Of a DNA stretch of 64,000 nucleotides, positions 1 through 64,000 are shown piece after piece. A model generated the notes under the pieces. That model had not been told where the DNA came from and ran no database searches. It saw nothing but the letters and a program-made list of their open reading frames with translations. Made by a program: the position numbers and the translations under genes. Position 1 is the first letter of the stretch; the number at the start of each line of letters is the position of its first letter. Source of the DNA: Halobellus sp. LT62 (lineage in GTDB: Archaea > Halobacteriota > Halobacteria > Halobacteriales > Haloferacaceae). The DNA is taken from positions 744,001-808,000 of the forward strand of contig NZ_JAYEZO010000001.1 of assembly GCF_037031285.1 (NCBI RefSeq), given 5' to 3'.

Positions 1-1670
1 ACTGCGGCGAGCACGCCCGCGGCGACGAGTGCGACGAGGGCTGCGGCCGGCACCTCGAACCCGGCGAGATCGAAGACCCCGTCTCGACGATCACCGGTAA
101 CCCCGCGGAGTACCGAAACAGAGAGCACAAGTTCTTCGCCGTCTCCGACCTGCAGGAGTACCTCGGCGAGTTCATCGATCGCCTCGAAGGGACGTCGAAC
201 GCGCAGAACCAGCCCCGCGAGTGGATCGAGGGCGAACTGCAGGACTGGTGTATCACCCGCGATATGGACTGGGGCGTCGACTACCCCGGGGAGGAGGACC
301 TCGTCCTCTACGTCTGGGTCGACGCGCCGATCGAGTACATCTCCTCGACGAAGCAGTACACCGAACGCGTCGGGAGGGACGTCTTCGACTGGGCGGAGGC
401 GTGGGGTGCGGGAGGCGAAGAGGGCGGCGAGATCGTCCACATCATCGGCCGCGACATCATCCAGCACCACACCGTCTTCTGGCCCGCGATGCTCCGTGCT
501 GCGGGCTACGCCGAACCGCGGGCCGTGATGGCCTCCGGCTTCATCACGCTCGAAGGCAAGGGCTTTTCGACCTCGCGGGACCGCGCGGTCTGGGCCGACG
601 AGTACCTCGACGAGGGCTTCCGGCCCGACCTGCTGCGCTACTACCTCGCGACCAACGGCGGCTTCCAGCAGGACGTCGACTTCTCGTGGGGGCGCTTCCG
701 CGAGCGCGTGAACAACGAACTTGTCGGCACCGTCGGGAACTTCGTCTACCGCTCGCTGCTGTTCGCCGCCCGCGAGTTCGGCGGCGCACCGGACGTGGAC
801 GTCTCCGACGACGTCGAAGCGCGCATCGAGCGCGCCATCGAGGAGTTCGAAGCCGGCGTCAACGAGTACTCGGTGCGCGAAATCGGCGAGAGCGCGGTCA
901 GGCTCGCGCAGTTCGGCAACGAGTACATCCAGCGTAACGAGCCGTGGAAGCTCGACGACGACGACCCCGAGAAGGCGCAGGTCATCCGCGACTGCGTCCA
1001 GATCGCGAAGGCCGTCGCCGTGCTCTTCGAACCGATCACGCCCGAGGCCGCGGAGAACATCTGGGGCGATCTCAACGAGGACGGCGACGTCCACGCGGTC
1101 GGTGTCGACGCCGCGCTCGACGTCACGACGCGGGAGTTCGAGGAGCCGACCGAACTGTTCGAGAAGATCCCCGAAGCGCGCGTCGAGGAGCTCAACGAGA
1201 AGCTCGAAGCGCGCGTCGCCGAGGCCAGCGACGATGAGGACGCCGACGCGTCGGCTGCGGCAGACGACACGGCCGCCGATGCGGGTGAAGCGGCCGCCGA
1301 CACCGGCGGCAGCGTCGACGCCGCGGCGGCGGACCTCGAACCCATCGCCGACGAGCGCATCGGCTTCGAGGACTTCCAAGAACTCGACATCCGCGTCGGC
1401 GAGATCCTCGCCGCCGAAGGGATCGAGGGCGCGGACAAACTCGCGAAGCTGACCGTCGATATCGGCGTCGAAGAGCGCCAGATCGTCGCCGGGATCAAAC
1501 AACTGCACGACCTCGACTCGCTTCCGGGAACCAAGATCGTCGTGGTCGCGAACCTCGAAAAGGCCGAACTGTTCGGCGTCGAGTCGAACGGGATGTTACT
1601 CGCGGCGGGCGAGCAGGCGGACCTGCTGACGACGCACGGCGACGCTGAGCCGGGCACGAAGGTCCAATAG
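1..1670 (+). CDS. metG: Methionyl-tRNA synthetase (5' partial)
   Basis: Charges tRNA-Met with methionine in the cytoplasm. The gene enters from the left edge; translation is open from base 3 and the first residues include a cysteine cluster (CGEHARGDECDEGCG) matching the zinc-binding insert of the class I catalytic domain. The KMSKS-type loop is present as KGFSTSR, coded near position 560. An anticodon-binding helical domain follows, then a low-complexity Asp/Ala linker (about 1220-1350) and a C-terminal EMAP/Trbp111-like tRNA-binding domain starting near FEDFQELDIRVGEI. The fused C-terminal domain is usual for many bacterial and archaeal MetG. Only the N-terminal Rossmann half is missing, because of the window edge. 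No gene overlaps it. Confidence 0.96.
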   Translation, partial: CGEHARGDECDEGCGRHLEPGEIEDPVSTITGNPAEYRNREHKFFAVSDLQEYLGEFIDRLEGTSNAQNQPREWIEGELQDWCITRDMDWGVDYPGEEDLVLYVWVDAPIEYISSTKQYTERVGRDVFDWAEAWGAGGEEGGEIVHIIGRDIIQHHTVFWPAMLRAAGYAEPRAVMASGFITLEGKGFSTSRDRAVWADEYLDEGFRPDLLRYYLATNGGFQQDVDFSWGRFRERVNNELVGTVGNFVYRSLLFAAREFGGAPDVDVSDDVEARIERAIEEFEAGVNEYSVREIGESAVRLAQFGNEYIQRNEPWKLDDDDPEKAQVIRDCVQIAKAVAVLFEPITPEAAENIWGDLNEDGDVHAVGVDAALDVTTREFEEPTELFEKIPEARVEELNEKLEARVAEASDDEDADASAAADDTAADAGEAAADTGGSVDAAAADLEPIADERIGFEDFQELDIRVGEILAAEGIEGADKLAKLTVDIGVEERQIVAGIKQLHDLDSLPGTKIVVVANLEKAELFGVESNGMLLAAGEQADLLTTHGDAEPGTKVQ

Positions 1671-1733
1671 GGGCTACCGGCACGACCGGTACGACCACAA
1701 CGCTTTTTGTATCAGACAAGAGAGTTGTTCCGA

Positions 1734-2066
1734 ATGTACTTCGGCCTCACGAGTGCCGACGTGGCACTCACACGTGGTCCGCCGATTCGGCTCTCACCAC
1801 GTCTCGCAGTGGCAAATTTCCGGTTTATCTCGAACGTTCCCAAGGGCATCCGTGACGGCGTCCGCCGCGTCGCCGTCCACGATCAGGGAGACGGGTCGTT
1901 CGAGCTTCGGTTCACCGGTCGGACGGACGGCGCGTACGTCGTAGACCGCGGCGTTCTCGCGGACGTCGTCCGCTCACTGGAGGACGAAGACGAGTACGGA
2001 GAGTGGCGGGCCGACTGGGAGGGCACGCGTCCGGACTGGATCCCCGCGACGATGCCCCAGCAGTGA
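1734..2066 (+). CDS. Small conserved haloarchaeal protein of unknown function
   Basis: The 110-residue soluble protein is not a family I can name. It has an N-terminal segment rich in Leu/Val/Arg and an acidic C-terminus with two tryptophans (EWRADWEGTRPDW). I chose the ATG at 1734 because a T-rich TATA-like element (around 1704-1712) lies about 26 nt upstream, the spacing expected for a leaderless archaeal transcript; an in-frame TTG at 1707 would sit inside that element. It stands alone between metG and pyk. No membrane segment or cysteine motif is visible. Confidence 0.6.
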   Translation: MYFGLTSADVALTRGPPIRLSPRLAVANFRFISNVPKGIRDGVRRVAVHDQGDGSFELRFTGRTDGAYVVDRGVLADVVRSLEDEDEYGEWRADWEGTRPDWIPATMPQQ

Positions 2067-2162
2067 GACGACGTCGGAATCGGACGAGCCCCCGCCGATA
2101 TTTTTACCACGATCGTAGTCCCCTGTCGGATCCTTTTTACCCGCTCGCCTGTAGACCGGGTT

Positions 2163-3929
2163 ATGCGCAAGGCCAAGATCGTCTGTACGCTCGGCCCGGC
2201 CTCCGACACCGAGGCCACGATCCGCGGCCTCGCGGACGCGGGAATGAGCGTCGCGCGGCTCAACGCGAGCCACGGGACGCCGGATCACCGCCGCGAGGTG
2301 ATCGACCGTATCCGCGCGGTCGATAACGCGATCGACCGGCCGCTGGCCGCGATGGTCGACTTACAGGGACCCGAAGTCAGAACAGCTCCCCTCGAGGAAC
2401 CGATCACGCTGGAGACCGACAGCGAGGTCCGGTTCGTCGAGGGAGCGGAGGCGACGCCCGAGACGGTCGGGCTCTCGTACTCTATTTCCGCCGCCGAACC
2501 GGGAGACACGATCCTGCTCGACGACGGCCGGATCGAGGCCACGGTGCGACGCGTCGAGGACGACACCGTCGTCGCGCGGATCGACTCCGGCGGGAGCCTC
2601 GGCGGACGCAAGGGCGTCAATCTCCCCGGTGTCGACTTGGACATCGACCTCATCACCGAGAGCGACCGGGCGGAACTCGCCGTCGCCGCCGAGACCCGAG
2701 CGGACTTCGTTGCGGCCTCCTTCGTCCGCGACGCCGAGGACGTCTACACCATCAGCGACGCGCTCGACGAACTCGGAGCCGACATCCCCGTCGTCGCGAA
2801 GATCGAGCGCGCGGGCGCGGTCGAGAACCTCGACGAGATCATCGACGCCGCCTACGGCGTGATGGTCGCCCGCGGCGATCTGGGAGTAGAAATGCCGCTC
2901 GAAGACGTCCCGATCATCCAAAAGCGGATCATCCGCAAGTGCCACGCGACGGGCACGCCCGTCATCACGGCGACGGAGATGCTCGATTCGATGATCCACG
3001 CCCGGCGGCCGACCCGGGCGGAGGCCTCGGACGTCGCCAACGCGGTCCTCGACGGGACCGACGCGGTGATGCTCTCGGGGGAGACCGCGATCGGCGACGA
3101 CCCCGTCCGCGTCGTCGAGACGATGGATCGGATCGTCCGCCAAGTCGAGGCCAGCGAGGAGTACTCCGAGGGGCGCGAACAGCACATCCCGACCGCGGAC
3201 GCCGACTCCCGAACCGAGGCGCTCGCCCGCTCGGCGCGTTACCTCGCCCGCGACGTCGGCGCGAGCGCGATCGTCGCCGCGAGCGAGTCCGGCTACACCG
3301 CGCGCAAGACCGCGAAGTTCCGCCCCGCCGTCCCGGTCGTCGCCACGACGCCGACCGACCGCGTGCGGCGACAGCTCGCGCTCTCGTGGGGGGTCGTCCC
3401 GAAGTACTCCGCCTATCGGAAGGGCATCGACGCGATGATGGAAGACGCGGTCGACGCCGCCCTCGACGCGGGGGTCGCCGAATCCGGCGACACCGTCGTC
3501 GTGCTCTCGGGGATGATGACCGAACTGGAGGGGACGAACACGACGAACATGCTGAAGCTCCACGTCGCCGCCGAGACCGTCGCCAACGGGCGAAAGGTCG
3601 TCGGCGGCCGCGTCGCCGGACCGCTGGCGGTCGTCGACGACGGCGACCTCTCGGCGGTCCCCGACGGCGCGATCCTCTCGCTTCCGGCGCACTTCGAGGG
3701 CGAGTTCGAGGGCGACACCTCGAAGATCGCGGGGATCGTCGACGCGCGGCCGGGAATGACCGGTTACCCGGCGCTCGTCGCCCGAGAGCTGGGAATTCCG
3801 ATGATCTCCGGCGCGCCGCTGCCCAGGCGGCTCTCGGACGGCGCGACGCTGACGTTGCACGCCGAGCGCGGCGTCGTCTACGAGGGCGACCTCATCAGAC
3901 ACCGCGGGCAGTCCGCGGTTGAGGAGTGA
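2163..3929 (+). CDS. pyk: Pyruvate kinase
   Basis: Converts phosphoenolpyruvate and ADP to pyruvate and ATP, the last step of the lower glycolytic branch used after the semi-phosphorylated Entner-Doudoroff pathway. The N-terminal TIM barrel begins RKAKIVCTLGPAS and contains the catalytic segment VVAKIERAGAVENLDEI and ITATEMLDSM. The 588-residue length exceeds the usual 470-480 because a PEP-utilising (mobile) domain is appended at the C-terminus. In that domain the usual T-S-H catalytic motif reads T-G-Y (PGMTGYPALVARELGIP), so it probably has no phosphotransfer activity. TATA-like TTTTTA about 27 nt before the ATG suggests leaderless transcription. Confidence 0.96.
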   Translation: MRKAKIVCTLGPASDTEATIRGLADAGMSVARLNASHGTPDHRREVIDRIRAVDNAIDRPLAAMVDLQGPEVRTAPLEEPITLETDSEVRFVEGAEATPETVGLSYSISAAEPGDTILLDDGRIEATVRRVEDDTVVARIDSGGSLGGRKGVNLPGVDLDIDLITESDRAELAVAAETRADFVAASFVRDAEDVYTISDALDELGADIPVVAKIERAGAVENLDEIIDAAYGVMVARGDLGVEMPLEDVPIIQKRIIRKCHATGTPVITATEMLDSMIHARRPTRAEASDVANAVLDGTDAVMLSGETAIGDDPVRVVETMDRIVRQVEASEEYSEGREQHIPTADADSRTEALARSARYLARDVGASAIVAASESGYTARKTAKFRPAVPVVATTPTDRVRRQLALSWGVVPKYSAYRKGIDAMMEDAVDAALDAGVAESGDTVVVLSGMMTELEGTNTTNMLKLHVAAETVANGRKVVGGRVAGPLAVVDDGDLSAVPDGAILSLPAHFEGEFEGDTSKIAGIVDARPGMTGYPALVARELGIPMISGAPLPRRLSDGATLTLHAERGVVYEGDLIRHRGQSAVEE

Positions 3930-3989
3930 CTTCGAGCCGCATCCGATTGCAGCGGCAGGTCTTTTTCGACGCGGATCGTACCGCCGCTA

Positions 3990-4364
3990 ATGACTGCGCG
4001 AGACGATTCCGGCGGGGTCGACCGAGAGGGCTCGGACGAGGTCAATCGGGAGGATTCCGGCGGGACTGTCGTCGAGAGCGACGATGGCAGCGACGGCGAC
4101 TCGGCCCAAGAGGACGGCGAATCGGCTCAGAAGAGTAGCGAGTCGACCTCAGAGCGTGGAGAGGTGATCCCCCGGCCGCGAATTGCCGGCGAATCGCGGA
4201 CGCCGGCGACGGATTCCGATGTCGCCGACGAGCGCGAGTCGGCGTTCGTTCGCCCCCCGATCGAACCCGAAGAGCCCGCAGCGGAGAACGCGCTGTTCGT
4301 CGTCCTCGGCGTGATCGGAACGGTTCTGCTGTTCGTGAGCGCGGTCGTTCCCGGCGTCATCTGA
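3990..4364 (+). CDS. Acidic tail-anchored membrane protein of unknown function
   Basis: The 124-residue protein has a very acidic, Ser/Asp/Glu-rich soluble region for about 75 residues, then a short basic/proline stretch (VIPRPRIAG), and ends in one hydrophobic helix (ALFVVLGVIGTVLLFVSAVVPGVI) that would anchor it in the membrane with almost no extracellular tail. A T-rich TATA-like element lies about 27 nt upstream of the ATG. I do not recognise a functional family; the layout resembles small haloarchaeal proteins of unknown function. It follows pyk by 60 nt but appears to have its own promoter. Confidence 0.6.
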   Translation: MTARDDSGGVDREGSDEVNREDSGGTVVESDDGSDGDSAQEDGESAQKSSESTSERGEVIPRPRIAGESRTPATDSDVADERESAFVRPPIEPEEPAAENALFVVLGVIGTVLLFVSAVVPGVI

Positions 4365-4487
4365 GAGCGACCTCCTGCGCGTCGTCGACGGAGAACCCCC
4401 GACGCGAACGAATCTGTTATCAGATTTGATGGTTTGACCGCAGTGCTTTATGTAGCGTGGTTGGTACCGTGGACAACGCACCCGCCG

Positions 4488-6305
4488 ATGCCTCACGCGC
4501 CCACTTCGCTGGTCCTCGTCCTCGCCCTCTCGCTCCTTCTCGGGACCGCGACGCCCGTCTCGGGTGTCGCAGTCGCTCCCGACAGGGAACGGCCAGCAGC
4601 GGTTCTCGACGACGCTTCGCCCCCCGCGTCGATTTCGGGGCCGGGAACCGCTGGCATCGGCGTCTCTCACCAGGTCGACGACGCCTCCGGGTCGTTCCCC
4701 GAGGGCAACGTCAGCGTGACGCGCGGCGACGAAGTGACGATCACCGTCTCACATTCGGACGCCGCGACCGTCACGATCGGCGGCCCCGAGTACGGGTTCC
4801 ACGTCACCGTCGACCTCGGCGGCAGCGGGACCGACGAGATCGTCATCGACACCCGAAGCACGACCGATTCGGACCCGAACGCCTTCATCGAGGGCGGGTC
4901 GGCGACGCTGCACTCTCGGCCGCTCGACGAGCCGTTAGAGCCCGAAGACTACCTACTCCGCCTCGACGTCGACGGCGTCGAGCGCGACGTCGGCACGCTC
5001 ACGGTCGAACCCCGTGGCGAACTGCGCGCGGAATCCTTCCGTGCACCGGGCGCGTTCGAGCCCGACGAGTACCTCGGCGGCGGCGAGGACGGCGACGCCG
5101 ACGTCGGCCCGTTACAGTCGACGATGACAGCCGGGACGACCGTCGCCCGCGGCGACTACGCCGTGATGCGTATCGAAGAGAGCGGCCTCGAGACGGCGCT
5201 GAACACGAGCGATCTCACGGGGAGCGCCGCGGCCAACGGCCTCGAGGTGAACTTCACGCAGACGGAGCCCGGACCGAACCACGCCGCTCGCGCTCTCGTC
5301 GCGACCGACTCGGCGAACGTCACGGTGTACCCGAACTTCGCGAACGACGAGTTCTACGTCATCTGGGATACCTCCGGCGTCGACATCGAATCCCAGTCGG
5401 AGCGAAACCGCTACCGCGCGACGCTGACGCTCACAGAAGAGAGCGGCCTCTCCGAGGGGTCGACGACGGTCGCGACGACGACGTTTACCCTCCAACGCCA
5501 GTCGGTTTCGCTGTCCCCGACGAACGACTCTGTTCACTACCCGTGGGACGACGCGACGTTCGCCGTCGAGGGGTCGACGACGCGCGCGCCGAACACGGAG
5601 TTCGAGGTGCGGTTGCGCTCGACGGACCCGAACGCCTTCCTCGAACTCGCCGATACGACCGTCGACGAGGACGGAAACTTCGAGGCGTCCTTCGATCTCT
5701 CCGACGTCTCTCGCGGGACGAACGCGACGCTGTGGGTCCGCGATCACTTCTTGGAAACGGCTCAGGAGGTGCATCTCGTCGCGCCGGATCCGACGGTCCG
5801 CATCGAGAACCAGACGGTGACCGGTACCACTGTCGAAATCGAGAGGGCCGAGGTCCCGAACGGCGGGTTCGTTCGAATCGAAGACGAGAGCGGAGAGTCG
5901 GTGGGACGGAGCGACTACCTCGAACCCGGCCGGCACGTGAACGTGTCGGCGGAACTCGGTACGCCGTTGTTCGAGACGCAGCGGCTCCGCGCAGAACTGG
6001 TCCGCGCGGGCGACGAGGACGCCTACGACCCGAGCGCGGCGGCCTACGCGATCGACGGGAACGTCGTGAACGACACCGCCGTCGTCGACTTCCCGGAGGC
6101 AACGACCGAGACCGTAACGCCGACGCGGACGGCGACAGAGACAGAAACGAGCACGCCGACCGCGACGCCGTACCCCGTCGTGACGCGGACGCCGCTCGCA
6201 CCCGACGGGGCGTCCCAGTCGAGTCTGCCGCTGTCACCCGGCGTCGCCATCGCGGCGGTGCTCGGCGCGGCTCTCCTTCTCGCCCGTCGGGGTGACGCAT
6301 CGTGA
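4488..6305 (+). CDS. Cell-surface glycoprotein with Ig-like/BGTF-type domains
   Basis: A 605-residue secreted protein. The ATG at 4488 opens a clean signal peptide (SLVLVLALSLLLGTATPVSG); an in-frame start 54 nt upstream would place 18 polar residues before it. After it comes a domain like the N-terminal domain of haloarchaeal BGTF surface proteins (SVTRGDEVTITVSHSDAATV), further beta-sandwich repeats, a Thr-rich stalk (TPTRTATETETSTPTATPYP) typical of O-glycosylated spacers, and a C-terminal helix ending ARRGDAS. Many N-X-S/T sequons are present. The tail resembles, but does not match exactly, a PGF-CTERM archaeosortase signal. The stop overlaps the next start by 4 nt (GTGA), implying translational coupling. 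Confidence 0.75.
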   Translation: MPHAPTSLVLVLALSLLLGTATPVSGVAVAPDRERPAAVLDDASPPASISGPGTAGIGVSHQVDDASGSFPEGNVSVTRGDEVTITVSHSDAATVTIGGPEYGFHVTVDLGGSGTDEIVIDTRSTTDSDPNAFIEGGSATLHSRPLDEPLEPEDYLLRLDVDGVERDVGTLTVEPRGELRAESFRAPGAFEPDEYLGGGEDGDADVGPLQSTMTAGTTVARGDYAVMRIEESGLETALNTSDLTGSAAANGLEVNFTQTEPGPNHAARALVATDSANVTVYPNFANDEFYVIWDTSGVDIESQSERNRYRATLTLTEESGLSEGSTTVATTTFTLQRQSVSLSPTNDSVHYPWDDATFAVEGSTTRAPNTEFEVRLRSTDPNAFLELADTTVDEDGNFEASFDLSDVSRGTNATLWVRDHFLETAQEVHLVAPDPTVRIENQTVTGTTVEIERAEVPNGGFVRIEDESGESVGRSDYLEPGRHVNVSAELGTPLFETQRLRAELVRAGDEDAYDPSAAAYAIDGNVVNDTAVVDFPEATTETVTPTRTATETETSTPTATPYPVVTRTPLAPDGASQSSLPLSPGVAIAAVLGAALLLARRGDAS

Positions 6306-7486
6306 TCCCCGAGTTGGAGCCGCCGGCGTTCGTCGCGTTCCTCGCGGACCTGTGGGACGCGCGCGGCTGGGAGACGTCCGTCCGAGAACGCGCCGACGAG
6401 ACGCGCTTCGTGATCGGCAAGCGCGGCGACGGCAAGCGCGGCGTCATCTACGTCTTCCCGACGACGACCGCGACGGTCACCGAGCGACATCTCAAGCAGT
6501 TCATCGGCTTCTGCCGAAAGCGCGGTATCGACGTCGCCGTCGTGGCGACGCAGGGTGCCTTCGCGGAGGGTGCAAAGAAGATCGCCGCGCAGCGGAGCGT
6601 CCACCTCCTCGACCGATCGAAGCTCGCAGGCACGGTCGAGGAGGGCGGGCTCGACGACGTGTTGGCGCGGTACACGAAGACGGGGCCGGTCGAGTCCGCC
6701 GTCGCGCGACTCCGGGGGCTCGGCCTGCCGCTCCCCGAATCGCTGCTCGAGCGCGCGTCCGACGCCGACGAGTCGCTGGCGTCGCTTCGAGCGAAACTGG
6801 GACGCGGCGACGACGCGAGCGGGGATTCGGACGGGGGTGCCGGCAGCGACGATCCGACCGACGGGGGGGATACGACGAGCGGCGACGACGGGTCACGGTT
6901 GCCGAGTTCCGTTCTCCCCGTCTCGGCGCTCCGCGGGCTCTCGAACCGCTCGATCCCCGCGGTCGTGCTGCCGGTGATTCTCGCCGTCGCGTTCGTGTTC
7001 GGGGCGACGATGGGGCCGGCGGTGGGTCTCGGCGCGCCCTTCGGCGTCGGAAGCGATAGCGGACTCGACGTCTCGGCGATGTCGACCGCGGGCGAGAACG
7101 CGACCGTCGACGTCCGCTGGAACGCGCGGACGACGGGGTCGATACAGGTCAACGGTACGACCTACGACGCGCCCGAAGGAGAGACGTTCCTCCTCGTGCG
7201 GATGAACGTCACCAACGGGGCGGAAAGCCCGACGCAGTTCGATCAGCCGTCGCTGAGCGTCGAGGTCGCGGGCGAGCGCTACGGCCACCAGCCGCTCGAC
7301 GGCGTGACCGGCTTCCCGAGCGCCGGGTTGTTCGAGCCGGGCGAGACGCGCGAGGTGTGGACGGTCTTCAGCGTCCCCGCCGACGGCGAGAGCGCGACGC
7401 TGTTGACGACTAGCGAGGCGAGCGTTCGCTTCGCCCGAGACAGCGCGCTCACGCCGGAAGCGACCGTCGCGAGCGACGAGAGCTGA
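6302..7486 (+). CDS. Membrane protein with N-terminal restriction-endonuclease-like domain and C-terminal DUF4352-like domain
   Basis: The 394-residue product starts at a GTG that overlaps the stop of the upstream surface-protein gene. Residues 1-100 look like a PD-(D/E)XK fold of the Mrr/restriction-endonuclease-like type (WDARGWETSVRERADETRFVIGKRGD... GVIYVFP), with a family-like beta-alpha pattern but without an obvious complete catalytic triad that I can assign. A charged linker follows, then one transmembrane helix (SIPAVVLPVILAVAFVFGATMG), then an extracellular beta-sandwich domain resembling DUF4352 (FLLVRMNVTNGAESPTQF). The topology puts the nuclease-like part inside and the sandwich outside. 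Function is unknown; coupling to the surface glycoprotein suggests a shared envelope role. Confidence 0.7.
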   Translation: MIPELEPPAFVAFLADLWDARGWETSVRERADETRFVIGKRGDGKRGVIYVFPTTTATVTERHLKQFIGFCRKRGIDVAVVATQGAFAEGAKKIAAQRSVHLLDRSKLAGTVEEGGLDDVLARYTKTGPVESAVARLRGLGLPLPESLLERASDADESLASLRAKLGRGDDASGDSDGGAGSDDPTDGGDTTSGDDGSRLPSSVLPVSALRGLSNRSIPAVVLPVILAVAFVFGATMGPAVGLGAPFGVGSDSGLDVSAMSTAGENATVDVRWNARTTGSIQVNGTTYDAPEGETFLLVRMNVTNGAESPTQFDQPSLSVEVAGERYGHQPLDGVTGFPSAGLFEPGETREVWTVFSVPADGESATLLTTSEASVRFARDSALTPEATVASDES

Positions 7487-7558
7487 TCGATAGCCGCCGT
7501 CTTCACCGGATGAACGGGATTCGGGTCCGTAATTTTATACCGGCCACGTCCTTCCTGA

Positions 7559-9286
7559 GTGACGTCCGTGTTCTCCTCGTTCCCGTGGTTGGCGGCTGTC
7601 TCCTTGCTCTCGGGGGTGATCTCGCTGGGATTTATGTGGTATCTCTGGCCGTACCGGAACCGCTTGGGCGGTCGGTTCTTCATCGCGACGATCGCCTGTG
7701 AGGCGCTGTGGGCGCTGTCGTACGGCGTCGCACTCTTTGTGTTCGATCCCGCTCTCCGAGAGCTGTTCGAGATCCCGATCTGGTTCAGTATCAATTTCAT
7801 CGGGGTGCTCTTTCTCGCGTTTGCGCTGGAGTACACCGGCCGCCAGAACGTCCTCCGTTCGAAGGCGATGGCCGGCGTCGTCGGCCTACAGGTGTTGCAC
7901 ACGCTCGTCGTCATCACGAACTCGCTGCACCACATCGCGTGGAGCGGATACCGGATCGAGCCGACGCTCGGCGCGGCCACAGTCGTCTACGCGCACCAGC
8001 CGTGGCTGTTCGTGAACGCCGCGGGATTCATATTGATGATCGCCGTCGGCTCGTTTCTCCTCGCGGATACGGTCTTCAGCTACGGCCCGCTGTACCGATC
8101 GCAAGCGGCCGCCATCGCGGTTTCGCCGATCTTCCCGGGGGTCCCGTTTCTCCTCTGGTTGGCGGAAGTCGGCGCGACGCCCCCGCTGAATCTCACCCCG
8201 CTCGTGTTCCCGATTCACTTGGCGTTCGATATGTACGCCTTCTTCTCGCGGGAGATGTTCGAGATGGTTCCAGCGGCGCGTCGAACGGCCGACCGCGCCG
8301 CCATCGAGAACCTCGGCTCACCCGTCATCATCGTCGACAGCGGCGGCCGGATCATCGAATGCAACGACGAGGCCGCTCGACTCGTGGACGTGAAAATCGG
8401 CGACCTGCTCGGACGGCGCTTCGAGGAGGTCCTCCCGGAGATCGATCCGGCCGGTGGCAAACAGACGTTGTCACGCCAGCTAGACGGACGAAACCGGACG
8501 TACGCGGTTACGACGGCCCCACTAACCGATGCCACCGGAACGTCCGTCGGCGACACCGTCGTCTGTCAGGACATCACCGAGGAGCGACAGCGCGAGCAAC
8601 GGCTCGCGGTGCTCAATCGCGTGCTCAGACACAACCTCCGGAACGATCTCAACGTCGTCCAAGGGTACTTGGACATCGCGGCGGATCGGACGGAAGACGC
8701 CGAGACGACGGAGATGATTCGGACCGCCGCGGAGAACACCGCGGGCGTCGTCGAACTCGGCGAGAAGGCGCGGCAGATCGAACAGGCGCTACGGGCTGAC
8801 GCCGCGACGGAAGCCGTCGCGTTGCGGCCGCTGTTGGAGACGATCCGTGAGGAGCTTGCGGCGACGTATCCGAACGCGAGCGTCGACATCGACGTCCCCG
8901 AATCCGCCGCGGTGCGCGGGACTCGACCGCTCGTCGACGTCGTGTTTCGGAACGTCCTCGAAAACGCGCTCGAACACGCCGACTCGGCGTCGCCGACAGC
9001 GACTGTTCGGGCTGTCGATTCGGCCTCCGACGGACCGTCTCTGACCGTCGAAGTCGGCGACGACGGCCCGGGAATCCCGAAACACGAACTCGCCGTTCTC
9101 GACGACACCGAGGAGACGGCGCTCGAACACGGCAGCGGCCTCGGGCTGTGGATCGTCACGTGGGGTGTCGACGCGCTCGGCGGAGGCGTCGAATTCGACG
9201 TCTCCGAGCGCGGGACGCGCGTCTTTCTCGAACTTCCGAGGGCCGCTCTCCGGTCTGGTGGGGCCGTCTCGGACGGGGATGCGTGA
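7559..9286 (+). CDS. Sensor histidine kinase with 7TM N-terminus, PAS and HATPase domains
   Basis: The 575-residue protein has about seven hydrophobic helices in the first 235 residues (histidine-kinase 7TM type), a PAS domain beginning IENLGSPVIIVDSGGRIIECNDEA, a dimerisation/phosphoacceptor helix with NRVLRHNLRNDLNVVQGYLD (phospho-His in LRHNLRND), and an ATPase domain with N box ENALEHA, G1 DDGPGIP and G2 GSGLGLWI. It signals in the membrane by phosphorelay; no response regulator lies next to it, so its partner is elsewhere, as is common for haloarchaeal orphan kinases. The GTG at 7559 is taken as start because TTTTATAC lies about 24 nt upstream and the first helix follows directly. Confidence 0.9.
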   Translation: MTSVFSSFPWLAAVSLLSGVISLGFMWYLWPYRNRLGGRFFIATIACEALWALSYGVALFVFDPALRELFEIPIWFSINFIGVLFLAFALEYTGRQNVLRSKAMAGVVGLQVLHTLVVITNSLHHIAWSGYRIEPTLGAATVVYAHQPWLFVNAAGFILMIAVGSFLLADTVFSYGPLYRSQAAAIAVSPIFPGVPFLLWLAEVGATPPLNLTPLVFPIHLAFDMYAFFSREMFEMVPAARRTADRAAIENLGSPVIIVDSGGRIIECNDEAARLVDVKIGDLLGRRFEEVLPEIDPAGGKQTLSRQLDGRNRTYAVTTAPLTDATGTSVGDTVVCQDITEERQREQRLAVLNRVLRHNLRNDLNVVQGYLDIAADRTEDAETTEMIRTAAENTAGVVELGEKARQIEQALRADAATEAVALRPLLETIREELAATYPNASVDIDVPESAAVRGTRPLVDVVFRNVLENALEHADSASPTATVRAVDSASDGPSLTVEVGDDGPGIPKHELAVLDDTEETALEHGSGLGLWIVTWGVDALGGGVEFDVSERGTRVFLELPRAALRSGGAVSDGDA

Positions 9287-9320
9287 CAACGCTTAATCCG
9301 CCGCCAGCCTAACCTCGCGT

Positions 9321-10031
9321 ATGATCGACGGACTCCTCCCGGTCGCCCTGCAGCTCTCGATTCCGCCGGAGACGCTGCCGCTGCTGCTCGTCGCCGCCGG
9401 GCTGGGACTGAGCGTCCTCGAAGCGCTCGCGCCGGGGGCGCACTTCGTCGTCCTCGGGGTCGCGCTGCTCGCCGCGGGACTGGTCGGCCTGATTCTCGGT
9501 CCGCTGGCGTCGCCGGTCGTCCTCGGTGTCCTCGTCCTCGTCTTCGGCGCGATCGCGCTCTACGGCTACCGCGAGTTCGACTTCTACGGCGGAAAGGGAG
9601 CCGGACAGACCAGCGACTCGACGAGCCTTCGCGGTCGCACCGGGCGGGTTACAGAGCGCGTCACGCCGACGGCGGGCGAGGTCAAACTCGACGACGGCGG
9701 GTTCAATCCCCTCTACGCCGCCCGCTCGGTCGACGGCGAGATCGACGTCGGAACCGAGATCGTCGTCATCGACCCCGGCGGCGGCAACGTCGTGACCGTC
9801 GAGTCTCTGTCGACGAACTACGACGAGATCGACCGCGAGCTCGCGCGGGGACGTACCGAGGAGGAGGTCGACGACAGCGAGGCCGCGGGCGATGGACCGG
9901 AGTCGACGACGGAAGACAGCGAGACCGACGCTACCGACGACGAGACCGACGCTACCGGCGACGGGACCGATATCGACCCCAACGACAGTGGCCGAGACGA
10001 GGACGTCGAAACCGAGACCGAGCGAGCGTAG
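9321..10031 (+). CDS. NfeD-family membrane protein
   Basis: Residues 1-80 hold three to four transmembrane helices (LLLVAAGLGLSVLEALAPGAHFVVLGVALL and following) and residues about 95-160 form the OB-fold of NfeD proteins (LRGRTGRVTERVTPTAGEVKLDDGGFNPLYAAR... VVTVESLSTNYDEI). The rest is a very acidic, Thr/Asp-rich tail with short imperfect repeats (ETDATDDETDATGD). NfeD proteins work with SPFH/stomatin proteins to organise membrane domains, and the next gene is such a protein. A TATA-like CGCTTAAT lies about 27 nt upstream of the ATG. Confidence 0.85.
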   Translation: MIDGLLPVALQLSIPPETLPLLLVAAGLGLSVLEALAPGAHFVVLGVALLAAGLVGLILGPLASPVVLGVLVLVFGAIALYGYREFDFYGGKGAGQTSDSTSLRGRTGRVTERVTPTAGEVKLDDGGFNPLYAARSVDGEIDVGTEIVVIDPGGGNVVTVESLSTNYDEIDRELARGRTEEEVDDSEAAGDGPESTTEDSETDATDDETDATGDGTDIDPNDSGRDEDVETETERA

Positions 10032-10362
10032 TCGGGAGCCAAACCCGGGCAACCGCACTCAACGTAGGCCGTAGGTTGTCACTCGATTACTGACTGGATT
10101 CTGCTCCGGGTGGGACTGGAAGGGGTCGCGCGCTCGTCAGCCGAGACGAAGTAAGCACGTGAGCGGAGCGAACGCGCGCAGCGAGTCGCAGACAGCGAGG
10201 AATCCGGATTCCTCTGGCAGTCGGCGCTTAGCGCCGCCGACGACGAGCGCGCGGGGGCTTCCGAGGGCATCTCTCCCACAGTACCCGGTGTCTCCTCAAT
10301 ATCTGAACAACACTCTTCGTATAGGGGCCAACCCTTATGAGAGCGACACACTAAGGCCGAAT
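10032..10362. other. 331-bp intergenic stretch between nfeD-like and stomatin genes
   Basis: It contains no convincing coding region. The right end carries the promoter of the stomatin gene (TATA-like CCTTATGA about 28 nt before its ATG at 10363). Most of the remainder is occupied by the folded inverted-repeat element described separately. Confidence 0.7.
10118..10262. ncRNA. Putative structured RNA or MITE-like inverted-repeat element (145 nt)
   Basis: The outer arms GGAAG (10118-10122) and CTTCC (10258-10262) enclose a perfect 12-bp stem, CGCGCGCTCGTC (10127-10138) with GACGAGCGCGCG (10242-10253). Between them are two more palindromes: GGAATCCGGATTCC (10199-10212) and CGGCGCTTAGCGCCG (10222-10236). 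The nesting would let the whole segment fold as a branched RNA or extrude as DNA. I recall similar GG-rich inverted-repeat segments between haloarchaeal genes but cannot name a family. Orientation, transcription and copy number are unknown. Confidence 0.45.
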
Positions 10363-11622
10363 ATGGCACTTGGTCCCATATCGCTACAGGCAGGTATCGG
10401 TATCCCGACGATCGGGATACTGGTTCTCCTCCTCGCGATCGTCACCGTCTATCAGATGGTCGAGATCGTCGACGCCTACGAGAAGAAGGCGCTGACGGTG
10501 TTCGGCGAGTACCGCAAACTGCTGGAACCGGGTATCAGCTTCATCCCGCCGTTCGTCTCGCGGACGTACGCCTTCGATATGCGGACGCAGACGCTCGACG
10601 TCCCGCGACAGGAGGCGATCACGCGCGACAACTCCCCGGTCACCGCCGACGCGGTCGTCTACATCAAGGTGATGGACGCCAAGAAGGCGTTCCTCGAGGT
10701 CGACGACTACAAGCGGGCCGTCTCGAACCTCGCACAGACGACGCTGCGCGCGGTCATCGGCGACATGGAGCTCGACGACACGCTCAACAAGCGCCAAGAG
10801 ATCAACGGGCGGATCCGCCGCGAACTCGACGAGCCGACCGACGAGTGGGGCGTCCGCGTCGAGAGCGTCGAGGTCCGCGAGGTCAACCCCTCCCAAGACG
10901 TCCAGCAGGCGATGGAGCAGCAGACGTCCGCCGAGCGTCGCCGCCGCGCGATGATCCTCGAAGCCCAGGGTGAACGCCGCTCCGCGGTCGAGCAGGCCGA
11001 GGGTGAAAAGCAGTCGAACATCATCCGCGCGCAGGGCGAAAAGCAGAGTCAGATCCTCGAAGCCCAGGGTGACGCCATCTCGACGGTGTTGCGCGCGAAG
11101 TCCGCCGAATCGATGGGCGAGCGCGCGATCATCGAGAAGGGGATGGAGAGCCTCGAAGCCATCGGGCAGGGCGAGTCGACGACGTTCGTCCTCCCGCAGG
11201 AGCTCACGAGCCTCCTCGGCCGCTACGGGCGGCAGTTGACGGACTCGGACGTGCAGGAGTCCGCCGGTCTGGACAGTCTCGAATTCGACTCCGAGACCCG
11301 GGAGCTGCTCGGCCTCGACGACATCGAGGAGATCCTCGGGCAGATCGACGCGGCCACCGAGATGGACGTCGAGGAGCTCGAACAGGAAGCGGAAGCGATC
11401 AAGCAGGGCGGCGGCACCGACATCAGGAGCCCAGAGGAGGTCGTCGCCGAGGCCGACGCGGCCGACGAATCGACGATCAAAGACCCCGACGACGTCGTCG
11501 GCGACGCGACGGACGATGTCCCGCCGAACGACTCCGCCGAGAGCAACGACGCCGCGAGCGAGGAAGTCGAGAGCGAAGACGCCGGAGAGGCCGACCCCGC
11601 GGTCGAAACCGAGAAAGAGTAG
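10363..11622 (+). CDS. SPFH/stomatin-prohibitin family membrane protein
   Basis: A 419-residue protein with one N-terminal membrane helix (GIPTIGILVLLLAIVTVYQMVEI), an SPFH/band-7 domain (EKKALTVFGEYRKLLEPGISFIPPF... TLDVPRQEAITRDNSPVTADAVVYIKV), a long Ala/Glu/Gln-rich coiled coil with repeated AEGEKQSNIIRAQGEKQSQ-like units, and an acidic, poorly conserved tail. Such proteins oligomerise on the membrane and scaffold proteases or lipid domains. It forms a pair with the NfeD-like gene upstream. The ATG at 10363 follows a TATA-like element by about 28 nt; longer in-frame readings run through the folded intergenic element and are not credible. Confidence 0.93.
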   Translation: MALGPISLQAGIGIPTIGILVLLLAIVTVYQMVEIVDAYEKKALTVFGEYRKLLEPGISFIPPFVSRTYAFDMRTQTLDVPRQEAITRDNSPVTADAVVYIKVMDAKKAFLEVDDYKRAVSNLAQTTLRAVIGDMELDDTLNKRQEINGRIRRELDEPTDEWGVRVESVEVREVNPSQDVQQAMEQQTSAERRRRAMILEAQGERRSAVEQAEGEKQSNIIRAQGEKQSQILEAQGDAISTVLRAKSAESMGERAIIEKGMESLEAIGQGESTTFVLPQELTSLLGRYGRQLTDSDVQESAGLDSLEFDSETRELLGLDDIEEILGQIDAATEMDVEELEQEAEAIKQGGGTDIRSPEEVVAEADAADESTIKDPDDVVGDATDDVPPNDSAESNDAASEEVESEDAGEADPAVETEKE

Positions 11623-11744
11623 CACGACAGCCGCCGCGGCACAAACCGGTTTCTCTCGCGTTCGACGCACAGCGTCGACCACCCCCGAAACTGACCCGAA
11701 CGAAGCGCTTTTGACTGAATCGGCCGTTTACCGAAACGTAACAG

Positions 11745-12368
11745 ATGGGGGATCGCAGGATCGACGAGGAGAAGCGGGCAACGCTCAGGCGCTTCGCGGC
11801 GCTGGGGGCGGCGTCGCCGCTCGCGGGACTCGGTGCGAGCGGGAGCGCCGCGGCCGATACCGACACGACGAGCGACGCTCGTGACGCGATCGTCGGCTAC
11901 GTCACCTCCACGCCCGGTGCGCACTTCTCGAAGATCCGCGACGACCTCGGCCTCGGAACGGGCGAGACGCAGCATCATCTCGGGCGACTCGTCGACGGCG
12001 GGGTGCTCGTGTTCTCTCGCGACGGCGACTACAAGCGCTTTTTCGCCGCCGATCGGTTCTCGGCGTTCGAGAAAACCGCGCTCGGGTACCTCCGCCGTCG
12101 AACCCCGCGCGGGATGTTGATCGAACTCCTCCGCGACCCGGGAACGTCGGGGTCGACGCTCGCGGACCGACTCGACGTGTCGCGGGCGACGGTGAGCGGC
12201 TACGCCCGCGAACTCGACGAGGCCGGACTCCTCTCCAGAGACGACGCGTACGCGGTCGAACGGCCGGAGACGGTGCTCACGCTCGTCGTCAGGTACGCCG
12301 ACTCGTTCGGCCCCGAGGCCGTTTCGCTGGCCGCAGACGCCGATTCGCTCGTTCGATACGATCCCTGA
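11745..12368 (+). CDS. Two-domain winged-helix transcriptional regulator with hydrophobic N-terminus
   Basis: A 207-residue protein with two consecutive winged-helix domains: DAIVGYVTSTPGAHFSKIRDDLGLGTGETQHHLGRLV and, from about residue 120, TPRGMLIELLRDPGTSGSTLADRLDVSRATVSGYARELDE. This tandem layout is common in haloarchaeal regulators. Residues 13-37 (TLRRFAALGAASPLAGLGASGSAAA) look like a Tat-type signal or a weak membrane anchor, odd for a DNA-binding protein. No adjacent target gene is evident; the divergent neighbour is a lipoprotein gene on the other strand downstream. Confidence 0.8.
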   Translation: MGDRRIDEEKRATLRRFAALGAASPLAGLGASGSAAADTDTTSDARDAIVGYVTSTPGAHFSKIRDDLGLGTGETQHHLGRLVDGGVLVFSRDGDYKRFFAADRFSAFEKTALGYLRRRTPRGMLIELLRDPGTSGSTLADRLDVSRATVSGYARELDEAGLLSRDDAYAVERPETVLTLVVRYADSFGPEAVSLAADADSLVRYDP

Positions 12369-12465
12369 TCGCCGAACGAGGAACGCCATCGGGATTCTCG
12401 TACGTCCGCTAGCGTCCCCGCCGGACGGTGTGGCGAGAATCGATAGACAGGTACGATACTCCCGC

Positions 12466-12969
12466 TCAGTTGGCCGTTTCCTGCGTCGACTGCATCTGCG
12501 CGTCGAGATCGGCCTTCGAGACCAACGCGCTCACCGACTCCGCGTCGAGGATGCGCAGAACCGCTCGCGCGTTCCCGCTGACCGTCACCGCCCCCAGCGA
12601 GCGGTACTCGTCGTCGACAGACACGCCCTCGGTCTCTTCGACCGTCCCGGTGAGGTTCGTTATCGCCTCGCCGACGTACTCCTCCTGCAGCGTCGAGAGC
12701 TCCTCGCGGGCCTCCTCCTGCGTGAGATTCCCGTTCCGGAACTCCTCCTGTAACTCCGCCTGTTCTTCCTGCAATGCGGCCTGATCGACCGCGACGATGG
12801 CCGCGACACTCGCGGTGCTCCCGTCAGATCCCGCAGTCACTTGCTCGTTAGCGTCGCCGCCCTCGCTACCGACATCGAGTTGGTCTGTACAGCCGGCGAG
12901 AAGGGTCGCGCCGCCAACGCTCACGCCCTCGAGGAATCGTCGACGGTTTGTCGGGGTCGGATCGTCCAT
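12466..12969 (-). CDS. Tat-exported lipoprotein of unknown function
   Basis: The 167-residue precursor begins with a twin-arginine signal (NRRRFLEG at residues 8-15) and a lipobox LLAGC with Cys27 as the lipidated residue, so the mature protein sits on the outer face of the membrane. The mature part is Gln/Glu-rich with a predicted helical hairpin (QAALQEEQAELQEEFRNGNLTQEEAREEL) and a C-terminal alpha/beta part. I see no catalytic motif and cannot name the family. It is transcribed away from the winged-helix regulator, with which it converges. Confidence 0.75.
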   Translation of the reverse strand: MDDPTPTNRRRFLEGVSVGGATLLAGCTDQLDVGSEGGDANEQVTAGSDGSTASVAAIVAVDQAALQEEQAELQEEFRNGNLTQEEAREELSTLQEEYVGEAITNLTGTVEETEGVSVDDEYRSLGAVTVSGNARAVLRILDAESVSALVSKADLDAQMQSTQETAN

Positions 12970-13044
12970 TAACGCAAAACAGTCACACTCCGCGACGGAT
13001 AACGCCTGCTGTTCGTCGCCTCCGTCGTCGGGGTCCGCGAACTA

Positions 13045-13064
13045 CCCCGCCGTTCACGGCGGGG
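13045..13064. terminator. Perfect 8-bp stem with TTCA loop, terminator-like or IS605-end-like
   Basis: CCCCGCCG (13045-13052), loop TTCA, CGGCGGGG (13057-13064). It starts 7 nt beyond the stop of the small winged-helix gene on the minus strand, where a terminator or processing hairpin would fit. The same kind of hairpin with a preceding ACTA is also typical of the right ends of haloarchaeal IS200/IS605-type elements, so it could be the scar of such an element. Confidence 0.5.
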
Positions 13065-13070
13065 AGGATG

Positions 13071-13316
13071 TCATCGCGTCACTTTCCACGTCGTCCCCGA
13101 GGAGTAGCCCCACTTCTCGACGCTGAGGCCGATGTCGCCGTCGAGAAGCGCGCGCATATTCGCGCCGACCTCCTTCGCCGAGAGGCCGAGGTCCTCGGCG
13201 ATCAGCCGCGATTTGAAGTAGGTCCGATCGTCGACGTTCGACCGGAGGTACTGCAGGATTCGGCGCTGCTTCTCGCTGAGGTTCGGTGCGGTCGTCGCGG
13301 TGGCGGTCGCGCTCAT
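13071..13316 (-). CDS. Small winged-helix protein (DUF7123-like)
   Basis: The 81-residue protein starts MSATATATTAPNLSEKQRRILQYL and carries a single helix-turn-helix region (YFKSRLIAEDLGLSAKEVGANMRALLD) followed by a short wing (LSVEKWGYSSGTTWKVTR). It resembles a small conserved haloarchaeal family of unknown target, which I associate with DUF7123. The ATG at 13316 is preferred because TATA-like CTTAGG lies about 25 nt upstream on the minus strand; a longer reading adds a basic, non-conserved-looking extension. Confidence 0.7.
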   Translation of the reverse strand: MSATATATTAPNLSEKQRRILQYLRSNVDDRTYFKSRLIAEDLGLSAKEVGANMRALLDGDIGLSVEKWGYSSGTTWKVTR

Positions 13317-13523
13317 ACATCCCGTCACGGGAGATCGACCTAAGAGCGGTTTGGTACGGGAAGTTAACACCGCGCAGTGATGCGTTCTCCGGGGGTTCCC
13401 CCGAGAGATCGTCAACCCTGAACGCGGCTGGGGGTACGGTCGCCTAACGCGAGGTGGTCGGATCGAAAACGGTAGCCGTCCGAGAAAGCGCCAATAAACG
13501 AGACAGAAAGTTCATACCGTCCG

Positions 13524-15446
13524 ATGCGTCAGATACGCCTAATGACTGGTCCCCGACGCGAAGCGGCGCACGAGACGACTTCGGAGCCCGGGGACCCGGA
13601 GAACGGCCGATCACCGACGCCGGATGGCCAGCCCTCGTGTGCGTCTACGGCCGTGAGCGTCGTCCTCCCCGCGTACAACGAGGAGGCGACCATCGAGGCG
13701 ACCGTGGAGACGACGCTCCGGACGCTCGCGGCGTTTCTCGACCCCGGGACGTTCGAGGTGATCGTCGCCGAAGACGGCTGCGACGACCGGACGCCCGAGA
13801 TCGCCGACCGCTTGGCCGATATGGACGACCGCGTCCGACACGTCCACAGCGACGAGCGTCTCGGGCGCGGCGGCGCGCTCGAACGGGCGTTCGAGGCCGC
13901 CCACGGCGACGTGCTCGTCTACTTCGACACGGATCTAGCGACCGATATGCGGCACCTCGAAGAGCTCGTCGAACGGATCCGATCCGGCGAGGCCGACGTC
14001 GCAACCGGTTCGCGGTGGATGTCCGAGAACGTCGCAGACAGACCGGCGAAGCGAGGGATTCCGAGCCGCGCGTACAACGGACTCGTGCGCACGTTCCTCG
14101 GCTCGGACCTGAGAGACCACCAGTGCGGATTCAAGGCGTTCAGCCGCGAGGCGTTCGAGACGCTGCGGGAGGACGTCGAGGACGAACACTGGTTCTGGGA
14201 CACCGAGATGCTCGTCCGGGCGCAGCGACGCGGTTTCGAGGTGGCGGAGTTCCCCGTCGATTGGACGCCGAAGGGCGACACGAAAGTCGACCTCGTCCGC
14301 GACGTGCTCGGGATGGGGAGTCAGATCCTCCGGACGTGGTGGCAGCTGTCGGTGCGCCCGCGTCTGTCGCGTCGCGTCGGGATGGTCGCCGGAGCCGGAT
14401 TAGCCGTTCTGGCGCTCGTCCTGATGACGCAGTACATCGATTTCGGCGCGGTGCTCTCGGAGATGGGCGATGCCGACCCGGTGCTCGTCGCCGCGGGCGT
14501 CTTCGTGTACATCCTCTCGTGGCCGCTCCGCGGACTCCGCTACCGCGACATCCTCTCGGAACTCGGATTCCGCGAGCGGGTCGGCTTCCTGACCGGCGCG
14601 GTGTTTATCAGCCAGACCGGGAATCTCGTCTTCCCGGCGCGGGCCGGCGACCTGATCCGCGCCTACGTGGTCAAAGCGCGGCGCGACATCCCGTATCCCT
14701 CCGGGTTCGCGTCGCTCGCCGCCGAACGGGTGTTCGACCTGCTCACCATCGCCGCGATGGCCGGCGTCGTCCTCATCGGCTATACGGTGACCGGGCAGAC
14801 GGCCCAGCTCGCGGAGACGATCGTCGGTGCCGACGGTGCCGGTCGCGTGGCCGTCGTCGTCGCAGTCGCCGTCAGTCTCGCCGCTCTCGGCGCGGTCGGC
14901 GTCATCGCGCTCTCCGCTCGGAGCGACCGGGATCTCGTCACGGCGTTTATGCACCGAATCAGCACGGATTCGTACGCGGACTTCGTCGCCGGGATCATCG
15001 GTCGCTTCGTCGGCGACCTCCAGACGGTGGCCGGCACGCGCGAGGGGTTCGCCCGCGTCGGCGCGACGAGCGTCCTCATCTGGACGCTCGACGTCGTGAC
15101 CGCGCTGTTCGTCCTCGCAGCGTTTTCACCGGGACTGCCGGTCGTCGAACTGGTCGCAGTGAGCTTCTTCGCCGTCAGCGTCGGCAACCTCGCGAAGGTG
15201 CTTCCGCTGTCACCCGGCGGCGTCGGTCTCTACGAGGGCGCGTTCACGCTCCTCGTCGTCGCGCTGACGCCGTTGGGACCGGAACTCGCGCTCGGTGCGG
15301 CCGTCCTCGATCACGCGGTGAAGAACATCGTCACCGTCGTCGGCGGGTACGGGTCGATGCTCGGACTCAACGTCTCGCTGACGACCGCGGTCGAGGAGAC
15401 ACGAGACGTGCGCGAGGAAGCGAAAGAGCCCGCCAAGCTCGACTAG
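13524..15446 (+). CDS. aglD: AglD-like GT2 glycosyltransferase fused to LPG-synthase-type flippase domain
   Basis: A 640-residue membrane enzyme. Residues 45-290 form a GT-A glycosyltransferase of the dolichol-phosphate-sugar synthase type (VSVVLPAYNEE, VAEDGCDDRTPEI, DxD at FDTD 134-137, then GFKAFSREAFE). Residues about 290-620 contain eight or so membrane helices of the lysylphosphatidylglycerol-synthase transmembrane family (GNLVFPARAGDLIRAY, LPLSPGGVGLYEGAF). This is the layout of Haloferax AglD, which makes dolichol-phosphate mannose for the last sugar of the S-layer N-glycan. The start is either ATG 13524 or ATG 13542; TATA-like elements exist for both. No other glycosylation genes are nearby. 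A related lipid glycosyltransferase is possible. Confidence 0.82.
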   Translation: MRQIRLMTGPRREAAHETTSEPGDPENGRSPTPDGQPSCASTAVSVVLPAYNEEATIEATVETTLRTLAAFLDPGTFEVIVAEDGCDDRTPEIADRLADMDDRVRHVHSDERLGRGGALERAFEAAHGDVLVYFDTDLATDMRHLEELVERIRSGEADVATGSRWMSENVADRPAKRGIPSRAYNGLVRTFLGSDLRDHQCGFKAFSREAFETLREDVEDEHWFWDTEMLVRAQRRGFEVAEFPVDWTPKGDTKVDLVRDVLGMGSQILRTWWQLSVRPRLSRRVGMVAGAGLAVLALVLMTQYIDFGAVLSEMGDADPVLVAAGVFVYILSWPLRGLRYRDILSELGFRERVGFLTGAVFISQTGNLVFPARAGDLIRAYVVKARRDIPYPSGFASLAAERVFDLLTIAAMAGVVLIGYTVTGQTAQLAETIVGADGAGRVAVVVAVAVSLAALGAVGVIALSARSDRDLVTAFMHRISTDSYADFVAGIIGRFVGDLQTVAGTREGFARVGATSVLIWTLDVVTALFVLAAFSPGLPVVELVAVSFFAVSVGNLAKVLPLSPGGVGLYEGAFTLLVVALTPLGPELALGAAVLDHAVKNIVTVVGGYGSMLGLNVSLTTAVEETRDVREEAKEPAKLD

Positions 15447-15480
15447 CTCCAGTCACACCCGACTGAGCCGCTGACCGCGT

Positions 15481-16002
15481 TCAGTACAACTCGCTGAGAA
15501 ACGGCGATGCGGCCGCGGTCACCGCGGCGTCGAGCGCGTCGGTGCGACTCATCAACCCGCTGGTGAACGCCCCGGCCGCGCCCTGCTTTTTCGCGACGTT
15601 CGACTCGCCGAGGACGTCGTCCATCACCGGTCCCAACTCCTCGCCCGTTCGGACTCGCGCCGCGATCGAATCCGGGAGGAGAAGGCTCGGACCCGCGCCG
15701 ACGCCCCAGCGCTTTCCGTCGGTGACGGCGGCCCACATCACGAGGAACAGGTCGTCGGCGTCGGCGACCCCCGACCCGCCGAACGTCGCCACGCCGCCCT
15801 CGATACCGACGCCGAGGTCGTAGGCGTCGGCACCTAGCGCCGCATCCGCTCGGTTCCGTGCGCCCGTTTTCGTCTCCTCGTGGCCCATCGGTTGCTCGGC
15901 GACGCCCGACGGAACCGACTCGGCGATCACCGTCGACTCGGCGAAGACGCGCGCGGTCGCCTCGCGCTTGACCGGGTTGCCGCTTCCCACTGCGATCTGC
16001 AT
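15481..16002 (-). CDS. Inosine/xanthosine triphosphatase (YjjX/DUF84 family)
   Basis: The 173-residue protein opens with IAVGSGNPVKREATARVF, the nucleotide-binding start of the DUF84 family, and continues with QPMGHEETKTGARNRADAAL and GVGIEGGVATFGG, which are typical of YjjX-type non-canonical NTPases. The enzyme would hydrolyse ITP and XTP to keep deaminated purines out of nucleic acids. The length is normal. It converges with the AglD-like gene across a 34-bp gap. Confidence 0.9.
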   Translation of the reverse strand: MQIAVGSGNPVKREATARVFAESTVIAESVPSGVAEQPMGHEETKTGARNRADAALGADAYDLGVGIEGGVATFGGSGVADADDLFLVMWAAVTDGKRWGVGAGPSLLLPDSIAARVRTGEELGPVMDDVLGESNVAKKQGAAGAFTSGLMSRTDALDAAVTAAASPFLSELY

Positions 16003-16084
16003 ACCTGTGCGTGTACAGCGCGATGCAAACGTGTGTCGCTTCCGGATGCCGGTGCGCTCGTCATTAGTACTCGTCTGAGCGACG

Positions 16085-16882
16085 CTATCCGTCGCCGTAC
16101 AACAGCGCCGCGAGCGTCTCGATCCCGTCGCCGAGCGCGGGACTCGGCTGATTCAGGAGGTCGTCGTCGAGGACGTGGATCGAGGCGTCCAGCTCCCAGC
16201 CGCGCTCGGTCAGGAGGTCGGAATCGACACGGTCGCCGCGCCCGCAGTGGTGGACGACGACGTGGTCTGGATCCGCTCGCTCGACGCGCTCGCGGGTGAC
16301 TTCTCGTGAGCGCGCCCCGGGCTCGCAGAACGGGTACCGCCCGCCCGCGGCGGCGACCGCGTCGGGGACCCAGTTTCCGGCGGCCATCGGTGGGTCGCCC
16401 CACTCCTCACAGTAGACGACGGGACGCTCGCGGCCGTCGGTTTCTACCGCTGCCTCGACGCGGCGGCGGACCGCGTCAATCCGCTCGCGGGCGTCGACCG
16501 CGAGGGCCGACCCGGCCTCCCGGAGGCCGACCGCGTCGCCGAGCGTCTCGAAGGAATCGATGACAGCGTCGAGGGTGTCGGGCTCGACGTGGCAGACGTC
16601 GTAGCCGCGATCGCGGAGGTCGTCGCGTATCTCCGCCTGAAGGCCATCCGCCGTGCAGACGAGGTCGGGGCCGAGGTCCGCCAGCCGGTCGTAGTCGGGG
16701 TTCAACCACCCGCCGACGACCGGGCGGTCGAGCGCGCAGTGGGCGGTTACGCCCTCGATGCGCTCCCCCGCGCCCAGCGCAGCCAACGTCGCCGTCGCGC
16801 TGGGAGCCAGCGAGACGACCGTCGTCTCGGCCGCCGAGCGTTCCCCGACCGATGCTGCCGTTCGCCCGCCCTCCACAGTCAT
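16085..16882 (-). CDS. btuF: BtuF-like cobalamin-binding protein
   Basis: A 265-residue periplasmic-binding-protein fold of the BtuF/helical-backbone type: VVSLAPSATATLAALGAGERIEGVTAHC at the N-terminus, DLGPDLVCT in the first lobe and DHVVVHHCGRG in the second. It has no signal peptide or lipobox, as seen in many haloarchaeal BtuF-like proteins annotated as cobalamin-binding; it may therefore be cytoplasmic or not a transporter component. The ATG at 16882 is chosen because CATTTTGTC lies about 27 nt upstream; an in-frame extension to 16993 would run through the repeat-rich intergenic region. No btuCD is adjacent. Confidence 0.82.
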   Translation of the reverse strand: MTVEGGRTAASVGERSAAETTVVSLAPSATATLAALGAGERIEGVTAHCALDRPVVGGWLNPDYDRLADLGPDLVCTADGLQAEIRDDLRDRGYDVCHVEPDTLDAVIDSFETLGDAVGLREAGSALAVDARERIDAVRRRVEAAVETDGRERPVVYCEEWGDPPMAAGNWVPDAVAAAGGRYPFCEPGARSREVTRERVERADPDHVVVHHCGRGDRVDSDLLTERGWELDASIHVLDDDLLNQPSPALGDGIETLAALLYGDG

Positions 16883-17241
16883 ACACGAACCCGCGCTCGC
16901 GACGACAAAATGCGTTGTGGAGGAGTTCGTCCCACGCGTGAACGAGTTCGCGTGTGAACGAGTTCGTCGCGTACGACCGTCGTCGCGCATCACTGGGCTT
17001 CGTCGCGTGTGTACGATTTCGTCCCCCGTGTAAGCGAATCCGTTCGAGTCGGCGGGAGCGTTCGCCCCGATATATAAATCCTAACGGTTGTTTTCGAAAG
17101 ATGCCTCATATCGGGGCTGTGCGTCCTCTTCGCGCGAGCGATTCCGAACCGCTTTTATATTCTCCGTCGGTGGGGATGATACGGACCGCTCCGGGCCTCT
17201 CTTACCCGTATCTGTGGCACGGAGCATTCGTCGCTATACCG
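16883..17241. promoter_or_regulatory. Repeat-rich upstream region of the TFB gene with two TATA boxes
   Basis: The 359-bp interval lies between divergent btuF-like and tfb genes. Near the btuF side are related short direct repeats: GTGGAGGAGTTCGTC (16917-16931), GTGAACGAGTTCG (16938-16950 and 16954-16966, exactly 16 bp apart) and GTGTGTACGATTTCGTC (17007-17023). Two TATA boxes face tfb: TATATAAAT (17071-17079) and CTTTTATAT (17152-17160). The first is 26 nt before an ATG (17101) that is in frame with tfb. The repeats may bind a regulator, possibly TFB itself. Confidence 0.6.
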
Positions 17242-18294
17242 ATGAGCGAGAAGAGTACGTATACTCGCGTGAACGCGAGAACGAGAGACGAATCGCAAAC
17301 GAACGACCGAAGCGGAACCTCGGCCGGTCAGCGGTGGGTTCGACCCGACCAAGAGGAAGAAGAAACCGAGACCGAATCCGAGACCGCCGACGAGGAACTG
17401 GTGTGCCCCGAATGCAGCGGTAACGTCGTCGTCGACGACGAGCACGGCGAGACAATCTGTGACGACTGCGGCCTCGTGATCACCGAGGACTCCGTCGACC
17501 GCGGGCCGGAGTGGCGCGCGTTCGACGCCAAAGAGAAGGACCAGAAGTCCCGCGTCGGCGCGCCGACGACGAACACGATGCACGACAAGGGGCTGTCGAC
17601 GAACATCGACTGGCGCGACCGCGACGCCTACGGCAACTCGCTGTCGTCGAACCAGCGCCAGAAGATGCAGCGCCTCCGCAAGTGGAACGAGCGCTTTCGA
17701 ACGAGAGACTCGAAGGAGCGCAACCTCAAGCAGGCGCTCGGCGAGATCGACCGGATGGCCTCCGCGCTCGGCCTCCCCGAGAACGTCCGCGAGACCGCCT
17801 CGGTCATCTACCGCCGCGCGCTCGACGAGGACCTCCTCCCCGGCCGCTCCATCGAGGGCGTCGCCACCTCCTGCGTTTACGCCGCGGCGCGAATGGCCGG
17901 CGTCCCGCGCTCGCTCGACGAGATCTCGGAGGTCTCGCGCGTCCCCAAGAGCGAGGTCGCGCGCACCTACCGCTACATCGCCCGCGAACTGTCGCTGGAA
18001 GTCAAGCCCGCCGACCCCGAGCAGTACGTCCCGCGCTTCGCCTCCGAACTCGGCCTCTCCGACGAGGCGAAGCTCCGCGCGCGCCAGCTCCTGAAGAACG
18101 CCAAGGAGAAGGGCGTCCACTCCGGGAAGTCGCCGGTCGGCCTCGCCGCCGCTGCGGTGTACGCCGCGGCGCTTCTCACCAACGAGAAGACGACGCAGGC
18201 GGCCGTCAGCGACGTCGCGGACATCTCCGAGGTCACGATCCGAAACCGGTATCACGAACTGCTCGAAGCCGAAGAGAGCATCGGCCTCGCGTAA
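17242..18294 (+). CDS. tfb: Transcription initiation factor IIB (TFB)
   Basis: TFB binds the TBP-TATA complex and the BRE and recruits RNA polymerase. The 350-residue product has an N-terminal acidic linker, a zinc ribbon (CPECSGNVVVDDEHGETICDDCG, with CX2C pairs), the B-finger/linker (EWRAFDAKEKDQKSRVG) and two cyclin-like repeats (RSIEGVATSCVYAAARMAGVPRSLDEI and SPVGLAAAAVYAAALLTNEKTTQ). ATG 17242 (MSEKSTYTR) matches usual haloarchaeal TFB starts. In-frame ATGs at 17101 and 17176 sit close to the two upstream TATA boxes, so longer forms are possible. Haloarchaea carry several TFB paralogues; which one this is cannot be told here. Confidence 0.95.
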   Translation: MSEKSTYTRVNARTRDESQTNDRSGTSAGQRWVRPDQEEEETETESETADEELVCPECSGNVVVDDEHGETICDDCGLVITEDSVDRGPEWRAFDAKEKDQKSRVGAPTTNTMHDKGLSTNIDWRDRDAYGNSLSSNQRQKMQRLRKWNERFRTRDSKERNLKQALGEIDRMASALGLPENVRETASVIYRRALDEDLLPGRSIEGVATSCVYAAARMAGVPRSLDEISEVSRVPKSEVARTYRYIARELSLEVKPADPEQYVPRFASELGLSDEAKLRARQLLKNAKEKGVHSGKSPVGLAAAAVYAAALLTNEKTTQAAVSDVADISEVTIRNRYHELLEAEESIGLA

Positions 18295-18425
18295 CGCCTG
18301 TTCTCACCCGGCGGGCGTTTCGGATTTCTCCCCGCCATCCGGCCGTTCTGACCCGCCGTCACCGATTCTGGGACGAGATATCCGATTCCAGAGATTTATA
18401 CACCCCCACGCCGTCGTCACCGGAT

Positions 18426-18854
18426 ATGACCGGAACGCGCCGTCGTGCGATGATCACGGCGCTCGTCGCCGTCCTCGGAGCGAGCCTCGGCGTCGCCGGT
18501 GCCGGACACCTCTACCTGCGTCGCTGGCGTCGCGCCGCGGCGTGGTTCTCGTTCGTCATCGGCGCGGCGATTGTGCTCCTCTGGGCGTTCGTCGACGCCT
18601 CGACGATGGCGACCGCGGACCTCGCGGCGCTGGCGTCGCTCGATCCGGGTTCGTTGCCGCCGACCGTCACCGCGCCGATCTTCGGACTGCTGATGGTCAG
18701 CACGTTCGACGCTTACCGACTCGCCGTGCGGGGACCGCAGGTGTCCGACGGGCCGCAGTGCCCGAGCTGCGGGGGCGAGCTCGATCCCGAAATCGACTTC
18801 TGTCCGTGGTGTACGATCGAGTTGGAGTGGGAGTATCCGGAAACGGAGCAATAG
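18426..18854 (+). CDS. Membrane protein with C-terminal zinc ribbon
   Basis: The 142-residue protein has three hydrophobic segments (ITALVAVLGASLGVAGAGHLYL, AAWFSFVIGAAIVLLWAFV and TVTAPIFGLLMVSTFDAYRLA) and ends with a zinc ribbon CPSCGGELDPEIDFCPWC. Similar small haloarchaeal proteins of the zinc-ribbon/TM type have no assigned function. TTTATACAC about 29 nt before the ATG at 18426 fixes the start as leaderless. Confidence 0.72.
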   Translation: MTGTRRRAMITALVAVLGASLGVAGAGHLYLRRWRRAAAWFSFVIGAAIVLLWAFVDASTMATADLAALASLDPGSLPPTVTAPIFGLLMVSTFDAYRLAVRGPQVSDGPQCPSCGGELDPEIDFCPWCTIELEWEYPETEQ

Positions 18855-18911
18855 AGCGACTCGTACGGGCGGTGTCGTCGGCGTCGCCGACACCGCGCTG
18901 ACTCCCCCCGA

Positions 18912-20096
18912 CTACTTCTCGATGATACTCTCTTCGACGGCCTCGCCGAAGTGCCGCGCGGTCTGCTCGTAGTATACTCGCACCTCATCGCCCGCTTCGA
19001 GGTCGGTGACCGACTTCCGTCCGTCGCGAGTCGGGACTTTGATCGTCTCGGCGTTCTGCAGCAGGGTCTCGATGCGGTCGTCGCCGATCTCGGCCTCCAC
19101 GCGGAACATCGGTCGCTTCTCGATCTTCACGCGGCCGACGACGGCCTCGCGGGTCTTCCCGTCGGCGTCGACGATCTGGACCTCGTCGCCGCTTTTGAGC
19201 TCTGACAGGTACTTCGTGCCGCCGTCTGGCGTTCGGACGTAGGCGTGGACCGCCCCGGCGTTGACGCGGAACGGCCGGGAAGCGACGTACGGCGACTCCG
19301 CGGTCTCGGCGTGGACGAAGAACAGCCCGCGGCCCATACTGCCGACGAGCATTCCCTCGTCGTGTTCCAGCAGGTTCCCCGTGTCGACGCAGACGCGGTC
19401 GGCCATCCCGGTGCGTTCGACCGCCGTGACCGTCGCCCACTCGAGGTCGAGGGTCTCTCGCTCGGCCTCGTCGCGGATCTCAACTGTCCGCCGGATCTCG
19501 TCGGGATCGTCGGAGTCCAGTAGAACGCCGTCGGACCCGATTTCGAGCGTCTCGAAGGCGGTCTTTGCCTCTTCGGCGCTGGTGACGCCCGCGATGAGGT
19601 CGGTCTCCTCGCCGATGCGCGCGATGAGGTTCTCGAGGGGGATGATCGTCCAGTCCTCGCCGACGACGATGGTGTAGTCGGCCTCTGTGGCGGCCTCCTC
19701 CGCGAAGGACTCGTACTCTTTCGAGAGGATCCGGACGTACGCGCCCTGCGCGCGCTCGTCATCGCGGCGGAGCGTCGTCAGGTCCGCCGAGCCAGAGAAG
19801 TCACCCGGCAGGTCGACGGTGCCGTCGCCCTCGCCGTCCTTGCCGACGATGTAGGCGTCGGCCGCCGTTCGCTCCTCGTCGCTCTCGTCGGCCTCGACGT
19901 CGTCGATGAGGCTGCTGTCGGCGTTCCTGCGGAACGCGGCCACCGAGACGTCGCCGAGCGATCGCACGCGGTCGACGTCGGCCTCGTCGACGAGCACCCA
20001 GTCGACGCCCGCTTCGAGGCCGGTCGTGATCCGTCGCTTCCGTGTCTCCCAGTCGCCGACCGCATCGTCGGCTTTGAGCCAGACGCTTCGTGTCAT
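18912..20096 (-). CDS. aroB': 3-dehydroquinate synthase II
   Basis: Archaeal-type enzyme that oxidatively deaminates and cyclises 2-amino-3,7-dideoxy-D-threo-hept-6-ulosonate to 3-dehydroquinate using NAD, feeding the shikimate pathway. The 394-residue product begins MTRSVWLKADDAVGDWETRKRRITTGLEAGVDWVLVDE and contains the family segments VVGEDWTIIPLENLIA, DTGNLLEHDEGMLVGSMGRGLFFVHAE and AGAVHAYV. The next pathway enzyme, aroD, is in the same window at 31.6 kb but not linked. An in-frame ATG five codons upstream is an alternative start. Confidence 0.95.
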   Translation of the reverse strand: MTRSVWLKADDAVGDWETRKRRITTGLEAGVDWVLVDEADVDRVRSLGDVSVAAFRRNADSSLIDDVEADESDEERTAADAYIVGKDGEGDGTVDLPGDFSGSADLTTLRRDDERAQGAYVRILSKEYESFAEEAATEADYTIVVGEDWTIIPLENLIARIGEETDLIAGVTSAEEAKTAFETLEIGSDGVLLDSDDPDEIRRTVEIRDEAERETLDLEWATVTAVERTGMADRVCVDTGNLLEHDEGMLVGSMGRGLFFVHAETAESPYVASRPFRVNAGAVHAYVRTPDGGTKYLSELKSGDEVQIVDADGKTREAVVGRVKIEKRPMFRVEAEIGDDRIETLLQNAETIKVPTRDGRKSVTDLEAGDEVRVYYEQTARHFGEAVEESIIEK

Positions 20097-20165
20097 CGTT
20101 GTCGGCTCCACTCGGCCGGAGCGCTTGAACGTGGCGACTCTCCGGAGGTTTGCCGGGGTGACGGG

Positions 20166-20774
20166 CTACCCCTCGGCCGGGCCGTCGGCCTCAAACGCGC
20201 TGTCGACTGCAGAGACCGGCCGCGGGTCGTCGGGTTCGCCCTCGGGGTCGCGCAGCCGTCTGTGGTACCAGACGACGTCGTGCCACTCGCCGAGTTTGAA
20301 CCCGGCGGCGGGGAACGTCCCGATCCGCTCGAAGTCGTAGCGCTCGTGGAACGCCTCGCTCTCGGGGTTCGGCATTCCGAGGGCGGCGTACGCGCCGCAG
20401 TAGCCCTGCTCGCGGAGCGTGTCCAACAGACGGTCGTAGAGGAGCGTTCCGATCCCGCCGCGGTGCGCGTCGGGGTCGACGTAGATCGACGTCTCGACGG
20501 CCCAGCGGTAGGCGCAACGACCGCGGAGCTGACTAGCATAGGCGTAGCCGAGGATTCGATCCTCCCCACTTCGCTCGTCGACGGCGACGTACCACGGATA
20601 CCCGTCGTCCGCGCGCTTCTCGCGGATCTCGTCTTCGATGTGTTCGACGGGGGGGACTTCGGTGCGGAACGTCGCAGGAGTGTCGCGGACGAAGGGCGCG
20701 TAGATGTCGCGCACGGCGGCCGCGTCGGCCGGACGGGCAGGGCGAAGCCGGATATCGTCGGTGTTGTCGGTCAT
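20166..20774 (-). CDS. GNAT acetyltransferase, phosphinothricin acetyltransferase-like
   Basis: The 202-residue protein has the Pat-type GNAT arrangement: LRPARPADAAAVRDIYAPFVRDTPATF, GYAYASQLRGRCAYRWAVETSIYVDP, then the acetyl-CoA loop HRGGIGTLLYDRLLDTLREQGYCGAYAALGMPN and GFKLGEWHDVVWYHRRL. Family members acetylate amino groups of small molecules such as methionine sulfoximine or phosphinothricin. The last 25 residues form an extra acidic tail. Its real substrate is unknown. Confidence 0.85.
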   Translation of the reverse strand: MTDNTDDIRLRPARPADAAAVRDIYAPFVRDTPATFRTEVPPVEHIEDEIREKRADDGYPWYVAVDERSGEDRILGYAYASQLRGRCAYRWAVETSIYVDPDAHRGGIGTLLYDRLLDTLREQGYCGAYAALGMPNPESEAFHERYDFERIGTFPAAGFKLGEWHDVVWYHRRLRDPEGEPDDPRPVSAVDSAFEADGPAEG

Positions 20775-20976
20775 ATCTGTCGGGTCGGTATCGCTGGTAA
20801 CCGGTCTTACGATTCGGGGGGATACTCAAAAAATATAGACGAACCCTTGTGGGTTTCTCTTAGCGGCGTGGGCCACGAGCCGTAGGCGACCGCTGTGAGT
20901 GATATCAGATCGGTCCAACCCGGGTCAGTGCCGTCCGATTCGAAGGGCTTGGGAGCGACTCGGAATCGACTCGGAG
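20775..20976. other. Short intergenic region with TATA box and foldable segment
   Basis: CAAAAAATATAGACG (20827-20841) looks like a TATA element reading right. It is followed by AACCC-TTGT-GGGTT and by AGCGG...CCGCT enclosing CGTGGGCCACG. The genes on both sides read left, so this promoter has no visible coding target. The segment could encode a small RNA; evidence is only these two signals. Confidence 0.3.
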
Positions 20977-21330
20977 TCAGTACTCCTCATAGGCGAGGTT
21001 CATCAACCACTGAGAGAACGCGTCGCTGTTGTGGTTGACCTCCTCTTCACCGATGAATGGCGAGAGCATATCGCCCGCCATCAAAAGCGAGAAGTCGAGG
21101 TCGCGCGCAGCGGGTTCGAGGTGGTAGGTGTTGTGCCCGTCGTACACCGTCTCCTCGCGTTCGATGAGGCCGAGTTCTGCGAGTTTCTCGGCGATTCGAC
21201 TTCCCTTTCGGGAGGAGATGTCGAGCTCCTTCCAGAAGTCGCTCTGGTGGATCCCTCCGGTCTCTCGGATGAGTTCCAGTGCTTCGTGTTCGTCCTCCGA
21301 GAGGTCCGCTTCGGCGGCACCTGCGCTCAT
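20977..21330 (-). CDS. Winged-helix transcriptional regulator
   Basis: The 117-residue protein has one MarR/Lrp-like winged helix (EALELIRETGGIHQSDFWKELDISSRKGSRIAEKLAELGLIEREETVYDGHNTYHLEP) and a short C-terminal helix-rich tail with LMAGDMLSPFIGEEE. It is a known haloarchaeal architecture but the target genes are not known. ATG 21330 is used because CTTTAAACG lies about 28 nt upstream, giving a leaderless transcript. It is on the same strand as the NRDE-family gene 26 bp upstream, so some transcripts could be shared. Confidence 0.75.
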   Translation of the reverse strand: MSAGAAEADLSEDEHEALELIRETGGIHQSDFWKELDISSRKGSRIAEKLAELGLIEREETVYDGHNTYHLEPAARDLDFSLLMAGDMLSPFIGEEEVNHNSDAFSQWLMNLAYEEY

Positions 21331-21355
21331 ACTCGCTCCGATGCCCGCGAGTCGT

Positions 21356-22153
21356 TTAAAGGTGACCTTCGACCGGTCGGAACGGCGTCTCACACGGCGG
21401 GCCGTCGGCGAACTGAAAGTCTGACGTCCCGTCGGCGAACAGCGTCACGAGCGACGACGACCGAGTCCCGAACCGCCGCTCGGGGTCGTGCACGCAGACG
21501 CCGTAGTCGTGATCCGCGAGGACGTCGGCCGCGCGGTCGCGCCACGACTCGGGCCCCTCCGTCGTCCCCGGCGCTAACGCCTCGCGAACCCGTTCTGCGT
21601 TCTCCGCCTGTTCGGCCCCCCGTTCGGGACCACTCTCGGGCTCGAAGTTCTCGCCGTCGACGCCGACGTTGACGACGACGTGAACGCCCGGTTCCAACTC
21701 GCGGACCCGAAGCTCGCCGTCCCACTCGAAGAGGTAGGCTCGGGGCGTCCGACCGCTCTCCCCCGTCCCCGTGCCGTCTCGAACCGCCGCTCCGCGCTCG
21801 GCGACGACGAGGTTGAACCCATCGTAGGTGTCGGCCTCGACAGCGGATTCGACGACCCGTCTGGCTTCGTCGGCACGCTCCGCTTCGAGCACGTCGCGCA
21901 CGAGCAGCCCGCGGGATCGCTCACCGCCGCCGGGGACGTCGACCCAGCGGTTCGTGACGCCGCAGAATATGCCCGATTCGTTGTAGCCGATCCACGTCCC
22001 GCCCGCCTCGAGGTCGCGCGGGGCGACGAACTTCGGATCTCCGTCGCGAACGGCGGGGGCTTCCGACTCGCGGTCCAGCAGTTCGTCGCGGTTCGCGGCG
22101 ACGACGACGGGGGCGTCGGCGAAGACGCGCCAAGCCAGCGTCAGTGTGCACAC
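21356..22153 (-). CDS. NRDE-family (TANGO2-like) protein
   Basis: The 265-residue protein begins MCTLTLAWRVF and has the defining ANRDE motif (VVAANRDELLDRESEAP), followed by GGTWIGYNESGIFCGVTNR and a conserved middle part. The N-terminal Cys2 and fold place it with the Ntn-hydrolase-like TANGO2/NRDE family, linked to haem or lipid handling in other organisms, though no reaction is proven. Length is typical. It is transcribed divergently from the universal stress gene. Confidence 0.88.
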   Translation of the reverse strand: MCTLTLAWRVFADAPVVVAANRDELLDRESEAPAVRDGDPKFVAPRDLEAGGTWIGYNESGIFCGVTNRWVDVPGGGERSRGLLVRDVLEAERADEARRVVESAVEADTYDGFNLVVAERGAAVRDGTGTGESGRTPRAYLFEWDGELRVRELEPGVHVVVNVGVDGENFEPESGPERGAEQAENAERVREALAPGTTEGPESWRDRAADVLADHDYGVCVHDPERRFGTRSSSLVTLFADGTSDFQFADGPPCETPFRPVEGHL

Positions 22154-22299
22154 GCTCGGGTCTTAGTGTGACGGAGAAATAGTAGTAGCGTTTGCAAGTC
22201 TTTTCTCGCCCCGCGTCGAGCGGGTCGCCGTCGCCATCGAGGCCGCTCCCGAGAGCCGGGAAACCGTTCAAGAGGGTTCCGGACGAAGGCCTCTCCGTG

Positions 22300-22737
22300 A
22301 TGTACGACGACGTACTCGTTCCCACCGACGGCAGCGACGGCACGATGCAGGCGCTCGAACACGCGCTCGACATCGCCTCGACGCGGGACGCGACGATTCA
22401 CGCCCTTTCCGTGATGGACAGACGGCTCTATCTCGCCGCGGGCGACGAGCAGAAAGCGGAGCTGAAAGAGACGATGAAAGCGGACGCGCAGTCGGCGGTC
22501 GAGCGCATCGCCGAGGCGGCCGACGAGGCGGGCGTCGACTTCACGACCGCCGTTCGCGACGGGATCCCGTACCGCGAAATCCTCGAGTACGCCGACGACA
22601 ACGGCGTCGACTTGGTCGTGATGGGGACGCACGGTCGGTCCGGTCGGGACAAACTCGCGAACCTCGGCAGCGTCACCGAGCGCGTCGTCGAGAACACCGA
22701 CAAACCGATTTTAGTCGTCCGGATGACCGACGAATAG
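22300..22737 (+). CDS. Universal stress protein (UspA family)
   Basis: The 145-residue protein has the Usp fold with ATP-binding motif: MYDDVLVPTDGSDGTMQALEHAL at the N-terminus and VMGTHGRSGRDKLANLGSVTERVV (G-X2-G-X9-G-S/T) near the end. Such dimers bind nucleotide and are induced by stress. ATG 22300 starts directly at the first beta strand. It is a single-domain member, one of two in the window. Confidence 0.93.
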   Translation: MYDDVLVPTDGSDGTMQALEHALDIASTRDATIHALSVMDRRLYLAAGDEQKAELKETMKADAQSAVERIAEAADEAGVDFTTAVRDGIPYREILEYADDNGVDLVVMGTHGRSGRDKLANLGSVTERVVENTDKPILVVRMTDE

Positions 22738-23203
22738 CGTCGTTATCGTCGTCGACGTCGGCGGCGACGACAGCGACGAGCGTTTATATATGAGGGCGGG
22801 GACACACCCCGCGTGCGCTGAAAACTGTCCCGCGTCGGGCCGCGGTTGTTCGGCACGTCGACGCGGGGATAACGGCGATCTCGGGGTGGTTGACTCCGAC
22901 GACGTCGCCGACGCGGGTGCCGACTGTTCGCTCTCTGCCTCCAAGCGATAGCCGCGGCACCGGTCGGGGCTGCCGTGAGTTTCCGTCACTCCGGTCAGTC
23001 GTGCCGGAAGTCGCGTGAGACTCACTTCGTTCGTCTCACTGACTTTCGGCACTCCTTCGCTGCGCTCAGTCGTGCGGAAAGCACCACGTCATCGCTGCGC
23101 TCAGTCGTGCGGAAAGCACCACGTCATCGCTACGCTCAGTCGTGCGGAAAGCACCACGTCATCGCTACGCTCTGCCGCGAGTTTCAGACAGATTTCGCTT
23201 CGC
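22738..23203. other. 466-bp intergenic region with strong TATA box and tandem repeats
   Basis: Left part: GTTTATATATGA (22782-22793) is a strong TATA element reading right, with no convincing gene behind it; a 53-codon frame with five cysteines (22790-22951) begins inside the TATA and is doubtful. Right part: inverted repeat GTGAGAC...GTCTCAC near 23014-23040, then the 35-bp tandem array and the hairpin at the end of purNH, each listed separately. Confidence 0.55.
23066..23170. repeat. Three tandem copies of a 35-bp unit
   Basis: Copies start at 23066, 23101 and 23136, period exactly 35. Each includes TCAGTCGTGCGGAAAGCACC, whose core GTGC-GGAAA-GCAC can form a small hairpin. The copies differ at one position (CTGCGC or CTACGC). 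They lie just beyond the 3' end of purNH. Confidence 0.9.
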
Positions 23204-23220
23204 TCAATCGTGTCTGAAAC
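23181..23220 (-). terminator. Hairpin overlapping the stop of purNH
   Basis: GTTTCAGACA (23181-23190) pairs perfectly with TGTCTGAAAC (23211-23220) across a 20-nt loop. The right arm codes for the last residues of purNH (CFRHD) and the stop codon TGA (23204-23206) sits in the loop, so the hairpin probably acts in termination or 3' processing of that mRNA. Confidence 0.55.
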
Positions 23221-24805
23221 ACCGCCGCCCGGTGAACACCATCGGAATCCCGCGCTCGTCGCAGGCGGCGATCACGTCCTCGTCGTTGACGGACCCGCCG
23301 GGCTGGATGACCGCCTCGATGCCCGCTTCTGCGGCCTCCACGACGCCGTCGGGGAACGGGAAGAAGGCGTCCGAGGCCATCACGGCCCCCTCGGCGCTCT
23401 TGCCTTCGGCATCGGATTCGGCCTTCATCGCGGCCAGTTTGACGGCGTCGACGCGCGACACTTGGCCCATTCCGACGCCGACGGTCTCGGTGCCGTCGGC
23501 GAAGACGATGCCGTTCGATTTGACGTGCTTGAGCACCTTCCAGGCGAACAGCATCGTCTCCAGCTGTTCGTCGGTCGGCTCGGTCTCTGTGGCGACTTCG
23601 ACGTCCTCGCGGGTCGGTGCCCAGAGGTCGCGCTCTTGAACGAGTCTGCCACCGACGAGCGGCTTCTCCGTCAGTCGGTCAGTCCGATCGGCGAGGTCGC
23701 CGACGGCGAGGATGCGGAGGTCCTCCTTCGCGCAGAGGACGTCGAGCGCGGCGTCCGTGTAGCTCGGCGCGACGACGACTTCCTTGAACGAGTCGACGAT
23801 CTCCTCGGCCGTGGCCGCGTCGCAAGGGCGGTTTAGTGCGACAATACCTCCAAAGGCGCTCATGGGATCCGTCGCGAGCGCGTCGGCGTAGGCGTCCGCG
23901 AGCGTGTCGGCCGTCGCACAGCCCGCCGGGTTGGTGTGTTTGATGACCGCGGCGGCGGGTTCGTCGAACTCCTTGATCAGGTTCAACGCGGCGTCGGCGT
24001 CGTTGTAGTTGTTGTACGAGAGGCCCTTCGCGCCCTCGTTTCGCTGCGGCGCGTCGACGACGCTCGCCTCCTCGGTCGCGGCGTCGGCGTACACCGCGGC
24101 TGCCTGATGGGGGTTCTCGCCGTAGCGCAGCTCCGCGCGGCGGTCGTCGGAGACGACGCGGCGCTCGGGGAAGTCTCCGCCGTCGTCGCCCTCGACGGTC
24201 ACGGTCAACTCCGTTCCGTCGTCGGTCTCGCGCTCCTCGACGGCCAGTCGGTCCTCGGCGAACCACCGGACTGCCCGCGGGTAGGCGGTGAACTCCGCGT
24301 CGGAGAGCACGCGCGATTTCAGCGAGTCGAGGTCGTCGTCGGCGTACACCGGCACCGATTCCTGCGTGACGACCGGTCCGTCGTCGACCGCCTCGGTGAC
24401 GACGTGAACGGTACAGCCAGTGACGCTGACGCCAGCGTCGAGCACCTGCTCGTGGGCGTCGTCCCCGGGAAAGGAGGGGAGCAGCGACGGGTGGACGTTC
24501 AGCGTCGTCGGCGTCGCGTCCAGAAACGTCTCCGTGAGGACGCGCATATACCCGTCTAGACAGACGAGATCGAAGTCGTAACTCGACAGGGCGTCGAGGA
24601 TGCGCGCTTCGTGCGATTCCCGAGACTCCTCGGACTCGCGCTCGACGACTTCCGTCGGAATACCGCGTTCGGCGGCGGCGTCGAGAATCGGCGCGCCCTC
24701 GCGATTCGAGAGGACGACCGCCAGTTCGGTCCCGCCCGGTCCGCTGTCGTGGATGTGTCGGAGGTTCCGTCCTCGATTGCTCGCCAACCCGGCAATCTTG
24801 GTCAT
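23204..24805 (-). CDS. purNH: Bifunctional PurN-PurH: GAR formyltransferase fused to AICAR formyltransferase
   Basis: A 533-residue fusion doing two formyl transfers of purine synthesis. Residues 1 to about 195 are PurN-like (ASNRGRNLRHI, LNVHPSLLPSFPG with the catalytic His-Pro region and DDGPVVTQESVPV). From RYGENPHQAA onward it is the AICAR transformylase half of PurH (KHTNPAGCATADTL, AFGGIVALNRPC, GQVSRVDAVKLA, AIIQPGGS-like AVIQPGGSVNDED). The MGS-like IMP cyclohydrolase domain of normal PurH is absent; archaea use PurO or another enzyme. The ATG at 24805 starts the PurN fold. It is divergent from purB, the other purine gene here. Confidence 0.93.
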   Translation of the reverse strand: MTKIAGLASNRGRNLRHIHDSGPGGTELAVVLSNREGAPILDAAAERGIPTEVVERESEESRESHEARILDALSSYDFDLVCLDGYMRVLTETFLDATPTTLNVHPSLLPSFPGDDAHEQVLDAGVSVTGCTVHVVTEAVDDGPVVTQESVPVYADDDLDSLKSRVLSDAEFTAYPRAVRWFAEDRLAVEERETDDGTELTVTVEGDDGGDFPERRVVSDDRRAELRYGENPHQAAAVYADAATEEASVVDAPQRNEGAKGLSYNNYNDADAALNLIKEFDEPAAAVIKHTNPAGCATADTLADAYADALATDPMSAFGGIVALNRPCDAATAEEIVDSFKEVVVAPSYTDAALDVLCAKEDLRILAVGDLADRTDRLTEKPLVGGRLVQERDLWAPTREDVEVATETEPTDEQLETMLFAWKVLKHVKSNGIVFADGTETVGVGMGQVSRVDAVKLAAMKAESDAEGKSAEGAVMASDAFFPFPDGVVEAAEAGIEAVIQPGGSVNDEDVIAACDERGIPMVFTGRRCFRHD

Positions 24806-24973
24806 ACCCGTGACCCCTCGCGCAGACAGTAAGTCAGTTGCGGTCTCCTCGGCGTTGATATACACGATCGAGGATAGGTTGGGTGACAAAAGCCACGATA
24901 CGGACCTTATCTATGCACGGGAATGAGTCTCGCCATCGACACGCTTTTTTAGCGCCTCGGGGAGGGTTCGCGT

Positions 24974-26377
24974 ATGGACGATCTCTCTCGCTCCGACCCA
25001 CTCGCCGCGGTGTCGCCACTCGACGGGCGATACGCCGGCCGAACCGAACCGCTCGTCCCCTACGCCAGCGAGGCGGCGCTGATGCGGGGGCGACTGCGCG
25101 TCGAGGTCGAGTACCTGCTCGCGCTGGACGACCTCGACGCGACGCCGCTGTCGCTCTCCGAGGCCGAGCGCGACGAACTCCGCGCCGTCGTCGACGGCTT
25201 CGACGGCGACGACGCGCGGCTCATAAAGCGCCTCGAAACTGAGGGCGCGGCGGGCTACAGCGCGACCAACCACGACGTGAAGGCCGTCGAGTACTTCCTG
25301 CGCACGGAGACCGACGAGCGGATTCACCCGTGGATCCACTTCGGGTTGACCTCCGAGGACGTGAACAACCTCGCGCACCGACTGCTCGTGAAGCCGGCCG
25401 TCGAGGAGGTGCTGTTGCCCGCGCTCGCGGCCGTCAGAGACGAACTCGTCGACCTCGCCCACGAGCACCGCGACACGCCGATGATGGCGCGGACGCACGG
25501 CCAGCCCGCGACGCCGACGACGTTCGGCAAGGAGATGGCCGTCTACGCCGCCCGTCTCGGGACGACGATGGGACGCGTCGACGACGCCACGGGCGATATC
25601 TCCGGCAAACTCGCGGGCGCGTCCGGAACCTACGCCGCGCACGTCGCCGCCTATCCCGACGTCGACTGGCGGGCGTTCTCCCACTCGTTCGTCGCCGACT
25701 TGGGGCTGGAACACGCCGCGCTCACGACGCAGGTGAACCCCTGCGACGACCTCGCGGCGCTGTTCGACGCGCTCCGCGGCGTCAACAACGTGCTCGTCGA
25801 CCTCGATCGCGACGTCTGGCTCTACGTCTCGAACCGTTACTTGGGACAGGAGGCCGACGCGGGCGAGACCGGTTCCTCGACGATGCCGCACAAGGTGAAC
25901 CCGATCGACTTCGAGAACTCGGAAGGGAACCTCTCGAAGGCCAACTCCGATCTGACGTTCCTCGCGGACTACATCACTACCTCGCGACTCCAGCGGGACC
26001 TCTCGGACTCCACCGTCAAGCGGAACATCGGCGCGGCGTTCGCACACTGTCTCATCGGCTACGGGAAGACCGAGGCCGGACTCGGGAAGGTCGTCCCGAA
26101 CGAGAACGTGATGCGCGAGGAACTCGACGCCCACCCCGAACTGATCGGCGAGGCCGTCCAGACGATTCTCCGGCGCGAGGGCGACACCGATGCGTACGAG
26201 CGCGTCAAAACACTCACGCGCGGACAGAACGTCACACTCGAAGACTTCCGCGATCTCTTCGCGGACCTCGACGTCGACGATGCGGTGAAAACGGAACTCC
26301 GCGCGCTTTCCCCGGCGACCTACGTCGGTCTGGGCGACGACCTCGTCGATGAACTCGACGCCGACCTCGGTGAGTGA
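24974..26377 (+). CDS. purB: Adenylosuccinate lyase
   Basis: Cleaves fumarate from SAICAR and adenylosuccinate in purine synthesis. The 467-residue protein has the superfamily signatures: NHDVKAVEYFL, HFGLTSEDVNN, MARTHGQPATPTTFGKEMAVYAARL with catalytic His, and the signature loop GETGSSTMPHKVNPIDFENSEGN with the catalytic Ser region. The TATA-like CTTTTTTAG is about 27 nt upstream of the ATG. It is head-to-head with purNH (168 bp between starts), so both purine genes may share a control region. Confidence 0.97.
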   Translation: MDDLSRSDPLAAVSPLDGRYAGRTEPLVPYASEAALMRGRLRVEVEYLLALDDLDATPLSLSEAERDELRAVVDGFDGDDARLIKRLETEGAAGYSATNHDVKAVEYFLRTETDERIHPWIHFGLTSEDVNNLAHRLLVKPAVEEVLLPALAAVRDELVDLAHEHRDTPMMARTHGQPATPTTFGKEMAVYAARLGTTMGRVDDATGDISGKLAGASGTYAAHVAAYPDVDWRAFSHSFVADLGLEHAALTTQVNPCDDLAALFDALRGVNNVLVDLDRDVWLYVSNRYLGQEADAGETGSSTMPHKVNPIDFENSEGNLSKANSDLTFLADYITTSRLQRDLSDSTVKRNIGAAFAHCLIGYGKTEAGLGKVVPNENVMREELDAHPELIGEAVQTILRREGDTDAYERVKTLTRGQNVTLEDFRDLFADLDVDDAVKTELRALSPATYVGLGDDLVDELDADLGE

Positions 26378-26443
26378 TCCGCACGCGAAGAATTAACTCA
26401 AAATAGAATAAATCTTTTATCGCGCGGTGACATACGTCCGCGT

Positions 26444-27523
26444 ATGCAGGCCATCGCAGTCGAGCGCGGGACGAACCGGCCGGTTCTCGTGGATATCGCG
26501 CGACCGGACCGCGCACCCGGTGAGGCGCTCGTCCGCACGCTTCGGGTCGGCGTCGACGGGACCGACCACGAGGTAATCGCCGGCGGCCACGGTGGCTTTC
26601 CCGACGGCGAAGACCGGCTCGTTCTCGGCCACGAGGCCGTCGGCGTCGTCGAGGACTCCGGAGACACCCGGTTCTCTCGGGGCGACGTCGTCGTTCCGAC
26701 GGTCCGTCGCCCGCCCGGGGAGACGAACGAGTACTTCGAGCGCGGCGAGGCCGATATGGCTCCGTCTGGTGCGTACTACGAACGTGGCATCGAGGGCGCA
26801 CACGGGTTTATGGCCGAGTACTTCACGAGTCCCGAGGAGTGTCTCGTTTCCGTCCCCCGTTCGATCGCCGACATCGGCTTCCTCATCGAGCCGCTCTCGG
26901 TCGCCGAGAAGGCGCTCGAACTCGCCGCCGCGTCGCGGTCGTCGTTCGGGTGGACCCCCGAATCCGCGCTCGTACTCGGCAACGGCAGTCTCGGGCTGCT
27001 CGCGCTCGCACTGCTCGATGAGCGCGCCGACTACGACCGACTCTACTGTCTCGGCCGCCGCGACCGACCCGATCCGACGATCGACGTAATCGAGGGGTTG
27101 GGCGCGACGTACGTCGACTCTCGGCGGACGCCGCTTCCGGACGTCGCCGACGCGCACGAGCCGATGGACTTGGTTTTCGAGGCGACCGGCTACGCGAAAC
27201 ACGCCTTCGAGACGATCGAGGCGCTCGCGCCCAACGGCGTCGGCGCGCTGCTCGGTGTCCCCGGCCCGTGGGAGTTCGAGATCGACGGCGGCGATCTCCA
27301 CCGGGAGTTCGTGTTGCACAACAAGGCGCTCGTCGGCAGCGTCAACTCGAACGTCCGGCACTTCGAGGCGGCCGCGGCGACGCTCGATCGCCTTCCGGCG
27401 TGGTTCACCGACGCGATGGTCTCCGGCGTGTACGGTTTCGACGACTTCGAGGCGGCGTTCGACGACGACGACACCACTATAAAAACTGCCGTCCAATTCA
27501 GCGCGTATGAAGAACGTCGATGA
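26444..27523 (+). CDS. gdh: Glucose 1-dehydrogenase (MDR family)
   Basis: First enzyme of the haloarchaeal semi-phosphorylated Entner-Doudoroff pathway, oxidising glucose with NAD(P) to gluconolactone. The 359-residue sequence has the archaeal GlcDH features: VGVDGTDHEVIAGGHGGFP, GHEAVGVVEDSG, EYFERGEADMAPSG, and the Rossmann segment ALVLGNGSLGLLALAL. The structural-zinc cysteines are absent, as in the haloarchaeal enzyme. TATA-like CTTTTATC lies about 28 nt before ATG 26444, preceded by an AT-rich tract. The 3' end overlaps the gfcR start by 17 nt. Confidence 0.93.
   Translation: MQAIAVERGTNRPVLVDIARPDRAPGEALVRTLRVGVDGTDHEVIAGGHGGFPDGEDRLVLGHEAVGVVEDSGDTRFSRGDVVVPTVRRPPGETNEYFERGEADMAPSGAYYERGIEGAHGFMAEYFTSPEECLVSVPRSIADIGFLIEPLSVAEKALELAAASRSSFGWTPESALVLGNGSLGLLALALLDERADYDRLYCLGRRDRPDPTIDVIEGLGATYVDSRRTPLPDVADAHEPMDLVFEATGYAKHAFETIEALAPNGVGALLGVPGPWEFEIDGGDLHREFVLHNKALVGSVNSNVRHFEAAAATLDRLPAWFTDAMVSGVYGFDDFEAAFDDDDTTIKTAVQFSAYEERR
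27475..27485 (+). promoter_or_regulatory. Internal TATA box for gfcR inside gdh
   Basis: ACTATAAAAAC lies in the last codons of gdh, centred 26 nt before the gfcR ATG at 27507. The spacing and sequence fit a leaderless promoter, so gfcR can be made independently of gdh. Confidence 0.65.
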
Positions 27524-28160
27524 CCTCATTTCGAGTGCGGCGGAACTCGCCGAGCGGGGCCTATCGAAGGGCGAGATCGCCGACGAGTTGAACGTCTCCC
27601 GCGAGACGGCGAGCTGGCTCGTCGAACGAAGCGGCACTGACAGCCACGAACCCGACCCCCAGCCGGTCACGCCGAACAGCAACGACAGCAGCGGTCCGCA
27701 CGACATCCACGTCGACTGGAGCGCCGTCGGACGCGACTCGCGACGGCTCGCGCACATCGGGCGCGCGATGGCCGACCTGCTCGTGAAGGAGGGCGAGGAA
27801 GTCGACCTCACGATCGGAATCGAGAAAGCGGGCGCGCCGCTCGCGACCGTCGTCTCGACCGAGCTCGATACCGACCTCGGGTCGTACGCGCCCGCGAAGC
27901 ACCAGTGGGAGGAGGGCGATATCGAGGAGCTCGGGGGGTCGTTCTCGCGGAACTTCGCACAGATCCGCGACAGAGAGTGCTACGTCGTCGACGACACGAT
28001 CACCTCGGGAACGACGATGAAAGAGACGATCGAGTCGATCCGCGAGGAGGGCGGCGAGCCGGTCGCCTGCGTCGTCATCGTCGACAAGCAGGGCGTCGAC
28101 GAGCTCGACGGCGTGCCGGTGCACTCGCTGATCGACGTCGTCCGCGTCGGCAGCGAGTAA
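27507..28160 (+). CDS. gfcR: GfcR-type transcriptional regulator of glycolytic genes
   Basis: A 217-residue regulator formed from an N-terminal helix-turn-helix (LAERGLSKGEIADELNVSRETASWLVER) and a phosphoribosyltransferase-like domain with PRPP loop CYVVDDTITSGTTMKETIESI. These proteins were once called PyrE-like; the Haloferax homologue GfcR activates genes of glucose and fructose breakdown. Linkage to glucose dehydrogenase supports the same role here, with sugar phosphates or PRPP-like ligands sensed by the transferase fold. It overlaps gdh by 17 nt in another frame and has its own TATA box within gdh. Confidence 0.93.
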   Translation: MKNVDDLISSAAELAERGLSKGEIADELNVSRETASWLVERSGTDSHEPDPQPVTPNSNDSSGPHDIHVDWSAVGRDSRRLAHIGRAMADLLVKEGEEVDLTIGIEKAGAPLATVVSTELDTDLGSYAPAKHQWEEGDIEELGGSFSRNFAQIRDRECYVVDDTITSGTTMKETIESIREEGGEPVACVVIVDKQGVDELDGVPVHSLIDVVRVGSE

Positions 28161-28254
28161 CCCACCCCCTCGAACGTCTTCGTCAGGCCACGAGCGCTCG
28201 CGCCGCTCGCGCTCCGACGCAACCCATTTCACCGGTGATCGCCTACGGCCACCT

Positions 28255-28596
28255 ATGACGTTCCAACCCGGCACGGATCTGAGCGAAGAGGAGGTACAGG
28301 AACGAGTCGACGACGCGATCGAGTCGAACGACGTCGTCCTCTTTATGAAGGGGAACCGACTGATGCCGCAGTGCGGCTACTCACAGCGCGCGGTGAATCT
28401 CATCTCCCAGTACGTCGAGGAGTTCGAGACGATCGACGTGTTGCCCGCGCTCGATCAGTACCGCGGCGCGCTCGAGGCCCACAGCGGCTGGGAGACCATC
28501 CCGCAGACGTACGTCGACGGCGAGTTCGTCGGCGGTAGCGACATCCTCGCGGAGCTCGACGAGCGCGGTGAGTTGGAAGCGACGCTGCAGGGCTAA
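28255..28596 (+). CDS. Monothiol glutaredoxin (Grx4/GrxD family)
   Basis: The 113-residue protein carries FMKGNRLMPQCGYSQRAVNLI with a CGYS active site in place of the usual CGFS, and WETIPQTYVDGEFVGGSDILAEL, the glutathione/cluster-binding TVP- and GG-type motifs. Monothiol glutaredoxins bind and hand on [2Fe-2S] clusters. Haloarchaea use gamma-glutamylcysteine rather than glutathione, so the thiol ligand probably differs. It stands alone after gfcR. Confidence 0.9.
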   Translation: MTFQPGTDLSEEEVQERVDDAIESNDVVLFMKGNRLMPQCGYSQRAVNLISQYVEEFETIDVLPALDQYRGALEAHSGWETIPQTYVDGEFVGGSDILAELDERGELEATLQG

Positions 28597-28777
28597 TCGA
28601 CGACATCGCCGCTGCCGCGGCGGACGCGCGACCCGACCGACAGCGACGCGTCCGCCTCCGCCTTGCTCTCGGTGGCACGAATCAAAGAGCAGACCCTATA
28701 AGGCCCCGGTGCGTACCAACACGCAGGTACCGGCGTCCCGTTGCGTCCGGCTCGTACGGGTACCACTCAAAGTAACT

Positions 28778-29344
28778 ATGTCAGGCCGCGTATACCGACT
28801 TCACTCGACACTGGAACTGCCCCTCGAAGAGGTCGAAGAGTACCTGAACGGTGACCCGGACCTGCCGCCCGAGGTCACGGACGTCGAGGTGACCCGTCGG
28901 AACAACACGCTCATTCTGAAGGCCGTCGCGGCCGAGGACAACCTGAGCAAGTACACTCCGACGGCGCAGTTGAAAGCCAGTATCACGGAGAACCGCGTGT
29001 ACGAAGAGGAACCGCCGCGCGCGGGCGCACCGCGCTGGGACGAAGAAGAGGAGGAAATCCCCTCCGAACTCGTCGAGTTCGCCTGTTTCAAGGGCGACCG
29101 CGAGACGGTGTTACAGAACACCGCGCTGCAGTACCCGATGTTTCTCGTCCTGCGCGAGATCGCTCTCCTCGCCGAGAAGGGCACGCTCACCGCGATCACC
29201 GAGATCGACGGCGAACTCACCGCCCACCGCATCGTCGAGGGCGAAGAGCGTCCCGCGAGCATCGAAGTCGTCGAGAACCCCTCGAAGAACGATAACGGCT
29301 CGAACGGCGTGAACTGGCGCGATAATAAATTCATCTCGGACTGA
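28778..29344 (+). CDS. Conserved haloarchaeal protein of unknown function
   Basis: The 188-residue soluble acidic protein begins MSGRVYRLHSTLELPLEEVEEYL and contains SELVEFACFKGDRETVLQNTALQYPMFLVLREIALLAEKGTL. It seems conserved among haloarchaea (a DUF7110-like family by my recollection), with a ferredoxin-like N-terminal half, but no enzyme motif is visible. CCCTATAAGG (28692-28701) about 80 nt upstream may be its promoter, implying a leader of roughly 50 nt. It does not overlap other genes. Confidence 0.7.
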   Translation: MSGRVYRLHSTLELPLEEVEEYLNGDPDLPPEVTDVEVTRRNNTLILKAVAAEDNLSKYTPTAQLKASITENRVYEEEPPRAGAPRWDEEEEEIPSELVEFACFKGDRETVLQNTALQYPMFLVLREIALLAEKGTLTAITEIDGELTAHRIVEGEERPASIEVVENPSKNDNGSNGVNWRDNKFISD

Positions 29345-29492
29345 CGATTCTCGAATCGGCGACGCTCTTCGATCGAACTATCGTCGCGTTTGCAACTGAT
29401 TACTCATCCGATCGCACGCAGTCGTGCGAACGAGCGAGCGAAGACTTGCAAGCGCTACTACATTGTTCTCGAAAACAGCTTTTCGCGGCGCT

Positions 29493-30830
29493 CTACCGAC
29501 GGTCCTGCTTGTACGGCGCTTTCGCGACTGTCGCGGTGATTTCGGTCTTCTCGTGGCGTTCGACGCTCTTGTTTCGGGTCCCGTCGGCCTCGCCCCACGT
29601 GAGCGTGACCTCCGTCCCGGGCTCGGCGTACTCGGTGTCGACGAGCGCGAGCGAGAGCATCTCCCGGTGGTTGTAGATGTAGCTCATCCACTTCGAGACG
29701 CCGACGACGTCGCCGTCGGCTTTCACCTCGTCGTAGTGACACGCCGAGGAGCGCGGTGCGGGCATATTCATGAATTTCTTCGTCTCGCCCTCGCGGAATA
29801 GCGAGGCGAACACGTCGACGACGTCCTCGTCGTCCCAGACGAGCGTGACCTTCTTGCGGTCGGGGTCGTCGATCTCGGCCTCTAACGCTTCCTTGCCGAC
29901 GAAGTCGTGATCGAAGTCGACGATGTGGTCGTAGCCGACCTCGATCGGCGTGACGTAGTAGTCCTCGATGTCGTCGGAGTCGTAGCTGCCGCCGATCGAG
30001 ATGAGCCCGCGGCGAAGCGAGAGCCACTCGCGGAAGTCCGCCATCTCCTCGCCGGAGTAGATCGCCGGGACCGGCAGGGGAAGCCATCCGAGGACGGTGT
30101 TGGCGCTCTGGTAGCTCTTCGATCCGAGGCGTCGGATCCCGTACTCCTCACCCGCGTCGAGGATCGACTCGCGGACGTCGTCGGCGTCGTTCCAGTCGCC
30201 CCAGAACTCGAAGCCGGCCTCGCCGGCCATCCCGTGTCGCAGGAGGAACATCTCGGTGCCGTCGACGGTCACTTCCTCGAAGCGGAAGAAGCCGAGATCC
30301 GGAATATCGCCGTCGATCGCCTCCTCCATCACGGCGACCGCGTCGGGACCCTGTACCTGATAGCGGAAGTTGTTGGGATCCTCGCCGGTGCCGACGGGGC
30401 GGGGTTGGTACTCCGTCTCGACGTCGTACTCGCCCCGCTCGGCCTGATACAGCAGCCAGTTGTGCGCCGCGGCCGCCCCGACGCTCAGGAAGGAGTCTTC
30501 GGCCTCCCGAAAGAGGATCGCGTCGCCGATGAGGTAGCCGTCGGGGTTGGCGACGACGAGCTGTTTCGCCTGTCCGACGTCGAACTGTCGGAAGTTGTTG
30601 ACCGCGTAGTCCGAGTAGAGGTCGATCGCGTCGGTTCCGTCGATCCGCAGATCCGTCATGTGGTACGACTGATCCGCGAACGCCACGCTCTCGGCCCACG
30701 CGCGCTGCTCTTCGATCCAGTGAGTGAACTCGTCCGGCAGGTCGGTGAACCGCGCGAGTCCGAGATCGCGAAGGAGGTCGACCGTGCTGTCGGCGTCGTC
30801 GAGTGCGTCCTGTAACGTCGTGGCTGACAT
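29493..30830 (-). CDS. GcvT-family tetrahydrofolate-dependent C1 transferase (LigM/DmdA-like)
   Basis: The 445-residue protein has the aminomethyltransferase fold: AVNNFRQFDVGQAKQLV near the N-terminus, RYQVQGPDAVAVMEEA and the GMAGEAGFEFWG segment that matches the folate-binding HMGLTGEDGFELW-type region of GcvT relatives, followed by the C-terminal barrel domain (DHDFVGKEALEAEIDDPDRKKVTLVWDD... MNMPAPRSS). The best-known relatives demethylate methoxy-aromatics (LigM) or DMSP (DmdA). It is longer than GcvT itself and no gcvH or gcvP is adjacent, so it is not a glycine cleavage protein. The natural methyl donor is unknown. Confidence 0.8.
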   Translation of the reverse strand: MSATTLQDALDDADSTVDLLRDLGLARFTDLPDEFTHWIEEQRAWAESVAFADQSYHMTDLRIDGTDAIDLYSDYAVNNFRQFDVGQAKQLVVANPDGYLIGDAILFREAEDSFLSVGAAAAHNWLLYQAERGEYDVETEYQPRPVGTGEDPNNFRYQVQGPDAVAVMEEAIDGDIPDLGFFRFEEVTVDGTEMFLLRHGMAGEAGFEFWGDWNDADDVRESILDAGEEYGIRRLGSKSYQSANTVLGWLPLPVPAIYSGEEMADFREWLSLRRGLISIGGSYDSDDIEDYYVTPIEVGYDHIVDFDHDFVGKEALEAEIDDPDRKKVTLVWDDEDVVDVFASLFREGETKKFMNMPAPRSSACHYDEVKADGDVVGVSKWMSYIYNHREMLSLALVDTEYAEPGTEVTLTWGEADGTRNKSVERHEKTEITATVAKAPYKQDRR

Positions 30831-31032
30831 ACGTGTACGTCAGTCAGTGTGTGCAGATCGAGATAATTCTTTACAAAAAATTGTTTACTCTATTGTGGAT
30901 TGTTATTTTCAGATGTCTTCGCGATCGGCGGCACTCACGTTCGTTTGCTCGCGGGCGAACCCGACAGTATACTTATTTCGATCCCGTAGGTTGATGTCAC
31001 TATGCACACGTCGACCGGGGGTCGATCTACCG

Positions 31033-31554
31033 ATGAGTGACGTACAGACGGACGTTCGTGCGTACACGCTCCGGTTAGAACTCGTCGATGAGCCGGGGGA
31101 GCTCCTCCGTTCGCTCCGTCCGATCGCCGAAAACGGCGGGAACCTATTGTCTATCTTTCACGAACGGGGGAACGTCACCCCGCGCGGGCACATCCCCGTC
31201 GAGGTCGATGTCGAAGCGACGCCCGCTCGGTTCGAGAAGATCATCGACGGGCTCAGAGACGCCGGAATCAACGTTATTCAGGCGGGGACCGAACGGTACA
31301 GCGAAGGCCTGACGGTGATCCTCTCGGGACACGTGATCGACACCGATCTCTCCGATACGCTCTCTCGGATTCAAGAGTCGGCGAACGCGTCGGTGACGGA
31401 CCTGTCGCTCGCCGCACCGGAGGGGACGGCGAACGTGTCGAGCGCGCGGATTTCGATCGCGGCGGAAAAAGGTGCGACTGACGTGGTACTGGACAAAATC
31501 CGAGCCGTCGCGGACGAGAAAGAGCTTCGACTCGTGGAACCGCTCGCGAATTGA
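31033..31554 (+). CDS. ACT-domain amino-acid-binding protein
   Basis: The 173-residue protein has an ACT domain at the N-terminus (YTLRLELVDEPGELLRSLRPIAENGGNLLSIFHER) and a second ACT-like half (LTVILSGHVIDTDLSDTLSRIQESAN). In other haloarchaea such a protein often precedes homoserine dehydrogenase and is thought to sense an amino acid; here the neighbour is aroD, read toward it, so the link is lost. ATG 31033 gives the usual start MSDVQTDVRAY; an ATG at 30994, 25 nt after TATACTTAT, would add 13 residues and is a real alternative. Confidence 0.8.
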   Translation: MSDVQTDVRAYTLRLELVDEPGELLRSLRPIAENGGNLLSIFHERGNVTPRGHIPVEVDVEATPARFEKIIDGLRDAGINVIQAGTERYSEGLTVILSGHVIDTDLSDTLSRIQESANASVTDLSLAAPEGTANVSSARISIAAEKGATDVVLDKIRAVADEKELRLVEPLAN

Positions 31555-31591
31555 CTCTCGCGTCCGACGCCGACCGTCGCGGAGAACAGAC

Positions 31592-32335
31592 TCAGTTCGG
31601 AAGCGTCAGTTCCGAGGGCACGGCGACGTCGTCTTCGATCGCACCGATCCGCTCCAGTTTCGTTCCATCGATCCGCGTCGCCTCGATGAGCGCCCGGAGT
31701 TTTCCAAGCGAAATCTGTCCCGGCGCGTAGTCGCTGTCGTCGTCCAACAGCGGGGCGTAGCCGAGTTTCGAGCCGTAAATGTGGCCGACGACGCGGGTGT
31801 GGCTCCCGGTCTCACCCATCGCGATTCCGGCGGCGTCAATGCCGGATTGGGTGGATTCGTGAAGCGCCGAGAGGAGAACGAGCGTGTCTGAGAGATCTTG
31901 CGGGTACGTCGCTACCTTCGCGATGTCGCCGTAGTGTGCGCACTGATCGATGATCGCCGTGAGAATCTCTTCGTCGGGCGTCGAATCGAAGTCGTGATGA
32001 GAAATGATGAGGCCGACGTCGTTGTCGCGGAACTCATCGAGGATCCACTCTTTCGCTCGGGCGGTCTCCAGTTCGATGTCAACGTACGCGACACTGTCGA
32101 AACGCGATGCTGCGAAAAGCGTATCCAAGCGTCCGGTGTCTTTCGCTTTCCCGCCGAACCACTGGTTTCGGTTCGTCGCGATTATGGGAAGTTCGCCGTC
32201 GTAAGATTCGAGTTGTTCGATCGGGTTCTCTGCCTTGTCGATCCGAAATTCGACGATGTCCGCCGCCTCTCGGGCGTCTTGCTCTCGTGTTAGGTCATTT
32301 GTTGTGGCCGCGAGAGCGAAGTCGTCGATCCTCAT
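31592..32335 (-). CDS. aroD: Type I 3-dehydroquinate dehydratase
   Basis: Dehydrates 3-dehydroquinate to 3-dehydroshikimate through a Schiff base. The 247-residue barrel shows the catalytic His in IISHHDFDSTP and the Schiff-base Lys in IAKVATYPQDL, with the C-terminal HIYGSKLGYAPLLDDDSDYAPGQISLGKLR segment. It is not linked to the DHQ synthase II gene at 19-20 kb. AATTTATATGC about 30 nt upstream on the minus strand is its TATA box. It converges with the ACT-domain gene. Confidence 0.95.
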   Translation of the reverse strand: MRIDDFALAATTNDLTREQDAREAADIVEFRIDKAENPIEQLESYDGELPIIATNRNQWFGGKAKDTGRLDTLFAASRFDSVAYVDIELETARAKEWILDEFRDNDVGLIISHHDFDSTPDEEILTAIIDQCAHYGDIAKVATYPQDLSDTLVLLSALHESTQSGIDAAGIAMGETGSHTRVVGHIYGSKLGYAPLLDDDSDYAPGQISLGKLRALIEATRIDGTKLERIGAIEDDVAVPSELTLPN

Positions 32336-33272
32336 TGTCACGCGGTAGCATCCAAGCGCATATAAATTTGGTTATCGGTTCGAGCGGAATATCGAACTAC
32401 ATACAGACCAGAATTGAACGGACAGAATATCTAGAGGTTTTCACAAATATCTTAAATATTATCTAAATAAACGAGAAAGAGGATACGCTGCTAGCAACTA
32501 TTAATATCATAAAATAATCATTAAACAGGAATACTTAAACCTATAATTGAAATAGTTTAAATAGTTTATGTATGATCTGAATTAGCACGGACAGACTACA
32601 ACCTCGAAGCAACCAAATATTACATAAGAAATCATACTATGTGCTATTTCAAAGTATTCTTGGAAAAGAGCGGTGGGTGCTTCAAAAAATAACACTATTG
32701 TATTGTTGGAATTACTCACTCTTTTTCTCTTGGCCGGCCCATCGGACCAGTGTCTATCCGACCGACCACAGACAACTTCGATCGAACAGGCGAGCGTGAC
32801 GGTCTTCCGCCGGAACTGACCAGTGTTTACTCGAAAATGGGGAGTGTTACATCATTATTGAAATCACAGAGTCCCGCGGTGACTTGACATCGCATTCGGC
32901 GAGTGATAGTCTGAAAGTTGCTACTTGATGTGGGGACAGTTCTCACATCAGGTCTGCGAAAACGCTTGTCACCTGCCGCTGATACCGTTAGTTGATACTG
33001 ACGCATCGAGAGTGTTTTTAACAGTAGTGAAACGAAATTGGACCTTTTGGATAGATATAACGTATGTACCTCTGTTATCCGTCCCACATCTAGAGGGATA
33101 CTGAGACGGCGTTTCAATAATATTGAAACAATTATTCGAAGTGGTACCATTCACCATATTTGCAGCCGTACGAACGTTTCTGACGGCAGGTGGTTTCGCC
33201 CGTTGAATCGTCGACCTTTCTGACTGCGAACACAGTTTTTATATATCACTACTCCCGATTTTCACCCAAGGT
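32336..33272. other. 937-bp AT-rich non-coding region at the left edge of the catabolic island
   Basis: GC drops sharply from the surrounding level between about 32350 and 33240. No frame has convincing haloarchaeal composition. A small GC-richer patch (32735-32887) holds a 45-codon frame from GTG 32750 (SIRPTTDNFDRTGERDGLPP) that could be the remnant of a lost gene. A hairpin TGATGTG...CACATCA lies near 32927-32951. The palindrome at 33111 and the TATA box of the next gene (TTTTTATATATC, 33237-33248) are at the right end. Confidence 0.6.
33111..33129. promoter_or_regulatory. Perfect 19-bp palindrome, probable IclR operator (site 1)
   Basis: GTTTCAATAATATTGAAAC has 9-bp perfect arms around a central A. 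It is about 145 bp upstream of the metallo-beta-lactamase-fold gene. Closely related 19-mers precede the IclR and SDR genes at 44.7 and 46.6 kb. Confidence 0.65.
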
Positions 33273-33947
33273 ATGAGCGTCAGCAACGTCGTCGAAGGTA
33301 TCGACCAGATACAGTTCGAGCACGTTCGCGTGTTCGTGTTAGAGGATATGCCGGTCGAGGGGCAGATCACGCTCATCGACACTGCGTTCGACGAGAACGC
33401 CGAGGAACTCGTCGAGACGCTCCGCGAGGAGTACGGAACCGTCGATCGAGTCATCCTCACGCACGGCGATCACGGCCACCACGGCGGCCTCGCGCACGTC
33501 GTCGAAGCGTTCGATCCCGAGATCGCGATGCCAGCCGACGAATCCAAACTCTACGCGCATTTCGAGGAGGCCGGTCTCGATATCGAGCCCGACGTGGCCT
33601 ACGAGGACGGCGACGTCCTCGACGGCAACATCCGGGTCATTCAGGTACCGGGCCACACAGAGGCGACCTCGGCACTCCTCCTGCAGGACCGCGATATTCT
33701 GATTTCGGGAGACGTCCTCGACGGCTCGGACCGCGGTGGACTCCCCGCCGGATACCTGCTCCCGCCACCCGCGCTGTTCAACGATAACCACGCGGACGCG
33801 GAGCTGAATCTCTACAACCTGCTCGACTTCGACTTCCACACGCTGCTCGTCTTCCACGGCTCGCACGTCTTCGAGGATCCAAAAGGGAAACTCGACAACT
33901 ACCTCGTCGAGCGAGAGTGGAACGAGTGGGATCCCCGGAACAACTGA
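33273..33947 (+). CDS. Metallo-beta-lactamase-fold hydrolase with altered metal motif
   Basis: A 224-residue protein of the MBL fold: LIDTAFDENAEELV, then LTHGDHGHHGGLAHV in place of the canonical HxHxDH, VPGHTEATSALLLQDRDILISGD with the later His and Asp ligands, and a final LVFHGSHVFED. In the first motif (residues 64-70) the second His is Asp, as in several HxDxDH subfamilies, but the DH Asp is Gly, so one metal site may be changed. Likely substrates are thioesters or lactones. A TATA box about 27 nt upstream marks ATG 33273 as leaderless. It begins the catabolic island. Confidence 0.82.
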   Translation: MSVSNVVEGIDQIQFEHVRVFVLEDMPVEGQITLIDTAFDENAEELVETLREEYGTVDRVILTHGDHGHHGGLAHVVEAFDPEIAMPADESKLYAHFEEAGLDIEPDVAYEDGDVLDGNIRVIQVPGHTEATSALLLQDRDILISGDVLDGSDRGGLPAGYLLPPPALFNDNHADAELNLYNLLDFDFHTLLVFHGSHVFEDPKGKLDNYLVEREWNEWDPRNN

Positions 33948-34096
33948 GTCGGGCCTCAGTGCAATTGAACGGCGGAAACCGTCCTTTTGTCGGCCGTAAC
34001 TGCGGACGCTGATCGCTGCCTCCTGAACCTACGCGACACCGGTTATTGACAGCGACACCAGTCGCCGATAGTACCACCAGTCGCGGACGGCGGTCG

Positions 34097-35140
34097 TTAC
34101 TCCCGCAGAACCGAGATATCGAAGACGGGTTTGCAGGTCTCGCCGGCGAGGAACGCCTCGAACGCCGCTTCCGGGTCGAGGAGGCTGAACCGGTCGTCGA
34201 GGAACGTTTCGTGATCCAGATCGCCGCTCGCCATCAGTCGGAAGGCGTTGTGGAAATCCCGATACAGCGCGCTGTAGGAGCACTGGAGGTCGACTTCGGC
34301 GCGGACGAGCGGGGTGTAGTCGAGCGACGCTTCTCCGGGCTGACCGACCAACACGATCTGACCGCCCTTTCGGACCTCCTCGGCCGCCATCGAGAGACCC
34401 GAGGGATGGCCGGTCGTATCGAAGACGACGTCGAAGCCGATGCCGTCGGTGTGTTCCTCGCGATAGGCTTCGAGATCGGTCTCCTCGATGTTGAGCGCGG
34501 TAAATCCGAGTTTCTCAGCGAGCGGCAGTCGATATGCGGTGTCCGGTCCGATCCCCGCGACGGTGACTGTAGCACCCTGCGCGTCGGCCACCTGTGCGGT
34601 GAGGAGGCCGATCGGACCCGGACCGGCGACGAGCACGTTGTCGCCGGCTCCGACCCGTGAGTTCTCGATCACGGCGCGTGTACAGACGGCGGTCGGTTCT
34701 GCGAGCGCCGCGTGACGGGGATCGACGTCATCGGGGACGGACTGCAACGAGTCGGCGGGAGCGGCGATGTACCCCGCGTACGCGCCGTCGTGATCGATGC
34801 CGGTCAACTCGATGTTTTCGCAGATGTTCTCCATCCCGCTCTGGCACTGATAACACTCGCCGCAGTTCCGGATCGGTCGCTCGACGACGCGATCGCCGGG
34901 CGAAAACCGCGTGACGTCGTCGCCGGTTTCGACGACGCGGCCCGTGTACTCGTGGCCGATGATGGTCGGCGGATCCATCCGCTCGAACGCCGGTTTAAAC
35001 TGGTAGATCCCGGCGTCGCTGCCGCAGAGGCCCGCATAATCTACTTCGATCAGCGCTTCGTCCGATGCAGGAGCCGGTCGGTCGACGTCGACGAGCTCCA
35101 TACTCCCGGACTCGCGCTTCGTCTTTGCTAGTCCGCGCAT
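34097..35140 (-). CDS. Zinc-dependent alcohol/polyol dehydrogenase (MDR family)
   Basis: The 347-residue enzyme has GLCGSDAGIYQF (catalytic Cys), GHEYTGRVVETGDDV (zinc-binding Glu region), four structural-zinc cysteines in CGECYQCQSGMENIC, and the Rossmann segment VLVAGPGPIGLLTAQVADAQGA. It belongs with sorbitol, threonine and galactonate-type dehydrogenases that oxidise a secondary alcohol with NAD(P). In this cluster it could oxidise the imported sugar acid or a derived alcohol. ATTATAATC about 27 nt upstream fixes ATG 35140 as the start. Confidence 0.88.
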   Translation of the reverse strand: MRGLAKTKRESGSMELVDVDRPAPASDEALIEVDYAGLCGSDAGIYQFKPAFERMDPPTIIGHEYTGRVVETGDDVTRFSPGDRVVERPIRNCGECYQCQSGMENICENIELTGIDHDGAYAGYIAAPADSLQSVPDDVDPRHAALAEPTAVCTRAVIENSRVGAGDNVLVAGPGPIGLLTAQVADAQGATVTVAGIGPDTAYRLPLAEKLGFTALNIEETDLEAYREEHTDGIGFDVVFDTTGHPSGLSMAAEEVRKGGQIVLVGQPGEASLDYTPLVRAEVDLQCSYSALYRDFHNAFRLMASGDLDHETFLDDRFSLLDPEAAFEAFLAGETCKPVFDISVLRE

Positions 35141-35191
35141 ACGGATGGGTGGCAACTCTCGTATTATAATCTTTTGGAAAACGTGATCCCG

Positions 35192-35701
35192 TTACGGTCG
35201 CTCGGCCGTCGCGAGTCCCGCGGCGTGCATTTGCTCGTGGCTGTGCGAGTAGATCTCGATCAGATTCCCGAACGGATCGCGACAGTACGTGAGTCGGTAT
35301 TTCTCGGAGTCCTCGTAGAGTCGCCAGACCTCGGCGTAGTGATCGCCCCCGGCGCGGTCGATCCGCTCAGCCAAGCCGGCAACGTCGGGGTCGACAACGC
35401 CGACGTGAAAGAGTCCCGGTCGTTTGGGATCGACCTGTTCGGACGGTTCTGCGGGCTCGAACTCGAAGAGTTCGACAGCAACGCCGTTGCTGGTGATTAG
35501 GTGTGCAACCGTCATCGAATCGAATTCACCGAGGAGATCCGTGGCGCGCTTCGCGGCGTAGCCGTCGCCTCTGGTCGCTGTGCGCGGACCTTTGAGCCGC
35601 CGCCAACCCAGAACGTCTTCGTACCACTCGAGAGCCGCCTCGATATCTGGGACCGTGAGGCCGACGTGTGCAAACTGCCGTGGATAGTGGGACTCGTCCA
35701 T
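35192..35701 (-). CDS. VOC-family (glyoxalase/dioxygenase fold) protein
   Basis: The 169-residue protein has two beta-alpha-beta-beta-beta modules: FAHVGLTVPDIEAALEWYEDVLGWRRL with a metal-type His, and LFHVGVVDPDVAGLAERI with another, ending YCRDPFGNLIEIYSHS with the usual Glu ligand. Family members act as glyoxalase I, epimerases or ring-cleaving dioxygenases. The reaction here is open. ATG 35701 is the first start consistent with the fold. It shares strand with the alcohol dehydrogenase 51 bp downstream and may be cotranscribed with it. Confidence 0.8.
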   Translation of the reverse strand: MDESHYPRQFAHVGLTVPDIEAALEWYEDVLGWRRLKGPRTATRGDGYAAKRATDLLGEFDSMTVAHLITSNGVAVELFEFEPAEPSEQVDPKRPGLFHVGVVDPDVAGLAERIDRAGGDHYAEVWRLYEDSEKYRLTYCRDPFGNLIEIYSHSHEQMHAAGLATAERP

Positions 35702-35846
35702 ACCACGGTCTCGACTGAGTCGGTCTTGAGTGTTCGGGTGCACTGGAGACGCTGGTGCCGTGCGAATTCGGTGGTGTGTGCTGGTCGAAAAGGCTCCTAA
35801 AGGCGTTTGCAAAGGGTTTATGATAGTTGGTGATTTTTACCCGAAT

Positions 35847-36326
35847 ATGGGATCGGACTGGTTTGACAGAGTCACCGTCGGGATTGGTGTTATTATGCTG
35901 AATATTATGTTGGTGGTGGGCCTCCTCCAAGTAGTCAGTCGGTACGTCGACCTCCCCGCATCGCTTCCGTGGACGTACGAAGTCGCCAGAACCACGCTCG
36001 CGCTGATGACGATCATCGGACTGCCGTATCTGTTCAAGAACGATTCGGACATCTCGTTTCTCCCCGTTCTCCAACGAATTACGACGCGCACTGACCAGCT
36101 GCTCCTCGCCAGAAACGTGCTGATGGCGTTCCTCTCTGTACTCCTCGTCTGGTCCGCGTACGTCGCGGCCCAAACAGCGGGAGATACCGGCCTGCCACTG
36201 ATCAGTTGGTTCAAAGTCGGCTGGGGCTACCTGCTCTTCGGCGCGTCCTCGGCGGTCCTCTTCGTCGTCGTGGTGAACGATACGAGAGAGCGAGTGGGTG
36301 ACATTCTCGGAGGGAACAATGTCTGA
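35847..36326 (+). CDS. dctQ: TRAP transporter small permease (DctQ)
   Basis: The 159-residue membrane protein has four helices (VIMLNIMLVVGLLQVVSRYV, LALMTIIGLPYLF, LLARNVLMAFLSVLLVWSAYVAA, WGYLLFGASSAVLFVVVV), the normal DctQ layout, with WTYEVARTTL matching the conserved WxEE-like region loosely. It forms the membrane unit of a sodium-driven uptake system with DctM. GGGTTTATGATAG about 27 nt before ATG 35847 supports this start. Its last codons overlap dctM by 8 nt. Confidence 0.88.
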   Translation: MGSDWFDRVTVGIGVIMLNIMLVVGLLQVVSRYVDLPASLPWTYEVARTTLALMTIIGLPYLFKNDSDISFLPVLQRITTRTDQLLLARNVLMAFLSVLLVWSAYVAAQTAGDTGLPLISWFKVGWGYLLFGASSAVLFVVVVNDTRERVGDILGGNNV

Positions 36327-37617
36327 AGTACTTCTCGTCGCGTTCATCGGACTCCTGATGGCACTGTATGGGATCGGCGTCCCCGCCGCGTACTCGCTCG
36401 GGCTGACAGTCATCTTCATTATGTTGCTGCCGATCGGCCCCGAGTTGAACTTCATCGTCATCACCCAGCGGTTCTGGGCGGGGATGAACTCGTGGGTGCT
36501 GCTCGCCGTCCCGTTCTTCCTGATGGCGGGACGGATCATGAACATCACTGGAATCACCGACGATATGTTCAATTTCGCGACGGAACTCGTCGGGCCGATC
36601 CGCGGCGGGTTGGCGCAGGTGAATGTCGTCGTGAGTCTGATATTCTCCGGAATGAGCGGCTCCGCGGTGGCGGACGCCGCGGGCATCGGGAGTGTCGAGT
36701 ACGAGGCGATGACGAACAACGGATACGAGGGCGACGATGCCGTGGGTATCACCGGAGCCTCCTCGATAATCGGGCCGATCATCCCTCCCAGCATTCCGAT
36801 CGTCGTGTACGCGGTCTTAGCGCAGGAGTCGATCGGGACGCTGTTCATCGCCGGTGTCGTCCCCGGTCTGCTGATGGCGCTCGCGATGGCCGGAACCGTG
36901 TATTACCTGGCCCGCAAAGGCGACTGGCCGACCGAGGGGTCGTATGACTTCCCGCAACTGTTCGAGTCGTTCATCAAGGCTGTTCCGGGGCTGATGGCTC
37001 CGCTCATCATCATCGGTGGCATCCTCGCGGGCGTGTTCACCGCCACCGAGGCCGCACTCGTCGCCGTGGTGTACGCGATCTTCTTGGGCTTCTTCTACTA
37101 CCGTTCGATCACGCTGTCGGACCTCTACCACGTAAGCAAAGAGACGTTCGAGGACACAGTCAGCATCGTCGTTATCTTCGGATTCGCGAACCTCTACGCC
37201 TACTGGCTAACGCTCGCCGGAATTCCGGATATGATCGGTAGCATCGTCACCGGACTCGGGGCCAGCACCGTCGTCACGATGTTGATCTTGGCGTTCGTCC
37301 TCTTGGTCCTCGGGACGTTTATGGAGGGGATGGCGGTGCTCCTCATTATGGTCCCGATGTTGGTCCCGCTGTATCCCGAGCTCGGCATCGACCCGATCCA
37401 CTTCGGCATCGTGATGGTGGTGACGTTGATGTACGGGCTGATCACGCCCCCGTTCGGACTCATCCTCTTCGTTCTCGAACGGGTAACGGACGAATCGCTC
37501 GATAAAATAATGCGTGCCGTGCTGCCGTATTACTTCCCGCTGGCAGTCGTCATACTGCTACTCATCGTCTTCCCCGAACTGTCTCTCGCACTCCCCCGCA
37601 CGTTCGGTCTGCTCTGA
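36319..37617 (+). CDS. dctM: TRAP transporter large permease (DctM)
   Basis: The 432-residue protein has about 12 membrane helices of the DctM family, with FSGMSGSAVADAAGIGSVEYEAM and ASSIIGPIIPPSIPIVVYAVL as signature loops and a second mirrored GLITPPFGLILFVLERVT. It moves the substrate delivered by DctP with sodium ions. A GGAGGG Shine-Dalgarno-like sequence (36308-36313) precedes ATG 36319, useful because this start lies inside dctQ and cannot be leaderless. The matching binding protein gene is 1.7 kb further on, on the other strand. Confidence 0.94.
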   Translation: MSEVLLVAFIGLLMALYGIGVPAAYSLGLTVIFIMLLPIGPELNFIVITQRFWAGMNSWVLLAVPFFLMAGRIMNITGITDDMFNFATELVGPIRGGLAQVNVVVSLIFSGMSGSAVADAAGIGSVEYEAMTNNGYEGDDAVGITGASSIIGPIIPPSIPIVVYAVLAQESIGTLFIAGVVPGLLMALAMAGTVYYLARKGDWPTEGSYDFPQLFESFIKAVPGLMAPLIIIGGILAGVFTATEAALVAVVYAIFLGFFYYRSITLSDLYHVSKETFEDTVSIVVIFGFANLYAYWLTLAGIPDMIGSIVTGLGASTVVTMLILAFVLLVLGTFMEGMAVLLIMVPMLVPLYPELGIDPIHFGIVMVVTLMYGLITPPFGLILFVLERVTDESLDKIMRAVLPYYFPLAVVILLLIVFPELSLALPRTFGLL

Positions 37618-37641
37618 GGGCGCAGTCGTTTTCGCTCGGGA

Positions 37642-38601
37642 TTAGATAACGAGTCCGGACTTCAGTAGCGTGACCGCGACCGTCACCACCGGAATCGAGA
37701 CGAGCGTCGTCACGAACACGTTCGCCGAGACGAACTCCGGATGCGTCACGCCTCGGACCGTCTGTTCGCTGGCGAACTCGACGACGAAGATAATCGGGGC
37801 CACTGCCACCGGCATCGCCGTCAATAGGACGAACACCTGCGCGACGTCGCTGTTTTGAAACCCGAGTGCGAGCGCGACAGCGATGCCGACGAGCGGCGAG
37901 ACGAGAAACCGAAAGATCGTCGGCGTGATCGTCATCGAGAGGGCACCGCCGTACTCGGTCTCCGACAGTTGGATACCCAAGATGAGTAACATCACCGGAA
38001 TCGACGATTCACCGACGAGTCCCAGCGTCCCCATCAACGCCGAATCGGCCGACGGCACGACACCGGCGGCGCGGGCGACGACGGCGACGACGACGGCGTA
38101 CACGAGGGGGTACCGAAAGACCCGCTTGAGGTTGCCGTAGCCCGACTGCTGATCGGACCGCAGGGCGATCAAGAGCCCGATGGTGAACACCAACGCGCCG
38201 TGGACCGCGGCGAAGAGCACCGCCGTCTGCCGACCGATGTCGCCGTACGCGAAGTCCGCCAACGGGATTCCCAGCGCGCCCGTGTTCCCGAAGACGGCAA
38301 CCAGAACGAAGGTGTTCTGGACCGGTCCGGTCTTTCCGGTGAGACATCCGAACAGACGCGCCACGACGAGAAGACACAGGACGAATCCGAGCACGCCGAG
38401 CGTCACTTTCACCAGTGCGTCCGTGCCGAGTTCGGTGAGTGTGATACTGTGGATGATGAGTGCGGGCGTCAACACGAACAACGAGAGGGTGTTGAGCGGC
38501 CCCGGATCGATTTCCTGAAATCGGTTCAACAGAGAGCCTGCTCCCAAGATCAGAAAGATCGGAAGGATAGAGGACGTGATAATCGACAGCGTAGATTCCA
38601 T
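37642..38601 (-). CDS. AEC-family (auxin efflux carrier-like) permease
   Basis: A 319-residue protein with about ten hydrophobic helices in the AEC arrangement (SSILPIFLILGAGSLLNRF, TPALIIHSITLTEL, VFGNTGALGIPLADFAYG, SSIPVMLLILGIQL). Bacterial relatives move malonate, malate or other carboxylates. It interrupts the TRAP genes and may export an overflow product or be a second importer for a related acid. CTTTTACAAC about 27 nt upstream of the ATG indicates a leaderless mRNA. Confidence 0.87.
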   Translation of the reverse strand: MESTLSIITSSILPIFLILGAGSLLNRFQEIDPGPLNTLSLFVLTPALIIHSITLTELGTDALVKVTLGVLGFVLCLLVVARLFGCLTGKTGPVQNTFVLVAVFGNTGALGIPLADFAYGDIGRQTAVLFAAVHGALVFTIGLLIALRSDQQSGYGNLKRVFRYPLVYAVVVAVVARAAGVVPSADSALMGTLGLVGESSIPVMLLILGIQLSETEYGGALSMTITPTIFRFLVSPLVGIAVALALGFQNSDVAQVFVLLTAMPVAVAPIIFVVEFASEQTVRGVTHPEFVSANVFVTTLVSIPVVTVAVTLLKSGLVI

Positions 38602-38757
38602 CGTGATCGGGAATCATCTACGAGTTGTAAAAGCGTTACCGTTAGCGTATCTTTCGGATCGAGGCAGTTAGGCGACCGCGGGCGGGAGAACCCCATCTAA
38701 CCCTACTGTCGCGGTCGCCAGTAAAATTATATGAATGATGAGGTTCTACGGTGGCGT

Positions 38758-39201
38758 ATGGTTATCGTGGCTGCAGTCGACCGTTCCGATCAAGCGAGCG
38801 CTGTACTCGAAGAAGCCGACGTTCTCGCACAGCAGTTCGACGACGTCGTGCACGTGCTGCACGTGATGAAGCGGTCGGAAGCGATACAGGCCGAAGAAGA
38901 TAGCGTGGGTCACGGTGACGACGGCATTCCGGTTTCGAAGCTGCGAGACAGAGCGGCACAGATTGCATCGGCGCTCGTCGACGACCATCAGTTCGGAGCC
39001 GAGGCGAAAGCCGTCGGCCGTGTTGGCGATCCCGCGGCCGAGATCGTCGATTACGCGGAAGCACAAGATGCGCGGTACGTCGTCGTGAGTCCGCAACAGC
39101 GCAGCCAAACCGGGAAGATTCTCTTCGGAAGCGTCGCCCAGTCGGTTCTTTTGAACGCGCACTGCCCGGTCGTTTCGCTGCGCGCAACGTCTCTCGAGTA
39201 G
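38758..39201 (+). CDS. Universal stress protein (UspA family)
   Basis: A 147-residue Usp domain: MVIVAAVDRSDQASAVLEEADVLA at the N-terminus and VSPQQRSQTGKILFGSVAQSVLLNAHCPVVSL at the C-terminus. The ATP motif G-X2-G-X9-G-S is imperfect (QQRSQTGKILFGSVAQS), so nucleotide binding may be weak. TRAP transporter loci often include a Usp gene (TeaD-type), which fits its place between dctQM and dctP. AAAATTATATG about 29 nt upstream marks ATG 38758 rather than 38731. Confidence 0.85.
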   Translation: MVIVAAVDRSDQASAVLEEADVLAQQFDDVVHVLHVMKRSEAIQAEEDSVGHGDDGIPVSKLRDRAAQIASALVDDHQFGAEAKAVGRVGDPAAEIVDYAEAQDARYVVVSPQQRSQTGKILFGSVAQSVLLNAHCPVVSLRATSLE

Positions 39202-39330
39202 TAACGAGCGCCGTTCGACTCAAAAGAGAGTCAGCGGAGAAGGCGAAACGAGAGCTCCGGGTTCAGGTGGAACACCCGGATCTGGCCGGTGGATCGAACG
39301 AAGGGATTCCTCGCAGACAGGCCCGCGTCT

Positions 39331-40431
39331 CTACGCGAGGTCTTGGATGTCGGCGATGTTGACCGCCCAGTTGGTCTCGGAGAGTTCTTCGAGCGCGGGC
39401 TGACCGGCTTCGACGAACGCGTCACGGTCGACTTCCTCGGCGGTGACGACGGTCGTGCCCTCCTCGCGGGCCTGCTCGTACAGCGACTCCTCCTCGGTCT
39501 TGATGTCCTCGGTCATCGACTGGACCGCCTCATTCGCGGTCGTCGTGATGAGGTCGCGGTCCTCGTCGCTGAGCCCTTGGAAGAACTCGTCGTTGTAGAG
39601 GAAGTGCTTGGTGTCCAGCAGGTGGTTGGTGACACTGAAATGCGACTGCACCTCGTAGAGGCTCACCGACAGGAACTGCGAGATCGGGCCCTCGGAGGCG
39701 TCGACGACACCGGTCTGCAGCGCCGAGTACAGTTCGTCGTAGGCCACAGGCGTCACGTCAGCGCCGATCTCGTCCCAGACTGCGGTCCACGTCTCGTACT
39801 GCGGGAGACGAAGTTTGAGCCCCTGCACGTCTTCGGGAGAGGTGACCGGCGTGTTGCTGGTGAAACAGCGGTTGCCGACGTAGAAGGCCGGACCCAGTCG
39901 AATGCCGTTGTCCAGCAGGATGCCGTTGAGCCCGTCTTCGGGCATCAGGAACTCCTGATTCACCGCGCGGTAGTGTTCCATATCCTCGATGACGAACGGG
40001 TCGCCCGCGAACGAGTACTCGGAAGCGAACCGCTGGGACAGTGCCGTCGGGCTCTCGTTGAGGACGTCGACGGTTCCGGCCTCCAGCGCGTCGAGGTTGT
40101 CCTCGGTCCCCCCGAGCGTCGCCGCTTGGAGATCCACGGTGATCCGGCCGTCCGTCTCCTCCTCGATGGCGTCGATGAAGTATTCCTGTGCCGTCTGCAC
40201 GGAGATGTTCTCCGGCGGCTGAGTCGTCGCGAAAGTGAGCTCGAACTCCTCTGCGTCACTTCCGCTACTCGTGGTCGCACCTCCACTGTCACCGTTGCTA
40301 TCGCCACTGCTGTCTCCGCTGCCGTCGCCGTTGTCCCCCATACAACCGGCGAGGCCCATTCCGACACCGAGGGCGATACCGCCGCTTTTCAGTACACTTC
40401 GACGTGACGTTGGCTTGTGCTTACGAGCCAT
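39331..40431 (-). CDS. dctP: TRAP transporter substrate-binding lipoprotein (DctP)
   Basis: The 366-residue precursor has twin arginines (SRRSVLKSGG) and a lipobox GLAGC with Cys30, so it is a Tat-exported lipoprotein tethered outside the cell. A Gly/Asp/Ser-rich linker leads to the DctP fold (FELTFATTQPPENISVQTAQ, GRITVDLQAATLGGTEDNLDALEAGTVDVL). The conserved Arg that salt-bridges a substrate carboxylate is visible as Arg208 in GLKLRLP, so the ligand is probably an organic or sugar acid. It is separated from dctQM by two genes and read the opposite way, an unusual layout. Confidence 0.93.
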   Translation of the reverse strand: MARKHKPTSRRSVLKSGGIALGVGMGLAGCMGDNGDGSGDSSGDSNGDSGGATTSSGSDAEEFELTFATTQPPENISVQTAQEYFIDAIEEETDGRITVDLQAATLGGTEDNLDALEAGTVDVLNESPTALSQRFASEYSFAGDPFVIEDMEHYRAVNQEFLMPEDGLNGILLDNGIRLGPAFYVGNRCFTSNTPVTSPEDVQGLKLRLPQYETWTAVWDEIGADVTPVAYDELYSALQTGVVDASEGPISQFLSVSLYEVQSHFSVTNHLLDTKHFLYNDEFFQGLSDEDRDLITTTANEAVQSMTEDIKTEEESLYEQAREEGTTVVTAEEVDRDAFVEAGQPALEELSETNWAVNIADIQDLA

Positions 40432-40571
40432 ACTTGCACGAATCTGACTAATTAGTAATAAAGATTGTGTTGTATTAGCAAGGTTCTGCGCGCGTAGTAC
40501 GTACTATACATAACCTACAGCCGGATCGAACCGGAACGTATAACCTACCCCAGCGAAGTGTTCACCAGCGT

Positions 40572-41330
40572 ATGTTAGTCGAGGGAAAGGTAGCAGTCAT
40601 CACCGGTGGAGCCTCGGGTATCGGCGAAGCGACGGCGAAGACTTACGCCGAGCACGGGGCCAGCGTCGTCGTCGCTGATATCGACGAAAACGGCGGCAAA
40701 GAAACCGTAGACGACATCGTCGAAGGCGGTGGCGAGGCGACGTTCGTCCGGACGGACGTGTCCGATGAGAACGATGTCAAACGGACGATCGAACTCGCCG
40801 TCGAGGGGTACGGCGGACTCGATGTCCTGTTCAACAACGCGGGTACCGAGGGTGCGCTCGCCGATTTCGCAGAGTACGAGACCGCGGATTTCGAGCACGT
40901 CGTCGACGTCAACCTCCGGGGGACCTTCTACGGAATGAAGTACGGCATCCAAGCGATGCTGGCCGACGGCGGCGGTTCGATCATCAGCACTTCGTCGGTC
41001 GCCAGTGCCACCGGCATAATGGGTCGCGCGGGATACAGCGCTTCAAAGGCGGGCATCAACGGGATGACTCGGGCCGCGGCGATGGAGTACGCCGAGGAGG
41101 GGATCCGAGTGAACGCGATTCTCCCGGGCATTGTCGCCACCGCGATGCAGGACCGCGTGGCCGTCCAGCGACCGGACACGACCGACCGCTACGAGATCAC
41201 GGAGGCGATGCCCGGACGGGCGGCCCCCCGTGAGCTCGCGAACGCGGTGCTGTTCTTGGGCTCTGATCTCGCCTCGCGCATCACCGGTGTTGCGCTCCCG
41301 GTCGAGGGAGGGTTCCTCCTGCAACCGTAG
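40572..41330 (+). CDS. Short-chain dehydrogenase/reductase
   Basis: A 252-residue classical SDR: cofactor motif TGGASGIG near the N-terminus, VVADID with an acidic residue after beta-2 that favours NAD, NNAGTEG, catalytic Ser in STSSVASATG and YSASK. It ends GVALPVEGGFLLQP. In the island it could oxidise a hydroxyacid or reduce tartronate semialdehyde, but the substrate cannot be read from the sequence. GTATAACC lies about 30 nt upstream of ATG 40572. Confidence 0.9.
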   Translation: MLVEGKVAVITGGASGIGEATAKTYAEHGASVVVADIDENGGKETVDDIVEGGGEATFVRTDVSDENDVKRTIELAVEGYGGLDVLFNNAGTEGALADFAEYETADFEHVVDVNLRGTFYGMKYGIQAMLADGGGSIISTSSVASATGIMGRAGYSASKAGINGMTRAAAMEYAEEGIRVNAILPGIVATAMQDRVAVQRPDTTDRYEITEAMPGRAAPRELANAVLFLGSDLASRITGVALPVEGGFLLQP

Positions 41331-41396
41331 GCGGTGAAACCATAGCCCACGCGGACGCTTCGTGAGGCTTTATATCTCGCCGGGTGAGCAACCGCT

Positions 41397-42719
41397 ATGA
41401 TCGACCGGAACGCCACGCGGGACGCAGACCCGGCCCACGAGGTCGCCCTCGATGCCGTCGAAGCCGGTATCGGGGCCGCCCAGCCGCGCGCGGTCCTCGA
41501 ACGAGTCATCACGGTAGAGGGAGGGACCCTACGGATCGCCGAGGAGGCATACGACTTGGCCGCGTACGATGAAATCGTCGTTCTCGGGGGCGGTAACGCC
41601 GCCGGACAGGTCGCGACCTATCTCTCGGAACTGCTCGACGGTCGGCTTGACGGGGGAGTCGTCGTCACCGACGATCCGGAGCCAGCGGATCCGATAGAGG
41701 CGGTCGTCGGCACTCATCCCGTCCCGAGCGAGGCGAACGTCGACGGGACGCGGCGCGTGCTCGACCGAGCGCGCGCAAGCGACGAGAACACTCTCGCAGT
41801 CGTTGCCGTGACCGGCGGCGGGAGCGCGCTCTTGGCCGCCCCCGTCGAGGGCGTCTCGCTGGCGGACCTGCAATCGCTCACCGACGGACTGCTCCGCTCG
41901 GGCGCGCCGATCGACCGGATCAACGCCGTCCGAAAGCACGTCTCGGCGATAAAGGGCGGTCAGCTCGCGCGCGGACTCGCACCGGCGACGACCGTCGGCC
42001 TCGTCTTCAGCGACGTCAGCTCGGGAGACGTCTCGGTCGTTGCGAGCGGGCCGCTCTCGCCGGACCCGACGACCTATGCGGACGCACTCGGCGTCCTCGA
42101 AGAGTACGAGGTCGACGCTCCGGAGCCGGTCGTTCGGCACGTAGAACGCGGTGCGGCGGGCGGGTTCGACGACACGCCCAACGAGGACGACTCGGCCTTC
42201 GCGACTGTCTCGACGCACGTCGTCGCCGACAACTTCACGGCGCTCGGGGCCGCGCGAGAGGTGTGCGCCGACGCCGGTTTCGAGCCGCTCGTCCTCTCGT
42301 CGTCGGTGCGCGGAGAGGCCCGTGAGGCCGCGCTGACGCACGTCGCGATCGCCGAGGAGAGCGGTCGGACCGGCAATCCGGTCTCACCGCCCGCGGCGAT
42401 CCTCTCTGGCGGCGAGACGACGGTGACGATTCGAGGCGACGGAGAGGGCGGGCCGAATCAGGAATTCGCCCTCAGCGCGGCGATCGAGCTTCCCGAAGGG
42501 ACTGTGCTCTGTGCGGTCGATACCGACGGAATCGACGGGCCGACCGACGCAGCCGGCGCGCTGGTCGACTCGACGACCGTCGACGACCTCCAACTGGCGC
42601 GTGCGCGGTTGAACGACAACGATGTCTACGACTATCTAGACGAGCGCGATGCGCTCGTGTTCACCGGACAGACCGGCACCAACGTCAACGACCTGCGAGT
42701 CCTGCTCGTCACCGAGTGA
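41397..42719 (+). CDS. Glycerate 2-kinase (MOFRL/GckA family)
   Basis: The 440-residue enzyme phosphorylates D-glycerate to 2-phosphoglycerate, which enters lower glycolysis. Family features are GGGNAAGQVATYL, TGGGSALLAAPVEGVSL, RKHVSAIKGGQLA, LVFSDVSSGDVSVVASGPLSPDPTTY, and the MOFRL C-terminal part SGGETTVTIRGDGEGGPNQEFALSAAI and DTDGIDGPTDAAGALVD. CTTTATATC about 24 nt before ATG 41397 is its TATA box. With the adjacent hydroxyacid dehydrogenase it makes a route from hydroxypyruvate or tartronate semialdehyde to glycolysis. Confidence 0.94.
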   Translation: MIDRNATRDADPAHEVALDAVEAGIGAAQPRAVLERVITVEGGTLRIAEEAYDLAAYDEIVVLGGGNAAGQVATYLSELLDGRLDGGVVVTDDPEPADPIEAVVGTHPVPSEANVDGTRRVLDRARASDENTLAVVAVTGGGSALLAAPVEGVSLADLQSLTDGLLRSGAPIDRINAVRKHVSAIKGGQLARGLAPATTVGLVFSDVSSGDVSVVASGPLSPDPTTYADALGVLEEYEVDAPEPVVRHVERGAAGGFDDTPNEDDSAFATVSTHVVADNFTALGAAREVCADAGFEPLVLSSSVRGEAREAALTHVAIAEESGRTGNPVSPPAAILSGGETTVTIRGDGEGGPNQEFALSAAIELPEGTVLCAVDTDGIDGPTDAAGALVDSTTVDDLQLARARLNDNDVYDYLDERDALVFTGQTGTNVNDLRVLLVTE

Positions 42720-42752
42720 GTGCGCCCGCGACGGATTCCGATCTCTCTGCTC

Positions 42753-43763
42753 TCACCCCATCCCTGCATCCCGAAGCGCAGAGTGGGAGAGTGGCTCGCC
42801 GTCGATTCCCGCTTCGGTGCAGGCCGCCACCATCTCGGCCATCCGGTTTCGCGTCTCGGTGCTCGCGCTGCCGATGTGCGGCGTGACCACGAGTCGTTCG
42901 GGAGCGTGCCGAACGAGCGGATGATCAGCCGGGAGGGGCTCGGGGTCCGTGACGTCCAGCCCGGCGCGGGCGATCTCTCCCGTCGCCAGCGCCGCATCGA
43001 GCGCGTCGGTATCGACGACCTCCCCGCGGCTGGTGTTGATCAGGATTGCATTCTCGGACATCCGACGAAGGGCCGACTCGTCGATGAGCCTCTCCGTCGC
43101 CTCGGTCAGCGGCACGTGCAGTGAGACGAAGTCGCTCTCGGCGAGCAGTTCCTCGCGCTCGACGTAGATCGCTTCGACACCGAACTCGGCGAGTTCGTCT
43201 TCTCGACCGGGCTTCCGCGATCGGCCGCTGTAGAGCACGTCCATCTCGAATCCGGCGGCCCGTCTGGCAGTGGCGGTCCCGATCTTTCCGAGACCGACGA
43301 TCCCGAGCGTCGCGCCGTGGATATCTGGACCGGTGAGGAGCCTCGGGCCCCACGTTTCCCATTCGTCGGCGGCGACGTAGGCGTGCCCCTCGACGGTCCG
43401 ACGCGCGCAGGTCATCAACAGCGCCCAAGTCAGGTCCGCAGTGGTCTCGGTGAGCACGCCGGGCGTGTGGCCGACTGCGATGCCGCGATCGGCGGCCCCT
43501 GCAAGGTCGATGTGGTCGTAGCCGACGGAGAACGTACTTACGACCGACAGATCGGTCGAGGCGTCCAGCACCGCCGCGTCGATCTCGTCGGAGAGTAAGC
43601 AGACGAGTCCCTCGGCGTCGAGTTCGGCGAGCCGCGAGACGACGTGTTCTTTCGTCGGTGGCAACTTCTGATCCCAGACGACGACCTCGTATCGCTCTCT
43701 GAGCCGGTCGAGTCCGACATCGGGGATCGCTCGGGTCACATAGACGGTCGGCGTGTCTGTCAT
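42753..43763 (-). CDS. D-2-hydroxyacid dehydrogenase (glyoxylate/hydroxypyruvate reductase type)
   Basis: A 336-residue NAD(P)-linked dehydrogenase. The Rossmann motif is TLGIVGLGKIGTATARRAAGF; the catalytic Arg lies in INTSRGEVVDTDAL, the Glu in DVTDPEPLPADHPL and the His in VVTPHIGSAS. The N-terminal GYDHIDLAGAADRGIAVGHTPGVL is typical of glyoxylate reductases. It would interconvert hydroxypyruvate and D-glycerate, supplying the glycerate kinase read toward it. The gene converges with the kinase gene and is divergent from the RraA-like gene. Confidence 0.93.
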   Translation of the reverse strand: MTDTPTVYVTRAIPDVGLDRLRERYEVVVWDQKLPPTKEHVVSRLAELDAEGLVCLLSDEIDAAVLDASTDLSVVSTFSVGYDHIDLAGAADRGIAVGHTPGVLTETTADLTWALLMTCARRTVEGHAYVAADEWETWGPRLLTGPDIHGATLGIVGLGKIGTATARRAAGFEMDVLYSGRSRKPGREDELAEFGVEAIYVEREELLAESDFVSLHVPLTEATERLIDESALRRMSENAILINTSRGEVVDTDALDAALATGEIARAGLDVTDPEPLPADHPLVRHAPERLVVTPHIGSASTETRNRMAEMVAACTEAGIDGEPLSHSALRDAGMG

Positions 43764-43886
43764 TACCAATCGCTGGGCGTCGTGGATGCATATTGTTTGG
43801 CATCGCGTGGCGATCGGTGGCAGCGTTTCGTTTTGCGTCGGGTGGCGACCAGTAGCTTAATATGTCCGATCAGTCACCACGGAGAT

Positions 43887-44576
43887 ATGCACACGATCGA
43901 GCACGACGTGGAGCGACCGGACCGCGAAACCGTCGAGGCGTTCGAGGAGATACCGAGCACGATCGTCTCCGACGTCACCGGTAACGTCGGAATCACGATG
44001 GACGCGGGCATCAGGCCTGCATACGACGGCATCGATATGGCCGGGACGGCGATCACGGTCAAGGCCGCCCCCGGTGACAACCTGATCATTCACAAGGCGA
44101 TCACGATGGCCGATCCCGGCGATGTCCTCGTCATCGACTGCAACGGGTACACCGACACCGGGCACATCGGCGAGCTGATGTGCGAGTCGTGCGAGGCCAA
44201 CGGGCTCGCGGGGCTCGTCATCGACGGCGCGTACCGCGACAGCCGCGAGATCGGCGAGATGCAGTTCCCCGTCTACGGTCGCGGCGTGAACCCGCAGGGC
44301 CCGCTCAAACAGGACCCCGGATCGGTGAACGTGACGGTCTCCTGCGGTGGCGTGAGCGTCGATCCCGGCGACATCGTCGTCGGCGACGACGACGGGCTCG
44401 CGGTGATCCCCGGAGACGGTGCAGAGCGGGTGCTCGAACTCGCCCGGGCGAAACTCGACGCCGAGGAAACTACCCGCGAGGAGATCCAAGACGGAACGTA
44501 CCTCTTCGAGCGCAACGGCTACGACGAGCTGTTCGAGAATCTAGACGTTGTCGGCCCCGAGGATTCGATCCAGTAG
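43887..44576 (+). CDS. RraA-family protein, probable class II 2-oxoacid aldolase/decarboxylase
   Basis: The 229-residue protein has the RraA/HMG-aldolase fold with GELMCESCEANGLAGLVIDGAYRDSREI; the Arg118-Asp119 pair and the glycine-rich loop are the active-site signature of 4-hydroxy-4-methyl-2-oxoglutarate aldolases and oxaloacetate decarboxylases. The older names (RNase E regulator, menaquinone methyltransferase) do not apply in a catabolic cluster without RNase E. A role splitting a 2-oxo-sugar acid to pyruvate plus an aldehyde is an inference. CTTAATATG about 27 nt upstream of ATG 43887 makes it leaderless. Confidence 0.85.
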   Translation: MHTIEHDVERPDRETVEAFEEIPSTIVSDVTGNVGITMDAGIRPAYDGIDMAGTAITVKAAPGDNLIIHKAITMADPGDVLVIDCNGYTDTGHIGELMCESCEANGLAGLVIDGAYRDSREIGEMQFPVYGRGVNPQGPLKQDPGSVNVTVSCGGVSVDPGDIVVGDDDGLAVIPGDGAERVLELARAKLDAEETTREEIQDGTYLFERNGYDELFENLDVVGPEDSIQ

Positions 44577-44595
44577 CAGGCAGTCGCGCAGCGAA

Positions 44596-44628
44596 CTGAG
44601 ACGGACGCGGCACGCTGAGACGGACGCG
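44596..44628. repeat. Two direct copies of CTGAGACGGACGCG
   Basis: Copies at 44596-44609 and 44615-44628, period 19, followed by GGGCGCGGC duplicated. They sit between the RraA-like gene and the IclR promoter and have no assigned role. Confidence 0.7.
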
Positions 44629-44696
44629 ACGGGCGCGGCGGGCGCGGCTAGGTATCGTCGCCGGTATTGAATAGACTGCGATGCGGGACCCACGTT

Positions 44697-44715
44697 GATT
44701 CAATATTATTGGAAC
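44697..44715. promoter_or_regulatory. Probable IclR operator (site 2) before the regulator gene
   Basis: GATTCAATATTATTGGAAC has a perfect CAATA-T-TATTG core and lies directly upstream of the TATA-like GGCTTAAGA of the IclR gene. The position would suit autoregulation. Confidence 0.65.
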
Positions 44716-44755
44716 TACTCGCAGGGCTTAAGACCCCGGGTGCTGACGAGTGAAT

Positions 44756-45532
44756 ATGGGAAATCCGGACGAATCGGACGCACGCGGGCTGAAGAGTGTC
44801 GAACGGTCATTCGCCATCGTTGGATATCTCAAAGAGGCGAACGGGGCGACGCTCTCGGAGGCGGCCGACGATCTCGGGCTGGCGGTGAGTACGGCGCATA
44901 TCCACCTCACGACCCTCGTCGAGACCGGGTACGTGGTCAAAGACGACGATGTCTACCGGTGCAGCTTCGAGTTTCTCCAGACGGGCGGACAGCGTCGCGA
45001 CGATATGGCGCTGTATCAGGCGGCGAAACCGGAACTCGACGAACTGCAGGCACAGACCGGCGAGCATACCAACGTGATGATGATGGAGCGCGGGTACGCC
45101 GTCCAGCTGTACAAATCTGAGAACCCCGAATCGATCGACGACGACGCCTCACTCGGTGATCATTTCTACCTCCACCTCACAGCGACAGGGAAGGCGATGC
45201 TCGCGGAGTACTCGGACGAGCGCGTCGCCGAGATCCTCGAAGAGCACGGGATGCCCGCGCTGACCGAGGACACGATAACCGACGAGGAAGTCCTCTACGA
45301 GGAGCTGGCCACGATACGCGAGCGCGGGTACTCGATTAACCGCGGGGAACACTTCCCCGGCGTCTGTGCCATCGGCACGGCAATCGCCTCGGGCCCCGAC
45401 GACGCGCTCGGCGCGATCAGCATCAGCGGTCCCCGGAGCCGGATCACGCCGGACCGGATCGACGAGGAGCTCGCCCCGGCGCTGTTGAACAAGAAGAACA
45501 TCATCGAACTGAAGATCAGACAGCACGGGTAG
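44756..45532 (+). CDS. IclR-family transcriptional regulator
   Basis: The 258-residue regulator has an N-terminal winged helix (SFAIVGYLKEANGATLSEAADDLGLAVSTAHIHLTTLVETGYV) and the IclR effector domain (HLTATGKAMLAEYSDERVAEILEEHG, GYSINRGEHFPGVCAIGTAIASGPDDALGAISISGP). Haloarchaeal IclR proteins control sugar and sugar-acid operons. The start ATG 44756 follows GGCTTAAGA by 26 nt; a GTG two codons upstream is less likely. The palindrome at 44697 just before its promoter suggests it controls itself and, through sister sites, the ends of the island. Confidence 0.92.
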   Translation: MGNPDESDARGLKSVERSFAIVGYLKEANGATLSEAADDLGLAVSTAHIHLTTLVETGYVVKDDDVYRCSFEFLQTGGQRRDDMALYQAAKPELDELQAQTGEHTNVMMMERGYAVQLYKSENPESIDDDASLGDHFYLHLTATGKAMLAEYSDERVAEILEEHGMPALTEDTITDEEVLYEELATIRERGYSINRGEHFPGVCAIGTAIASGPDDALGAISISGPRSRITPDRIDEELAPALLNKKNIIELKIRQHG

Positions 45533-45577
45533 TCTGCGCCCGGCAGGGCCGAATGCGCCGTTAGCGTCCGAGGGGGT

Positions 45578-46474
45578 TCATTCCGGTGGGCTGTCCCACT
45601 CGGAGCCGTTGTCCTGCGGTTCGTAACCGAGCACAGCTTGGGCGTGTTCGATATCGAACCACCGCGCGTCGTTCGCGCTGACCGCGTAGAACGCGTCGTA
45701 AGTGACGTCCTCGTCCTCGAGACAGCACTCCAAGAGATGCGCGAAGTCGCGCTGGGACGTCCACGAGGCCTTCAGCCGCTTGACCATCTTCTCGTACTCC
45801 TCGCTACCGCGCTCCCACGACCCGGTCTGCGATTGGTCCCACACCTCGTCTTCGTCGACGACGTGTTCGTCGCCGCGGTCGACACCGCGTTCGGCGTCGC
45901 CGTACGGGTGGTCGTACTTCGCGGTCCGAACGCTCGAAATACGTAGGGAGTACACCTGACTCGGCGCGCCCTCGCGGCGGGCGTGGGTTCGACAGATGTG
46001 TTCGCCGAACATCTTCGATGCGCCGTAGTAGCCGTCCGGTTTGGGGAGCGTCCGGTGGGTGAGTCGAAGCGGATCGAACTCGCTGGGGTAGTCTTCTTCG
46101 TACAGTTTGGGAGCGTGATCCTCCTCGTAGAGTCCCATCACGCGCTGCGAAGACGCGTAGATCAACTTCTCGACCCCCGCATCCCTCATCGCTTTGAGGA
46201 CGTTGTAGGTACCGACGATGTTCGGCTCGATGATGTCCGTGAATTCCGCGCCCGCGTCCGACTGCGCAGCGAGGTGAATCACAGCGTCCTGTCCGTCGAA
46301 CGCCGGTCGGATCGCCTCGTAGTCGGCGACGTCGGCGACGAACGTCTCGTACTCCGGGTGATCGCTCCGGTTCAGATACGTGAACTCGTATCGGTCGTCG
46401 TCCGCGAGGTGGTTCAAGATCGCCTCGCCGGCCTCGCCGAACGGACCCGTCACAAGAACGTTTTGTGCTGCCAT
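45578..46474 (-). CDS. Extended SDR, uronate dehydrogenase-like
   Basis: The 298-residue protein has TGPFGEAGEAILNHL (NAD site), VIHLAAQSDAGAEF, catalytic YYGASKMFGE and a C-terminal AVSANDARWFDIEHAQAVLGYEPQDNGSEW that resembles the SANTESWWDN...GWVPQD end of bacterial uronate dehydrogenases. Those oxidise glucuronate or galacturonate to aldarolactones. An insert near YGDAERGVDRGDEHVVDEDEVW is unusual. A TATA box TATTTAAAT (46501-46509) is about 31 nt before ATG 46474; an ATG at 46495 is too close to it. Another NAD-dependent sugar epimerase activity remains possible. Confidence 0.8.
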   Translation of the reverse strand: MAAQNVLVTGPFGEAGEAILNHLADDDRYEFTYLNRSDHPEYETFVADVADYEAIRPAFDGQDAVIHLAAQSDAGAEFTDIIEPNIVGTYNVLKAMRDAGVEKLIYASSQRVMGLYEEDHAPKLYEEDYPSEFDPLRLTHRTLPKPDGYYGASKMFGEHICRTHARREGAPSQVYSLRISSVRTAKYDHPYGDAERGVDRGDEHVVDEDEVWDQSQTGSWERGSEEYEKMVKRLKASWTSQRDFAHLLECCLEDEDVTYDAFYAVSANDARWFDIEHAQAVLGYEPQDNGSEWDSPPE

Positions 46475-46564
46475 CGATAATCGGTATTCGGACATACTGC
46501 TATTTAAATTTTTATTGACTGGCTATTTTCAGTGCCTCCGACTGACGAGATATAGCCACCGGTA

Positions 46565-46583
46565 GTTCCAATATTGTTGAAAT
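46565..46583. promoter_or_regulatory. Probable IclR operator (site 3) upstream of the uronate-dehydrogenase-like gene
   Basis: Read on the minus strand it is ATTTCAACAATATTGGAAC, matching site 1 and site 2 at most positions. It lies about 60 bp before the TATA box of the SDR gene. Confidence 0.6.
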
Positions 46584-46842
46584 TGTAGGCATTCGAGCAT
46601 CCCCATTCATCACAAATGTACGAGTGTTATCAACAGATGGCGGACACAACGGTAACCCGTTGGGGGCAGTTCAGGAGAATTTCAGCATTGTGGGATTCAT
46701 ATATCTTGAGACACACCATCAAGTAATATAAGTGGATATTCAATAATATTATGGGACTTTTTAATTATTTATAGACTGTCATATTGGACTCAGATAATAC
46801 ATCACACAGTTAATGACGTAAGTTCGGGATATTTAAAATGCA

Positions 46843-46866
46843 TTTGAAAATAGATATTTTCAAATA
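46843..46866. promoter_or_regulatory. 24-bp palindrome of unknown role
   Basis: ATTTGAAAATA (46843-46853), spacer GA, TATTTTCAAAT (46856-46866): 11-bp perfect arms. It lies about 140 bp upstream of the PAPS-reductase-like gene and about 370 bp upstream of the SDR gene, and differs from the IclR sites. Confidence 0.5.
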
Positions 46867-46981
46867 GAATTGAATATATACAAACTGTACTATCTTATTC
46901 TTGATAGTGTTTCTGAAGTCGGCGCGTCCCATACCCGCCCAGATCGACTCCCACACCGATGTCAAAAAGCATTTATCCTGC

Positions 46982-47001
46982 TGTAATTAGATATAATTAC
47001 A
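46982..47001. promoter_or_regulatory. 20-bp perfect palindrome at the start of the PAPS-reductase-like gene, probable operator
   Basis: TGTAATTA (46982-46989), GATA, TAATTACA (46994-47001), ending 2 nt before the ATG at 47004 and lying after the TATA-like CATTTATCC. A protein bound here would block initiation, so a repressor site is likely. Confidence 0.6.
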
Positions 47002-47003
47002 CG

Positions 47004-47975
47004 ATGTCAGCCGAGTTCCCCGACTACCTCGACGTCGACTACACCGACGGCGAAGGCGAGACGCCCGCCGACTACCCGACGATCCAAGACAAGCTCGAGA
47101 AGGCCATCGAGGTCACGAAGCGCGGCCTCGAACAGTACGAGAACCCCGCCGTGATGTGGACTGGCGGCAAGGACTCGACGCTCACGCTGTACTTCATCAA
47201 GGAAGTCGCCGAGAAATACGATCTGGAGACGCCGCCGGCGGTCTTCATCGACCACTTCCAGCACTTCGACGAGATCCACGACTTCGTCGACCACTGGGCC
47301 GAGAAGTGGGACCTCGAAGTCATCTACGCGCGCAACGAGGACGTCGGCGCGTACGTCGAAGAGCACGACCTCGAACCCGGTGACGACATCAGCATCTCGG
47401 AGCTCTCCGAGCACAACCAACACCACGTTCGCGACCTGCTCGAGTACGAGGAGGACACCTTCCCCTTCCTGCTCGACACCTACGTCGGCAACCACCTGCT
47501 GAAGACGGTCGCGCTCAACGACGCCCTCGAAACCCACGATGTCGACGGCGTCATCTCCGGCGTCCGCTGGGACGAACAGGAAGCCCGCGCCGACGAGACG
47601 TTCTTCTCACCGCGGCACGATCCCGAGATCTACCCGCCGCACGACCGCATCCAGCCCATCCTCCAGTTCGACGAGGCGTCCGTCTGGGAGGCCTTCTGGA
47701 ACTTCGTCGTCCCCGACACCGTCGAGGGCTACCCCGAGGACGGCTACGTCCCGCAGAGCGCCGAGGACCTGCCGAACGGCCTCACGATGGCGGACATCCC
47801 GGTGTCGCCGAAGTACTTCGCCGGCTTCCGCTCGCTCGGTAGCGAGGTCTCCACCGACAAGACGACAGAAGAGCCCGCGTGGCTGCAGGATATGGCGAAC
47901 ACGACCGAGCGCGCTGGGCGCGCCCAGGACAAGGAGGACCTGATGGAGCGCCTGCGCGACCTCGGCTATATGTAA
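47004..47975 (+). CDS. PAPS reductase/ATP sulfurylase small-subunit-like PP-loop protein
   Basis: The 323-residue protein has the PP-loop TGGKDSTLTLYFIKEVAEKYDLETPPAVFIDHFQHFDEI and later DGVISGVRWDEQEARADETFFSPR and RIQPILQFDEASVWEAFWNF, as in CysD and CysH relatives. It is shorter than or similar to CysD (about 300) and lacks the CysH active-site ECGLH tail. No CysN-type GTPase subunit is adjacent, so the sulfur-pathway role is open; archaeal members may act in other sulfur transfers. The start is set by its TATA-like element about 29 nt upstream and by the operator palindrome. Confidence 0.85.
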   Translation: MSAEFPDYLDVDYTDGEGETPADYPTIQDKLEKAIEVTKRGLEQYENPAVMWTGGKDSTLTLYFIKEVAEKYDLETPPAVFIDHFQHFDEIHDFVDHWAEKWDLEVIYARNEDVGAYVEEHDLEPGDDISISELSEHNQHHVRDLLEYEEDTFPFLLDTYVGNHLLKTVALNDALETHDVDGVISGVRWDEQEARADETFFSPRHDPEIYPPHDRIQPILQFDEASVWEAFWNFVVPDTVEGYPEDGYVPQSAEDLPNGLTMADIPVSPKYFAGFRSLGSEVSTDKTTEEPAWLQDMANTTERAGRAQDKEDLMERLRDLGYM

Positions 47976-48094
47976 CGCGCGGCGACACCGACTTTCTTTG
48001 TACGAGAACGGTTTCCCGCGAACGCATCCGTAGCCTGAGAGCGTGGTACTCAGAGCGACGGAAATTGCTGTATGCCTGCCTCCCCACAACACTA

Positions 48095-48119
48095 AGGTAT
48101 TACGAGAGGTATTACTACC
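48095..48119 (+). promoter_or_regulatory. Direct and inverted repeats before the AbrB gene, probable autoregulatory site
   Basis: AGGTATTAC occurs at 48095-48103 and 48107-48115; the second copy also forms GGTA-TTAC-TACC (48108-48119). The repeats end one base before the ATG of the antitoxin-like gene. Confidence 0.5.
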
Positions 48120-48120
48120 T

Positions 48121-48381
48121 ATGAGCAAATCCACGCGGGTCACGGAGAAGGGGCAGGCCACGATCCCGAAAGAACTCCGCGAGAAGTACGGTCTGAAGCC
48201 CGGCGACCAAGTCGTTTGGATGGACACCGATGAGGGAATCGTCGTGAAAAAGCGCACGCGTACCGGTGGCCGCGGGATGCTGCTTCCCGAAGACACCCCC
48301 GAAGAGAAGCGACAGGAGATCGCCGAAGAACTGGGAAAGCGCGTCCGCGATCGTCGCGAGCGCAACTATGAGGAAGGCTGA
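48121..48381 (+). CDS. AbrB/MazE-type antitoxin of a PIN toxin pair (VapB-like)
   Basis: An 86-residue protein with a SpoVT/AbrB swapped-hairpin domain (STRVTEKGQATIPKELREKYGLKPGDQVVWMDTDEGIVVKKR) and a C-terminal helix (EEKRQEIAEELGKRVRDRRE) that would wrap the toxin. Partnering with the PIN gene immediately downstream, it would neutralise the toxin and repress the operon through the repeats in front of it. The gene order antitoxin-toxin and near-overlap are standard. Confidence 0.92.
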   Translation: MSKSTRVTEKGQATIPKELREKYGLKPGDQVVWMDTDEGIVVKKRTRTGGRGMLLPEDTPEEKRQEIAEELGKRVRDRRERNYEEG

Positions 48382-48382
48382 T

Positions 48383-48790
48383 ATGGCGGTGTACACCGCC
48401 GATGCTGTCGCTTTGTTGGTCTATCTCGTCGACGCACTTCCGCGAGAGGCTGATCAAGTGTTTGCCGAAGCCGAGGCCGGAGAAACAGTCATTCAGGCAC
48501 CGAGTACAGCGCTCGCAGAGGTGATGTACTCCGTTTCTCGCGACAAAGACGTTCGAGGTGTTAGTCTCTCGGGAACGCCGGAGGACGCCCGCCGAGCGCT
48601 GATTGGAAACGGACCAATCTCGGTCGCGCCCGTCGATGACGCGGAGTTGGTCGAGTACGCACAGGTGGTCACCGAGTGCAGTATCCACGACGCGCTGATC
48701 GTCGCTAGTCACCGCGCGCGAGATACAGATGCCATTATCACGACCGACGGCGTAATCGACGAAGCCGACTATGCGACCGTCTGGGAGTAG
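48383..48790 (+). CDS. PIN-domain ribonuclease toxin (VapC-like)
   Basis: The 135-residue protein has the PIN acidic residues: Asp in YTADAVALLVYL, Glu in STALAEVMYSVS, Asp in ECSIHDALIVAS and Asp in AIITTDGVIDEADYATVW. Such toxins cleave tRNA or rRNA when free of antitoxin. The start ATG 48383 follows the antitoxin stop by one base and has GGAAGG ahead; an ATG at 48368 inside the antitoxin gene is an alternative. It lies between the PAPS-reductase-like gene and the cox operon and is unrelated to both. Confidence 0.9.
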   Translation: MAVYTADAVALLVYLVDALPREADQVFAEAEAGETVIQAPSTALAEVMYSVSRDKDVRGVSLSGTPEDARRALIGNGPISVAPVDDAELVEYAQVVTECSIHDALIVASHRARDTDAIITTDGVIDEADYATVWE

Positions 48791-48884
48791 ACTCCGTATA
48801 TATCGCTGACTCTCCGAGGACGTCTCTTCGGAGATTGTGAGTAACCGCATTCAGAAAACCCCAATATCGCGAGCGCGAGTCCTG

Positions 48885-50060
48885 CTACTGTGCCGGCGTG
48901 TCGGCGTCGGATCCCACCTCGACGCGCTCGTGGATGGGGCCCTCCCGGTCCTTGAGATGCCGCGGCGTCCGACCGTTCGAGACCGCGAGCACCTCCGCGA
49001 CGATGCTGTGGGCGATCTGGAACGGCGACCCGCCGCCGAGATCCAGCCCGATCGGCGTGTACACTGACGCGAGCGCCTCCTCGCCCCACTCGCTGCCGTC
49101 GTCGTCGAAGGCGTCGAGCATTCGCTCGAAGCGCTCTCTCGGACCCATAATCCCGACGTACGGCACGCCGGCGTCCAGACACGCCTCGACGGTCAACTGA
49201 TCGTCGATGAAGTTGTGCGTCATCACGACCGCGTAGGTCCCCTCGCCGAGTTCGAGGTCGTCGCCGACGCTCCCCGGCGACGTCGTCACCGTTCGGTCGG
49301 CGTCCGGAAACCTCTCACCGAGATCGACGGCCCCGCGGAACCCGACGACTGTCACGCGGAAGTCGTTCTCCGCCGCGAACGCGGTCACCGGCCGGACGTC
49401 GTGGCCGGTCCCGAAGACGACCAGTTCCGGCGGGGCGTCGAGCCCGTCGACGAAGAATTCGACCTCGTCGCCGGCGCGGTCGACGCGGACGGTGCTCGCG
49501 GTGCCGCGCGTCGCGAGTTCCGTCGCCGGCTCGGCCAGCGCATCGATCGGCCACTCGGTCGCGTCCGACCCGTCGGGCAGGTGTAGCGAGCCCGTGTCCG
49601 GGTAGTAGTACGCGCGGTCGCCCTGTTCGAATCGACCGCTCCCGTCGTCGAGGACGGTGACGACGGCGACATCGCGACCCGAGAAGAACGCCTCGACCGC
49701 CGGGCGGTACGTCTCGGTCAGGGGTTCGACGAGTACCTCGATGACACCGTTGCAGCCGACACCGAGGCCCCAGACGTCCTCCTCGTCGTCTTCCATCAGG
49801 TCGTAGGTGATGCGCTTCGGCCGCCCTCGTTCGCGGACCGCGTCACCGACGCGGAGGAGTTCGTCCTCGAGACATCCCGCCGTGATGCTGCCGACGCCGG
49901 TGCCGCCCGCTTCGAGGAGCATCTTCGCTCCCGGCCGCCGGTAGGCGTTCCCCTCGACGTCGACGATCGTCGTGAGGACGTCGGTGGTTTCGCTATCGAG
50001 TCGCTCGCGGATCTGCTGTACGATCTCCGTTTCGGGAACGCTCCAGTGTTGCTGTGTCAT
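48885..50060 (-). CDS. coxF: XdhC/CoxF-family protein, last gene of the CO dehydrogenase operon
   Basis: The 391-residue protein has the XdhC N-terminal domain (ADVLTTIVDVEGNAYRRPGAKMLLEAGG, GSITAGCLEDELL) and the C-terminal Rossmann domain (PELVVFGTGHDVRPVTAFAAENDFRVTVVGFRG, VVMTHNFIDDQLTVEACLDAGVPYVGIMG). XdhC-type proteins bind the molybdenum cofactor and help insert the sulfido ligand before delivery to the apoenzyme. Its ATG overlaps the stop of the DUF364 gene by 4 nt, so it is cotranslated at the end of the cox accessory genes. Confidence 0.88.
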   Translation of the reverse strand: MTQQHWSVPETEIVQQIRERLDSETTDVLTTIVDVEGNAYRRPGAKMLLEAGGTGVGSITAGCLEDELLRVGDAVRERGRPKRITYDLMEDDEEDVWGLGVGCNGVIEVLVEPLTETYRPAVEAFFSGRDVAVVTVLDDGSGRFEQGDRAYYYPDTGSLHLPDGSDATEWPIDALAEPATELATRGTASTVRVDRAGDEVEFFVDGLDAPPELVVFGTGHDVRPVTAFAAENDFRVTVVGFRGAVDLGERFPDADRTVTTSPGSVGDDLELGEGTYAVVMTHNFIDDQLTVEACLDAGVPYVGIMGPRERFERMLDAFDDDGSEWGEEALASVYTPIGLDLGGGSPFQIAHSIVAEVLAVSNGRTPRHLKDREGPIHERVEVGSDADTPAQ

Positions 50061-51004
50061 CTCTGAGTAGTCGGTGAAAACTCGTCAGTCGTCGCTCCGT
50101 CGGCTCCGTCGGCTCCGTCGGCTCCTGCTGCTTCGTCGCTCGAATCGAGTCGACCGCCGGGCGGGCGCTCGCCGAGCAGCAGTCCGGACTGGCTCTCGCG
50201 GGCGACGTCGTTCTCGCGGGCGACGTACACCTTCGTCAGCCCCGCGTCGTGGAGGTCGGTTCCGCACGCGCCCTCCCTGAGTGCGGTCCGAACGCCCGCC
50301 ACGTCGGTCACCCTCGCCCCGGCGACGACGTCGACGCCCGCCGCGAACAGCGGTTCGGGGAGGAACGACGCGGTCGCGCCGATCACGACGACCGTCGCCG
50401 AGGTCGGTGCCGCCTCCAAGTACGCCTCGATACCGCCGTAAATGAACGTCGACCCCGTCACGAAGACGACCTCCGCGCCCGTCATCGCCGAGGCTGTGTC
50501 CGCGGGCGTGAACGTCCGGACCCGCACGCCCGCCGGATCGGGAACGTCATCGACCCGCTCGCGCTCGATCACGCGGACCTCGATGTCGTCGAACTTCCGG
50601 AACGCGGGCGTAAACAGGCCAACCGTCGCAATCCGACCGACGTCGTCGGACAGGAGCGCCATCGGATCCCCCCGCCGCCAGTCGACGAGCGGCGCGGAGA
50701 GCGCGTTCATCGTCGCGGTCCCGAGCGCGCGTTCGCTCCGCGCCGCGGCGTTTCCGTCCGCGGGGGTGGTTCTCTCACCACCGACGTCTGCCGTCACTCC
50801 CGCCAGCAGCGACTCGACGGTCCGGTTCGCCGTGTTCGGCGGCTCGCCGGGCGGCAGGTGCGCCAGTCCGGCCAGCGTCGTCTCGTCCGTCCGGAGTTCG
50901 ACGAGCACCGCGCGATCGCCGACGGTGATTCGATCGACGCTCGCGCCGGTTCTCGTCGCCTGCGGACGAAGCCGCTCTCGCACGGCCGCCAACAACTCGG
51001 TCAC
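50057..51004 (-). CDS. DUF364 (putative chelation/Rossmann-like) protein in the cox operon
   Basis: The 315-residue protein has an N-terminal region like DUF4213 (residues about 1-105) and a DUF364 domain: RIATVGLFTPAFRKFDDIEVRVIERE, EVVFVTGSTFIYGGIEAYL, TVVVIGATASFLPEPLFAAGVDVVAGARVTDV. Structures of the family show a Rossmann-like fold suspected of binding metals or pterins; no reaction is proven. It begins at GTG and overlaps coxE by 4 nt and the XdhC gene by 4 nt, so it belongs to the same operon and is a candidate maturation factor. The C-terminal 40 residues are low-complexity (GADGADGADG). Confidence 0.82.
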   Translation of the reverse strand: MTELLAAVRERLRPQATRTGASVDRITVGDRAVLVELRTDETTLAGLAHLPPGEPPNTANRTVESLLAGVTADVGGERTTPADGNAAARSERALGTATMNALSAPLVDWRRGDPMALLSDDVGRIATVGLFTPAFRKFDDIEVRVIERERVDDVPDPAGVRVRTFTPADTASAMTGAEVVFVTGSTFIYGGIEAYLEAAPTSATVVVIGATASFLPEPLFAAGVDVVAGARVTDVAGVRTALREGACGTDLHDAGLTKVYVARENDVARESQSGLLLGERPPGGRLDSSDEAAGADGADGADGATTDEFSPTTQR

Positions 51005-52443
51005 GTCGAATCACTCCCGCTTGCAACCTCGAACTGCCGCGCGTCGTGCTCGTACCCGATCGCACCGCCCAGCCCGCGCTGTTCGATCTGCCGCGCGGCC
51101 TCGCCGAGATCGGCAGGCTCCGCGAACCCGAACAGGGCGTCGAGGTAGGGCAGCGCCGTCTCCATCCCGCGCGAGGTCGGCGCGAACGCCGACGAGACGG
51201 CCAGCGGGTTGAGCCAGACGACCGCGCTCGCCCGATCGGCGAGCCACGTGACGCCCGCCGCCAGCGTCTCCGGATCGCCCACGTCGAGGCCGTCGCTGAC
51301 GACGACGACCACCGTTCGCCGGTCGACGGCGTAGGGGTGGTCCCGTCGGAGCGTCGCGAACGCCTCGCCGATCTTCGTCCCGCCGCCCCACTCGATCTCG
51401 GCCTCGCGCAGCGCTCTCGTCGGGTCGCCGTCGCCGCGCTCGAACTGCCGTGTCACCTCCACGAGGTCGGTATCGAACAGGAATACGCCGGCGTCGCGAG
51501 CGCTCGCGTGGAGTCGGTCGGCGAACGCCAGCAGGACGCGCCGGTCAATCGTGTCGAGGACCGAGCCGCTCACGTCGATCAGCAGACAGCACCGGAGCTC
51601 GCTCGGGATCGGCTTCGAGGACGGGAGTTTGATCGGCGCGCCCCCGGTCGCGAGGCTCGCGCGGAGCGCCCGTCTGGCCTCGACGTGATCGCCGGTCGAG
51701 GCGTGGCGGCGACGTCGACCCGGGAGCGTCGAGAGGGCGTCGACGAATCGATCGATGGCCGTGACTTCCGCGCGCGATAATTGCGCCGGGTCGACGTCCA
51801 CGCGCTCGCGCTCGCCGACCGCGCTGTACCGGCGCGCGTCGCGCTCGCCGGTCGATTCCGGCCTCTCGCCCGTCGCGTGCCGCCGCTCGGTCGGGATCCG
51901 AACGGCGACGGGGCCGTCGCTCTCCTCGGCGTCGGTGAATTCGGGAGCCTCGGCGTCCGCCAATACGCCCGCCTCGTCGGCGTCCGAATCGGCCGATGCG
52001 GACGCGTCGGTCCCGTCGCGATCCCCCTCGTCTATGGGCGTGTCGTGCTCTGTCGCGACCGCGCTCAGTCCCGATCGGAGCCGGTGCCAGAACGTCGGGA
52101 ACAGCGATTCGAAGGCGTCGGCGTCGGCCGGCTCCGAGAGCAGCGTCGCCCGGAGCGCGTCCGCGACGCGACTCCGGTCGTCGAGGCCGACGACCGAGAG
52201 CGCGCGGGCGGCAGCGAGCGTGTCGCTCGGGGGGACGGTGACGCCCTCCGATCTGAGCTTCGCCGCCAGTCGGAGCAGTTCGATCAGCGCGTGCCGTCGC
52301 GCCGCGCGGAAGTCCGGAACGCCGTCGCGCGTCGAGAACCGGTCGAAGTCGCGATCGGCACCGTCGACGCCGCGCTCCCCGTCAGTTGCCAACGGCTCGA
52401 AATCGATCGCGTTCTCCGCCGGATCGCCGTTGTCGAAATTCAT
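51001..52443 (-). CDS. coxE: CoxE: von Willebrand A-domain protein for CO dehydrogenase maturation
   Basis: The 480-residue protein has an N-terminal helical part (DFRAARRHALIELLRLAAKLRSEGVTVPPSD), a long acidic disordered stretch (about 130-210) and a VWA domain with the MIDAS motif CLLIDVSGSVLDT (Asp290, Ser292, Ser294) and VVVVVSDGLDVGDPETL. CoxE works with the MoxR-type ATPase CoxD in forming the [CuSMoO2] centre of form I CO dehydrogenase. It lies 6 nt after coxD, and its stop overlaps the DUF364 start. Confidence 0.93.
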   Translation of the reverse strand: MNFDNGDPAENAIDFEPLATDGERGVDGADRDFDRFSTRDGVPDFRAARRHALIELLRLAAKLRSEGVTVPPSDTLAAARALSVVGLDDRSRVADALRATLLSEPADADAFESLFPTFWHRLRSGLSAVATEHDTPIDEGDRDGTDASASADSDADEAGVLADAEAPEFTDAEESDGPVAVRIPTERRHATGERPESTGERDARRYSAVGERERVDVDPAQLSRAEVTAIDRFVDALSTLPGRRRRHASTGDHVEARRALRASLATGGAPIKLPSSKPIPSELRCCLLIDVSGSVLDTIDRRVLLAFADRLHASARDAGVFLFDTDLVEVTRQFERGDGDPTRALREAEIEWGGGTKIGEAFATLRRDHPYAVDRRTVVVVVSDGLDVGDPETLAAGVTWLADRASAVVWLNPLAVSSAFAPTSRGMETALPYLDALFGFAEPADLGEAARQIEQRGLGGAIGYEHDARQFEVASGSDST

Positions 52444-52449
52444 GTGGGA

Positions 52450-53517
52450 TCAGGCTTCGATGCGGTCGTCGGCCGCGGCGGCGGCCTCCCGAAGCTGTTC
52501 GAGCAGCTCCGTGTCGACCCGTGCGAAGTCCTCGGCCTCCTTGAGCAGGCAGCCGAGCGTGCGTTCGATCTCGGCCGTCGAGAGCGGTTCGTCCGAATCG
52601 TCGTGCCGGAGTTGCGCCACCGCGCGCGCCCAATCGAGTGTCTCGGCGACGCCCGGCTGCTTGAGAAACGCCTCCTCGCGCAGGCGCGCGACGATCGCGC
52701 ACACCTCCGCGGCGACGGTCGCATCGAGTTCGGGTACCTTCCGGCGGAGGATCTCGTACTCGTCCTCGAACGACGGCGGTTCGACGTGGAGGTACAGACA
52801 CCGGCGCTTCAGCGCGTCCGACAGTCCCCGCGTCCGGTTCGACGTGAGAATGACGATCGGCGGTTGCTCGGCTTTCACGGTGCCGTACTCCGGGATCGAC
52901 ACCTGAAAGTCCGAGAGCAGTTCGAGCAGGAACGCCTCGAACTCCGCGTCGGCGCGGTCGATCTCGTCGACCAACAGGACCGGCGGCACGTCGCCACCCG
53001 CCCTGAGCGCGCGGAGCAGCGGACGTTCGAGGAGGTACTCCTCGTCGAAAACCGACCGCTCGCGACCCCCGTGGTCGTCGTCCGAGGAGGTCCGGTGGCT
53101 GTCGTCCGAGGTGGTCCGGTGGCTGTCATCCGAGGTGGTCCGGTGGCTGTCATCCGAGGTGGTCCGGTGGCTGCCGCCCGAGGAGATACCGCCGGCGTCG
53201 GTTCCGCCCGCCACCGTGCCCTCGTCGGCTTGGACGGCCAGGAGTTGCTTCGTGTAGTTCCACTCGTAGAGCGCGTTCTCGGCGGTGAGCCCCTCGTAAC
53301 ACTGCAGGCGGATGAGCTCGGTATCGAAGCCGCTCGCCAGCACCTTCCCGAGCTCGGTCTTCCCGCTCCCGGGCGGACCCTCGACGAGCAGCGGCCGCCC
53401 GAGCGTCAGCGCGAGGTGGACGGTCGTGACCGTTCGGTCGTCGGCGACGTACGATTCCGCCGCGAAGCGGTCTTCGAGGTCCGACGGCGACAGCGACGCG
53501 AACGCGTTCGCCGTCAT
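52450..53517 (-). CDS. coxD: CoxD: MoxR-type AAA+ ATPase for CO dehydrogenase maturation
   Basis: A 355-residue AAA+ ATPase: Walker A GPPGSGKT at 47-54, Walker [12 protein letters not shown] at 180-190, sensor 1 [24 protein letters not shown]. In CO-oxidising bacteria CoxD is an unfoldase needed to build the copper-sulfur part of the active site together with CoxE. Between the ATPase core motifs is an insertion of four 8-residue repeats (SHRTTSDD-type, residues 116-147), absent from usual MoxR proteins. The ATG overlaps the stop of the XdhC-YHS gene by 4 nt. Confidence 0.94.
53077..53172. repeat. In-frame 24-bp tandem repeat (four copies) inside coxD
   Basis: Four 24-bp units code for SHRTTSDD three times and SHRTSSDD once. 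Because 24 is divisible by three, gain or loss of copies keeps the frame. Confidence 0.92.
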
Positions 53518-54602
53518 ACTGACTCCGCGGGGGCGTCGAGGTACGACTCCGGATCCGCGCTGAACGACTCCGCACAGCCCTCACAACAGAAGTAGTACGT
53601 CTCCCCGTCGTGCTCGACCGAGGGAGCCGTCTCCGGGTCGGCGGTCATCCCGCAGACCGGGTCGGTGGCGAGTTCGGCCGTCCCGTCGTCGCCGTCGTCC
53701 GCGGCCGTGTCGGCGTCGTCGCGTTCGCCGGATGCGCCGGGTTCGATCTCGGCCGCGTTCGAACCTCCGCGCGATCGCGCGTCGACGACCTCGGCGAGAA
53801 TGCTCACGGCGATCTCGGCGGGCGTGTACGCGGCAATGTCGACGCCCGCAGGGTTCGTGACGGCGTCTGCGATCTCCCCGGGGTCGGCGTCGAGCAGCGT
53901 CGCCGCCCGCTCTTTCACCTCGTCGCTTCGGGTGTCGCTGGCGACGAGACCGATATACGGCGCGCCGGCTCTGACCCCCGCGGCGACGCCGCGAGCGTCG
54001 TATTTCCCCATCGAGGCGACGACGACGAGCGGCGCGGGGCCGACCGCCTCGACGATGGCGTCGGGATCGGCCGTCTCGACGACTCTGTCGGCAGCCCCGT
54101 CGCCGCCGTCGGGGTCGACGCTCACGACGTCGACGGCCAGTTCGCCCGCGAGCCGCGAGAGCGACCGCGCGACCGGCGAGTCGCCGACGATCACCAACTC
54201 GGGCCGCGGGTTCACCGGCTCGATGAACAGTTCGAGGACGCCCTCGCTGTGACAGTGCATCGGGAAGGCAGCCAGCCCGGGGCGTTCGATCTCCTCGGGA
54301 TCGGGCGCGATGCCGACGAACCGCGGCTCGCCGTCCTCCAGCGCGGCCAGCGCCTCGCTCGTCGCAGTCGTCTGCGCGCAGGCCGCACCCCCGATCCACC
54401 CGTGGAGTTCGCCGTCGGCCGTGACGACCGCCCGGTCGCCGACGTTCGCGGACACCGGGGGCTCGCGGCGGACGATCGTCACGCGGGCGTACGCCTCGCC
54501 GTTCTCCTCCAATCCCGCCTCTAGGGCGGCGATGTCGCCGTCGTTGATCTTCTCCCGGTGTGGGGGGTCGTTGCCTCCCGTGTGTGAGTCGTTCCCTGTC
54601 AT
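53514..54602 (-). CDS. XdhC-like protein fused to a C-terminal YHS domain (CoxI-like)
   Basis: The 362-residue protein has an XdhC-type N-terminal region ([41 protein letters not shown]) and Rossmann domain ([39 protein letters not shown]), then an acidic linker and a YHS domain ([15 protein letters not shown]... [14 protein letters not shown]). YHS domains bind copper or other metals through cysteines, which would suit delivery of copper to the CuSMo site, though this is inference. It follows coxL after a 206-bp gap and overlaps coxD by 4 nt. It is one of two XdhC paralogues in the operon. Confidence 0.87.
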
Positions 54603-54808
54603 ATCGTGTATTCAGGTCGCCAGCGCCAATGGGGCTGTCGCCGTTCGGATTCCGTCGGTCGCTCGATCGTCGAACGTCCGTTCGGCCGTCGCCGTCCGCT
54701 CGGTCATCCACCGCTTTCGCGGCGACGATCGCCGTCGAAAACGGCGGTCACCGAACGCGGCAATCCTCGCAGTCGGCGGCCGCCGGACGCGGCGACCGCC
54801 GGCCGCGT
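54603..54808. other. 206-bp gap between coxL and the XdhC-YHS gene
   Basis: This is the only sizeable gap within the cox operon. A 31-codon minus-strand frame ending at about 54612 (MTERTATAERTFDDRATDG) is present but cannot be supported. It may hold an extra promoter or an RNA processing site separating structural from accessory genes; no clear TATA box was identified. Confidence 0.4.
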
Positions 54809-57313
54809 TCAGTCGTCCGCCGGTTCCTCGCTCGCGTCGCCCGCGAACTCGAAGCTGACGTTCTGTCGCGGATCGAGCGCGAGGCCCGCTTCGTCGAGCG
54901 CCTCCCAGACGCGGTCCGACGTCATCGGCATCTCGACGTGCGTGATTCCCGCGTGCGCCATCGCGTCGACGACGGCGTTGACGATCGCGGGCGGCGAGCC
55001 GACCGTCGGCGACTCGCCGACGCCCTTCGCGCCGATCGGGTGGTGCGGCGACGGCGTGACGGTGTAGCCCGTCTCGAAGTTGGGGATCTCGTTGGCCGTC
55101 GGCAGCAGGTAGTTCATGAAGTCCCCGCCGGTGCAGTTGCCGTTCTCGTCGTAGGTGACGTGCTCCATCATCGCCGTGCCGATTCCCTGAGCGAGTCCGC
55201 CGTGGATCTGCCCCTCGATGACCATCGGGTTGATGCGGTTGCCGCAGTCGTCGACGGCGACGAACTTCTCGAAGTCGACTTCGCCGGTCTCGCGGTCGAT
55301 CTCGACGACGACGATGTAAGAGCCGAACGGGTACGTCATCTCCGGCGGGTCGTAGTAGTTGACGGCCTCTAATCCGGGCTCCTCGGAGCCGGGGTGGTTC
55401 ATGTACGCGCTGGCGGCGATCTCGGTGATCGTGATCGAGCGGTCGGGCGCGCCTGCGACGTGGAACTCGCCGGACTCGCGGTTCCACTCGATGTCCTCCT
55501 CGGCGGCCTCGAGTTCGTTTGCCGCGATGGATTTGGCCTTGTCACGCACCTTCCGCGCGGCGACGGCCGTCGCCGCGCCGGCGACCGGCGTCGAGCGCGA
55601 GCCGTACGTCCCCAGTCCGTACGGGTCGGTGTCGGTGTCGCCGTGCTCGACGGAGATATTCTCGACGTCCATTCCCAGCTCTTCGGCGACGATCTGCGCG
55701 AACGTCGTCTCGTGGCCCTGTCCCTGCGTCTGCACGCCGACACGGAGGACGGCGTTACCCGTCGGGTTCACGCGGATGTCCGCGGAGTCGAACATCTCGA
55801 TGCCCGCGATGTCGCAGGATTTCCCCGGGCCCGCGCCGACGACTTCCGTGAAGGAGGAGATACCGATGCCGATGAGTTTGTCGGCGTCCTCCTCGAGACG
55901 GCGCTGTTGCTCCTCGCGGTAGTGGTCGTAGTCGGCCATATCGAGGGCCAGATCCAGCGCCTTCTCGTAGTCGCCGGAGTCGTAGTTCCAGCCCGTCGGG
56001 CTCTCGTAGGGGAACTGCTCGGGCTGGATGAAGTTCTTCCGCCGGATCTCGGCGGGGTCCATATCCAGCTCTTGGGCGAGCACTTTCACCATCCGTTCGA
56101 TGAGGTAGACCGCTTCTGTCACCCGGAACGAACACCGATACGCGACGCCGCCGGGGGCGGTGTTGGTGAACGCCGCCGTCAGCGACCCGTACGCCGCCTC
56201 GATGTCGTAGGAGCCGGTGAAGATGTTGAAGAAGCCCGCCGGGAACTTCGACGGTTGGGCGACGGCGTTGTACGCGCCGTGGTTCGCCAGCACGTCCGTC
56301 CGGACGCCTTTGATGACGCCGTCTTTCGTGGCGGCGAGTTCGCCGGTCATGTCGTAGTCGCGGGCGAACCCGGTGGTCTGGATGTTCTCCGAGCGCTCCT
56401 CCATCCACTTCACGGGCTGTTCGAGCACGACCGATGCGGCCGCGGCGACGACGTAGCCCGGGTAGATGGGAACCTTGTTGCCGAAGCCGCCCCCGATGTC
56501 GGGGCTGACGATTCGAACCTTGTGCTCGGGGATCCCCGACACCATCGAGAACAGCGTTCGGTGGGCGTGGGGCGCTTGAGAAGTCAGGTGGACTGTGATC
56601 TTCTCTTTGCCCGGGTCCCAGTCGGCGACGCACCCGCACGTCTCGATCGGCGCGGGATGGAGCCGCTGGTACTCCATCTGCTCTTCGACGGTGACGTCGG
56701 CCTCGTCGAACACCTTGTCGGTCGCCTCCTTGTCGCCGACGTCCCAATCGAAGATGTGGTTGTCCTCCTGGTCTTCGAGTTCGTCGCGGATGAGCGGCGC
56801 GTCGGCTTCGAGCGCGTCCCGAGCGGTGACGACGGGATCGAGCACGTCGTAGTCGACCTCGACTTTCTCCGCGCCGTCCTTCGCGATGTAGCGGTCCGTC
56901 GCGATCACCGCGGCGACCTCTTGGGACTGGAACTTGACTTTCTCGTTGACGAGGACGTCTTGGGTGTCGTCCATCAGCGTCGGCATCGTCGCCAGTTCGT
57001 GTGCCGCCAAGTCTTCGGCGGTCAACACGGCGACGACGCCTTCGACGTCCAGCGCACGCGATTTGTCGATGTCCTCGATCCGAGCGTGCGCGTGGGGGCT
57101 CCGGACGATCTCACAGTGGAGCATCCCCGGCTTCTTGATGTCGTCGACGTAGTTACCGCGGCCGGTGATGAAGCGCTTGTCCTCCTTGCGCTTGACCGCC
57201 TCGCCCATCCCACCGCGGCCGTGGCCGTGGTGTTTCTCGGGATCGGGACCGCCGTCCTCGTCGTGTTGATACTCCGTCTCTGCAACCGGTATGTCCTCTG
57301 TTTCGCTGCTCAT
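54809..57313 (-). CDS. coxL: CoxL: form I aerobic CO dehydrogenase, molybdenum-binding large subunit
   Basis: Oxidises CO with water to CO2, passing electrons to CoxS and CoxM. The 834-residue protein carries the form I active-site motif VAYRCSFR (residues 390-397), with Cys394 matching the copper-ligand Cys388 of the Oligotropha enzyme, and the base Glu767 in GAKGVGESP matching Glu763. Other pterin-binding segments include [16 protein letters not shown] and [20 protein letters not shown]. Form II enzymes have AYRGAGR instead, so this is a true CO dehydrogenase. The first 40 residues, His/Gly/Asp-rich ([10 protein letters not shown]), are an extra N-terminal tail. It overlaps coxS by 4 nt. 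Confidence 0.97.
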
Positions 57314-57981
57314 ACGTTGTCACCGCCGGTGTGCTCGGCGTCGGTCGCGGGGCCGCCGCAGCAGTTCTCCGCGCCGCAGGTGAACTCGCCGTCGACCTCG
57401 TACCCCTCGAAGGGTTCGGGGCCGTCAGCGGCCGATCCGGCCGCTGCTGGGCCGGCATCGCCGTCGATGGCAACGGTGCCGCCGTCGGCCGCCGGCTGTG
57501 CGGCGAGCTTGTCGGCGGCGTACTCGATCGATTTCACGATGTTCTGATAGCCGGTGCACCGACAGAGGTTGCCGCTGATCGCCTCGCGGATCTCCGCCTC
57601 GTCGGGGTCGGGGTTCTCATCGAGGAGCGCCTTCCCCGCCATCAACATTCCGGGCGTGCAGTAGCCGCACTGCAGGCCGTGTTCCTCGTGGAATCCTTCC
57701 TGAAGGGGGTGCAGGCCGTCGGACTCGGGGAGATCCTCCATCCCCTCGACGGTCATCACCTCGCTGCCGTCGGCCTGCGCGGCGAACATCAGACAGGACT
57801 TGATCGGCTCGCCGTCGACGAGGACCGTGCAGGCCCCGCAGTTGCCGGTGTCACAGCCGATGTGTGTGCCCGTCAAATCCAGATCCTCACGGATCGCGTG
57901 GACGAGCAGCCGTCGTGGTTCGACCTCGGTGGATCGCTCGGTGCCGTTGACCGTCAGCGTGATTTCGCGTGTGTTTGTCAC
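57310..57981 (-). CDS. coxS: CoxS: iron-sulfur small subunit of CO dehydrogenase
   Basis: The 223-residue subunit has a plant-type [2Fe-2S] site (Cys43, 48, 51, 63 in [17 protein letters not shown] and KSC) and the all-helical second site (Cys105, 108, 140, 142 in [10 protein letters not shown] and NLCRCTGY). It relays electrons from the Mo-Cu centre to CoxM. The usual length is about 160-170; residues 165-223 are an extra Ala/Gly/Asp tail ending [11 protein letters not shown], with three more cysteines. It starts at GTG with a 4-nt overlap with coxM. Confidence 0.96.
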
Positions 57982-58865
57982 GGTGATACCCTCCGTTTGA
58001 TGACGCCAGCACGTTCGGCGGCGTCGCCGAGCGCCCGCTGGGTCAGGACCTCGACCATCCGCTCCTTGTAGGACGCGTCGCCGTGTTCGTCGGATTCGGG
58101 GTTCGACTGCTCGGCGGCGAGTTCGCCCGCCTCCGCGAACAGCTCGGGATCGGGGCGCTCCCCTCCGAGCCGTTCCTCGGCGTCGCTCGCGCGGACGTTG
58201 GTGATATCGACGGCGGTCATTCCGATTCCCGCGTCCTCGATCCGACCGTCGTCGTCGAAGATCAACCGCGCGGCGACGCCGGCCATCGCGTAGTCACCGG
58301 TCTTGCGCTTCAGTTTGTGGTAGGCGCTTCCCTCCCGTTCGACCGGGATCGGGACGCGCGCCTCGGTGATCAGTTCGTCCTCGTCGAGCGAGGTGTCGTA
58401 GGGGAGCAAAAACAGCTCGTCGATGGGGACGGTTCGCTCCCCGTCGGGCCCCGTCGCGACGACCTCGCCGTCGTGGGCGATCAGCACCGATCCCCAGTCC
58501 CCCTTCGGGTCCGCTTGGGCGACCGAACCGACGATCGTCCCGCGGTTGCGGATCTGCGGGTCCGCGACGAGGGGAACCGTGTCGGCGAAGCTCCCGTACC
58601 GCTCCTCGATGAGTTCGGAGTCCTCCACGTCGGCGTGCCGCGCGAGCGCGCCGATCTTGAGATAACCGCCCTCCTCGTGGAGATAGTCGAGTTCGTCGAT
58701 GCCGTTGATGTCGACGACCGTGTCCGGACGCGCGAGTCGGAACCGGAGCATCGGCACCAGACTCTGCCCACCAGAGAGGATCGTCGGCTCCTCGAGGCTC
58801 TCTAACAGGCTCACCGCCTTGCTGACGGAGGTGGGCTCGTGGTGTTCGAAGTTTGCTGCTTTCAT
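57978..58865 (-). CDS. coxM: CoxM: FAD-binding medium subunit of CO dehydrogenase
   Basis: The 295-residue flavoprotein passes electrons from CoxS to the respiratory chain. FAD motifs are [12 protein letters not shown] (31-40; usual AGGHS-type) and [15 protein letters not shown] (TIGG-type), with DPQIRNRGT before it and the [11 protein letters not shown] segment typical of CoxM. Overlaps on both sides (ATGA with coxG, GTGA with coxS) show an M-S-L order, as in bacterial form I operons. Confidence 0.95.
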
Positions 58866-59458
58866 AGCATCTTCCGTAATCTGTCGGTGACGCCGCCGCT
58901 CGCCTCCTCGTCGACGTCACTCATCTGCTTCTCGATATTTCCGAAGAAGTTGTTCACGATCTTGTTGGCGACGGGTTTGATCACTCGCGAACCGAGCTGG
59001 GCGATCCGCCCCGAGATGTCGGCCTCGGTCCACCACTCGATCCGGGAGCTCTCGCCGTCCTCGGTCGGATGGATCTGCATCCCCGACTCCATACTGAAGC
59101 TGCTGCCGGAGGCGTCGCCGCCGCCGGAGGCGACCATCCTGAAGTTCTCGCTGTCGCGCTCGTCGATGGTCACCGTCGTCTCGAACCGGGGTTTCACGCT
59201 GCCGACGCCGACCTGCATCAGCGCCGCGTACGTCTGTCCCTCGACGAACGCGCGGTCGGCGACGACCTCCGGGTCTGCCTCCGGCAGCATCTCGACGTCC
59301 TCTTCGGCCTCGTAGTCGTCGAAATTGAAATCGTCGTCCATCGGGGTGATGTACCGACACCCCTTCAGCGCGTCCCGCACCGCCATCGGGTCCGACAGCA
59401 CGATCCACGCTTTCTCGGGCGGTACGCCGTCTAACTCGAACTCTCCTTCAAATTCCAT
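58862..59458 (-). CDS. coxG: CoxG: SRPBCC-fold membrane-recruitment protein of CO dehydrogenase
   Basis: The 198-residue protein begins MEFEGEFELDGVPPEKAWIVLSDPMAVRDALKGCRYI and continues with the CoxG/SRPBCC pattern (FETTVTIDERDSENFRMVASGGGDASGSSFSMESGM). CoxG anchors CO dehydrogenase to the membrane and may supply quinone-linked electron transfer. The C-terminal helix ends with NNFFGNIEKQMSDVDEE. It is the first gene of the operon; TACTTAAAAG (59509-59518) is the TATA box, giving a leader of about 29 nt to ATG 59458, so this is not a leaderless gene. Confidence 0.92.
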   Translation of the reverse strand: MEFEGEFELDGVPPEKAWIVLSDPMAVRDALKGCRYITPMDDDFNFDDYEAEEDVEMLPEADPEVVADRAFVEGQTYAALMQVGVGSVKPRFETTVTIDERDSENFRMVASGGGDASGSSFSMESGMQIHPTEDGESSRIEWWTEADISGRIAQLGSRVIKPVANKIVNNFFGNIEKQMSDVDEEASGGVTDRLRKML

Positions 59459-59508
59459 ATGTTCACGCTCTCCGTCGCTCCGGGTGCTCGTCCGCCGCAC
59501 GCCGCCAT

Positions 59509-59580
59509 CTTTTAAGTACCTCTACTATGTGCACACTATTATCACGCTTTATGATATCAGACAGATCCCAAATAAAAGTT
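59509..59580. promoter_or_regulatory. Divergent promoter region between coxG and moeA
   Basis: The minus-strand TATA box TACTTAAAAG (59509-59518) serves coxG. AATAAAAGTT (59571-59580) is placed for moeA. A TGTGCACA palindrome (59528-59535) and GCTTTATGAT (59547-59556) lie between. An arrangement with cofactor genes and the operon back to back would allow shared control; no regulator gene is adjacent. Confidence 0.55.
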
Positions 59581-59615
59581 TGTGTCGTTCAACGACAGTT
59601 CCCGAGCGGTGACTT

Positions 59616-60926
59616 ATGAAGGATGACGCAGAACACACGGGTATGGACGCAGCGGGTCACGGCCACGACGACCTGATCGCGTGGGACGACGGGGCGGAAC
59701 GCGTTGTGGACCTCCGCGGCCGGTGGTTCTCCTCTCTCGAAACCGAGCGCGTCGAGATCGATCACATCGCCGGGCGGACGCTCGCGGAACCGATTGACTC
59801 GCCGGTCGACGTCCCCGCGCAGAGCCACGCGACGATGGACGGCTACGCCTTCGACGCGACCGAGGAGTACCCGCTGACGGTCGTCGACGCCGACGTGTTC
59901 CCGGAGGACGAACCGCCCGAGTTAGGTAGTGGAGAAGCGATCCGCATCGCGACCGGCGCGCCGGTTCCGAGAGCCGCGAACGCGGTGCTCAAACGCGAGG
60001 AGGCGACCGTCGAAGGAGGTCACCTCACCGGGACGGAACTCGACCCCGGCACGTACGTCTACGAGCGCGGCAGCAACGTCGCTGCGGGCGAGCGGCTGTT
60101 CGAGGCCGGCGAGCGCTTGGGGCCGAAGGACGCGATACTGCTCGGCGACCTCGGCGTCGACGGCGTCGAGGTCCGACGGCGGCTGTCGGTCGGCCTGCTC
60201 GCGACGGGGACGGAGATCCACGAGGGCCGCCACCGCGACCTCGACTCGCCGATGCTCGCGGGACTGGTCCGCTCGTGGGGCCACGACGCGACCTACGAGG
60301 GGAGCGTCCCCGACGCCTACGAGCGCGTCGAATCCCGCATCTCGGAGCTGGCGCGCGAGCACGACGTCGTCGTGACGACCGGCGGAACGAGCGTGGGGAA
60401 GAAGGACTACGTGATTCGCGCGCTCGACTCCTTGGGGGAAGTGCTCTTTCACCGCGTTCGGCTCCGACCCGGCAAGCCGATCGCGGTCGCCGAGCTGCCC
60501 GACCACGACGCGGTCGCGCTCGCGATCCCGGGGAAGCCCGTCGGCGCGCACGCGGTGACGACGCTCGTCGCGCGCCCCTTTTTCACCGGCGACGCGTCGC
60601 TGCCGACGGTGCCCGCGCGGATGGCCCGCGACGTCGACATCGCCACCCCGGGGTTCGCCTACGCGATTCCGGTGACGTTCGAGGAGGGCGACGCGGACCG
60701 TGCGGATCCGGACGGCGCGGACGCGGTGGACGGCGGGACCGATCCCCCGACGGCGATGCCGCTCGGACACGTCGACTCCGACCTCGCCGTCTACGAGTCA
60801 GCATTCGACCCGAGCGTCCTCTCGTCGAGCACGCGCGCGACCCGCGCGAACGGGTTCGTGCTCACGGGCGAGGGCGTCGAGCGCGGACAGGCGGTCGACG
60901 TCGTCCCGTATTCGGTCGTCGAGTGA
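59616..60926 (+). CDS. moeA: Molybdopterin molybdenumtransferase MoeA
   Basis: Inserts molybdate into molybdopterin to make the molybdenum cofactor used by CoxL. The 436-residue protein has AQSHATMDGYAFDA, the MPT-binding TGAPVPRAANAVLKREEA, the GEPHI-like domain LSVGLLATGTEIHEG, VVTTGGTSVGKKDYV and RPGKPIAVAELP with GKPVGAHAV. A His/Asp/Gly-rich N-terminal extension of about 20 residues precedes the fold. Its stop overlaps the next start (TGATG). Position opposite the cox operon suggests a copy dedicated to CO dehydrogenase. Confidence 0.94.
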   Translation: MKDDAEHTGMDAAGHGHDDLIAWDDGAERVVDLRGRWFSSLETERVEIDHIAGRTLAEPIDSPVDVPAQSHATMDGYAFDATEEYPLTVVDADVFPEDEPPELGSGEAIRIATGAPVPRAANAVLKREEATVEGGHLTGTELDPGTYVYERGSNVAAGERLFEAGERLGPKDAILLGDLGVDGVEVRRRLSVGLLATGTEIHEGRHRDLDSPMLAGLVRSWGHDATYEGSVPDAYERVESRISELAREHDVVVTTGGTSVGKKDYVIRALDSLGEVLFHRVRLRPGKPIAVAELPDHDAVALAIPGKPVGAHAVTTLVARPFFTGDASLPTVPARMARDVDIATPGFAYAIPVTFEEGDADRADPDGADAVDGGTDPPTAMPLGHVDSDLAVYESAFDPSVLSSSTRATRANGFVLTGEGVERGQAVDVVPYSVVE

Positions 60927-61606
60927 TGCCGGACGACGAGAGCGGGCTGCCGCTCGTCTCGCCGCCCTTCGGCGAGCGAACGCGCGAGCGCTCCCACCGA
61001 GATCACACGCGGGGCGATCACCAGCGGCCACGCGTCGCGGGCGTGTTGCTCGCGGCGGGAACGAGCAGCCGCTTCGGCGACCGGAACAAGCTGCTGGCGA
61101 CGCACGAGGGCGAGCCGATCGTCCGGCGCGCGGCGCGGACGCTCCTCGACGCCGGGCTGGATCCCGTCGTCGCCGTGGTCGGTCACGAGGCAGAGCGCGT
61201 CACCGACGCCCTCGACGGTCTCGACGTCCGGCTCGTCACCAACGACACATACGAAACGGGGCAGGCGTCGTCGGTACGGGCTGGGATACGGACGCTTGCG
61301 GAGTCCGGAGACTCGATCGACGCTGCGGTGATCGCGCTCGGCGATATGCCCTTCGTCTCCCCCGAGACGGTCGAGACGCTCGTCGCGGCCTACGAGGCCG
61401 AGGTCGGCGACGCGCTCGCCGCCGCCTACGAAGGCGTGCGCGGTAACCCGGTGCTCTTCGACCGGCGGTTCTTCGCGGACCTCGTCGACGTCGCCGGCGA
61501 CGTCGGGGGACGAGAGATCCTCCTCGAAAGCGGCGCGAGCGCCTGTGTGGCGGTTTCAGATCCCGGCGTCCGTCGCGACGTGGACGAACTGGCGGATCTC
61601 GGGTAA
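60926..61606 (+). CDS. MocA-like molybdenum cofactor cytidylyltransferase
   Basis: The 226-residue NTP transferase has VAGVLLAAGTSSRFGDRNKLLATHEGEPIVRRAA (LAAGxSxRxG...K), ALGDMPFVSPETV with the metal Asp, and GNPVLFDRRFF. MocA makes molybdopterin cytosine dinucleotide, the cofactor form of form I CO dehydrogenase. The first 35 residues, Arg/His/Asp-rich, are an extension. It overlaps moeA and its 3' end is followed by duplicated copies of its own stop region (61595-61672). Confidence 0.87.
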   Translation: MPDDESGLPLVSPPFGERTRERSHRDHTRGDHQRPRVAGVLLAAGTSSRFGDRNKLLATHEGEPIVRRAARTLLDAGLDPVVAVVGHEAERVTDALDGLDVRLVTNDTYETGQASSVRAGIRTLAESGDSIDAAVIALGDMPFVSPETVETLVAAYEAEVGDALAAAYEGVRGNPVLFDRRFFADLVDVAGDVGGREILLESGASACVAVSDPGVRRDVDELADLG

Positions 61607-61672
61607 CGAACGGATGACCCGCAGATCTCGGGTAACGAACGGACGAACCGGCGGATATCAGGTACCGAAAGA
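61595..61672. repeat. Tandem copies of the stop-codon region of the MocA-like gene
   Basis: GATCTCGGGTAACGAACGGA at 61595-61614 (with the gene's TAA) recurs at 61624-61643, and a degenerate copy GATATCAGGTACCGAAAGA lies at 61654-61672; periods 29 and 30. Confidence 0.85.
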
Positions 61673-61703
61673 TGCGCGTCAGCGCGTCAGTCTCGAGTCC
61701 GGC

Positions 61704-61859
61704 TCACTCGTCGCTATCGAACTTCTCGACGATGATCCGACCGTCTTCGACGTGCCACTCGACGCGGTCGCCAGCGCCGACGTCGAGGAAGTTACGAACC
61801 GGTTTGGGGACCGTCGTCAGGTTCTTCTCGGAGATCTTCGTGTTCGTCAGCGTGCCCAT
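61704..61859 (-). CDS. Short AbrB/SpoVT-domain protein
   Basis: A 51-residue protein (MGTLTNTKISEKNLTTVPKP, then VRNFLDVGAGDRVEWHVEDG and RIIVEKFDSDE) matches the AbrB swapped-hairpin fold (TTVPKPVRNFLDVGAGDRVEW). It lacks the C-terminal toxin-binding helix of VapB-type antitoxins and no toxin gene adjoins it, so it may be a free DNA-binding protein. ATGTAAATACC about 28 nt upstream on the minus strand serves as TATA. The gene is on the strand opposite the MocA-like gene and was judged real from its fold and promoter. Confidence 0.82.
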   Translation of the reverse strand: MGTLTNTKISEKNLTTVPKPVRNFLDVGAGDRVEWHVEDGRIIVEKFDSDE

Positions 61860-61924
61860 AGGCTACGTATCCTCGTGGTATTTACATAGCTTGCGCTATG
61901 GATTTCCGACCGTTTCCCTACGGC

Positions 61925-62212
61925 TCACCCCGAGGAGTTCCAGCGGTGTGCGCCGCCGTCGGAGGCCTTCGTGAAGTCGAGGTCGAACCGATCGGAGTTC
62001 AAGAGCACCTCGCCGGGGAGATACCGGTCCTCGCCGACGGCGTTCAACACCCCGCGGTCGGCCATCTTCGCGAGGATGCTTCGAACCGTTCGCTCTCGGC
62101 CCGGGATGAGGTTCGCCTCCTCGATCACCCCGTCGGTCGTCACTTCCCCTTCGAGTAGCGCCAGCCGGATCGCCGCCACCCACGCCGGCTCTCGCTTCAA
62201 CTCCCGACACAT
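61925..62212 (-). CDS. Small winged-helix-like haloarchaeal protein
   Basis: The 95-residue protein starts MCRELKREPAWVAAIRLALLEGEVTTDGV and contains a probable winged helix (VTTDGVIEEANLIPGRERTVRSILAKMADRGVLNAV). It looks conserved among haloarchaea, with the N-terminal MCR and W12 in place. No target or partner is evident; it shares strand with the short AbrB gene 65 bp downstream. Confidence 0.65.
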   Translation of the reverse strand: MCRELKREPAWVAAIRLALLEGEVTTDGVIEEANLIPGRERTVRSILAKMADRGVLNAVGEDRYLPGEVLLNSDRFDLDFTKASDGGAHRWNSSG

Positions 62213-62323
62213 ACCCTTCGACGGCGGCTACCACGCCGACCGAATTAGCGTTTGCGGAGTGAGTCGGCCGAGTGGAAGACGGACGTCAGACGAACGGGAG
62301 GGAACGGAGGCGGTACCGAGGTC

Positions 62324-62366
62324 GTCTCAGGGCGGATCGGCCCACTGTCTCAGGGCGGATCGGCCC
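62324..62366. repeat. Direct repeats resembling the 3' end of trpB
   Basis: GTCTCAGGGCGGATCGGCCC occurs at 62324-62343 and 62347-62366 (period 23). The end of trpB itself reads GTCTCAGGCCAGATCG (62383-62398), including its stop codon on the minus strand, so the repeats seem to be duplicated and diverged copies of that end. Confidence 0.8.
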
Positions 62367-62385
62367 GTCAGATCGACCCGTCGTC

Positions 62386-63534
62386 TCAGGCCAGATCGAA
62401 CAGCTCCGCGGCCTGCTCCATATCCTTGTCGCCGCGGCCGCTGAGGTTCACGAGGATGGAGTCGTGCTCGTCGGCGAGATCCCTCGCGAGCGCGATCGCG
62501 TGGCTGGATTCGAGCGCGGGGATGATCCCCTCCTCCTCGGAGAGTTCCCGGAACGCGGCCTTCGCGGCCTCGTCGTCGACGGCTCGGTAGTCACAGCGGC
62601 CGACCGCGCGGAACATCGCGTGCTCGGGGCCGACGCCCGGGTAGTCCAGCCCGGCGGAGACGGAGTGTACCTCGACGTCGTCGTCGATGACGCGCGTTTT
62701 CATCCCGTGGATCGTCCCGTCCGCGCCGTCCGCCAGCGGGGCGGCGTGACGCTTCGAGCCCGCGCCCTCGCCGCCGCCCTCTGCCCCGTAAAACGCCACG
62801 TCGTCGTCGCGGAAGGCGTGGAACAGCCCCATCGCGTTGCTGCCGCCGCCGACGCAGGCGACCGCCGCGTCGGGGAGGGTTCCGGTTCGCTCTCGGAACT
62901 GCTCGCGCGCCTCCTCGCCGATGACGGCTTGGAAGTCTCTGACCATCCGCGGGAAGGGGTCGGGACCGACGACGGAGCCGACGAGGTAATGCGTGTCGTC
63001 GATGTTCTCCGCGAAGTCTTCGAGCGCGGCGTCGACGGCGTCCGACAGCCCCGATCCGCCGCGGGTCACCTCGTTGACCGTCGCACCCATCAGGCGCATC
63101 CTGAAGACGTTCATCTTCTGGCGCTCGACGTCCTTTTTGCCCATGTAGATCTCCGTGTCGAGATCGAGGAGCGCGCCGACCATCGCGGTCGCCGTGCCGT
63201 GCTGGCCCGCGCCCGTCTCGGCGATGAGCCGCGATTTTCCGGCCTTCTTCGCCAACAGCGCCTGCCCGAGCGCGTTGTTGATCTTGTGCGCGCCGCCGTG
63301 CAGGAGGTCCTCGCGCTTGAGGTAGATGTCTGCGCCGTAGCGCTCGCTCAGGCCCTCGGCGTGGTACAGCGACGTCGGTCGTCCGGCGTAGTCTTCGAGT
63401 AACTGCTCCAGTTCGGTCCGGAACTCCTCGGTCGCCTTGATGTCGTCGTAGGCGGTCGCCAACTGTTCGAGCGGTCCGCTGAGCGGTTCGGGGACGTGCC
63501 GTCCGCCGTACCCCTCGAAGTCTCCTTCGGACAT
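62386..63534 (-). CDS. trpB: Tryptophan synthase beta chain
   Basis: Joins indole and serine to tryptophan with PLP. The 382-residue protein has the PLP-lysine motif KREDLLHGGAHKINNALGQALL, AETGAGQHGTATAMV, the GGGSNAMGLF phosphate-binding loop and the C-terminal LVNLSGRGDKDME. ATG 63534 (MSEGDFEGYGG) follows GTTTATATC by about 28 nt. A longer in-frame reading to 63738 would run through a 21-bp tandem array and is rejected. No trpA is adjacent in the window; haloarchaea often keep trpCBA together, so this isolated copy is notable. Confidence 0.96.
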   Translation of the reverse strand: MSEGDFEGYGGRHVPEPLSGPLEQLATAYDDIKATEEFRTELEQLLEDYAGRPTSLYHAEGLSERYGADIYLKREDLLHGGAHKINNALGQALLAKKAGKSRLIAETGAGQHGTATAMVGALLDLDTEIYMGKKDVERQKMNVFRMRLMGATVNEVTRGGSGLSDAVDAALEDFAENIDDTHYLVGSVVGPDPFPRMVRDFQAVIGEEAREQFRERTGTLPDAAVACVGGGSNAMGLFHAFRDDDVAFYGAEGGGEGAGSKRHAAPLADGADGTIHGMKTRVIDDDVEVHSVSAGLDYPGVGPEHAMFRAVGRCDYRAVDDEAAKAAFRELSEEEGIIPALESSHAIALARDLADEHDSILVNLSGRGDKDMEQAAELFDLA

Positions 63535-63587
63535 ACGTTCCGCACAATTCGCTCCCCCGATATAAACGGTACTCTGCGCCGAGAGCG

Positions 63588-63736
63588 TCACTCCGTCCCG
63601 CGCAAGCGACACTCCGCTCCGCGCAAGCGACACTCCGCTCCGCGCAAGCGACACTCCGCTCCGCGCAAGCGACACTCCGCTCCGCGCAAGCGACACTCCG
63701 CTCCGCGCAAGCGACACTCCGCTCCGCGCAAGCGCC
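63588..63736. repeat. Array of seven 21-bp tandem repeats between trpB and the MetE-family gene
   Basis: GCGCAAGCGACACTCCGCTC recurs with exact 21-bp period; the GCGCAAG core starts at 63600, 63621, 63642, 63663, 63684, 63705 and 63726. It is upstream of the trpB TATA box (63561-63568) and of the rightward gene at 63804. Copies are nearly identical except at both ends. No spacers separate the units. Confidence 0.93.
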
Positions 63737-63803
63737 ACGCCGCCTCGCTGGCCAGCGGCTCGCCCCCGACATCTCTTTGTGGCCGCCCCGACAGAAACGA
63801 TCT

Positions 63804-64000
63804 ATGTCACCGCCCGCGATCCGCACCACCCACGTCGGAAGCCTGCCCCGTTCGGATCGACTGCGTTCGCTCTTGACCGACTCGGACGCCCGCGGGGAGG
63901 CGTTCGAGGCCGCGGTCGAGGAGTCGATCCGGGAAGTCGTGCGCCGGCAGGCTGACGTCGGCATCGACGTCGCCAACGACGGCGAACAGAGCCGCATCGC
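63804..64000 (+). CDS. MetE-family methyltransferase (3' partial)
   Basis: The visible 66 residues (MSPPAIRTTHVGSLPRSDRL, RSLLTDSDARGEAFEAAVEE, SIREVVRRQADVGIDVANDG) match the start of the C-terminal-type barrel of cobalamin-independent methionine synthase (UROD/MetE-like) proteins: TTHVGSLPR with the metal/homocysteine-binding His, and DVANDGEQ. Archaeal members may use methylcobalamin or corrinoid protein instead of folate. The rest lies beyond the window. ATG 63804 is the first start of the fold. Confidence 0.83.
   Translation, partial: MSPPAIRTTHVGSLPRSDRLRSLLTDSDARGEAFEAAVEESIREVVRRQADVGIDVANDGEQSRI

Follow-up and report, generated by a model that had tools for sequence, protein, structure and literature searches.

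A small regulon probably extends across the haloarchaea as an order, in which a 70-residue ribbon-helix-helix protein (RHH-B) would repress, from a palindromic box, the gene of a PP-loop protein and that of a small membrane protein, and in which a diverged relative (RHH-A) would regulate its own gene through the same box. The regulon was delineated by computation, from the site itself, its conservation and spacing, the genes lying behind it, its co-occurrence with RHH-B and its presence at RHH-A promoters. The palindrome was noticed in a stretch of 64,000 nucleotides of Halobellus sp. LT62 (contig NZ_JAYEZO010000001.1, positions 744,001 to 808,000), hereafter the window, whose own numbering is used below. 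To our knowledge, few haloarchaeal operators have been matched with a regulator. Here, a nearly invariant putative operator recurs throughout an order and the presence of one tiny candidate protein predicts the site, a combination that is testable in Haloferax.

The initial annotation placed the palindrome 2 nt before an ATG and downstream of a TATA box, and both the sequence and its position were confirmed. The features of this region of the window are the following:

46963..46976, plus strand: BRE-like CAAAAAG and TATA-like TTTAT, named from the sequence and from general knowledge and taken by us to be the core promoter; the columns are conserved.
46982..47001, no strand: putative operator palindrome, or TAATTA box, TGTAATTA-GATA-TAATTACA; exact, and kept in 76 of 80 named orthologues.
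46984..46989, no strand: first palindromic hexamer TAATTA; positions 2, 3, 4 and 6 invariant in 76/76 boxes.
46994..46999, no strand: second palindromic hexamer TAATTA, 10 bp past the first; a TCATTA variant exists.
47004..47975, plus strand: gene of a PP-loop, CysD/CysH-like protein of 323 aa (PF01507, E 9.4e-18), putatively controlled by the box.

Both arms of the palindrome are perfect, with the TATA-like TTTAT (46972-46976) shortly 5' of it and the ATG at 47004. The same letters can alternatively be read as TAATTA-N4-TAATTA, i.e. two hexamers, each palindromic in itself, one helical turn apart, which form an inverted and a direct repeat at once. An in-frame upstream ATG at 46959 would place the palindrome within the gene; this start was disfavoured and 47004 retained because, in orthologues, the first ATG mostly lies 3 nt (46/76) or 5 nt (25/76, together 71/76) past the 18-base box. 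A scan for bacterial sigma-70 promoters gave no match. The 482 bases upstream of the palindrome (46500-46981), intergenic and flanked by divergent genes, are AT-rich (38% GC vs 65% window-wide), and the same AT-rich stretch holds a second perfect AT-rich palindrome, ATTTGAAAATA-GA-TATTTTCAAAT, at 46842-46865, 117 bases upstream of the box. Downstream of the PP-loop gene, two overlapping open reading frames occupy 48043-48790, one of them coding for an AbrB/MazE-type antitoxin-like protein (PF04014) and the other for a protein with no Pfam match, which, at a guess, is possibly the partner toxin. Further on (48885-54602), a run of minus-strand frames has the look of a maturation cluster of XdhC/CoxI, VWA and MoxR type, names suggested by the translations and only presumptive.

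Although perfect 8-bp inverted repeats are common in the window (56, counting overlaps and loops of 0-8), chance was ruled out as the origin of this one by its conservation. With up to 3 mismatches allowed, the window contains one match to the palindrome, vs none in 100 shuffles; in the genome (3.23 Mb) the palindrome occurs exactly once, and the next best match there carries 3 mismatches. When the box was sought within 75 bases upstream of 80 named haloarchaeal orthologues (the best 80 of 328), it was found with at most 2 of 16 scored positions mismatched in 76 of them (no mismatch in 44, one in 28, two in 4), whereas 80 control stretches taken 185-275 bases upstream never contained it, the best having 6 mismatches; the palindrome therefore stands above chance. 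The four orthologues without the box belong to three Halobacterium (L023, L026, L068) and to strain SHRA6 (L069). The consensus of the 76 boxes is CTAATTA(T/G)AT(C/G)T(A/C)ATTAC, with 14 of its 18 positions nearly invariant, symmetric ones among them. In the first hexamer position 1 is kept in 75/76 and position 5 in 73/76, and in the second five of six positions are invariant in 76/76, position 2 being A in 51 boxes and C in 25. Because the sequence 5' of the promoter is, by eye, unrelated between genera, the box appears to have been kept by selection and not by recent kinship.

In these 76 of the 80 orthologues the box sits between TATA box and start codon, and a TATA-like core starts 9-10 nt before its 18 bases in 66 of the 76. 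The earlier proposal of an operator-like site at which a bound protein would block initiation is thus supported, the spacing to the TATA region being kept over the order; the palindrome is best regarded as an operator with a putative binding partner. The same spacing bears on a reading of the palindrome as an RNA hairpin in the 5' leader, acting as an attenuator or in a riboswitch-like manner, in which an 8-bp stem with a 4-nt loop could form. By the general rule for the distance between TATA box and start point, transcription would begin at about the end of the box and leave the stem untranscribed, so that this reading retains hardly any probability. An AT-rich sequence placed immediately ahead of the probable start point, a position at which ready melting is an advantage, might also be a core-promoter element (initiator or melting) rather than a regulator's site; the near invariance of 14 of 18 positions, including symmetric ones, makes this highly improbable, and so does the behaviour of the box in genomes without RHH-B, from which it is gone while a TATA-like sequence, judged by eye, is still present in many of the promoters.

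The gene behind the box is widespread, with a match at E <= 0.001 in 287 of the 293 genomes sampled from the order, and its closest named relatives are found in Halobellus species. Its product reaches the PAPS_reduct domain PF01507 (65.3 bits, cut-off 22.5), but the name PAPS-reductase-like used in the initial annotation proved shaky, since the protein falls far under the cut-offs of both families that share this domain, i.e. the CysH NCBIfam equivalog (32.5 of 154 bits) and CysD (62 of 396.6 bits for TIGR02039, 80.1 of 195 bits for NF003587). CysH requires a catalytic cysteine, and there is none in the 323 residues. The closest solved structure, by sequence as well as by fold, is chain A of 1zun, an ATP sulfurylase subunit, and the predicted structure (mean pLDDT 67, moderate) is likewise that of a PP-loop protein. 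The enzyme is thus a PP-loop protein and probably not a PAPS reductase, and it should be read as a nucleotide-activating PP-loop enzyme whose substrate is unassigned. Four box-less tandem paralogues, 60-64% identical and located nearby (L171, L172, L173 and L174, in G116, G299, G294 and G304, respectively), were excluded from the co-occurrence counts given below.

Judged by sequence comparison across genomes, RHH-B is the prime candidate for binding the box; in this genome (G000) it is encoded outside the window, at C2:784184-784390. Another RHH-B gene lies at C2:628767-628973 of G324 (the genome of L014) and has a homologue in Haloferax. This 70-aa protein matches Pfam RHH_1 PF01402 (23.3 bits, cut-off 20.5, E 5.8e-5), contains no cysteine and shares with RHH-A the N-terminal strand EYTT(I/V)S, the strand with which ribbon-helix-helix proteins touch the bases. 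Typing of 293 genomes by E-value gave 226 with RHH-B, 28 with RHH-A and 39 with neither (19 of the 39 by elimination). Queried with RHH-B, RHH-B genomes fell below 1e-27 and RHH-A genomes between 1.7e-10 and 3.4e-7, two RHH-A genomes (G146 and G155) failing to reach 1e-6; queried with RHH-A, RHH-A genomes fell below 1e-24 and RHH-B genomes between 1.0e-10 and 3.3e-6.

The box was present at the PP-loop gene in all 78 RHH-B genomes examined of the 226, largely those nearest to the window's gene rather than drawn at random, in none of 29 loci from the 28 RHH-A genomes (a second copy in G272 was left out), and in 2 of 29 loci with neither protein (32 such genomes carry the gene at E 1e-30, and all but G001, G032 and G042 were covered). 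The two exceptions, with a box and no RHH-B found, are G002 (86% complete) and G133 (77%). RHH-B status was also forecast beforehand from box status, and the forecast held in 8 of 8 cases: RHH-B occurs in the box-bearing G294, G299, G304 and G317 and is missing from the box-less G296, G297, G302 and G306. Among 28 of the 80 named genomes, RHH-B was found in 24/24 with the box and 0/4 without. Pooling the genomes whose gene was examined, the box accompanies 82/82 RHH-B genomes vs 2/61 others (Fisher p 2e-38, a value that ignores kinship).

Correction for kinship tempers this figure. A quick tree built from the PP-loop protein shows 7 changes in the state of the box, leaving 4 well-supported independent pairs (sign test, median p 0.125); over 200 pairings, 3.9 pairs were concordant on average and none was ever discordant. 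The association is thus very regular, but its support comes from a small number of independent events. It also holds within genera, as both the box at this gene and RHH-B are missing from G148 (g46) and G224 (g71), the latter carrying RHH-A instead, and the genus mates examined (G043, G182, G268) have both box and RHH-B. Ten genomes lack the box altogether when one mismatch is allowed. Eight of them yielded no RHH-B or RHH-A; the other two, G303 (70% complete) and G314 (80%), have RHH-B, and the PP-loop gene was not found in the incomplete G303. RHH-B genes themselves are not preceded by a box, the best candidate having at least 6 mismatches in 59 of 61 loci (two unplaced), nor does RHH-B lie beside its supposed targets in the stretches read. 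A comparison of six stretches of 16-17 kb, with the open reading frames of three read, revealed no conserved neighbours that would explain its function, and a search for RHH-B on plasmids gave no match.

Another regulator, lost alongside RHH-B, could in principle own the operator, the RHH genes then being hitch-hikers or, in RHH-A lineages, further targets. The small number of independent events, the lack of linkage of RHH-B to its targets and of a box of its own, and the four incomplete genomes in which box and RHH-B do not go together are all in keeping with such a scenario, in which RHH-A could be a mere target of the box. We nevertheless consider it distinctly unlikely: the eight forecasts held, two palindromic hexamers 10 bp apart suit paired RHH dimers as these are generally known, the only other regulator compared, CdrS, shows no such co-occurrence pattern, and RHH-A directly precedes the other target of the box, the membrane-protein family described below.

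Whole-genome pattern scans covered the window's own genome, 60 genomes of its family including that one, 31 of family f7 and 29 of family f4, allowing up to one mismatch in the window's family and up to two in f7 and f4. In 103 of the 120 genomes scanned there were 1-3 matches, ten genomes having none and seven more than three, a scarcity that further argues against a core-promoter element; reversed as a control, the pattern was likewise matched in certain genomes richer in AT (G060 among them). The window's genome has a single clear box. Elsewhere, a recurrent second site directly precedes the gene of a protein of about 60 aa with two hydrophobic stretches, i.e. a two-helix membrane protein. 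Forty second sites were sampled from the matches listed, one per genome (17 from f7, 17 from f4, 6 from the window's family), and evaluated with a hidden Markov model built from 21 membrane proteins of other genomes. The membrane-protein family came next in 34 of the 40 by the model (24-72 bits) and in one more by reading (G109), DUF2061 in two (G119, G075), and the remaining three (G208, G351, G267; one or two mismatches) precede neither. Assignment to DUF2061 (PF09834) was confirmed by profile for the protein of G101 (64.8 bits, cut-off 23.1), the remaining DUF2061 proteins being recognised by pattern, reading or record annotation. On a plasmid of Halobellus limi, an exact TAATTA box (L458:2953-2968) precedes a DUF2061 gene, just upstream of a TATA-like region; two other haloarchaeal plasmid genes for DUF2061 have no box in front.

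The identity of these targets is relevant to the signal. The initial annotation had suggested control by sulfur or redox state, with the same palindrome at other sulfur genes, and the PP-loop family does include sulfate-activating and thiolation enzymes; DUF2061, moreover, is associated with APS kinase. A response of the same operator to sulfur limitation or oxidation would be compatible with repression by RHH-B. Yet a regulon of sulfur genes was rejected: the recurrent targets are the membrane protein and DUF2061, no further sulfur gene was recognised among the box sites inspected in the scanned genomes, and the box does not mark sulfur genes in general. On four annotated plasmids (three haloarchaeal, one from Bradyrhizobium), no sulfur-assimilation neighbour of DUF2061 is named. 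Cysteine is absent from RHH-B and from the enzyme, so direct sensing through thiols is unlikely, and the 28 RHH-A proteins are equally devoid of this residue. With the membrane protein, DUF2061 and RHH-A as its other targets, sulfur or redox control is unsupported by our data and, as a signal for this operator, appears doubtful.

RHH-A provides a second view of the box. In genus g3, the box is absent from the PP-loop gene and instead precedes the gene of RHH-A, a protein of 66 aa; the same holds for RHH-A genes in general, a box being found in front of 28/28, one per genome, with 0-2 mismatches of 14 scored positions, vs at least 6 in control stretches. In three g3 loci (L140, L141, L142) the box lies between divergent genes for RHH-A and for what, from its translation alone, is presumably a riboflavin synthase-like protein. 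RHH-A reached no ribbon-helix-helix model in Pfam, giving one weak HAAS match (E 0.099), and it is therefore tied to RHH-B by sequence similarity only. At RHH-A promoters the start of the box is 37-60 nt away from the ATG, and in most of them a TATA-like sequence comes right after the box, an arrangement that suits neither a core-promoter element nor a transcribed hairpin. By reading, the next gene belongs to the membrane-protein family in 22 of the 28 loci, and all eight proteins tested match its model (19.7-38.3 bits; best of 450 shuffles 12.5). DUF2061 follows RHH-A in five loci of family f12, one confirmed by Pfam, and a broken DUF2061-like frame in another locus (L200). In G101 (L312), box, RHH-A, DUF2061 and the PP-loop gene follow one another in a compact cluster. 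The genes next to RHH-A and the G101 arrangement link regulator, membrane protein and enzyme with the box.

Our preferred explanation, repression by RHH-B, can be formulated as follows. Two RHH-B dimers would sit side by side on the box, one per TAATTA hexamer and one helical turn apart. Because the box reaches from the TATA region approximately to the transcription start, RHH-B bound between TATA box and start codon would exclude TFB and RNA polymerase and so repress, rather than activate, the gene of the CysD/CysH-like PP-loop protein and, in many genomes, that of the two-helix membrane protein of about 60 aa. We infer that RHH-A binds the same box and is co-transcribed with the gene that follows it, in which case it would autoregulate an operon of RHH-A with the membrane protein or with DUF2061; in front of RHH-A and some DUF2061 genes, with the box immediately 5' of the TATA-like sequence, a bound protein would cover the BRE. 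A classical sensor domain would not fit into the 70 residues of RHH-B, which include no cysteine, and the action of the protein may depend on its abundance, on a small co-repressor or on a partner. The PP-loop gene may be tightly controlled, as was first proposed.

More tentatively, although it falls somewhat short of being probable, the regulon could represent a previously undescribed order-wide circuit, in which a sensorless repressor of 70 aa acts on about two promoters per genome, those of the near-universal PP-loop enzyme and of the membrane protein of about 60 aa, which would jointly form a membrane-associated sulfur- or nucleotide-activating system. The diverged relative would, in several lineages, have taken the repressor's place, its gene and that of the membrane protein forming one operon behind the same box, and the enzyme would have been freed from control. 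The box would tie two uncharacterised and widespread proteins, the PP-loop enzyme and the two-helix micro-protein, into one function.

Comparison with known systems would place RHH-B among small repressors of familiar type. Repressors of the MetJ/CopG type bind as ribbon-helix-helix dimers to adjacent short boxes in the promoters that they repress; the candidate system differs in its hexamer, TAATTA, in acting at an archaeal promoter and in having no known co-repressor. The nearest solved ribbon-helix-helix sequence is NikR (PDB 2bj1; E 0.0039, residues 6-47), whose chain of 138 residues includes a C-terminal metal-binding half that is missing from RHH-B; with 21.5 of 105 bits, only 70 aa and no C-terminal nickel domain, RHH-B was rejected as a NikR. 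A search of openly licensed papers for the motif, the enzyme and RHH/CopG regulators in haloarchaea returned no named match to the regulon. Among the closest described systems is CdrS, the ribbon-helix-helix regulator of cell division in Haloferax volcanii (HVO_0582), for which 18 ChIP-Seq binding sites and a symmetric DNA motif have been reported, 15 of the 18 sites lying 41-110 nt upstream of the transcription start (PMC8406309). In the passages considered here, cdrS lies three nucleotides before ftsZ2, and the targets visible there include no PP-loop or PAPS gene (PMC8406309). CdrS (NF058555) and RHH-B are alike in being tiny haloarchaeal ribbon-helix-helix proteins with a symmetric DNA motif, that of RHH-B being a candidate, but RHH-B scores 13.4 bits against the NF058555 cut-off of 100, and the true CdrS is a separate gene of this genome (C1:468543). 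CdrS was rejected as the regulator of the box on these grounds and on that of its other visible targets; as it occurs in 34/34 genomes searched, whether or not they have the box, the distribution of the box cannot be due to it. Repressors of the ribbon-helix-helix type with palindromic operators are thus known, and what is new in the putative system described here is a very small regulon of this kind spanning an entire order.
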